Positions 1 to 33,403 of a stretch of 33,403 nt of DNA are shown here, one piece after another (the first letter of the stretch is position 1; each line of letters starts with the position of its first letter). The notes under the pieces are model-generated. The model was not told where the DNA came from. It searched no databases and saw only the letters and a program-made list of their open reading frames with translations. Source of the DNA: an uncultured Flavobacteriales bacterium. Lineage in GTDB: Bacteria; Bacteroidota; Bacteroidia; Flavobacteriales_D; Sanyastnellaceae. Location: the NCBI GenBank assembly GCA_937881575.1, contig CALGEI010000012.1:1-33403 (forward strand), in the 5' to 3' direction. The position numbers and the translations under genes are program-made.

Positions 1-276
1 GGAGAGAGCATCATTCCAAAACAATGTCGGGCCCATGGGTTGACAGAAACCGCCTTGATCAGCCGAATCATCGATCATACGTTGTTGATTGACTGACGTC
101 AAAAAACAGGCAGCAACAAAGAGGGGCATCCCGTTGGACGACCCTCCCCTGTTGAATGAAAACAAATAAACTGTTATGAAGCTAGGCTTCGGCTCTATGT
201 ACGGAGCATCCTTTTAAAAGGTTACAGCCGGTCAAGAAGTTTTCTTTTCGATTGAGCCAGCGAGCGTGTCGAACAA
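1..276. other. Window edge and intergenic stretch, no certain gene
   Basis: No complete gene is visible between the window edge and the ruvC stop codon. Two partial frames are open at the edge. On the plus strand one frame runs from base 1 to a TGA at 94-96 and could be the last 31 codons of a gene convergent with ruvC. On the minus strand an ATG at 76-78 opens a frame that leaves the window. They overlap, so at most one is likely real, and neither is long enough to recognise. Bases 121-150 hold a loose inverted AGGGG/CCCCT pair, a weak terminator candidate. A short GAAG/CTTC hairpin lies near 179-191. No tRNA-like fold was seen. Confidence 0.4.
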
Positions 277-852
277 TCAGCGCTTCACGCGATCGGACTG
301 ATCCGTCACAAAGGCCTTCCAACCGCTGTATCCCGCCTGCATTCGAGGCGAAGACAATTGGAAATGATGGCACAATGCCACCGCCAATCCATCGGATGCG
401 TCCAATTCTTTGGGCATTGATGCCATTGGAATCTTCAATGTTCTCGCCACCATGGCAGCCACCTGTTCTTTGCTCGCGGCACCCGAACCGGTGATGGATT
501 GCTTGATTTTTCGCGGAGCATATTCTGAAATCGGAACGTCGCAAGACAGGGCCGCCGCCAAGGCTACTCCCTGGGCGCGGCCAAGTTTCAACATGGATTG
601 CACATTCTTCCCGAAGAACGGCGCCTCGACAGCCAAGTGATCCGGTGCATGGGTTTCGATCAATGCGATGCAACGATCAAAAATGCGCTTCAGCTTGACC
701 GCATGATCTGGATATTTCGACAAATGCAGCGCACCCATTTCCAGCATTTCCACCTCCTTGCCAACACACCGAATCACCCCGTAGCCCATGATCGTGGTGC
801 CCGGGTCGATTCCCAAAATGATCTGTTCGTTGATTTTTTTATCCGCTGGCAT
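277..852 (-). CDS. ruvC: Holliday junction endonuclease RuvC
   Basis: RuvC cuts four-way DNA junctions after RuvAB branch migration in recombination and repair. The 191-residue protein has the RNase H-like fold signature GIDPGTTIMGYG near the N-terminus and all four expected acidic catalytic residues: D16, E76 (in VEAPFFGKN), D151 and D154 (in DASDG). The length matches the family. I chose the ATG at 852 (MPADKK); an ATG at 870 adds six residues (MYLRWR) that the family does not need. The C-terminal tail is slightly extended. The gene is head to head with the flippase-like gene at 889, leaving only 36 bases (18 if the longer start is used), so its promoter probably overlaps that gene. ruvA and ruvB are not in the window. 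Confidence 0.95.
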   Translation of the reverse strand: MPADKKINEQIILGIDPGTTIMGYGVIRCVGKEVEMLEMGALHLSKYPDHAVKLKRIFDRCIALIETHAPDHLAVEAPFFGKNVQSMLKLGRAQGVALAAALSCDVPISEYAPRKIKQSITGSGAASKEQVAAMVARTLKIPMASMPKELDASDGLAVALCHHFQLSSPRMQAGYSGWKAFVTDQSDRVKR

Positions 853-888
853 GCGCCAACGAAGGTACATTTGGAATACCGTTTCCAG

Positions 889-1836
889 ATGCCTCCTGCC
901 CCAACACCCTTCAAAACGCTTTTCAAGCGCTTCCTTCCTTGGATTTCCACGGGAGCTGTTGTGACGTATTTGATTTGGGCAACATCACACCATGGAGTTT
1001 GGAAGGCCCAACTTGCGGACCTCATTCCCTCGCACCCTGTGTGGTTGATTGCTTTGATATTCGCCATGCCGCTCAACTGGTTCTTGGAATCTTGGAAATG
1101 GCACCGCCTCTTGCAACGCACGGCGGCATTCTTTCAGTCTTTTCGGGAAGTGTTGATCGGCTCATCCTGGGGCTTCATTACCCCCAATCGGACGGGAGAC
1201 GTGGTTGCGCGAGTCGCCTATTTGCCCGAGGACAGTCGCGCCCAAGGAACGCGCGCCTTCATGACCGGTGCATTCGCTCAAATGTGGATCACAGGCTTTG
1301 CCGGCACCTGCGCCTGGTGGGTGGTCCAGTCCAACGAACCTCATCATTTGGCCCTCTTCTCGGAATGGTCGCCTGTGATCGGCGCATTGCTCGTTGCCAC
1401 AACAACATTGACCTTGGTGATTTACTTGCTCTGGCGCTGGCCTGCGCGGTGGAATCGCTTTTCGGTGGCTTCAACTGTGTTGCACTCTGCACCCGTATCC
1501 CGCATGTTGCGGATGGAAATTTTGGCGCTGAGCGCCCTGCGATTTGCCGTGTTCGCGGTCCAATTTTTTGCAGCCTTGTCCGCTTGGGGGATCTCTCTAA
1601 GCGGCTTGCGCGCCTGGTACATTCCGCTCGTTTACCTTGGCAACATGATCATTCCCAGTGCGGCACTTTCAGAAATGGGCACCCGGGAAGCGCTGACGCT
1701 GGCGCTGTTTCAACCGGAGCCGTCCCAATGGTGGGCGACTGTCGTCGCTGTCTTTGCCGTTTGGCTGATCAATTTGGGAGTTCCCGCGTTGGCGGGTGCC
1801 GCCCTCGTTCTTCGTCATCAAAACAACGCACGATGA
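889..1836 (+). CDS. Flippase-like integral membrane protein (LPG synthase TM / UPF0104 family)
   Basis: A 315-residue membrane protein with about seven to eight hydrophobic segments. It resembles the lysylphosphatidylglycerol synthase transmembrane domain family (PF03706): an early W-rich segment, a conserved-looking TPNRTGD stretch around residue 100, and a late SEMGTREAL segment. Family members without the soluble synthetase domain are often called flippases, but few have a proven substrate. The open frame continues upstream to 598, but those 97 codons are antisense to ruvC and read as low-complexity nonsense, so the ATG at 889 is the sensible start. Its TGA overlaps the ATG of the glycosyltransferase gene (ATGA at 1833-1836), suggesting translational coupling. 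I infer that it may move a lipid made by that enzyme. Confidence 0.8.
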   Translation: MPPAPTPFKTLFKRFLPWISTGAVVTYLIWATSHHGVWKAQLADLIPSHPVWLIALIFAMPLNWFLESWKWHRLLQRTAAFFQSFREVLIGSSWGFITPNRTGDVVARVAYLPEDSRAQGTRAFMTGAFAQMWITGFAGTCAWWVVQSNEPHHLALFSEWSPVIGALLVATTTLTLVIYLLWRWPARWNRFSVASTVLHSAPVSRMLRMEILALSALRFAVFAVQFFAALSAWGISLSGLRAWYIPLVYLGNMIIPSAALSEMGTREALTLALFQPEPSQWWATVVAVFAVWLINLGVPALAGAALVLRHQNNAR

Positions 1837-2957
1837 GTGCGTTTCTCACCACCATGGCGTGGGTGATCAGCATGAGCTGGTGGTTCATCGCGCTCCTCGT
1901 GATCATAGGCTATGCTTGGGTTGTCCGCACGTGGCTTCATCGTTGGAAGGAAATCCCCGTCCAACCGTGGTCGCCTGTGCATGCCACACGATCCGAATTG
2001 ACCGCCATCATTCCCTGCCGGAATGAAGCTAAAAACCTACCGCATCTTCTGCAAGACTTGAGGCGACAGAGCCTCCAACTGGACATCATCGTCGTGGATG
2101 ATGCCAGCGAGGACAACACCGCAGGGATTGCTGAAGCACTGGGAGTCACCGTAATTTCCAGCCCAACACCCGGCAAAAAATCGGCCTTGATCGCCGGCAT
2201 TCAAATCGCCCAAACCGAATGGATCGCCACGCTGGATGCCGATGTCCGACTCGGTGAATTTTGGGCAGAGGCCATGGTCATGGCGGCATTGCAGCAAGAT
2301 GCCACTGCAGTCATCGGTTCGGTCACACTCAGACCGCATCTCACGGCATGGGACCGTTTCCAAGCTTTGGAGTACGGCGCCATGATGGTTTGGATCGGTG
2401 GCGGGGTCAATGCCAAAGGATTGGCCATGGGGAGTGGAGCCAATTTACTTTTCAGACGAGAAGATTACCCCACTGATTCCTTGGCGCTCTCTTTGGCGTC
2501 AGGAGACGATACGTTTGCCTTGGAGGCCATTCGCAAAAACAAAGGACGACTTGTTTGGCAAGGGGATGCCCGTGCGCGCGCCACGACCGCCGGAACGGCA
2601 ACTTGGTTCTCGCTTTGGACCCAACGGGGAAGATGGGCATCCAAAACTCCGCATCTGAATGATCCGGAAACCATTCTCATTGCGGTTTTGGTCGGAGCCG
2701 TTCAATGTGCCCTGCTGATCTGGAGCTTGGCAGCAGCCTGGACCCTTACATGGCCTTTCGGACTGGCGATGCTTTCACTTTGGATGCTGAAGATCGCCAT
2801 TGATTATCGCTTGCTCAAGTTGGTCGCATTCGAGTTTGAAATTCACGTTCGGAAGCGAGATTTATTTCAATTCGCACCCCGCTACTTGATTTTGGTTTTG
2901 GGCGCCTGGATCCAAATCCTTCGGCGGAAGGTGGTTTGGAAAGGACGTCGGATCTAA
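1833..2957 (+). CDS. Membrane-anchored family 2 glycosyltransferase
   Basis: A 374-residue GT-A fold glycosyltransferase. An N-terminal membrane segment (about residues 13-34) precedes the catalytic domain. The motifs run in order: VVDDAS with D89-D90, the metal-binding DAD at 135-137, SGDD at 223-226 (the likely catalytic base region), and QRGRW at 264-268, the QxxRW signature of processive or lipid-directed GT2 enzymes. Two or three hydrophobic segments follow (about 280-330 and 350-365). The ATG at 1833 overlaps the flippase-like gene by four bases, and the frame upstream of it is a shadow of that gene. Sugar donor and acceptor cannot be read from the sequence. Transfer to a lipid carrier at the inner membrane, in partnership with the coupled membrane protein, is an inference. 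Confidence 0.85.
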   Translation: MSAFLTTMAWVISMSWWFIALLVIIGYAWVVRTWLHRWKEIPVQPWSPVHATRSELTAIIPCRNEAKNLPHLLQDLRRQSLQLDIIVVDDASEDNTAGIAEALGVTVISSPTPGKKSALIAGIQIAQTEWIATLDADVRLGEFWAEAMVMAALQQDATAVIGSVTLRPHLTAWDRFQALEYGAMMVWIGGGVNAKGLAMGSGANLLFRREDYPTDSLALSLASGDDTFALEAIRKNKGRLVWQGDARARATTAGTATWFSLWTQRGRWASKTPHLNDPETILIAVLVGAVQCALLIWSLAAAWTLTWPFGLAMLSLWMLKIAIDYRLLKLVAFEFEIHVRKRDLFQFAPRYLILVLGAWIQILRRKVVWKGRRI

Positions 2958-2968
2958 CTTCACCTCCC

Positions 2969-3838
2969 ATGGAAGCTTCTGCATCGCGTCCCTTTTCCCA
3001 ACATCGACCTGCCGCTTTTGGTCTGGTTTGGATCGTATGCCTGGTGCTCGTTGCCTTGGGCGGTGCTCGACTCCGTCCTGACGGCACTCCTTATGCCAAC
3101 CTCCAGCATCTTGAATGGGCTTTATTGTCACCGGGAGCCACCATGGCAAACGCCGATGGTGCGGAACAGCATTTTATTTTGGGAACAGATCGTTACGGGC
3201 GAGACTACCTCAGCCGCTTGATGGCGGGATCGGCGATTAGCCTCAGCGTTGGTGGAATCGCCGTGTTGATCTCTCTACTCATTGGCGTTTTTCTCGGTGC
3301 TTGGGCGGGATACCGCGGGGGCAAGGTGGATGCGGTCATCAGCTGGCTCATCCAAGTCGTTTGGACCTTGCCCACCTTGCTCATGGTCTTGGCCATTACC
3401 CTCGCTTTTGGCAAGGGTTTCTGGCAAGTTTTTGTCGCCATCGGGTTGACCATGTGGGTTGATGTAGCCCGCGTTGTGCGCGGGCAATTCATTTCGCTGC
3501 GTGAACAAGAATTCGTTGAAGCGGCTCAATCTCTTGGTTTCTCTGACTTCCGTATCATGTTTCGCCACATGTTGCCCAATGCCGCCGGACCCATCATCGT
3601 CGTCGCAGCCGCGAATTTTGCCGCGGCCATCCTCATTGAGTCAGGACTCAGTTTTTTAGGATACGGTGCTCAAATTCCGATGCCCAGTTGGGGCAACCTC
3701 GTTCAGGAACATTACCACCTCATTACCGGCCGACATGCTTGGCTTGCATTGCTTCCTGGCGGTCTCATTGTCAGCGTTGTGCTCGCTTTCACCTTTGTTG
3801 GTGACGGCATTCGTGAATGGCACCGTGCTGAAAACTAA
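2969..3838 (+). CDS. OppC/DppC-type ABC transporter permease
   Basis: A 289-residue inner-membrane permease of the peptide/nickel ABC import family. It shows the N-terminal hydrophobic segment, the periplasmic LGTDRYGRDYLSRL motif typical of OppC and DppC, and the cytoplasmic coupling (EAA) loop EAAQSLGFSDFRIMFRHMLP that contacts the ATPase, followed by membrane segments to the end. Start: the ATG at 2969 (MEASAS) leaves 11 bases after the glycosyltransferase stop; an in-frame ATG at 2936 would overlap that gene by 22 bases. No partner permease, ATPase or binding protein is in the window, so the rest of the transporter must be encoded elsewhere. The substrate is probably oligopeptides, but this is not shown by the sequence. 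Confidence 0.88.
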   Translation: MEASASRPFSQHRPAAFGLVWIVCLVLVALGGARLRPDGTPYANLQHLEWALLSPGATMANADGAEQHFILGTDRYGRDYLSRLMAGSAISLSVGGIAVLISLLIGVFLGAWAGYRGGKVDAVISWLIQVVWTLPTLLMVLAITLAFGKGFWQVFVAIGLTMWVDVARVVRGQFISLREQEFVEAAQSLGFSDFRIMFRHMLPNAAGPIIVVAAANFAAAILIESGLSFLGYGAQIPMPSWGNLVQEHYHLITGRHAWLALLPGGLIVSVVLAFTFVGDGIREWHRAEN

Positions 3839-3871
3839 AACCGCCGAGCGCACCCAATTGCGATTCATTTG

Positions 3872-3879
3872 TAAATTCG
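3872..3879 (+). promoter_or_regulatory. Weak -7-like box before the GDP-fucose synthase gene
   Basis: TAAATTCG matches the Bacteroidota -7 box TAnnTTTG in all but one base and lies five bases before the ATG at 3884. No TTTG partner is found 19-21 bases upstream, so this is only a candidate. The gene may also be read from the upstream operon, 45 bases away. Confidence 0.25.
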
Positions 3880-3883
3880 CCTC

Positions 3884-4831
3884 ATGAGTACAGTTCCTGA
3901 TTTTCATGCGAAAATTTACATTGCAGGACACCGCGGGATGGTGGGTTCTGCCATTGTGCGCCGATTGGAATCGTTGGGATATACCAACCTCATTACCCGA
4001 ACGCGACAGGAGCTGGACCTGATCAATCAAGCGGAGGTCGATGCGTTTTTTGAAACTGAAAAACCGGCTTTGGTCTATCTCGCCGCAGCCAAAGTGGGAG
4101 GCATCCACGCCAATAACATCTACCGTGCTCAGTTTCTTTATGAAAACCTGATGATCGAAGCCAACATCATCCATTCAGCTTGGAAACATGGTGTGACCAA
4201 GTTGCTTTTTCTCGGATCAAGTTGCATTTATCCCAAGCTGGCTCCACAGCCTTTGCAGGAAGAGTCCTTATTAACAGGGCCCCTGGAGCCAACGAACGAA
4301 CCGTATGCCATTGCCAAAATTGCGGGAATCAAATTGTGTGAGACGTATCGGGATCAATACGGGGCCAATTTCATCAGCGCCATGCCCACCAATCTCTACG
4401 GACCCGGTGACAATTATGACCTCGAAACAAGCCACGTATTGCCCGCCTTGTTGCGCAAAATCCACACGGCTAAAATGAACGGGACTCCTTCTGTCTCATT
4501 GTGGGGTACGGGCTCTCCGAAACGCGAGTTTTTGCATGTGGATGATCTCGCAGAAGGATGCGTGCATCTCATGGACCAGTATGACGGCAGTGATTGGGTC
4601 AATCTGGGGACAGGGGAAGACTTGAGTATCCGCGAGCTCGCAGAGATGATTTGCAGCATTGTGGGCTACGACGGCGTCCTGGACTGGGACACATCCAAGC
4701 CAGATGGCACCCCCAGGAAACTGATGGATGTGAGCCGGGTGAATGCCCTTGGCTGGACGGCCAGCATCGGATTGAGAGCGGGCATCGAACGGGTGTATGC
4801 CGAGGTTCAAAGCACGTTTGAATCCGCATGA
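3884..4831 (+). CDS. fcl: GDP-L-fucose synthase (epimerase/reductase)
   Basis: Fcl (WcaG) turns GDP-4-keto-6-deoxy-mannose into GDP-L-fucose with NADPH, the second step after Gmd. The 315-residue protein is an extended short-chain dehydrogenase with the nucleotide-binding GHRGMVG at 15-21, the serine-rich GSSCIYP at 111-117, and the catalytic Y141xxxK145 (PYAIAK). The family-typical [10 protein letters not shown] and [12 protein letters not shown] stretches follow. The length is normal for the family. The TGA overlaps the ATG of the Wzi-like gene (ATGA at 4828), linking nucleotide sugar supply to capsule assembly. The matching gmd lies 20 kb downstream at 24889, so the pathway is complete in this window but split. 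Confidence 0.95.
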
Positions 4832-6273
4832 CGCAAGGGCCGCATCTTCCCTCCAACAACTCCTTGATCAAATGGCCTTTGTGGCTTTTCTGTATCCTGT
4901 GGCTAGCCCCAGCGGCGGATGCACAAATCATCCGAGATGTTTTTGGGAATGTTCCGGCGATTCGTCACCCCAAGGAAATCCAGCCTGCTGAGGGCAGCCC
5001 GTGGAAGCAAATTTGGCACCGGCATTTGTTTGACTTTTCGGACTCCATCAACTCCCTTGTTGTTGACCCCGTCGTGCAGGCTCATTGGGGGCAGGCCCGA
5101 GGATTGGAGACAGATGCGATCTGGGACAACATTCGCGGGGCACGTTTCCGAGCGCGCATCGATGGGATGTGGTACGTTGGCGGAGAGTTGCTCGAGCGGC
5201 AAGGTATTGCCAGCCCCATGCTGGGCCATTGGGCAGCGCAAAAACGCATTCCGGGATGGGGACGATCAAAGCTGGGGCGCGACAGGGGGAACAACACGGC
5301 CGACAACGCGTATTATGACGTCTCAAGAGCGCGCGGATGGTGCGGATGGAGCAATGACACCTGGTTCGTTGATGGCGGGATTGATGCGCTGCACATCGGA
5401 GCAGGAACAGGCAGTGCTTTTTTGTCCATGGAAGCCGCTCCTGCACCGTACATCCGTGTTGCCCGAGAAGCAGGCAAGCACCGCAGCACCATATGGGCAA
5501 CCCGTTGGGTGGGAACAGAGCGCGGTCCATTGGGTGAAACTGCTGAATCGCTTCTCAATCGTTCCCGTGCCCTATTTGCCATGCAATCGTGGCAACTCAC
5601 ACCTCACCTTCTCATGCAAGGGGTATATTCCTTCGTTCAAGAGAAGGAGAATTCCGTTGCCATGGGGTCCTGGGAAGGCTGGAATGAAGGCGATCTCTAC
5701 CGTGCACAGCGTCACTGGGGAGGATTGGAAGTGCAGCTCACTGGTTCTATTGATGCCGCTCTACCTTGGAGAATCTATATACAAAGCGCCACGGATGTGG
5801 TGCCAAGACAAGGAGAGGCGTATCATACCAGCACGGACCGAACCGCACTGACGCACCTTGCTGGGCTCAACATTCAAGTGAGTTCTTTCAGCCTTCAGCT
5901 CGAATACATTCAGAGAGGAAATGCCCACTGCCGTGATTGCTTCGGCCAACTGGCTGCTGATGGGGTCATTCAAATGGCAGGGCCCGCTCGAGCATTGTTA
6001 GAGAATGGAGGCATTTCAGTTCAAGCTCCTTGGGAAGAGAGTCTGCGTTTGAATGCACATTGGGGCCTGTCCAAAGCCCTTTCATTGCAACTGCAAGCTG
6101 AATCCAATGCGCTTTTTTCTTGGATCACTCCACAATTCCTCTGGAACATCCAGACCGCATGGCCACTGAGGGCATTTGCTTCCTACACCGCCGGCTTGCA
6201 TGAAAGCGAGACCCCTTCAACCAATTTTAGCTATTGGCAATTGGGTGTGCGTTCCGGTCTGATGTCATTTTGA
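4828..6273 (+). CDS. Capsule assembly Wzi-family outer-membrane protein (first copy)
   Basis: A 481-residue exported protein. Residues 14-33 form a signal peptide (hydrophobic [13 protein letters not shown] followed by AADAQ), and the rest is rich in W, G and alternating residues as in an outer-membrane beta-barrel. It resembles the Bacteroidota capsule assembly Wzi family (PF14052): the region with [11 protein letters not shown] near residue 210 aligns with QAAPLPFASLRV in the second copy at 7577. E. coli Wzi is an 18-strand lectin barrel that holds capsule on the cell surface; that this protein binds the local polysaccharide is inferred. Its ATG overlaps the fcl stop codon. Similarity between the two copies is weak by eye, so family placement is less certain here than for the second copy. 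Confidence 0.65.
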
Positions 6274-6341
6274 GCTGAGCACAATATTCTTGAATTATGA
6301 ACAGCCTCAATGGGGCACTTTTATCTTAGCATGGGTATTGT

Positions 6342-6367
6342 TCGCTATGATTTTCGTACTTTAGCGA
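6342..6367 (+). promoter_or_regulatory. Inverted repeat and possible promoter box before wecA-like gene
   Basis: The 98-base gap before 6372 holds an inverted repeat, TCGCTA (6342-6347) and TAGCGA (6362-6367), separated by 14 bases. The right arm overlaps TACTTTAG (6357-6364), a one-mismatch -7 box, and the repeat ends five bases before the ATG. It could be an operator or a leader hairpin; nothing in the sequence decides. Confidence 0.25.
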
Positions 6368-6371
6368 CGAA

Positions 6372-7529
6372 ATGATCATATTCGTCGCAATTTCATCCTT
6401 CTTTATGACTCTTTTTGGTATGCCGACCTTAATTAAGGTCGCCAAACTGAAACAGCTCGTTGATGAGCCCGGTGAAGACAGAAAGATCCACCACCGGAGT
6501 GTCCCGACAATCGGAGGAGTGATGATTTTCATCTCAGTTTTTTTCAATGTGTTGTTCTGGGCAGGGTTGATAGGGGTCGATGCCTCTTTTGACGCCTCCG
6601 CCCAACCCATGACACTTGCCTGCCTTGTCTTGATTTTCTTCATGGGCCTGAAAGACGACATCATCGGCATGTCTCCCAGCAAGAAACTCTTGGTGCATTT
6701 GTTCATTGGTCTAGCGCTAACGACCATCAGTGAATACCGCATCGAGTCATTCGGCGGATTGTTCGGCGTCTATGAACTTCCAGAATCACTGAGCATCATT
6801 TTCTCCATTTTCGTTTACATCGTCATCGTCAACGCCTGGAATTTGATTGATGGATTGGACGGATTGGCTGCAGGCTTTACGGTCATCGCTATGAGCGCAT
6901 TTACATTTTGGTTTTTGAGCGTTGGCGCAATGTCCGAAGCTCTGTTATCCATTGCAACAGCTGGGACATTGCTCGGTTTCTTGGTGTTTAATTTCGCTCC
7001 AGCGCGCATTTTCATGGGCGACTGCGGTTCGCTCTTCGTTGGCGTCATAGGTTATGTGCTTGCAACCTCAGTGATCGCCACCCCCATTGAAGCAATTCCT
7101 GACCATTTGCTCTTAGTGTCTAAAGAGGTCTTGGTCATGGGCATTTTGTCCTACCCGCTGGTTGATACGCTTCGTGTCTTCATTCTACGTGCAGCTCGTG
7201 GCATTTCACCATTTCATCCTGACCGCAACCACTTGCACCACCGACTCATGATGCAATTTGGCACCCACAGGAAAACCGCCATAAGTGTCTATGCGTATTC
7301 CATAGCCATGATTCTATTGGCTTTTTCGACGCCTTATTTGCGTGGAATTCTCCCCCTCGAAATTCTGTTCTTTGGCTTATTGGCCATTGCTTTTGGAACG
7401 TTCTATCCTACCTTGAGGAGGACGAAAAAAAGCTACATGATTAGCCTACTGCTCGACCAACCTGAAATCCCGAAAGGCAAGAAGAAGCCACTCGATGGTG
7501 TGGATTCTAAACAATCCATTTTGGCTTGA
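6372..7529 (+). CDS. WecA/MraY-family undecaprenyl-phosphate sugar-1-phosphate transferase
   Basis: A 385-residue polytopic membrane enzyme that would move a sugar-1-phosphate, usually GlcNAc-1-P, from its UDP form to undecaprenyl phosphate, the first step of lipid-linked polysaccharide synthesis. Family motifs are all present: the substrate loop DRKIHHRSVPTIGG (36-49), the Mg-binding aspartates D95-D96 (KDDIIG), NAWNLIDGLDGLAAG at 154-168 with D160 and D163, MGDCGS at 215-220, and a late HHRLM motif. About ten hydrophobic segments are visible. The ATG at 6372 gives a good first membrane helix. The gene sits between two Wzi-like genes in a surface polysaccharide context, which favours WecA-type function over MraY. 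It might initiate O-antigen or exopolysaccharide. Confidence 0.9.
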   Translation: MIIFVAISSFFMTLFGMPTLIKVAKLKQLVDEPGEDRKIHHRSVPTIGGVMIFISVFFNVLFWAGLIGVDASFDASAQPMTLACLVLIFFMGLKDDIIGMSPSKKLLVHLFIGLALTTISEYRIESFGGLFGVYELPESLSIIFSIFVYIVIVNAWNLIDGLDGLAAGFTVIAMSAFTFWFLSVGAMSEALLSIATAGTLLGFLVFNFAPARIFMGDCGSLFVGVIGYVLATSVIATPIEAIPDHLLLVSKEVLVMGILSYPLVDTLRVFILRAARGISPFHPDRNHLHHRLMMQFGTHRKTAISVYAYSIAMILLAFSTPYLRGILPLEILFFGLLAIAFGTFYPTLRRTKKSYMISLLLDQPEIPKGKKKPLDGVDSKQSILA

Positions 7530-7576
7530 TTGCTCCCCGCGTGTTGGGCTCAATCTTGACCCCGTCTGAGACGAGG

Positions 7577-9184
7577 ATGAGGAAGAATGCTTCTCTCGCA
7601 CTGCAGCCACGACCTTCACTTTTCTTCATTTTTTTTGTTCTTGGATTTGGAAGTGCGAACGCTAAGGTGACGCCTGCTGACACCGTCCACTGGCATCCTT
7701 TGAAGGGCGCATTCAATGCTCCTTTGGTCCTTCCTCATTCCCGAAACATCGCATCGGACAGTACTTTGAATTCATTTCTGGATTGGAGTGCCTATGCGAC
7801 TGTACAATATGCTCCGGGCGCCAGACTGCAAGGAAGTTGGGTGCAACTCCCGACTGCTGGCGGATTGGGATGGGTCACCGGGCTCAGCGTCTATGGCCAG
7901 CATCGACAATGGTCATGGCAAACCAACTTGGACCATTGGCGCGTAGCCGGTGTGCGCGAATCCGATTGGAATGAAGCCTGGCAATGGGGGACTTGGGATG
8001 GGTTGGGGCGAGCATGGAATCCGAATGAAGCCGACATTGCCGTTCTCCGCACTACGGGCCATTTAGACTTCCAAGTCAGCCCTTCCGTTGTGCTTTCTTG
8101 CGGGCAAGAAACCCATCATTGGGGTCAGGGTTGGAGGTCGTTGTGGCTGGACCGTCAAGCAGCTCCTTTGCCTTTTGCCAGCCTGCGTGTAAAATTGGGG
8201 CGCGCGGACTACACACACCTGATTGCTCGAACCCAGCATCTCGGTGTAGGAAGCCCGCCTGCGATTCCTACGAATGGAAGGGACAATCCCGGCGCATATA
8301 CCACGAGACGAAGTGCTTGGCTCGCTGCTCATGCTGTCGAAATTGATCTCGGCCGAGGATGGAGTGGTTCTCTTTTTGGGGCGGTTACTTGGCTCAACAA
8401 TGACAGTGGCTACACCCATCGCTTTGAAGGGGCTTACGCGTTGCCTTTTATCGCCTTCCGCCCGACTGAATATGCCATTGGATCAGCTGACAACGCTTTG
8501 ATGGGGGCCGCGATGAGTTGGGTACCGAAATGGGCCAGCGATCGTCTTCTGCTTCACAGTCAAGTTTTGTTGGACGAACTTGTTGTCAGCGAAATGCGGG
8601 CTGGCGACGGTTGGTGGGCCAACAAGTGGGGCGCATTGGGCTCCATCCAATGGAAGACTTTAGATCAACGTTGGCGCGTCGTCGCAGAAGGGGTCGCAGT
8701 GAGGCCTTTCACCTATTCACACGCTTCAAGTGTGCAAAGTTGGACCCACCGCCATCGTCCATTGGCCCACCCCGGTGGAAGCAATTTCGCAGAAGCGCGC
8801 CTGCACGTCCAATGGACAAAAAACAACTGGAAAGCGCGCATGGGTTGTGTTTGGATGCAACAAGGAGTGGACGCTCCCACGCCGCTAGGTGAGGAGCCGA
8901 CCTTGGCCATTGGAGCTGACCCGTTGATTTCATATTTGACGAGACCTACCGATTATGACGTTGATCTCATTTGGAACGGCGGTGGATTGGTGGACGGCGC
9001 CGGAATCCAAACGAACGTCCGATGGTGGACCGATGTTGCCTTTTCCCTTCCTCCACTCGAAGGACAAGAAGTGTTTTTGCGAGGCTTTTTGAGGGATGAG
9101 ACGGGGACGCATGCTGCAGCGAATTGGTGGCGAATTGAGATCGGCATTCGCTTAGAAAACATTTTGGAAGAGCGCAATTGGTAA
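7577..9184 (+). CDS. Capsule assembly Wzi-family outer-membrane protein (second copy)
   Basis: A 535-residue exported protein with a signal peptide (hydrophobic PSLFFIFFVLGFG, cleavage near SANA) and a W/G-rich predicted beta-barrel. The Wzi-like hallmark is the stretch SCGQETHHWGQGWRSLW around residues 175-191 followed by QAAPLPFASLRV, common to the Bacteroidota capsule assembly Wzi family. I chose the ATG at 7577, preceded by ACGAGG, because it places the signal peptide right at the N-terminus. The frame is open to a TTG at 7526 that overlaps the previous stop codon, but this would put 17 charged and polar residues in front of the signal peptide. It lies 47 bases after the WecA-like gene and probably shares its transcript. 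Role in anchoring or shaping polysaccharide at the outer membrane is inferred. Confidence 0.75.
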   Translation: MRKNASLALQPRPSLFFIFFVLGFGSANAKVTPADTVHWHPLKGAFNAPLVLPHSRNIASDSTLNSFLDWSAYATVQYAPGARLQGSWVQLPTAGGLGWVTGLSVYGQHRQWSWQTNLDHWRVAGVRESDWNEAWQWGTWDGLGRAWNPNEADIAVLRTTGHLDFQVSPSVVLSCGQETHHWGQGWRSLWLDRQAAPLPFASLRVKLGRADYTHLIARTQHLGVGSPPAIPTNGRDNPGAYTTRRSAWLAAHAVEIDLGRGWSGSLFGAVTWLNNDSGYTHRFEGAYALPFIAFRPTEYAIGSADNALMGAAMSWVPKWASDRLLLHSQVLLDELVVSEMRAGDGWWANKWGALGSIQWKTLDQRWRVVAEGVAVRPFTYSHASSVQSWTHRHRPLAHPGGSNFAEARLHVQWTKNNWKARMGCVWMQQGVDAPTPLGEEPTLAIGADPLISYLTRPTDYDVDLIWNGGGLVDGAGIQTNVRWWTDVAFSLPPLEGQEVFLRGFLRDETGTHAAANWWRIEIGIRLENILEERNW

Positions 9185-9208
9185 AAGCTTCTTGGGAGCT
9201 GAAAATGT

Positions 9209-9241
9209 TCTGAATTCATCAGACCGCTAGCCCTACTTTTG
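9209..9241 (+). promoter_or_regulatory. Bacteroidota-type promoter before ctaB
   Basis: TACTTTTG at 9234-9241 fits the -7 consensus TAnnTTTG exactly. TCTG at 9209-9212, 21 bases upstream, is one mismatch from the -33 element TTTG. Transcription would start near 9247, about 11 bases before the ctaB ATG, giving a very short leader and defining the left end of the oxidase block. Confidence 0.5.
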
Positions 9242-9257
9242 CACCGATTTCATCCCC

Positions 9258-10121
9258 ATGCCCGATCGCCTCAAAGACATTGCTGAACTTTTTAAAATCC
9301 GACTCGGGTTTTTCGTTGTGCTTTCCGCCGTTCTCGGTTGGTTCATGGCCGTTGATACCATGGACTTAACCACCTTCTTGCGGCTCGCCTTGGGCGGTTA
9401 CCTTCTGACAGGGGCCTCCAATGGGCTCAATCAAATCATAGAAACACGCGTTGACGGGCTCATGACTCGCACAGCCAATCGCCCTCTACCGACAGGACGT
9501 ATGACCGCACAACAAGCATGGATCTACAGCCTGTTGGCCGCAGTCATCGGCTTGGCTTGCCTCTTTTCGCTCAACCCATTGAGCGGTTGGCTCGGTGTCG
9601 CAGCGATCGTGAGTTATGCGTTCATTTATACCCCGTTGAAAGGCCGTACGTCCCTCAGCGTGTTTGTCGGGGCCTTCCCTGGGGCACTCCCACCCATGAT
9701 CGGGTATGTTGCGGCCACAGGAGACTTTGGCATTGAACCTGGGTCGCTTTTTGCTGTTCAATTTATGTGGCAGTTCCCTCACTTTTGGGCCATCGCTTGG
9801 CTCGCACACGACGACTATTTGAAAGCCGGCTATCAGCTGCTCCCTTTCACGGGTGGACGCACCAAACGAAGTGCATGGCAAATCGTCGTGTATTCTCTCT
9901 TCTGCATTCCCGCCTCCTTGCTGCCGTGGGCACTGCCAAATGGCAATCCCATGGTAGGGAATACGGCACTCGTTGTCGCTCTTCTTTGTGGGGTGATGTT
10001 CTTAATTCCGGCGGTTCAATTGTATCGCACCCTCGAAATGAAAGCGGCCCGCCGATTGATGTTTGCGTCCTTCATCTATTTACCCGTGGTACAACTCGCC
10101 TATGTCTTGGATAAGCTATGA
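9258..10121 (+). CDS. ctaB: Protoheme IX farnesyltransferase (heme O synthase)
   Basis: CtaB (CyoE) attaches a farnesyl chain to heme B to make heme O for heme-copper oxidases. The 287-residue protein is a UbiA-family membrane prenyltransferase with about nine hydrophobic helices. The first prenyl-diphosphate/Mg motif is N58xxxE62xxxD66 followed by RTANRPLPTGRM; Glu replaces the usual first Asp, which I recall as normal in Bacteroidota CtaB. The second motif region YTPLKGRTSLSVFVGAFPG is intact, as is the HFWAIAWLAHDDY loop. Length is normal. Its TGA overlaps the ATG of the first subunit III gene (ATGA at 10118), tying cofactor synthesis to subunit production. CtaA (heme A synthase) is not in the window. 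Confidence 0.95.
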   Translation: MPDRLKDIAELFKIRLGFFVVLSAVLGWFMAVDTMDLTTFLRLALGGYLLTGASNGLNQIIETRVDGLMTRTANRPLPTGRMTAQQAWIYSLLAAVIGLACLFSLNPLSGWLGVAAIVSYAFIYTPLKGRTSLSVFVGAFPGALPPMIGYVAATGDFGIEPGSLFAVQFMWQFPHFWAIAWLAHDDYLKAGYQLLPFTGGRTKRSAWQIVVYSLFCIPASLLPWALPNGNPMVGNTALVVALLCGVMFLIPAVQLYRTLEMKAARRLMFASFIYLPVVQLAYVLDKL

Positions 10122-10933
10122 AACACATGACTGATCAAACTACACCCCGCAATTCTGCATCTTACGATGTTTTCGAAGGCGTCGAGCCTGCAGTTCGTGA
10201 ACGCACCAAAAAAATGTTGATGTATTTCATCGTTTTTGCTGTCGTCATGTTGTTTGCTGGTTTCACCAGTGCCTATATCGTTTCCAACATGGGACAATAT
10301 TGGGTCAATGTAGCGCCGACTTCAGCCTTTTGGATGTCCAACGTTCTGCTCGTCCTTTCGTCAGTTTCACTTTGGTGGTCTGTACGCTCTATGCGTTCAG
10401 GGTCTAAACAATCGGCACTCATTGGGCTTGTCGTCACCTTCGTCTTGGGCCTGGGTTTCACCTTCAGTCAAGCACAAGGATGGGAAGACTTGTCCCGAAT
10501 GGGACTCGGATGGACGACTACAGACCACGAATCCGGTATGAAAGCGTACCGCTGGAACAGCATTGAGTCCGTCATTGAGAGCGAAGCCGTATACGGAGAC
10601 GACTACACCATCACGCGCGGAGGGGAACCCGTCCTGTTTGACGCAGCAAAAAAAGAATTTTACGCCCCGAATGACCTGCTCATGGTACGGCCGATTTCGC
10701 GCGAAGTGGCCCGCACATCGAATTCTGGCGGAGGATATTTGTGGATTCTCATCGCCGTCCACATTCTGCACTTGACATTTGGTTTCGTTTACTTGGTCAT
10801 AAGCGGCATCCGTGTGGGACAAGGCGTCATTCATTCTAAAGATGTAGTCCGGCTTGAAACGCTGAGTATTTACTGGCATTTCATGGGAGCCCTCTGGCTC
10901 TACCTCTTTGCTTTTCTCTTCTTCATTTACTGA
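10118..10933 (+). CDS. Heme-copper oxidase subunit III, first copy
   Basis: A 271-residue polytopic protein of the cytochrome c oxidase subunit III family. Five or so hydrophobic helices are visible: two before residue 90, one at 99-117, and two after residue 206 ending in the family-typical SIYWHFMGALWLYLFAFLFF. The conserved helix glutamate appears to be E123 (QGWEDL). Unlike canonical subunit III, residues about 133-205 form a hydrophilic, strand-like insert that should lie outside the membrane. The gene is coupled to ctaB by ATGA and is followed by a second subunit III gene at 11073. Subunits I and II are not in the window. It may help assemble, or form part of, an aa3/caa3-type enzyme. 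Confidence 0.88.
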   Translation: MKHMTDQTTPRNSASYDVFEGVEPAVRERTKKMLMYFIVFAVVMLFAGFTSAYIVSNMGQYWVNVAPTSAFWMSNVLLVLSSVSLWWSVRSMRSGSKQSALIGLVVTFVLGLGFTFSQAQGWEDLSRMGLGWTTTDHESGMKAYRWNSIESVIESEAVYGDDYTITRGGEPVLFDAAKKEFYAPNDLLMVRPISREVARTSNSGGGYLWILIAVHILHLTFGFVYLVISGIRVGQGVIHSKDVVRLETLSIYWHFMGALWLYLFAFLFFIY

Positions 10934-11048
10934 TACCGGCCCACAGACTGTAGAGCAATTCGCATCCTTGTTTCGGCTTTTGCCTCGCTTCTATTTTGAT
11001 TGGTTCTCAATAGCGAACAAAAGGGTGGCGTGTATGGCTTGATTTGCA

Positions 11049-11056
11049 TAAATTTG
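11049..11056 (+). promoter_or_regulatory. -7 box before the second subunit III gene
   Basis: TAAATTTG fits TAnnTTTG exactly and lies 16 bases before the ATG at 11073, in the longest gap of the oxidase block (139 bases). No convincing TTTG lies 19-21 bases upstream. The box runs into the 16-bp palindrome at 11051-11066, so a protein bound there would block it. Confidence 0.4.
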
Positions 11057-11066
11057 CGCGCAAATT
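11051..11066. promoter_or_regulatory. Perfect 16-bp palindrome, candidate operator
   Basis: AATTTGCGCGCAAATT is identical to its own reverse complement. It overlaps the last six bases of the -7 box at 11049 and ends six bases before the ATG of the second subunit III gene. Symmetry, size and position suit a dimeric repressor. A GC-only core with AT arms is too short for a terminator and has no T run after it. The regulator is unknown; no transcription factor gene is in the window. Confidence 0.45.
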
Positions 11067-11072
11067 AGACCC

Positions 11073-12053
11073 ATGGGAGGAGAATCGACAAAAGTGATTT
11101 CAAACGAAGTTCTCTGGGGAGGCGGACAGTCTCCTTTCAGCGTCAGTTATGGAAAAATGATGATGTGGTACTTCCTCGTATCAGACGCATTGACGTTTGG
11201 AGGATTGCTGACTGCATATGGTTTCGTTCGTGCGAGCAGCACGGATCCTTGGCCGATCGGGGAACAAGCTTTTCGCTCGTTGCCGTTTGTTGAAGGTGAA
11301 TATCCCCTCATCTATGTCGCGTTGATGACGTTCATTCTCATCGTGTCTTCGGTCACCATGGTTTTGGCGGTAGAAGCGGGGCATCGGAATGACAAACGGG
11401 AGGTCATCAAGTGGTTGGGTTTGACCATTATTGGAGGCTTCTTCTTCTTAGGCTCTCAAGCATGGGAATGGTCACACTACATCCATGGCAGCGGCGGAAC
11501 GTTCCTCTTGAATGAAGCAGTCGTCGTCACATCAGACGATGGCCAAACATTTTCCTTGAACAAAGGGGATGCTGTCTATATGGATCATCACTTCGGTCAT
11601 TTGGCAGAGCCTTGGATTGAAGGAGAGCCCCAAGTAAGCTTGGTCGAAAGTGATCACGGCGTGAAGTTGGTAGAAATGGGTGAGCATGCGCACGAAGTGG
11701 AATTGCATAGCCTTACGCTCAATAAATACATCAACAACGAATCCCATGTCAGTGGTGCTGACGCCATGAAGTTGTGGAATGCACGGTCTGAGAGCTTTTC
11801 TTTCGGAGCGAACATGCACGTGAATGAGTATGCCTCGCAGCAGGCTTATGCCAATTTCTTCTTCTTCATTACCGGCTTCCATGGTTTCCACGTATTCTCT
11901 GGTGTTGTCATCAACATCATCATTTTCATCATGGCGTATCGCGGAGTCTTTGAACGCCGCAAGCACTATGAAATGGTGGAGAAAATTGGATTGTATTGGC
12001 ACTTTGTCGATTTGGTTTGGGTGTTCGTTTTCACCTTCTTCTACCTCATCTGA
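11073..12053 (+). CDS. Cytochrome c oxidase subunit III, second copy
   Basis: A 326-residue polytopic protein with clear subunit III signatures: the conserved glutamate in QAWEWSHYIH (E132), the NEYASQQAYANFFFFITGFHGFHVF block (251-275) and the C-terminal YWHFVDLVWVFVFTFFYL. A large hydrophilic insert (about 138-258) separates the fourth and fifth helices, longer than the insert of the first copy. It contains short beta-like units such as DDGQTFSLNKGDAVYM and acidic/His-rich segments (GEHAHEVELH). This copy is the closer match to canonical CoxC. A private promoter box and palindrome lie upstream, so it may be controlled apart from ctaB and the first copy. Subunit IV follows after 39 bases. 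Confidence 0.93.
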   Translation: MGGESTKVISNEVLWGGGQSPFSVSYGKMMMWYFLVSDALTFGGLLTAYGFVRASSTDPWPIGEQAFRSLPFVEGEYPLIYVALMTFILIVSSVTMVLAVEAGHRNDKREVIKWLGLTIIGGFFFLGSQAWEWSHYIHGSGGTFLLNEAVVVTSDDGQTFSLNKGDAVYMDHHFGHLAEPWIEGEPQVSLVESDHGVKLVEMGEHAHEVELHSLTLNKYINNESHVSGADAMKLWNARSESFSFGANMHVNEYASQQAYANFFFFITGFHGFHVFSGVVINIIIFIMAYRGVFERRKHYEMVEKIGLYWHFVDLVWVFVFTFFYLI

Positions 12054-12092
12054 TTCGGTTTTCAATCCTTCTCTAACGCTCAAACGAATCCC

Positions 12093-12470
12093 ATGGAACG
12101 CGACGACCTCATTGTCAACGACAGCTACGCCCTGAACGCTCATCATAGCGAAGAGGAAGGTGCGAAAATCCGCCGAAACACTTGGAAAGTGACCGGCATT
12201 TTGACACTCTTGACGACAGTTGAAGTCATCATGGGCATCTACTTCAAACGTTCCGAGGCTTTTTCTTGGACGATGATCAAGTGGACCTTTATCATCTTGA
12301 CAGTGGTCAAAGCTGCATACATCGTCCTGGTATTCATGCACCTTGGTGATGAACGGAGCAATTTAAAGAAGGCCGTTCTTGCGCCGTATATGCTGTTCAT
12401 TGCCTACTTGCTTTTCATTGCGATCACTGAAGGCTTTGGACATTTGGGCAATTTCAACGCATTCCATTGA
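12093..12470 (+). CDS. Cytochrome c oxidase subunit IV-family protein
   Basis: A small 125-residue membrane protein with three hydrophobic helices (about residues 30-52, 58-78 and 91-110). It fits the prokaryotic cytochrome c oxidase subunit IV family (PF03626) by length, helix pattern and place after subunit III; the VKAAYIVLVFMHLGDE stretch is typical. The helix order and the short acidic/His N-terminus (NAHHSEEEG) match Bacteroidota members. In related enzymes this subunit stabilises the CuB region but is not catalytic. The ATG at 12093 is the only good start. The next gene begins 79 bases downstream after a possibly structured leader. Confidence 0.85.
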   Translation: MERDDLIVNDSYALNAHHSEEEGAKIRRNTWKVTGILTLLTTVEVIMGIYFKRSEAFSWTMIKWTFIILTVVKAAYIVLVFMHLGDERSNLKKAVLAPYMLFIAYLLFIAITEGFGHLGNFNAFH

Positions 12471-12507
12471 TTTAGAGCTCCGCTCATTGAACTTCGCGCT
12501 AGGGAGT

Positions 12508-12546
12508 GCGGTTATTTTTCTTCACGGAGTCACCGAATAAAACCGC
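12508..12546 (+). promoter_or_regulatory. Possible leader hairpin before the SCO gene
   Basis: GCGGTT (12508-12513) pairs with AACCGC (12541-12546), with a 27-base loop that contains a one-mismatch -7 box (TATTTTTC, 12513-12520). The right arm ends three bases before the TTG start of the SCO gene, so the fold could limit ribosome access. An alternative is chance pairing. Confidence 0.2.
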
Positions 12547-12549
12547 GCA

Positions 12550-13785
12550 TTGAATTTCATTTCCACGAAAAAACTGAAGCAATCGTTTTATTTGATTGCC
12601 ATCATGCTAGGGCTGCCTCTCACGGGCTTGCTCATTTTGGGAATTGACGGAGAACACCACTTTAACACGCTTCCCTATTATTCCGAAGAAGGATTGATGG
12701 AAACTTGGAGCACTGACGCCCGCCGCGTTGGGCAGTTCGCATTCACCAACCAAGACAGCGTTGAATTTCGTTCTGAAGCACTAGAAGGCAAGGTTTGGTT
12801 GGCGGCATTCTATTCTACGGAAGCCGATCATGTGGCGCAGATGACCAAGCAGCTGCTTTGGCCCAACTTTCGCTATCGCGATGAAGATGACATTGCAACG
12901 GTTTGTTTCACGCTCGACGCAGCCCATGACCAACCGGCCGTCCTACTTGAATATATTGAACGTACGACCCGTTACAATGGCTTCAACGGTAAGTGGCAAT
13001 TCCTGACAGGCGACCAAGGTGCGATTGATGACCTGATTGCAGAGTCCTTCATGATTGAACGCGATCCGGAGGAGCCCAACAACATCGCGACGCTCTGGCT
13101 GGTCGACGGAGAAGGCTACCTCAGGGGGGTTTACCACGCGGCGTCAGAAGATGCCATCAAAGATGCGGTCGAGGACATTGCGCTGCTGCAAAAAGAGATG
13201 GACGAGGCAGCGTATGCTCGAAAAAAAGCCATTGAGACCGCAGAACTCGCTCCTCCGCTTCCTATCCTGGGCCCAGAAGGGCACACCGTGCCTGCCTTTG
13301 CCTTTCTAGGCATGGACAGCCTTGAGTTTTCGCACCGAAATGTGGGCAATCGATTGCGCATCGTTGATTTTTTCTTCACGCGTTGCCCGACCATTTGTCC
13401 ATTGATGAGCAGCCAGATGGCCAGACTGCAACACACGCTTCGAGCCAAAGACATGCACCATGATGTGCTCTTATTGAGTCACTCCGTTGATCCAGAGCAC
13501 GATCGACCACATCGACTTCAAGCTTATGGCGATCGCATTGGCCTCAATCCCGAACAATGGCAAATGGTCACGGGTGAGAAGGAATCGATTTATGACATGG
13601 CGCGAGAAGGGTATTTCCTCACAGCATTGGAAAGCGATACTGCAGCCGGAGGTTTCTTCCATAGTGACTTGTTCGCCTTGGTTGATCGAGCGGGACGGAT
13701 TAGAGGTTACTATGACGGTACATCCACAGCAGAGGTGGATCGGCTTTTGAACGATACAGAACAACTTTGGATCTTAAATCAATGA
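12550..13785 (+). CDS. SCO1/SenC-family copper chaperone with an extra degenerate N-terminal domain
   Basis: SCO proteins deliver copper to, or reduce, the CuA site of cytochrome c oxidase. This 411-residue protein is nearly twice the usual length. A membrane anchor (13-32) is followed by two thioredoxin-like domains joined by a charged linker (about 210-240). The C-terminal domain is complete: C279PTIC283 and the copper ligand H371 (GGFFHSDLF). The N-terminal domain (about 60-205) has the same frame, including a VDGEGYLRG strand matching VDRAGRIRG, but E91, V95 and N178 stand where the two cysteines and the histidine should be. Start: an in-frame TAA at 12538 leaves only the TTG at 12550 before the anchor; the first ATG (12604) would cut the membrane helix. 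It is coupled to the DUF420 gene by ATGA at 13782. Confidence 0.88.
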   Translation: MNFISTKKLKQSFYLIAIMLGLPLTGLLILGIDGEHHFNTLPYYSEEGLMETWSTDARRVGQFAFTNQDSVEFRSEALEGKVWLAAFYSTEADHVAQMTKQLLWPNFRYRDEDDIATVCFTLDAAHDQPAVLLEYIERTTRYNGFNGKWQFLTGDQGAIDDLIAESFMIERDPEEPNNIATLWLVDGEGYLRGVYHAASEDAIKDAVEDIALLQKEMDEAAYARKKAIETAELAPPLPILGPEGHTVPAFAFLGMDSLEFSHRNVGNRLRIVDFFFTRCPTICPLMSSQMARLQHTLRAKDMHHDVLLLSHSVDPEHDRPHRLQAYGDRIGLNPEQWQMVTGEKESIYDMAREGYFLTALESDTAAGGFFHSDLFALVDRAGRIRGYYDGTSTAEVDRLLNDTEQLWILNQ

Positions 13786-14333
13786 CCATGCTCGAAAATG
13801 AACGTGCGGTAAAACGCTTTGTTTGGATCGTCGCCGTGACCATTCCGGTTGCTGTGGCGTTGTTGTTTTTCATTCCTCCGGCCGAGAATTTATCGGAAGA
13901 AACACGGCTAGCGCTGTACCGACTTCCCCAGTTCAATGCTTGCTTCAACGGTGCGGCCTTTTTCTGTTTAATCGGTTCTCTTGTTGCCATCAAAAACAAA
14001 AATATACCGTTGCACCGACTACTCAATACGGTGGCGCTCTCTCTGAGCGTGCTCTTTTTATTGAGCTACGTAGCTTTCCACCTCACCACAGAAAGCACAC
14101 CCTATGGCGGTGAAGGATGGATGCGCACCGTGTATTTCATCATACTCATTTCACACATCCTGCTTTCCACGGGCATCATCCCTTTGGTCTTATTCACGTA
14201 TTATCGTGGTCTGCGAATGGACGTTGATCGCCACCGAAAACTGGCCCGAGTCACCTGGCCCATTTGGCTTTATGTGACCGCCACAGGCGTGGTGGTGTAT
14301 TGGATGATTTCGCCTTACTACCCAATCGGATGA
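13782..14333 (+). CDS. DUF420 membrane protein of the oxidase locus
   Basis: A 183-residue integral membrane protein with four to five helices. It matches the DUF420 family (PF04238), which in Bacteroidota and Bacilli (CtaM) sits beside oxidase genes; in Staphylococcus CtaM is needed for aa3-type oxidase activity. Histidines on helices (H in PLHRLL, VAFHLT, ISHILL, DRHRKLARVTWP) match the family pattern, and the C-terminal LARVTWPIWLYVTATGVVVY is typical. I use the ATG at 13782, which overlaps the SCO stop codon; a second ATG at 13788 and a TTG at 13767 are alternatives. Its TGA overlaps the next ATG at 14330. An assembly role is inferred from the family and context. Confidence 0.87.
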   Translation: MTMLENERAVKRFVWIVAVTIPVAVALLFFIPPAENLSEETRLALYRLPQFNACFNGAAFFCLIGSLVAIKNKNIPLHRLLNTVALSLSVLFLLSYVAFHLTTESTPYGGEGWMRTVYFIILISHILLSTGIIPLVLFTYYRGLRMDVDRHRKLARVTWPIWLYVTATGVVVYWMISPYYPIG

Positions 14334-14575
14334 ACAGAGTCACACGTTTGTTCTTCAGTTTCTTGTTGGTAACAGGTGCTTTCTGCCTCGTCCCTGCAGA
14401 TGCAGAAGCCCAATGTGTCATGTGCAAAGCCGTTGCTGAAGACAGCGCGTCAGATGGCGGGATAGGAGCTGGACTCAATCGGGGAATTCTCTACCTCATG
14501 GGCATCCCATACATTTTGTTATCCGCTCTTTTCTTCGTAATTTATAAGATGTGGAAGGCTGACGCCACTTCTTGA
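14330..14575 (+). CDS. Small secreted-anchor protein with CxxC motif
   Basis: An 81-residue protein. Residues 1-27 look like a signal peptide (hydrophobic LFFSFLLVTGAFCLV, cleavage after AEA), so the mature protein would begin Q28-C29 and carry C29-V-M-C32 almost at its N-terminus. A single C-terminal membrane helix follows (about 54-73, LYLMGIPYILLSALFFVIY). The topology would place the two cysteines on the periplasmic side. I recall similar short proteins after DUF420 in other Bacteroidota but know no assigned function. ATGA overlap with DUF420 argues for co-production. The CxxC pair suggests thiol redox or metal handling during oxidase assembly; that is inference. Frames reading further upstream are shadows of DUF420. 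Confidence 0.8.
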   Translation: MNRVTRLFFSFLLVTGAFCLVPADAEAQCVMCKAVAEDSASDGGIGAGLNRGILYLMGIPYILLSALFFVIYKMWKADATS

Positions 14576-14587
14576 ATTACTCAACCA

Positions 14588-15316
14588 ATGACCTCAAAAC
14601 TCTGGCAAATCAGCATTTTTTGCTTGATGACAATGATGTCACTCGCCTTTTCGTCCTGGGGTCAGTTTACCGTCGAACGAAGTCCTTGGCTTGACGGTCC
14701 AGAAATCACAGATGACCCGATTGTTCAATGGTGGGCTGTGTCCAATGAAGAAACCAACGAACCGTTGCACGTTGAACTCATTGTGGAAGGAATCAATCCC
14801 CGCAAAACTGTTCGACTCGATGTTGATCATGCCATGGAGTTGTCCCTTCAGCCCTTTCGGCGATATACCCGCATTTGTGTCGAACCTGAGTTCATGCTTC
14901 ATACCGATCGTATTTGGGCAGATCCAGCGTCACCTTCAGACACCTTGCGTTTAAGACCGCTCAGAACGGGTTTAGAAGTGGATTTGGAGCCCATCGAATT
15001 CACTCCAGGCGCCAGTCAACTTTATCATACCTCCATCCCCACTCTGGAAGCCCTTTATGAATTCCTAATCATCAATCCGACCGTCGGAATTGCCGTTGTA
15101 GGCCATGAACAACCCGCTCAAACCACTTCGGAAACGAATTTTGAAAGTCGGGAACGTGCTCGTGCAGTCTGGGAATATCTCGTTACCAAAGGAGTCGATC
15201 CCAATCGACTTGCGGTCGAAGGTCAAGGCAGTCAAAGGATGCGATTTCCAAACCCGAAAACGATTGAAGAAGCCGAAGCAAATCGAAGGGTTACAGTGCG
15301 TGTAACACACTATTGA
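14588..15316 (+). CDS. OmpA-domain exported protein
   Basis: A 242-residue protein with an N-terminal signal peptide (residues 1-25, ending near SSWG), a central part of unknown fold (about 28-130) and a C-terminal OmpA-like domain (about 133-242) with family marks: FTPGASQLY, VGIAVVGH, SRERARAVWEYL, GVDPNRLAVEGQG and NRRVTVRV. OmpA domains bind the diaminopimelate of peptidoglycan through an Asp in GHTD and an Arg in the next helix. Here the first motif reads GHEQ (172-175), so the Asp is missing, while R190 is kept. Cell-wall binding may therefore be weak or altered. It has no beta-barrel. It starts 12 bases after the CxxC gene and may belong to that transcript. Confidence 0.82.
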   Translation: MTSKLWQISIFCLMTMMSLAFSSWGQFTVERSPWLDGPEITDDPIVQWWAVSNEETNEPLHVELIVEGINPRKTVRLDVDHAMELSLQPFRRYTRICVEPEFMLHTDRIWADPASPSDTLRLRPLRTGLEVDLEPIEFTPGASQLYHTSIPTLEALYEFLIINPTVGIAVVGHEQPAQTTSETNFESRERARAVWEYLVTKGVDPNRLAVEGQGSQRMRFPNPKTIEEAEANRRVTVRVTHY

Positions 15317-15346
15317 TTACTCGGATAGAACTGCCCGCGCTTGCTG

Positions 15347-15354
15347 TAGCTTTG
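15347..15354 (+). promoter_or_regulatory. -7 box immediately before the first TolC gene
   Basis: TAGCTTTG fits TAnnTTTG exactly and ends four bases before the ATG at 15359. Since Bacteroidota transcripts start a few bases after this box, the mRNA would begin at or near the start codon, making it leaderless. No TTTG is seen 19-21 bases upstream, so the call rests on one element. Confidence 0.35.
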
Positions 15355-15358
15355 CACC

Positions 15359-16840
15359 ATGCAAACACGGGTTTCCTTTCCACGGATTGTATCCAAATTC
15401 AAAAGCACGGCGGTCGCCCTGTGCATTCTCTTCATTGGTTCAAATGCCATCAAAAGCACAGCCCAAGAGACCTGGTCTCTTCAGCGTTGCTTGGATCACG
15501 CCTTTGAATACAACTTGCAAATCAAGTTGGCAGGACTCGGTGAGGTTCGTGCGGGCATCGGCACTCAATCTGCCATTGGCGCTTTCCTTCCCAACTTGAA
15601 TGGCAATGCCTCTCACGGGTACAACTTTGGTCGGACGATCGATCCATTTACCAATCAATTCGTTGAATCATCGCGCATTCAATCCAACAGTTTTGGTCTG
15701 TCCACAGGGGTGACGTTGTTCAACGGATTTCAAAATCACCTCAATCTCAAGCGGGCCTATCTGGCAGAACAAAGTGCTGAAGCCAACCGAGAAGTGGTCG
15801 AGAACAATGTCGTTCTGACCATTGCGGGCGCCTATCTCAACATCTTATTTCAAGAGGAATTCGTTCGCGTGGCTGAAATCAACAGGACAGCCACTGCCCG
15901 CCAGGTAACCCGGATGACCCAACTTGTCAATGCCGGTGCCGCTGCTGAAGCAGACTTGTATGACGTCGAAGCCCAACTGGCTGCGGACGAAGCGACCATC
16001 GTCAGCACAGCCAATGCCTTGGGGCTTGCAAAACTGAACTTGGTGCAATTGCTCCAGCTCCCAGCCTCTGAAACGGATAGCTTCCAAGTTGTTCGTCCTT
16101 CGGATAGCGATTTGGAGCGCAACAATTTGCCCGGCTCACCAGAAGCAGCCGTGGCGCATGCGCTCAGTTCATTTCCCGAGATACGCCAAGCAAACCTCAA
16201 TGTTGAAGACGCCTCTCTCGGATTGAGACTCGCCAACGCCGGTTCCCTCCCGCGGCTCTTCGCCAGCTACAATTACGGCTCAGGATATTCTGGAGCTTCG
16301 CGCTCCATTGATGGAGACCCGACGATTGAAACCATTTCGTTGGGCAATTTCTATTGGGACGGTACGTTGGTCCCTCTCACCGTTGAACAGGAAAGCTACA
16401 ATTTTATCACCACCCCTTTTTCTGATCAAATCAAGCGCAACTTCAATCAAAGTGTGTTCTTTTCCATGAGCCTTCCGATTTTCAATAATTTCAGCGTGAA
16501 ATCTGCACGTGAACAAGGCCAAGTCAATGTGCTGAGTGCCACTTATCAATTGGAGCAGACGCGCCAAACGCTGACGGCCAATGTGGAGTCGGCATGGGCC
16601 GATGCCCGAGCAGCCAGTCAAAATGCTGTGGCACAAGAAGCAGCCCTCACCGCTGCTGAAAAAGCATTCAACAATGCCGAAAAACGATACGAAGCAGGAG
16701 CATCCACAGCCGTGGATTATGCGGATGCCCGTTCCCTCTTGGACAACGCTCGTGTCAATACACTTCGAGCCAAGTACGATCTAGCCTTCAAAAGCCGCAT
16801 CCTGGACTTCTACATGGGACGCGCCATGACCTTCCGATAA
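15359..16840 (+). CDS. TolC-family outer-membrane efflux channel (first)
   Basis: A 493-residue protein with a signal peptide (hydrophobic STAVALCILFIGS, cleavage near STAQ) and the two-fold repeat of outer-membrane efflux proteins. Each half begins with a long coiled-coil helix (for example SLQRCLDHAFEYNLQIKLA at 38-56 and the EAAVAHALSSFPEIRQANL region) and has a strand pair. The motif FGRTIDPFTNQFV near residue 90 is typical of Bacteroidota TolC proteins. TolC trimers form a channel through the outer membrane and periplasm. It is followed after nine bases by a matching adaptor gene, but no inner-membrane pump is next to them. A private promoter box lies just upstream. Confidence 0.9.
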   Translation: MQTRVSFPRIVSKFKSTAVALCILFIGSNAIKSTAQETWSLQRCLDHAFEYNLQIKLAGLGEVRAGIGTQSAIGAFLPNLNGNASHGYNFGRTIDPFTNQFVESSRIQSNSFGLSTGVTLFNGFQNHLNLKRAYLAEQSAEANREVVENNVVLTIAGAYLNILFQEEFVRVAEINRTATARQVTRMTQLVNAGAAAEADLYDVEAQLAADEATIVSTANALGLAKLNLVQLLQLPASETDSFQVVRPSDSDLERNNLPGSPEAAVAHALSSFPEIRQANLNVEDASLGLRLANAGSLPRLFASYNYGSGYSGASRSIDGDPTIETISLGNFYWDGTLVPLTVEQESYNFITTPFSDQIKRNFNQSVFFSMSLPIFNNFSVKSAREQGQVNVLSATYQLEQTRQTLTANVESAWADARAASQNAVAQEAALTAAEKAFNNAEKRYEAGASTAVDYADARSLLDNARVNTLRAKYDLAFKSRILDFYMGRAMTFR

Positions 16841-16849
16841 TCCAACCGC

Positions 16850-18127
16850 ATGAAATTCACCAAGAAATTTTGGATCATTCTAGGTCTCGCAATCGCGGCC
16901 TTGCTCGTCGCTGCCAAGTTCTATGGCGGAAAAGTGGACCTGCCCCAAGTGGATGTCGAGAACGTCCAACTTCGGGACATTGTTGAGCGCGTTTCCGCAT
17001 CGGGGAAAATTCAACCCGAAGTCGAAGTGAATATCACTGCGCAAGTGAGTGGTCAGATTACCGCGTTGCCTGTGAAGGAGGGTGATGCTGTCAAAGCCGG
17101 AGATCTTTTGGTTCAAATCAATCCCGATTTGTATGAAGCAGCGCTGAATAGAGCGGAAGCAGCGTTGAATTCAGCGCGTTCCAATTTGGCTTCTGCACGC
17201 GCGCAATCCAACCAAGCAGACGCCCAGTTTTTTGCAGCGTCGAGAAGCTGGGAACGCACCCAACAACTTCATGCGAATGGCGTGATATCCCAAGCAGATT
17301 TCGACGCAGCTGAAGCTAATTTTCGAACAGCCGATGCCACTCAAAAATCGGCACAAGAAACGATCCGCAGTGCGGAATTTGCGATCTCTAGTGCATCAGC
17401 CTCCGTGCAAGAAGCGCGTGACAACCTATCCCGAACAACCTTAACCGCCCCCCAATCTGGGACGGTTACAGCCCTGGTCAAAGAGATTGGCGAGAGCGTG
17501 CAGGGAAACGGTTTCACAGCAGGCGAAGTGGTCATGAAGGTGTCCGATTTATCGACCATGGAGGTGAATGTCGAGGTCAATGAAAGCGACATTGTGCGAG
17601 TCGGACTCGGCGACATGGCCGAAATCGAAGTCGACGCTTATCTCAATGATGTCTTCAGCGGCATGGTCACCGAAATTGGAAACACGGCTCTCAACGCTGG
17701 ATTGAATGGGTTTTCCATGGATCAAGTCACCAACTTTTCGGTCAAGGTTCGCCTTCTTCAAGAGAGCTATGCTCATTTGTTGGCAGCGGATTCGAGCACG
17801 ATTTCCCCTTTTCGTCCAGGCATGAGCGCCAAGGTGGACATCCTCACGCGCGAAGAAAACCAAGCCGTTTCCATTCCGATTCAAGCTGTGACGACGCGAG
17901 AAAACGACGACGATGACGGAGAGAGCGTACTGGGCGTATTTCTGCTCATCGATGGCAAGGCGACTTGGACTCCTGTAACCTCTGGAATTCAAGACAACCG
18001 CAACATCGTCATTTCATCGGGACTCGACACAGGGGCCGTTGTGATTACCGGACCCTACGAGCAGGTGTCTCGATCGCTTGAAGATCAAGATGCTGCGGAA
18101 ATCAGCCCGGAAGAAACGGAGGATTGA
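16850..18127 (+). CDS. Periplasmic adaptor (HlyD/MacA type)
   Basis: A 425-residue membrane fusion protein. The N-terminal anchor (8-26, WIILGLAIAALLVAA) is followed by half a lipoyl domain (SGKIQPEVEVNITAQVSG), a long alpha-helical hairpin rich in Ala, Gln and Ser (about 85-180), the second lipoyl half (SRTTLTAPQSGTVTALV), a beta-barrel domain and a membrane-proximal domain ending in an acidic tail (SPEETED). The VGDMAEIEVDAY and PGMSAKVDI stretches are typical of MacA-like adaptors that work with MacB-type ABC pumps. No such pump is in this cluster; the MsbA-like exporter at 22981 has a different architecture. It is in one transcript with the TolC gene, and tsaB starts four bases after it. 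Confidence 0.9.
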   Translation: MKFTKKFWIILGLAIAALLVAAKFYGGKVDLPQVDVENVQLRDIVERVSASGKIQPEVEVNITAQVSGQITALPVKEGDAVKAGDLLVQINPDLYEAALNRAEAALNSARSNLASARAQSNQADAQFFAASRSWERTQQLHANGVISQADFDAAEANFRTADATQKSAQETIRSAEFAISSASASVQEARDNLSRTTLTAPQSGTVTALVKEIGESVQGNGFTAGEVVMKVSDLSTMEVNVEVNESDIVRVGLGDMAEIEVDAYLNDVFSGMVTEIGNTALNAGLNGFSMDQVTNFSVKVRLLQESYAHLLAADSSTISPFRPGMSAKVDILTREENQAVSIPIQAVTTRENDDDDGESVLGVFLLIDGKATWTPVTSGIQDNRNIVISSGLDTGAVVITGPYEQVSRSLEDQDAAEISPEETED

Positions 18128-18131
18128 AGAC

Positions 18132-18896
18132 ATGGACCGGAAGCCACTGATCTTATCCATTGAATCCGCCACGCTAGCCTGCTCAGTTGCCTTGTTGCAA
18201 GGTGAGGAGGTCATTGCCCATCGGCATGAAGTGGATACAACCTACATCCACGCGGAGCGCCTATTGCCCCTGATTGATGACATGTTGTTCGATACAAAGG
18301 TCGCCCGTGAAGATTTGAATGCCGTCATCGTTTCTTCAGGTCCCGGAAGCTATACCGGGTTGCGGATTGGCGTGGCAACCGCCAAAGGTCTCTGCCACGC
18401 TCTCCATATCCCTTTCATTGCGATGGATACCCTGGAGTCCTTGGCATATCAAGCTAGCCGATTATCACCAGCACCTTGGGATGCTGTCGTTTGCGTTTTG
18501 GATGCGCGAAGAGATGAGGTCTATACGGCTACATTTGAACCCAATGGCAACATCTGGACAAAAGGTTCAGCGACGCGTGCTTTGGTGCTTGACCCCAACA
18601 TTCCCCTTGACCCGTTATTCCCCCTCGCAGCTCAGCATAAAAACGTGGTTGTCATTGGAGACGCCGCCATCAAGACCCAAAACCTGCTCGGGGAATCTGC
18701 GAGCCATTGGACGTTCATACAGGCAACTCCCTGCGCTCGTGATGCCGGTGCATGCGCCGCGCAGAAACATGCGGCGGGGGAGTTTGAAGACATCGCTTAC
18801 TTCGAGCCACGCTATCTCAAAGAATTCATCGCTGGGGTTCCCCGCGACCCTCTGGGACTTCGAAAACGTGCCATAGACAATCCAGCCAAAGCATGA
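18132..18896 (+). CDS. tsaB: tRNA threonylcarbamoyladenosine biosynthesis protein TsaB
   Basis: TsaB (YeaZ) is the scaffold partner of TsaD in making t6A at position 37 of ANN-decoding tRNAs. The 254-residue protein has the ASKHA-fold start LILSIESATLACSVAL, a YIHAERLLPLID segment corresponding to the usual HSE-like region, and the diagnostic SSGPGSYTGLRIGVATAKGL at 68-87. Later family marks include LDARRDEVYTA and YFEPRYLKEF. I use the ATG at 18132; the frame upstream to 18078 overlaps the adaptor gene in another frame and adds a basic, unrelated leader. The gene is four bases after the adaptor and overlaps the next ATG by ATGA at 18893. Being in an efflux transcript does not suggest an efflux role. 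Confidence 0.94.
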   Translation: MDRKPLILSIESATLACSVALLQGEEVIAHRHEVDTTYIHAERLLPLIDDMLFDTKVAREDLNAVIVSSGPGSYTGLRIGVATAKGLCHALHIPFIAMDTLESLAYQASRLSPAPWDAVVCVLDARRDEVYTATFEPNGNIWTKGSATRALVLDPNIPLDPLFPLAAQHKNVVVIGDAAIKTQNLLGESASHWTFIQATPCARDAGACAAQKHAAGEFEDIAYFEPRYLKEFIAGVPRDPLGLRKRAIDNPAKA

Positions 18897-19330
18897 GAGA
18901 TCAACACCCCATCGTCCGGATTCTGTCGTTTGGTTTGTTGTCGGCTTTGATGTGTCAATCCAAATGCAACGATCGCGATCAGTTCATTCCTTATGTTCCA
19001 GTTGATTTCGAAATCAATGTCGATTTGCCCGCCTACATGGATCTATCCGTTCCAAGCGGTCACATCGAAGTGAGCGGTGGTTCACAGGGCATTGTGCTCT
19101 ATCGTTATACGCTCGATCAATTCGTGGCATTGGACCGACATGCCACAGCGGACATCGGTGCAGCGTGCCAAGCTCAGATTGAAGAAGACGGCCTGATTCT
19201 CTCAGATCCGTGCAGCAATGCCCAGTGGCTGATCATCGACGGCTCTGTCGTAGACGGCGATGCCACCGTACCACTGCACCGCTATGCCACGTCTTGGACA
19301 CCCCCCATCCTCCGCGTGTACAATCCCTAA
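18893..19330 (+). CDS. Exported Rieske-like protein with degenerate cluster site
   Basis: A 145-residue protein with an N-terminal hydrophobic segment (about 8-21) and cysteines at 21 and 25 that could act as lipoprotein or export signals, though no canonical lipobox is clear. From residue 50 on it resembles a small Rieske-fold family common in Bacteroidota: GGSQGIVLYRYTLDQFVALDRH, then a cysteine (C92), then SDPCSNAQWLIIDGSVVDGDATVPLHRYA and LRVYN. The Rieske ligands are two CxH-type pairs; here H83 is followed by ATADIG rather than a cysteine pair, and DPCSNAQW lacks the final His. The protein may keep the fold without a 2Fe-2S cluster. The assignment is by pattern only. Its stop codon overlaps the stop of the minus-strand gene that follows. 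Confidence 0.6.
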   Translation: MRDQHPIVRILSFGLLSALMCQSKCNDRDQFIPYVPVDFEINVDLPAYMDLSVPSGHIEVSGGSQGIVLYRYTLDQFVALDRHATADIGAACQAQIEEDGLILSDPCSNAQWLIIDGSVVDGDATVPLHRYATSWTPPILRVYNP

Positions 19331-19884
19331 ACCTCATTTTGGCGCATTCGTTCTAACAACGAAGGCACCAACACAATGAGAAATGAGGGCAACGGCGACT
19401 GCAAAAAAGCCAGGAATTCATGGGACACACTGTACCCTGTTTTGCCTGGAATGACGAGCATAAAAAACGCCATGATCAGCCCTGCCATCCCATAGATGAC
19501 CACCAACCAAGGCCAGCGATGCAAGTGGCCCGTGGTTTTTAAAAACAACCCATCAAAAACGAAGAACACCAAGAGTATGAACACGCTCATAATCCATTTC
19601 ATCGCCACCAACTCCTTCAATGACAGCGTATGAAATCCACTCCACGTGCCGCGGATGACATAGTATTGAAGCCGTTTCGGTTGATTGATTTGTTGCCACA
19701 TTCCGGCCCGTTCTGCCGCTCCAAGTGACTCCAACTCTGGATACCGTTGCACCGTATCGATGTAGTGATTCAAGTAGACTTTGGCAAGTTCTTGGTAAAA
19801 CCCAAACACCAACATGCCCAGCAGCACCACCAACCAAATCGGTCGCTTCCACGGCAGAATGGGTGTCACGATTTTGTCGTTCAT
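19327..19884 (-). CDS. Exosortase-associated membrane protein
   Basis: A 185-residue membrane protein: one helix near the N-terminus (about 15-33), a polar middle (about 40-95, RYPELESLGAAERAG and KRLQYYVIRG), and three helices in the second half (about 103-123, 131-151 and 160-178). It has no motif I can name. Its ATG overlaps the exosortase stop codon (bases 19881-19884), and exosortases in Bacteroidota are known to travel with a small dedicated membrane partner, so the call rests on context and topology. The NCBI families for XrtF- or XrtX-associated proteins are the obvious comparison. The upstream frame to 20097 is the exosortase gene read in the wrong frame. The TAG stop shares bases with the stop of the convergent plus-strand gene. 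Confidence 0.65.
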   Translation of the reverse strand: MNDKIVTPILPWKRPIWLVVLLGMLVFGFYQELAKVYLNHYIDTVQRYPELESLGAAERAGMWQQINQPKRLQYYVIRGTWSGFHTLSLKELVAMKWIMSVFILLVFFVFDGLFLKTTGHLHRWPWLVVIYGMAGLIMAFFMLVIPGKTGYSVSHEFLAFLQSPLPSFLIVLVPSLLERMRQNEV

Positions 19885-20459
19885 CCCTTTTTTACTGCCC
19901 GCCCCCTCTTGATTCCCATGTGCTGTGCCGCATACAGGTACCACAAGGCGAAGATGATGCTGTAAACAAAGACTGTGAAGGTATAATCGTGGTTGAAATC
20001 CAACGCGGACGGCCAGTACAATTGAATCATGAGCAAGCAAATAATTCGGAAGGCATTCGCGGCGTGCAAGACCGCAATGCCCGCGGGGATAAACCACACC
20101 TTACGCATCCACTTCCCAGGAAATGAGGCAATGAAAATGGCAAAAAGCGCAAAGAGGACCACGCCGTCGCAGGAAGGACCCACAAATACGCCTGCGGCAC
20201 CTTGGATTCCCACCCGCGTTCGAAACGCGTCATCCATGATTTGAAATTGAGCGTTCAACCCGTAGCCCAGCCAATCCAACGTCCACTCTGTGATCACAAT
20301 GAGGTTTTCTGTCACGTACTCATCCATAAACGTCGCCGGTTTCAAGAATTCCTCATAACTGAGGTGCCACAAGATGTATCCGCCAAAACCCAACACCAAA
20401 AAACGGAAAACGTCCGGCTGTGACCGGACGAATTCTTTTAATTGTTGGATGACTCCCAT
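19881..20459 (-). CDS. Exosortase/archaeosortase-family transpeptidase
   Basis: A 192-residue polytopic membrane protein with the catalytic triad of the exosortase family in order and on neighbouring segments: C97 in GPSCDG, R138 in NAFRI and H157 in FNHDYTF. Exosortases are thought to cut and transfer proteins with a short C-terminal sorting signal to the envelope, often where exopolysaccharide genes occur. The small size (five to six helices) fits Bacteroidota types such as XrtF or XrtX rather than the larger EpsH forms. It lies eight bases after ahcY and overlaps its partner gene by four bases. No protein in the window shows a recognisable C-terminal sorting tail, so substrates must be elsewhere. 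Confidence 0.85.
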   Translation of the reverse strand: MGVIQQLKEFVRSQPDVFRFLVLGFGGYILWHLSYEEFLKPATFMDEYVTENLIVITEWTLDWLGYGLNAQFQIMDDAFRTRVGIQGAAGVFVGPSCDGVVLFALFAIFIASFPGKWMRKVWFIPAGIAVLHAANAFRIICLLMIQLYWPSALDFNHDYTFTVFVYSIIFALWYLYAAQHMGIKRGRAVKKG

Positions 20460-20467
20460 CCGAAATA

Positions 20468-21787
20468 TCAGTAGCGATACAAGTCGGACTTGAAGGGACC
20501 GTTCACGGGTACACCGATGTAATCAGCTTGTTCTTGAGACAGCGTCTCCAAAACCACATTGATTTTATCCAAGTGCAAGCGGGCCACTTCCTCATCCAAG
20601 TGCTTCGGCAAGGTGACCACTTCATTCTTGTAAGCCGCAGCATTGTTCCAAAGTTCCAATTGAGCCAACGTTTGGTTCGTGAATGAATTGGACATCACGA
20701 AACTCGGATGGCCTGTGGCACAACCCAAATTCACCAAACGACCTTCAGCCAACAAGATAATGTCTTTGCCGTTGAGGTTGTACAAATCAACCAGTGGCTT
20801 GATGGTGTCCTTGGTCGCACTCTCGTGGTTGTTCAACCAAGCCACGTCAATTTCATTGTCAAAGTGGCCAATGTTGCAAACGATGGCTTTGTCCTTCATC
20901 TGCTCGAAATGCTCACCGCGAATGATGTCCTTGTTTCCTGTGGCAGTCACAATGATGTCACACTCCTTCACGGCATCGACCATGCGCTTCACCTCATAAC
21001 CGTCCATCGCAGCTTGCAACGCACAAATTGGGTCTATCTCTGTCACCATTACACGACAGCCAGCGCTGCGAAGTGAATCCGCAGTGCCCTTTCCAACATC
21101 ACCATAACCTGCTACTACGGCTACTTTTCCGGCCATCATGATGTCCGTCGCACGGCGAATGGCATCCACCGCTGATTCACGGCATCCGTATTTGTTGTCA
21201 AACTTGGACTTGGTCACCGAGTCATTGACATTGATTGCAGGCATGGGTAAAGTCCCGGCCTTCATGCGGTCGTACAAACGCAACACGCCCGTCGTGGTCT
21301 CTTCAGATAAGCCATTGATTCCTTCAGCCATCTCGGGGTACTCATCCAACACCATGTTGGTCAAATCGCCTCCGTCGTCCAAAATCATGTTCAATTGTTG
21401 GCGGTCTTCACCAAAGAATAGGGTTTGGCGAATGCACCAAGCAAATTCTTCTTCGTTCATCCCCTTCCATGCGTACACCGGAATTCCAGCCGCTGCGATC
21501 GCCGCTGCTGCATGGTCTTGGGTCGAGAATATGTTGCACGACGCCCAGGTCACATCCGCTCCCAAATCGACCAATGTTTCAATCAAAACGGCCGTTTGGA
21601 TGGTCATGTGAAGACAACCCGCAATGCGAGCACCTTTCAATGGTTTGTCCGCACCGTGCTTTGAACGCAAGGCCATCAAGCCCGGCATCTCTGCCTCCGC
21701 CAACCGGATTTCCTTTCGTCCCCACTCGGCGAGGGCAATGTCCTTTACTTTGTAGGGCAGTCTCTCTGTTGTCAAACTAGTACTCAT
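20468..21787 (-). CDS. ahcY: Adenosylhomocysteinase
   Basis: AhcY (SahH) hydrolyses S-adenosyl-homocysteine to adenosine and homocysteine, relieving product inhibition of methyltransferases. The 439-residue protein has the family blocks in order: [15 protein letters not shown] near residue 58, the substrate region [13 protein letters not shown] (85-97), DDGGDLTNM (138-146), the NAD-binding GYGDVGKG at 227-234 and the C-terminal [13 protein letters not shown] with the terminal DLYRY. Length is normal and all active-site blocks look intact. It is the first gene of a minus-strand run that continues into the exosortase and its partner, an unusual combination. The start ATG at 21787 lies about 90 bases from the divergent phosphopantetheinyl transferase gene. 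Confidence 0.97.
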
Positions 21788-21876
21788 GCTTTCTGTTTTC
21801 GAAAGTTAAATTTACAATGAAACAACCGGTCTGCAACAAGAAGGTTCAATCGTTCCAAGCCCATTCGTCGCACCCC
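21788..21876. promoter_or_regulatory. Divergent promoter region between ahcY and the PPTase gene
   Basis: Two one-mismatch -7 boxes overlap back to back: GAAAGTTA (21801-21808), which reads TAACTTTC on the minus strand toward ahcY, and TAAATTTA (21807-21814) on the plus strand toward the PPTase gene. Neither has a clear TTTG partner. The arrangement suggests that the two transcripts compete for the same few bases. Confidence 0.3.
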
Positions 21877-22563
21877 ATGCCCATTATCCATCCACTCTTC
21901 ACCTCCAATGACCCATTGGCCCTCGCACTAGCCGTGCAGGCCGGATCTGTAGAACTGGACCTATGGGTAAAGAACCAAGAGCGGTTTCCGGAACGAGACA
22001 TCGCTGCACTGCCTCCGCACCGGCAATTGGAGCATTTTGCCGTAGATGTTGTTTTGCAGCGTTTGGGATGGGAAGCAGCTCAACTGCGTGTTGTGCATGG
22101 AGCGAATGGCCAACCGCAGATCCAATCTGACGATTCGAGCGTCTCCAAGTGGGCCCTGAGTATTTCCCATCATTCCAAGGGAGGCCTCTGTCATGTTCTT
22201 GTAGCCATCGGTTCTAAACCGCTTGGATGTGACATTGAATGTGAGCGCAAGTCCATTCAACAAATTGCTCACCGTGTTTTTGGGCCTGACGAGGGCACGG
22301 CAGAATCCACTTTAGGCCGTCTATCCGCCTTGTGGACAGTGAAAGAATCCATGTTCAAAGCATTCGGACCGGGCCTGGATTTCCGAAAACACTTGCACGT
22401 ATCGCTGCCGACTCAATGGGATTCCGAAGACCCGTCGACCTGGACGATTGAAGGCCATGTCCATGAGCGCGCTTACCACTGGCACGTTTCATCACGGAAA
22501 TCACCTGTAAACAATGAGCTCTTCTGGATTTGTTTTGGTCCGCAGGAAATACAGGCCTTGTAA
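21877..22563 (+). CDS. 4'-phosphopantetheinyl transferase (Sfp type)
   Basis: The enzyme would transfer the phosphopantetheine arm of CoA to a carrier protein. The 228-residue protein has the Sfp-family marks: SISHHSKGGLCHVLVAIG, the Mg-binding LGCDIE, and LWTVKESMFKAFG. Sfp-type enzymes of Bacteroidota are often the general carrier protein transferase for fatty acid synthesis, so no polyketide cluster need be near. I prefer the ATG at 21877 (MPIIHP), which matches the usual short N-terminus. An in-frame ATG at 21817 adds 20 polar residues and would sit two bases behind a possible -7 box. The gene is followed by a strong terminator shared with rpmH. Confidence 0.88.
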   Translation: MPIIHPLFTSNDPLALALAVQAGSVELDLWVKNQERFPERDIAALPPHRQLEHFAVDVVLQRLGWEAAQLRVVHGANGQPQIQSDDSSVSKWALSISHHSKGGLCHVLVAIGSKPLGCDIECERKSIQQIAHRVFGPDEGTAESTLGRLSALWTVKESMFKAFGPGLDFRKHLHVSLPTQWDSEDPSTWTIEGHVHERAYHWHVSSRKSPVNNELFWICFGPQEIQAL

Positions 22564-22593
22564 ATTTTCGTCCTCAGCGGAAAAACGGCACAA

Positions 22594-22623
22594 AAAAAGA
22601 GGAATCCGCAGATTCCTCTTTTT
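22594..22623. terminator. Strong bidirectional terminator between PPTase gene and rpmH
   Basis: A perfect 13-bp stem (arms 22594-22606 and 22611-22623, core GAGGAATC/GATTCCTC) closes on a CGCA loop. The arms end in T runs on both strands: five T on the plus strand and seven on the minus strand. It lies between convergent genes and would stop both. Confidence 0.9.
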
Positions 22624-22644
22624 GGTCTATACCATCCGTTCAAT

Positions 22645-22675
22645 GCCTCGTGGAGGCCTCGATTTCTTTTTTTTT
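22645..22675 (+). terminator. Second hairpin with nine-T tract
   Basis: GCCTC (22645-22649) and GAGGC (22653-22657) form a five-base stem with a GTG loop. A spacer and a run of nine T (22667-22675) follow on the plus strand. It is a weaker backup terminator for plus-strand transcripts, directly downstream of the stronger hairpin and just before the rpmH stop codon. Confidence 0.5.
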
Positions 22676-22681
22676 GCGAGC

Positions 22682-22849
22682 TTAACGCTCGATGCCTTTG
22701 TGGCGTCGCTCCGTACTTACCGACAATTTCTTGCGGCCCTTAGCGCGTCGTGCACTCAATACGTTGCGTCCATTGGCAGATGCCATGCGCTTGAGAAAGC
22801 CGTGCTTGTTGCGTCGCTTGCGTACCGAGGGTTGGAATGTCCTTTTCAT
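22682..22849 (-). CDS. rpmH: 50S ribosomal protein L34
   Basis: A 55-residue, very basic protein reading [18 protein letters not shown] at the start and continuing with [27 protein letters not shown] and a C-terminal ERRHKGIER. This is the invariant pattern of L34, the smallest large-subunit protein, which binds 23S rRNA. The usual bacterial length is 44-47 residues and Bacteroidota forms run somewhat longer at the C-terminus. ATG at 22847-22849, TAA at 22682-22684. The gene has a full consensus promoter upstream and a strong terminator downstream, so it is its own transcription unit. In many bacteria rpmH sits by rnpA or dnaA; here neither is near. Confidence 0.97.
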
Positions 22850-22895
22850 AATGCGTCAGTGTTTCGGTGGATGCAACCACCCAAATTCAGGACGG

Positions 22896-22926
22896 CAAAG
22901 ATAGTCACAGATGGCCTGCTTCCAAA
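22896..22926 (-). promoter_or_regulatory. Full consensus Bacteroidota promoter for rpmH
   Basis: Read on the minus strand, TTTG (22926-22923) is followed after exactly 19 bases by TATCTTTG (22903-22896). This fits the Bacteroidota vegetative promoter TTTG-N19-21-TAnnTTTG with no mismatch. Transcription would start near 22890, giving a leader of about 40 bases before the rpmH ATG. It is the best promoter in the window. Confidence 0.85.
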
Positions 22927-22980
22927 TAGCTTGACACAAAGATTACAATGTAAATCCCGAATCGGGTGTAATTTCGCTCC

Positions 22981-24843
22981 ATGGCGAAAAGTGGACGGCA
23001 AGAATTACCCAAAACGGGCGCGGAGAAGGGAAACGACGAGGCGCGCAAATTCAGTTGGAAGAACTGGGGAGCACTCGGTAAGATGGGCTCTTACTTGCGT
23101 CCACACGCTTGGGGCTATGCGCTCGGTATTTTAATTATCAGCGCCAGTGGTATTCTGACGTTGCTGGTGACCCGTTTGTGGGGACAACTCGGAGGTGTTG
23201 GAACCATGGGAGACGGCCCCGCTCAGGTGGAATCGCCGATGCAAGCATTGAACATCGACATGACCAACTTGACGAGCATCGGTTGGACGATTTTGATCGT
23301 TTTATTCGTTCAAGCAACGCTGAGTTTTGCGCGCGTGGTTTTGTTTGCCCGGATGACCGAAGACATGATGCGGGATATGCGCAGTGATGCCTTTGAAGCC
23401 ATTGTCCGCATGCCGATGCGATTTTTTGACACGCGCCGTGTAGGGGACTTGAACAGTCGAGTATCCGCCGACATCACGGCCATTCAAGATATTTTCACCA
23501 CGACCATGGCGGAGTTGTTGAGGCAGGTCATCATCATCATTGGAGGCATTTTGGCCTTGTTGTATTTCTCGGTCACGTTGACACTTTTGATGTTGGCCAC
23601 GCTCCCGGTGATGATCATCGCAGCGATTTTATTCGGTCGATTCATTCGAAAGTTGTCCAAACGTACTCAGGATCAAGTCGCAGAATCCAACACCATCGTA
23701 CAAGAGACGCTTACGGGCATCATCAGCGTGAAAAGCTTTGCCAACGAAGCATTGGAATTGGTGCGGTATGGGACGAGCATTCGGGATATCCGGACCCTTG
23801 CGCTGAAAGGGGCCATCTGGCGGGGGGCGTTTGCCTCCTTTATCATCTTGTTCATCTTTGGAGCCATCACCCTGGTCATTTTCAAAGGAGCCGACCTCAT
23901 GGCCAGTGGAGGCTTGGAAAGTGAACATTTCTTTACCTTTCTTTTGATGACGGGATTGGTCGCCGGATCAATCGGTGGGATTGCCGCGCAATTTTCAGCA
24001 CTTCAGAAAGGGCTCGGGGCCATTGAAAGTTTAATGGAACTTATGGATGAACCGCAAGAGCCGGTCGATACGCGTTCTGAGTCGCTCACCAAACTCAAGC
24101 TTGCGGGCCGCGTTCAGTTCAAAAATGTTCATTTCCATTATCCCAACCGGGAAGACATCAATGTTTTGAAGGGCATCGACCTCGACATTGCTCCGGGTGA
24201 ACGCATTGCCTTGGTGGGGCCTTCGGGAGCCGGAAAATCCACCATGGCCTCGCTCTTACTTCGATTTCACGACCCTGTCAGTGGCGACATCTTGATTGAT
24301 GGCCAGTCCTTGGCTTCCTTTCCCCTGACGGCATATCGGAAACGCGTGGCGTTCGTTCCGCAAGAAGTTATTCTTTTCGGAGGGGACATTCGGAGCAACA
24401 TCGCGTACGGCAAACCCGATGCGACTGAGAATGAAATCATGGACGCCGCTGAAAAAGCGAACGCCAAGGAATTCATTGACTCCTTCCCGGAAGGCTTCGA
24501 TACATTGGTTGGCGAACGGGGGGTTCAACTCAGTGGAGGACAACGGCAACGCATCGCCATTGCGCGCGCTATTCTGCGCAATCCCGACATTCTCATTCTC
24601 GACGAAGCCACCAGCGCTCTCGACTCCACAAGCGAATTGGAAGTGCAAAAAGCGCTCGATGTTTTGATGCAAGGACGGAGCAGCCTGATCATTGCCCACC
24701 GGCTGAGCACCATTCGCAGCGCCGATCGGATTGCCGTGATCGCCGATGGAACCATTCAAGAGTGGGGGAACCACGAAGATTTGATGGCCGCCCAAGGCCC
24801 CTATTTCAGGTTGGTCGAAAATCAAGAAATTGGTCTAGCTTGA
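22981..24843 (+). CDS. MsbA-like ABC exporter, membrane and ATPase domains fused
   Basis: A 620-residue half-transporter with a polar N-terminal stretch (1-38), six membrane helices (about 40-330) and a C-terminal ATPase. The ATPase has Walker A GPSGAGKST near 413, Q-loop FVPQEVILFGG, signature LSGGQRQR near 517, Walker B LILDEATSALD near 538-546 and the switch His in AHRLST near 573. Homodimers of this type export lipids such as lipid A or drugs, powered by ATP. The substrate cannot be read from the sequence. It is divergent from rpmH and 45 bases upstream of gmd. A one-mismatch -7 box, TAATTTCG, lies at 22969-22976. Confidence 0.92.
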   Translation: MAKSGRQELPKTGAEKGNDEARKFSWKNWGALGKMGSYLRPHAWGYALGILIISASGILTLLVTRLWGQLGGVGTMGDGPAQVESPMQALNIDMTNLTSIGWTILIVLFVQATLSFARVVLFARMTEDMMRDMRSDAFEAIVRMPMRFFDTRRVGDLNSRVSADITAIQDIFTTTMAELLRQVIIIIGGILALLYFSVTLTLLMLATLPVMIIAAILFGRFIRKLSKRTQDQVAESNTIVQETLTGIISVKSFANEALELVRYGTSIRDIRTLALKGAIWRGAFASFIILFIFGAITLVIFKGADLMASGGLESEHFFTFLLMTGLVAGSIGGIAAQFSALQKGLGAIESLMELMDEPQEPVDTRSESLTKLKLAGRVQFKNVHFHYPNREDINVLKGIDLDIAPGERIALVGPSGAGKSTMASLLLRFHDPVSGDILIDGQSLASFPLTAYRKRVAFVPQEVILFGGDIRSNIAYGKPDATENEIMDAAEKANAKEFIDSFPEGFDTLVGERGVQLSGGQRQRIAIARAILRNPDILILDEATSALDSTSELEVQKALDVLMQGRSSLIIAHRLSTIRSADRIAVIADGTIQEWGNHEDLMAAQGPYFRLVENQEIGLA

Positions 24844-24888
24844 TTTCGTCCGTGTTCAATCGTATTTTTCGGCTTCAGAGAACGCATC

Positions 24889-25974
24889 ATGAAAAAGGCA
24901 TTGATTACGGGGATTACAGGACAAGACGGTGCCTATTTGACTGAATTGCTGCTAGAAAAGGGTTACGAGGTCCACGGTGTCAAGCGCCGAGCCTCGCTGC
25001 TCAATACGGACCGCATCGACCACCTCTACCAGGATCCACATGATACCAGCATTCGTCTGAAGCTGCATTATGGCGATTTGACGGACTCAACCAATTTGAT
25101 CCGAATCATCCAAGAAGTGAAGCCCGACGAGATCTACAACCTCGCGGCGATGAGTCACGTAGCCGTGAGCTTTGACACACCGGAATACACGGCCAACGCG
25201 GACGGCATTGGCACGCTCCGTATCTTGGAAGCACTGCGCATCCTAGGAATGGAAAAAACGTGTCGATTCTACCAGGCTTCGACCTCTGAACTCTACGGGT
25301 TGGTGCAGGAAACTCCTCAAAGCGAAACCACTCCATTCTATCCGAGAAGCCCCTATGGCGTTGCCAAATTGTACGGGTTCTGGATCGTCAAGAACTACCG
25401 AGAATCTTATGGAATGCATGCCTCCAACGGCATCTTGTTCAACCATGAAAGTCCGTTGCGCGGTGAAACGTTTGTGACCCGAAAAATCACGCGTGCGGTA
25501 GCACAAATCCATTTGGGCCTATTGGATCGGTTGTATTTAGGCAACTTAGACGCAAAGCGAGATTGGGGCCACGCCAAAGATTATGTGGAGGGCATGTGGC
25601 GGATGCTACAGCAGGACACGCCCGATGATTATGTATTGGCCACAGGCCGAACGGTACCGATCCGCGACTTTGTCAACATGGCATTTGCTCATGTTGGGAA
25701 GACGTTGGAATGGAAAGGCGAAGGCGTCGACGAACAAGGCATTTGCCAAGAAACGGGCGATGTACTCGTTCAAGTGGACCCGCGCTATTTCCGCCCGGCC
25801 GAAGTGGATTTACTCGTCGGAGATGCCTCGAAGGCCAAAAGAGTCTTGGGCTGGGAAGCCACCTGCACGCTTGAAGAGCTCTGCAGTGAAATGATGGAGT
25901 CCGACATCGCACTGTTTGAACGCAACAAGTACTTGCGGGATGGAGGGCACGATGTTCTCACGCAATACGAGTAA
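24889..25974 (+). CDS. gmd: GDP-mannose 4,6-dehydratase
   Basis: Gmd makes GDP-4-keto-6-deoxy-mannose from GDP-mannose with NADP, the first step to GDP-L-fucose and other 6-deoxy sugars. The 361-residue short-chain dehydrogenase has the nucleotide-binding GITGQDG at 8-14, the family-typical [15 protein letters not shown] (33-47), the catalytic T132/E134 (STSELYG) and Y156xxxK160, and the GEIFVTRKIT-like stretch [16 protein letters not shown]. All key residues are present. The gene begins 45 bases after the ABC exporter gene. It is 20 kb from fcl (3884), with which it forms one pathway. It is convergent with the GT4 gene 21 bases downstream, and no strong terminator is seen between them. Confidence 0.97.
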
Positions 25975-25995
25975 ACCGGAGCCCCTTGGGAGGCC

Positions 25996-27315
25996 TTAAG
26001 ACTCCGTCATCTTACGCATCAGCTGGAGAAACTCTGAGCTGATGTGGCTTCTATGGAATTTTCGAATCTCCCCCCAATTCGGTTCATGCCGATAAGAGTG
26101 CTCGTCCTGATCAACCAGTGACCGGATAAAAGCGTCCATCTGCGTTTCATGACCGCGACGATTAAAAGTACGCCCTGCACTGCAAGACCTTAGAATCTTC
26201 GCCACATCTGAACCTTCACGACCCAAATGCAGGATCGGAATACCCGTCCGCAGATATTCAAATGTCTTTCCCGGGATGTGACCGTCAAACGCTTCTCCTT
26301 CTGGTCCAACCAAAATCAACGCTCCAGCTGATTTTTGTTTTTCAGTCACCGCTTCATGGGGCAAGACCCCTTTAAATTCTATAAAAGAGAACCGCTCCGA
26401 CAATGCGCGCTCATAGGAAACTGAAATTCCTCCCACTATCTCAATTTTCATTTCCGGAAAATCTGGAATCACCCTCGCTAACGATTCAAAAAGTACCTCC
26501 ACCTGGTATGACTCAATCAAAGTCCCCGTGTACAAAAAGTGAAATGCACCCACTTCTTCCGGTTTCGTTTGCTCCAAATCTTCTCCGTCGTATCCATTTG
26601 TAATCACCGAGAACTTGCCCCGTTGAGACAGGGGGATCTTCTGCGCGAGCAAAGCCTTCAAACTTGGGGTGACCGCCACCACCGCATCAGCACTGTCCAA
26701 AACAGACCGTTCCAACCGTCGATCTAAGAATTCACTTACAGGACTGTGCAAAAGATCTTTGTAGTAAAAAATGTCGGTCCATGGATCGCGAAAGTCAGCA
26801 ATCCATTGAATCGATCGGGATTTCTTTAACGCCTGACCAATCAGGTGGACGCTTTGAGGTGGACTTGATGTGACAACGAATTGAATGCCCTGCTCGTCGA
26901 TGATCGCCTTGGCAGCCAATAACGCCCTCCGATTCCAAGTTTTTCTTGGATCCGGTATGAAAAGATGGCTACGCAAGGAGATCATCACTTGTAGCCAAAA
27001 ATTCGACTTCCCTTCGGAGGAAAACCCTGTTTGAGGAACCCCATTACCAAGCAGTTTCTTGGCAATTACGAACGGGTTGAATGCTTTCACATGGGTAACA
27101 TGCACACGGGGGTCAACTTCCTTTAGCAATGCAGAATCGCCGGTCGGATAATGTGCCGATTCCGGATCCAAGGTTAGCACATGAACATCCACTCCTAAAC
27201 GGACCAACTGACTGGACATTCTCAACCAACGTTGCACCCCCATTCCTCCCGATGGGGGCCAGTAATAGGCAATCAGCAACAATTTTATCGAAGATGTTGG
27301 AGGAACTTGACTCAT
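25996..27315 (-). CDS. GT4-like glycosyltransferase (GT-B fold)
   Basis: A 439-residue cytoplasmic or peripheral enzyme with a GT-B fold pattern: the N-terminal glycine-rich LIAYYWPPSGGMGVQRW, a middle IADFRDPWTDIFYY region, VITNGYDGEDL at the domain junction, and a C-terminal GHIPGKTFEYLRTGIPILHLG in the place of the donor-binding E-rich motif. It matches the sugar transferases often seen in Bacteroidota surface polysaccharide clusters. The donor sugar is not evident. It is the last gene of the minus-strand RND run, 23 bases after the TolC gene, and so an odd partner for efflux genes. By eye its base composition looks a little more AT-rich than its neighbours, which may hint at later acquisition. 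Confidence 0.82.
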   Translation of the reverse strand: MSQVPPTSSIKLLLIAYYWPPSGGMGVQRWLRMSSQLVRLGVDVHVLTLDPESAHYPTGDSALLKEVDPRVHVTHVKAFNPFVIAKKLLGNGVPQTGFSSEGKSNFWLQVMISLRSHLFIPDPRKTWNRRALLAAKAIIDEQGIQFVVTSSPPQSVHLIGQALKKSRSIQWIADFRDPWTDIFYYKDLLHSPVSEFLDRRLERSVLDSADAVVAVTPSLKALLAQKIPLSQRGKFSVITNGYDGEDLEQTKPEEVGAFHFLYTGTLIESYQVEVLFESLARVIPDFPEMKIEIVGGISVSYERALSERFSFIEFKGVLPHEAVTEKQKSAGALILVGPEGEAFDGHIPGKTFEYLRTGIPILHLGREGSDVAKILRSCSAGRTFNRRGHETQMDAFIRSLVDQDEHSYRHEPNWGEIRKFHRSHISSEFLQLMRKMTES

Positions 27316-27338
27316 CGGCTATTCACTTTCATTCAATT

Positions 27339-28679
27339 TCATTCCAATTCAATGGCACCGTTCCAAAATCCCTGCAATCGTTTCAAGTCCAATTGAGCCA
27401 CACTCCACGCTTGCTGTGTTCGGAGCACCTCCATCTCGGCCCGCTGCAATCCGACTTGCAATTCACGGAAATCCAAGGAATTGATCGCTCCAAATTCCAA
27501 CCGGTCCCGCCCCATTTCAAGCAGTTCAGCAGCATTCTGTGCCATTCGGAGGGCCAACTGATGAACGGACGCTTGCGCGGCCATCCGATCTGTTGCCGTG
27601 CGCGCCAAAAGCAACACCTCACGTTGTTGGTCCGCAAAGTCCAAATCTGCAACTTCCATTTGAATTTTGGCCTGTTGAATCGCTCGACGCGTGGCTCCGC
27701 CATTGAAAACATTGAAATTCAACGACAGATTAGCGGCCAGGTTTTGAGTCCGCCCCTCACCCGATAAATCGCCCGCCGCAAATGTGCTTCGCTGGTCGCC
27801 AAAGCTCGAAGACAACTGCACCATGGGAAACAAGCCGGACTCCGCTTGAGCAATTCCGACATCGGCCAATTCACGCGATAGCATGGCATTCCGAATGGCC
27901 GTCGCATCGCTCAAAACGGCCGACTTGACTGCATCCCAACCGCCATTTTCAACGGGCGAATCCAAGGGCGATGTGAGTTTCCAATCGGACCATTCTGAAC
28001 CTCCTAAAAGACGACTGAAGTTGTGCATGGCCACTTCACGCGACAGGCCCTGCTGTATCAAAGCCAAGCTATCGGTAAACAAAGCATTCTGAATTTGAAG
28101 CCGGTCAAACGCCCTTGCCCCCCCCCATTCCTGAGCGGTCTCCAGGCGACTGAGGCGATCCGCCGATACGGCTAGCGAGTTCCGCAACACCTCCTCTACA
28201 GCCAGTTGAATCAAAACGTCATCGTAAGCCATCAGCACCGCAACCACCGTTTGTTCCACCACGAGGTTGACTTGACCTTCAGCTTGTTCCGCCAGGACAT
28301 CCAATGCCTGCTTGTTCGCAAACATGCGCATCCCATCAAACAGGGTCCAATTGAGCTGAGCGCTTGCATTCAATGCATCCGACTCCAGACGTTCTTGAAT
28401 GAAGGATGTGGGGTTTTCACGTTGATCGCTTACCGTACTTGAGGCCGTCGTGGAAACACCTATCTGCGGCAAAGCACCTGCGGCACCCCAACCGGTATTG
28501 ACCGATGCCAGTTCTGCCCTTTTCTGAGCCAATTGAATGCCAAAATTCTGATTCAACGCCAGGGCAACCGCCTCTTGCTTGTTCAAGGGACGGACTCCCG
28601 TTTGCGCCATGGATTCTAACGAAGAGCCCTGGATCAAAACCAAGCCAATGCCCATCAATTGAAAAATCTTAGAATTCAT
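27339..28679 (-). CDS. TolC-family outer-membrane efflux channel (second)
   Basis: A 446-residue TolC-family protein with a signal peptide (hydrophobic MGIGLVLIQGSS, cleavage near SMAQ) and the two-fold helical repeat. NKQEAVALALNQNFGIQLAQ opens the first half, and NLSLNFNVFNGGATRRAIQQAKIQ the second. It is the exit duct for the RND pump encoded just upstream, whose stop codon overlaps its ATG (28676-28679). An unbroken run of nine C on the plus strand (28118-28126), nine G in the coding strand, falls at about residues 185-188 (EWGGA). This is long enough to slip during replication. It is only distantly similar to the first TolC protein at 15359. Confidence 0.9.
   Translation of the reverse strand: MNSKIFQLMGIGLVLIQGSSLESMAQTGVRPLNKQEAVALALNQNFGIQLAQKRAELASVNTGWGAAGALPQIGVSTTASSTVSDQRENPTSFIQERLESDALNASAQLNWTLFDGMRMFANKQALDVLAEQAEGQVNLVVEQTVVAVLMAYDDVLIQLAVEEVLRNSLAVSADRLSRLETAQEWGGARAFDRLQIQNALFTDSLALIQQGLSREVAMHNFSRLLGGSEWSDWKLTSPLDSPVENGGWDAVKSAVLSDATAIRNAMLSRELADVGIAQAESGLFPMVQLSSSFGDQRSTFAAGDLSGEGRTQNLAANLSLNFNVFNGGATRRAIQQAKIQMEVADLDFADQQREVLLLARTATDRMAAQASVHQLALRMAQNAAELLEMGRDRLEFGAINSLDFRELQVGLQRAEMEVLRTQQAWSVAQLDLKRLQGFWNGAIELE
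28118..28126. repeat. Nine-base C/G homopolymer inside the second TolC gene
   Basis: Nine consecutive C on the plus strand correspond to codons TGG-GGG-GGG-GCA in the TolC coding strand. It is the longest homopolymer I noticed inside a coding sequence of the window. Synonymous glycine codons could have broken it, so it may be kept for slippage or be chance. Confidence 0.6.
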
Positions 28680-31600
28680 GACTTCTCGATTTCTGTGTCC
28701 ATGGCAATTTCCTCTCGAATGGCAGGTTCCGCGGCTTCAACTCCGGGCCAATCGCCTTTCTTCACCCACACCCAAGTGCGGTGGAACGGGTTGATCCACT
28801 GCAAATAAATGGGCAAGAGCACCAAAATGATGACCGTAATAAAGAGCAATCCAAAGGCCACAGAAATGGCCATGGGGATTAAGAATTGCGCTTGAAAACT
28901 CTTGTTCAGCATCAGTGGCGCCAAACCAGCCACCGTCGTCACAGACGTCAGAATGATGGGACGGAATCGACTCATCCCTGCCTCCCAAATGGCTTCTTTG
29001 ACCAACAATCCCTTTTTGAGATTTACATTGTAAGAAGCCACGAAGACCAAGGCGTCGTTTACGAGAATTCCAATGAGCGCAATCATGCCCAAGATGGAAA
29101 ACAAGCTGATTTGAGCGCCCAAAATCCAGTGCCCCAAACTGACTCCAACGAAGCCAAAGGGAATCAAACCAAACACCGCCAAACCTTGCAAAGGTGAGCG
29201 AAACGCCAAAATGATGATGAACAACATCAGGGCGAAGATCAACGGCATCACAGCGCCTATGCTCGACTGCGATTTGGCCACTTCCCGATTTTGTCCTTCA
29301 TAACTCGGCGTCACCGAAGGATAACGCGCCAAGATCGGTGGAAGCACATCTTCTTTGATGGCGGTATTGGCATCCGTCGCGCTCACCCAGGGTCCTGCCA
29401 AATCAGCAGAGACTTGGACTTCCCGTTGACCGTAGAGGCGATTGATGGCGGTGATGCCCCGACCGACGACCACGTCTGCCAATTCATTCAAGGGAATCCT
29501 TGAACCATCGATTGCTCGAATGCGAAAATTCTGCAGATCGTCCAACGACGCCCGATCTGCTTCATCCAATCGGACCCACACCCGCACCTCATCCCGTCCG
29601 CGCTGCAAACGCTGTACCTCCGAACCATAAAACCCTTGTCGCACTTGGGACATGATTTCTTGACGGGTAAAACCGAGCTGATACGCCATGGGCTTGAGCA
29701 AGACTTCTACCTCTTGCATGCCTTTTTGGTTGTTGTCGATGACATCTTTGAGGTCTTCGCGTTGTAGCATCGCCGCTTTGAGTTCGACCGTGGCTGCGAT
29801 CAATTCGTCAATGTTGTTGCCCAACAAAGAAACCGACACAGGCCGACCGAAAGGCGAAAAGGCCGCAAAACTGAGGTTCTCCGCCCCGACAATGGGCCCG
29901 ACACGCTCTCGAATCATCGATGACACATCGGTGCTCTTCATGTTGCGACGTTCTCCGTCCAACAACTGCACATTGATCAATCCATTGTGCATGGATGGTC
30001 CGATTCGTTTGTCTACAGCCACCACCATTTGCAACGAGTCATCCCGCTGTTCAGAAAGCTCCTCGTTGACATCCCAAATCACCGTCTCAATGTGATCCAA
30101 TTGCGCTTTTGTCAGATGGTCTCGCGTGCCCGACTGCATGGTCAGATTGATGGTCAAGTTGTCGCCTTCAATGAAGGGGAAGAACGTGGTCTTCACCAGA
30201 CCGGAACCGATCAAGCCTGGAACGGATATCAAAAACACAGCAAAAATGATGCAGAACATGACCCACGGTTGGCGCAAGGCAAATCGAAGGATTGGCGCAT
30301 AAAACCGATCGCGCAATCCATTCATCAAATTCCGCATGAAGCGCTCCAATCGATTGGGCTTAAAGTCCCGTCGCAACGCTTTGGAGTGGCCAATGTGTGC
30401 CGGTAAAATCAAGGCGCCTTCGACCAATGAAAACACCAAAGTCAGGATAATGACCTTCGCCATATCCCGAAAGAAATCACCCAGTTGACCCTCGATGAAA
30501 AAGAAGGATGAAAAGGCGACAATCGTTGTAATGATCGCAGCGAAGACAGCGGGCAATACTTCCAACGTGCCGTTGATGGTCGCGTCCAATCGGCTCGCGC
30601 CACGTTCATAATGCTGGTAGATATTTTCGGCAATGACGATGCCATCATCCACAAGGATTCCAATGACCAAGATCATTCCAAACAAGGAAATCACATTGAT
30701 GGTCACCCCCAAATGAGCAGCGACCAAGAACATGCCCATGAAGGAAACTGGAATGGCCAAAGCCACCCAAAAGGCGACCCGGACATTGAGGAACAACGCC
30801 AAGAACAAGAGGACTAAAAAGAAGCCAATGACGCCGTTGTTGACCAACAGATCAATCCGTTGATTCAATACCGTGCTCGAATCCCGGATGACCTCCAAAC
30901 GGGTTGCATCGCCTCGGCGATTGTATGCCGTGATGTACGTTCGCACATCTTCAGCGATGTCCAAAATGGATTCCGAATTGAGGTTATTGACGGTGATCAC
31001 AGCCGCGGGTTCCCCATTGAACCAGTTACGAGACGGATCGTTTTCCGCCCAGCGGTCTTCGATGACCGCCACATCACTGAGCCTCACCACACGACCATCC
31101 CGGTCCGCCCGAATCACAATGTCCTCGAGACCTTGAGCCTCGTACGTCCGGTATCGACCCCGAATGATCATCTCCTCGTCACTGAGTTTGAGGCGACCTC
31201 CTGTGGTTTCCAAATTGGAATTTCGGACAGCAGCAGCTACTTCCTGAATGGAAAGGTTCATCTCGCTCAGGCGATCCTGCCGCAAGCGAATCTCAATTTC
31301 TTCGTTCGGAAAGCCACTCAACTGAACTCGGGAAATGCCCTCCACATTGCGCAACTCACGTTCAATTCTCCGCGCCTCTTCCTTCAATACCTTCAAGTCA
31401 TCGACACCGACCACTGCGAAAGAAATCGCAACGCCCACAGCGTCCTGTTTGAACACAATCGGCGGTTCCATGCCCACAGGAAAGCTCGGAATGCGGTCTA
31501 CAGCATTCTTGACATTCTGGAGCACTTCATCTGTTCGGTCTTCTGAAATGACGGCGATGGTGATGTTACCAGCATTCTCATTGCAGACCGATTTGACTTG

Positions 31601-31840
31601 GTCAATGCCGGCAATGCCCTTCAAATTCTCCTCAATTTTGGCAATGATGCCTTCTTCAACCTCCTCAGGTGATGCGCCCGGATAGACCACTTGAACCTGA
31701 ATGGTTTTTGAATCGGTTTCCGGAAAGAAGTTGGAACGCGTATTGGTCAGACCGATGAATCCTCCGGCCAAAATGGCAATCATGAGGAGATCGCCGGTCA
31801 AGTTGTATCGGACGAAGTATTGGATCAATCCGCGCATCAT
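28676..31840 (-). CDS. RND-family inner-membrane efflux pump
   Basis: A 1054-residue proton-driven exporter with the two-fold RND layout: helix 1, a periplasmic porter domain opened by VVYPGASPEEVEEGI, five helices, then a repeat of the same. The proton relay aspartates in the fourth helix are D398-D399 (LVDDGIVIAEN). The tenth helix, where AcrB has its essential Lys, reads GILVNDALVF with N928-D929 instead. That pattern belongs to a common RND subgroup that differs from AcrB/MexB, so drug export should not be assumed. Adaptor, pump and channel are linked by four-base overlaps on both sides, giving a complete tripartite system. Confidence 0.94.
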   Translation of the reverse strand: MMRGLIQYFVRYNLTGDLLMIAILAGGFIGLTNTRSNFFPETDSKTIQVQVVYPGASPEEVEEGIIAKIEENLKGIAGIDQVKSVCNENAGNITIAVISEDRTDEVLQNVKNAVDRIPSFPVGMEPPIVFKQDAVGVAISFAVVGVDDLKVLKEEARRIERELRNVEGISRVQLSGFPNEEIEIRLRQDRLSEMNLSIQEVAAAVRNSNLETTGGRLKLSDEEMIIRGRYRTYEAQGLEDIVIRADRDGRVVRLSDVAVIEDRWAENDPSRNWFNGEPAAVITVNNLNSESILDIAEDVRTYITAYNRRGDATRLEVIRDSSTVLNQRIDLLVNNGVIGFFLVLLFLALFLNVRVAFWVALAIPVSFMGMFLVAAHLGVTINVISLFGMILVIGILVDDGIVIAENIYQHYERGASRLDATINGTLEVLPAVFAAIITTIVAFSSFFFIEGQLGDFFRDMAKVIILTLVFSLVEGALILPAHIGHSKALRRDFKPNRLERFMRNLMNGLRDRFYAPILRFALRQPWVMFCIIFAVFLISVPGLIGSGLVKTTFFPFIEGDNLTINLTMQSGTRDHLTKAQLDHIETVIWDVNEELSEQRDDSLQMVVAVDKRIGPSMHNGLINVQLLDGERRNMKSTDVSSMIRERVGPIVGAENLSFAAFSPFGRPVSVSLLGNNIDELIAATVELKAAMLQREDLKDVIDNNQKGMQEVEVLLKPMAYQLGFTRQEIMSQVRQGFYGSEVQRLQRGRDEVRVWVRLDEADRASLDDLQNFRIRAIDGSRIPLNELADVVVGRGITAINRLYGQREVQVSADLAGPWVSATDANTAIKEDVLPPILARYPSVTPSYEGQNREVAKSQSSIGAVMPLIFALMLFIIILAFRSPLQGLAVFGLIPFGFVGVSLGHWILGAQISLFSILGMIALIGILVNDALVFVASYNVNLKKGLLVKEAIWEAGMSRFRPIILTSVTTVAGLAPLMLNKSFQAQFLIPMAISVAFGLLFITVIILVLLPIYLQWINPFHRTWVWVKKGDWPGVEAAEPAIREEIAMDTEIEKS

Positions 31841-32979
31841 TCGCCGGTTTGTGGTGCAACAGGCATCCCCTCAAAAGCAGTCGTCAAAACCTCACCTAAA
31901 AGCCAATCTGTCGAATCCAACCCCTGAATCATGGACTCGCTGCGCGAACTGAATACAACATCAACGGACTGGGCTACAAGCCGTTCGTCTTGAACAACAA
32001 AGAGGCTTTGTCCTGTTTGGATCCAAGCGTTGGGAACGACCACAACATCCTCGATCGCTTCGCCTTGAATGACCCCTGATACAAATTGGCCGTCGCGCAG
32101 TTGGGAACGGGTCGCCTTGCTTGCAAACGAGCGGCAATAAACCGTCGCTGTTTGAGTCGATGGATCCACCATGCCTGAAATCCGATGAACTTTCGCTGCC
32201 CCGATGGTTTGACCATTTTCATCCTGAAACAAGACCGTATCTCCACGTTGCACCGTCGCCAGGTAACGCGCATGCAGGGCCGTTTTGACTTCGAAATCAT
32301 TTTGTCCAATCAGAGAACCGGCCAACTGTCCGGCACGAACGAGCCCTCCCGGTTGTACCGTCGTAGCCGCAACAATCCCGTCAAAAGGAGCCAAAACGGT
32401 ATACTTGGACAGACGTTCTTCTGCAGACCGAATGGCATGATAACTGCTCAACAATCCTCGATTCGCAACAAACAAGCGCTCACGATCTGACTGGGCCGGA
32501 GGCAAGATTGGCAGCGTGTTTTCCACATCCATTGCGTCGGAAAAGGCAGACCATGCTTCACCATTCTCGGGGAAATCGGCATGCAAGTCAGCCAATTGAT
32601 TGGACAGTAGCTGCAAAAACTGACTGCGCTGTGAAATCAAACTCAACCGAGCCTCACGATCATCCAACTGCATCAGCGTTTCTCCTTGTTCAAACGCGGT
32701 CCCCTCGCGGAATTCCTTCCCTCCCAATTGCAATGTTCCGGTCACTTCCGCCAAAATCTCTGCGCGATAGCGTGCTTCGACACGGCCCTCTATTGGGATA
32801 AGCGGCACACGGGAGGCAATTGCGACAGGCACAACACGCACAGCTCGAGCCGGAGTAGGACGGTCGGATACAGGCAATTCCTCCTTGAGAGAAATGAGCC
32901 CTTTCATGATGACGACGCCCACAACGAGTATGGCGGCGCCTAACGCAAAGCGCAAAGCGCTCTTCAAAAATGGATGCAT
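31837..32979 (-). CDS. RND periplasmic adaptor (membrane fusion protein)
   Basis: A 380-residue adaptor with an N-terminal membrane anchor (about 8-30, LRFALGAAILVVGVVIMKG), a lipoyl half (EGRVEARYRAEILAEVTG), a short helical hairpin (about 110-195), the second lipoyl half (YTVLAPFDGIVAATTVQPG), and beta-barrel and membrane-proximal domains. It bridges the inner-membrane pump and the TolC channel. The hairpin contains a Pro-rich interruption (TLPILPPAQSD, about 154-164) and looks shorter than that of the adaptor at 16850. Its stop codon overlaps the pump ATG. The cupin gene upstream ends 73 bases before its ATG. Confidence 0.92.
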   Translation of the reverse strand: MHPFLKSALRFALGAAILVVGVVIMKGLISLKEELPVSDRPTPARAVRVVPVAIASRVPLIPIEGRVEARYRAEILAEVTGTLQLGGKEFREGTAFEQGETLMQLDDREARLSLISQRSQFLQLLSNQLADLHADFPENGEAWSAFSDAMDVENTLPILPPAQSDRERLFVANRGLLSSYHAIRSAEERLSKYTVLAPFDGIVAATTVQPGGLVRAGQLAGSLIGQNDFEVKTALHARYLATVQRGDTVLFQDENGQTIGAAKVHRISGMVDPSTQTATVYCRSFASKATRSQLRDGQFVSGVIQGEAIEDVVVVPNAWIQTGQSLFVVQDERLVAQSVDVVFSSRSESMIQGLDSTDWLLGEVLTTAFEGMPVAPQTGE

Positions 32980-33052
32980 AGGATGCTGAGAATTTATGGA
33001 ACCAAATCTCGCTCAAGAACTCCCAGAACGAGCTCCTCTCCCGCCAAAAGAT

Positions 33053-33352
33053 TCAAACGTCCTTTGGCAGATAAGTCAAGAGTACCTCCATCACTCCGTC
33101 CGGTTCCATCCAATGTTCCGTGTTGGGAGGAATGCTACAGACACTGTCCTTTTCAACCTCAATTCGATGCAGTCCTACCTGGATAATACCGCCACCCTTG
33201 ACCACACGACAATGCTCCCACTCATCATGAAGGTGCGTCCGTCCATTCCCGTCAAAATGCAAAAACTCAACAAGCGGTTTACCGTCTTGTTCAGCCAACA
33301 ACTCCATGAAACCAAACGAGGTAATGCGATGAGATAACGGGTTCCGAATCAT
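33053..33352 (-). CDS. Small single-domain cupin protein
   Basis: A 99-residue cupin with the metal-binding motif 1 H40-L-H42-xxx-E46 (RTHLHDEWEH) and a motif 2 histidine H80 (PPNTEHW). These four are the usual ligands of a mononuclear metal site, so it is likely to bind a metal. Small cupins may be sugar isomerases, dioxygenases or sensors; no substrate is evident. It is 73 bases upstream of the RND adaptor gene on the same strand, and may or may not share its transcript. The ATG at 33352 lies 18 bases after a possible upstream stop codon. The plus-strand frame across this region is a shadow. Confidence 0.8.
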   Translation of the reverse strand: MIRNPLSHRITSFGFMELLAEQDGKPLVEFLHFDGNGRTHLHDEWEHCRVVKGGGIIQVGLHRIEVEKDSVCSIPPNTEHWMEPDGVMEVLLTYLPKDV

Positions 33353-33370
33353 GGCGTTTTCAAGGTCAAA

Positions 33371-33403
33371 TCAGAAATTATCCAAGTCAGTGGGTCTCAT
33401 GAT
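33371..33403 (-). CDS. Possible C-terminal end of a gene entering from the right edge
   Basis: On the minus strand only one frame is open at the edge. It reads IMRPTDLDNF and stops at a TGA (33371-33373), 18 bases before the cupin ATG. The spacing would suit an operon. Ten codons are too few to identify a family. Confidence 0.3.
   Translation of the reverse strand: MMRPTDLDNF

Follow-up and report, generated by a model that had tools for sequence, protein, structure and literature searches.

Why would a gene in a bacterial oxidase cluster join two copies of the copper chaperone SCO in one polypeptide when one of the copies holds none of the copper ligands? The window, i.e., the whole stretch of 33,403 nucleotides analyzed here from an uncultured Flavobacteriales bacterium, raises this question at positions 12550-13785 of its forward strand, where an open frame with a TTG start (a later start is possible) encodes a 411-residue product in which a Pfam scan finds two SCO domains. 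The retention of a ligand-free SCO has lacked an explanation ever since plant HCC2, as the available part of PMC6696091 presents it. The answer that we favor, with a probability of about 0.5, is that the ligand-free domain would anchor and dock the copper-loaded SCO at the assembling oxidase and that the center being filled would be CuA of subunit II.

The C-terminal half (residues 246-409, 13285-13776) is a canonical SCO domain. It matches SCO1-SenC (PF02630) with an E value of 9.3e-22 (77.9 bits), its modeled fold is the SCO-type thioredoxin fold (PDB 4hde, Z 24.7, rmsd 1.7, 167 residues aligned), and a residue check of the translation places the CxxxC motif and the distant histidine where the first-pass annotation had read them, at C279 (13384-13386), C283 (13396-13398) and H371 (13660-13662). 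As expected of SCO1/SenC members, this half would bind copper and deliver it to CuA. The N-terminal half (residues 58-200, 12721-13149), searched alone, matches the same Pfam family over residues 61-173 (E 2.7e-8, 34.3 bits against a curated cutoff of 22.8). A profile of the N family compared with PDB puts the SCO chains 1xzo, 1on4 and 4hde on top (E 4e-22 to 3e-21) and the best non-SCO chain only at E 0.06; given this wide lead, the match is specific to SCO and far beyond chance. Profile-profile comparison of the N and C families gives an E value of 8.7e-31. The duplication that had been read by eye from the letters, with one copy devoid of ligands, is thus borne out, and the profile search proposed for the N half places it in the SCO family rather than in an unrelated one.

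Structure prediction agrees. The whole-protein model (pLDDT 94, pTM 0.79, from a 63-row alignment and predicted without subunit II or CtaM) consists of a membrane helix (residues 6-32, 12565-12645), a thioredoxin fold, a long helix linking both domains (residues 200-233, 13147-13248) and a second thioredoxin fold. The first helix, predicted to attach the protein to the membrane, has a hydropathy of 2.29 over 19 residues from residue 14, and D209 and K215 of the linking helix are invariant in the 25-row N-family alignment. As the structural check suggested beforehand required of the N half, residues 54-215 of the model do form a thioredoxin fold, aligning to the thioredoxin-family chain 3or5 with Z 14.8 and rmsd 2.8 over 142 residues. 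When the fused model was compared with known structures, the SCO chains listed all aligned to the C half and filled the list, so the fold of the N half is judged from the two rows that do align there together with the sequence profiles.

The ligand positions of the N domain are occupied by other residues. N178 faces H371, as had been proposed; E91 and V95, put forward as the counterparts of the two cysteines, are each one residue off, since A92 and A96 face the cysteines in the multiple alignment, and A92 and a gap do so in the profile alignment. None of the alignments made puts a cysteine or histidine at the three ligand places of the window's N domain. This extends to its relatives: of the 70 distinct N domains compared, 41 of them fused and 29 separate, not one has cysteine at these places, and the Cys, Cys, His set is complete in all 73 canonical copies, three of which are second SCO genes. 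The place of the copper-binding histidine holds asparagine in every one of the 41 fused N domains, the window's included, and histidine in 6 of the 29 separate ones. The N proteins of genus g20 do carry a CxxxC motif, which lies in the leader ahead of the domain and off the ligand places. Nor was a CxxC active site of the TlpA/ResA type found in the N domain, whose family has no conserved cysteine column.

Loss of ligands has not relaxed selection on this half. Over 190 pairs drawn from 20 fused genes, median identity is 0.735 in the N domain against 0.641 in the C domain, and pN/pS is 0.217 against 0.315, the latter measure being a rough guide because synonymous sites have almost saturated. 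In two of the five close pairs compared individually (window-L003 and window-L014), the C domain is slightly the more similar. Overall, the N domain is the better conserved half and under stronger constraint than its liganded partner.

In what follows, families and genera are coded f1, g1 and so on, f1 being the family of the window. The N domain is present in 103 of 114 f1 genomes (E value 1e-30); for high-quality genomes the count is 49 of 50. This recurrence argues against a sequencing error. It is fused to a canonical SCO in 56 of these 103 genomes (open frames of at least 375 aa), belonging to g1, g3, g9, g10, g13 and g14; among the other 47, at least two (G022 and G095) seem to be truncated at a contig end and not to be separate genes. 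Fused relatives also occur in 11 named public records labeled as Flavobacteriales, Crocinitomicaceae or Bacteroidetes MAGs. The fused frame in these 56 genomes and 11 named-record loci rules out that the fusion stems from faulty assembly or a frame error.

The picture is wider than the first-pass annotation had it. In the pairs fetched from other f1 genera, the two halves are adjacent genes with the ligand-free one upstream; the ligand-free copy is therefore older than the fusion in the genus of the window. Among 28 such pairs, all N proteins have a strong membrane helix, and all pairs have overlapping frames (starts were taken furthest upstream, which may lengthen the overlap). A lipobox-like cysteine, read by eye, is found in 26 of the 28 canonical partners. 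The sequences thus suggest two types of anchor, a membrane helix for the ligand-free protein and a lipoprotein-like one for the canonical SCO. At the domain junction, none of the six fused proteins checked has a second hydrophobic stretch.

Fusion has probably occurred more than once. In a tree of 59 members built on their concatenated N and C domains, which omitted near-copies and all named records except L003 and took the long-branched L070 as outgroup, a quick search needs two changes between the fused and separate states, and the well-supported branches force two changes. The loci of g10 that were examined include two separate pairs and six fused genes, and the canonical copies of both separate pairs start with a seemingly complete lipoprotein signal. 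A single fusion followed by a split would have had to restore that signal, which makes two fusions the simpler account. A further fused protein of about 398 residues occupies the same slot in family f3, in all four loci examined (L287-L290), which were picked because a genome search had shown long frames there. Its N domain retains two cysteines six residues apart, and this fusion is likely independent of those in f1.

A tree of SCO domains, weak on account of its long branches, unites the f1 N domains (support 100/99) and groups the f1 C domains with the canonical single-slot SCO of f4 and f44 (90/87), the long-branched f1 C row (L070) falling inside with f4. The latter grouping suggests that the C copy descends from the original gene of the slot, the N copy being the one that changed. 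This tree left out 16 of 25 N-family rows, 13 of 22 C-family rows and slot proteins with a profile score of 25 bits or less, and it labeled as canonical an f87 protein that has kept the cysteine pair and lost the histidine. Unconstrained, it scatters the degenerate SCOs, and the f42 protein pairs with a canonical SCO from f53 (support 97/84); a topology that forces the 24 degenerate rows into a single clade survives the AU test (p 0.36).

The genomic setting of the fused gene is that of oxidase biogenesis. Upstream on the same strand lie a ctaB-like UbiA prenyltransferase gene (9258-10121, PF01040, E 8.6e-52), a heme O synthase by context that is kept in the cluster of other families, two COX3-like subunit genes (10118-10933, PF00510, E 1.6e-8, and 11073-12053, E 4.3e-13) and a prokaryotic COX4 gene (12093-12470, PF03626, E 4e-11). 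Immediately downstream, and also on the forward strand, the longest frame for the DUF420 (CtaM) oxidase assembly protein (13767-14333, PF04238, E 1e-42) overlaps the 3' end of the fused gene, which thus sits between cox4 and ctaM. According to the part of PMC9145763 available, Staphylococcus aureus needs CtaM for a working aa3 oxidase, and Bacillus subtilis needs it for both aa3 and caa3; a 2026 paper, likewise seen as an extract (PMC13344008), proposes that CtaM exports copper for SCO. A CuA-type COX2 with CNKVCGAAHFNM is encoded in the window's genome on another contig.

To learn how this place is filled elsewhere in the class, where DUF420 was found in 129 of 139 genomes, 60 loci were fetched so as to cover families with one or two each, 59 placed by their DUF420 match and one (f4) by its SCO match. 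Candidate proteins fill the SCO slot in 49 of the 60 (56 slot proteins) and were found in none of the remaining 11. A canonical SCO stands alone in 26 loci, with cox4 recognized alongside in 22; a degenerate protein precedes a canonical SCO in 7; and a degenerate protein stands alone in 16, of which 3 keep the cysteine pair without the histidine and 13 lack the pair. Degenerate SCO-like proteins thus lie between cox4 and ctaM in 23 of the 60 loci, six of them weakly supported. Out of ten degenerate slot proteins scanned with Pfam, three pass the SCO cutoff (f42, E 4.2e-13; f14, E 2.4e-7; f37, just above it), one match is weak (E 0.066) and six proteins have none. Profile evidence is slight for L182, L185, L197 and L211 (16-23 bits), lacking for L222 and weak or lacking for the upstream protein of f47 (L179); these six were assigned from their position and size, a membrane helix and a VD..RG strand, and a strict reading should discount them as SCO.

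All 16 genomes with a lone degenerate slot protein have a Pfam SCO with CxxxC elsewhere, its histidine being seen by a simple pattern in 11, so a ligand-free protein can occur in the slot with no canonical SCO encoded next to it. Conversely, many relatives manage without a slot partner, as the canonical SCO is alone in 26 of the 49 occupied slots. Two families illustrate further states of the slot. The f42 protein (L174:3773-4453) lacks both cysteines and the histidine, still scores above the Pfam SCO cutoff and pairs with a canonical SCO in the tree described above, which looks like a separate, recent ligand loss. The upstream SCO copy of f9 (L223 and L224) keeps CxxxC and has tyrosine or phenylalanine in place of the histidine, possibly as a half-way state or a thiol-only partner.

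A widespread relative is found in f16, where 79 of 80 genomes encode a diverged protein of about 215 residues that lies immediately ahead of a canonical SCO at 29 of the 30 loci inspected. Cysteine occurs anywhere in just 6 of 30 such proteins; they share no conserved cysteine or histidine column, and their single invariant methionine lies in the last helix. One of them, scanned against Pfam and NCBIfam, matched neither. Profile comparison relates the f16 family to both SCO families, with E 4e-8 (probability 95) for the N family and E 4.5e-7 (probability 93) for the canonical one. Its model (pLDDT 90) finds SCO structures as best matches (4hde, Z 15.5; 1xzo, Z 14.4), SCO being mixed with other thioredoxin folds from Z 12.8 down, and a direct Foldseek list ranks SCO first with ResA and others close.

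Among described systems, SCO1/SenC (PF02630; BsSco/YpmQ, ScoI, human SCO1) shares with the window protein the fold, membrane attachment and oxidase-gene neighbors, and the C half is fully liganded; these proteins are described in the available parts of PMC6696091 and PMC9145763 as a single domain with CxxxC and histidine, whereas here a ligand-free SCO domain precedes it. The N domain resembles HCC2 of Arabidopsis, an SCO homologue without CxxxC and histidine (PMC6307045 and PMC6696091, in extract), but HCC2 is a separate mitochondrial protein, and the domain here belongs to an oxidase cluster, either in one polypeptide with the canonical SCO or as the product of the gene directly ahead of it. 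Fusions that tie SCO to DUF420 (CtaM) in planctomycetes (PMC13344008, same extract) are SCO-CtaM fusions, in contrast to the SCO-SCO fusion here, in which CtaM is the next gene. TlpA and ResA likewise combine a thioredoxin fold and a membrane anchor with a role near CuA/cytochrome c assembly (PMC9145763, as available) but differ in that the N family has no conserved cysteine and its profile prefers SCO. In line with the earlier statement that no SCO of this form was known, we found no description of a bacterial ligand-free SCO partner or double SCO in the literature searched, which left subscription papers mostly outside.

We propose that the N half is an SCO domain that has passed through ligand loss and would now serve as a membrane anchor and docking part, keeping the canonical, copper-carrying SCO near subunit II and CtaM while CuA is filled. 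In many f1 genera the two parts are separate, neighboring frames that overlap and encode a ligand-free SCO with a predicted membrane anchor and an SCO that resembles a lipoprotein; in the lineage of the window the genes have been fused, and the membrane helix of the first protein may substitute for the lipid anchor of the second. A ligand-free SCO holding the copper-carrying one is the simplest reading of the ligand loss, the constraint, the place between cox4 and ctaM, the two anchors and the fusion in two families, and it makes plausible the docking module that had been suggested for CuA assembly. HCC2 shows that a ligand-free SCO can be functional (PMC6307045, in the part available). A counterpoint is that shared regulation can equally yield linkage and fusion.

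Three other readings are possible, in descending order an accessory subunit, an HCC2-like stress role and a different metal site. A permanent accessory role for the ligand-free SCO, as a subunit of the oxidase or its supercomplex and not as a helper in copper delivery, seems to us unlikely, yet it deserves the most attention of the three: the place beside subunit genes is kept in all 16 genomes that encode their canonical SCO elsewhere, and a ligand-free homologue is nearly universal in f16. Fusion to a canonical SCO fits an assembly partner more easily. The f16 protein also finds no related chain and no oxidase chain among solved structures (PDB), which is uninformative about subunit status since a control search with cox3b from that locus likewise failed to retrieve a close oxidase chain. 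A redox or stress role apart from CuA delivery, as proposed for plant HCC2, would accord with the rescue of a yeast oxidative-stress defect by HCC2 without a copper motif (reported in the accessible text of PMC6307045), but the fixed position between cox4 and ctaM, the SCO fusion in two families and the lack of a conserved cysteine for redox chemistry in the N family make it rather improbable.

Binding of copper or another metal through different ligands would account for H94, which by eye and uncounted appears frequent near the lost cysteine loop, and for the histidines retained at the old place in a minority of separate N proteins. The 25-row N family speaks against it, with no cysteine, histidine or methionine among its invariant or nearly invariant columns and none reaching 90%, as does the lone methionine of the f16 relatives; we give this reading little credence. 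Finally, the defining ligands are lost, as they would be in a degenerating remnant that persists only through its partner, and this reading is already disfavored: the N domain changes more slowly than the working domain and is kept in nearly every high-quality f1 genome, so that we regard the relic as scarcely credible. Relic and chance resemblance were together rejected on the significant profile matches, the stronger N-domain constraint and the near-universal presence in the family.

With docking by the ligand-free domain as the preferred reading, copper-carrying and shape-only functions seem divided into two domains or genes beside the oxidase, and the occurrence of the twin as a separate neighboring gene in relatives suggests a lasting part of oxidase building. 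A role is thereby suggested for a widespread unnamed protein, the f16 relative. More tentatively, and at clearly less than even odds, the oxidase cluster in much of the class may carry an unnamed ligand-free SCO-fold protein that regularly takes part in oxidase biogenesis or belongs to the enzyme itself; the SCO position of the cluster would then be kept for shape and not for copper, with fusion to the real chaperone more than once. Some bacteria with this split may be genetically tractable; gene deletion is established in Flavobacterium johnsoniae (PMC8552683), which may carry the f16 gene.

Other features of the window and its genome bear recording. Two large secreted-looking proteins (4828-6273 and 7526-9184) have no Pfam match. 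Following ctaM, a small protein (14264-14575), whose longest frame starts within that of CtaM, has a CVMCK motif and a hydrophobic stretch and no Pfam match. The genome also encodes a second, single-domain SCO (G000:C135, L002), which has the complete ligand set and whose loop ahead of the histidine is longer. The COX2 mentioned above (L291:385-1887, contig C124) contains a His/Asp-rich insert of about 55 residues before the CuA motif; PCuAC has no match in this genome, and given this, the insert might hold copper.
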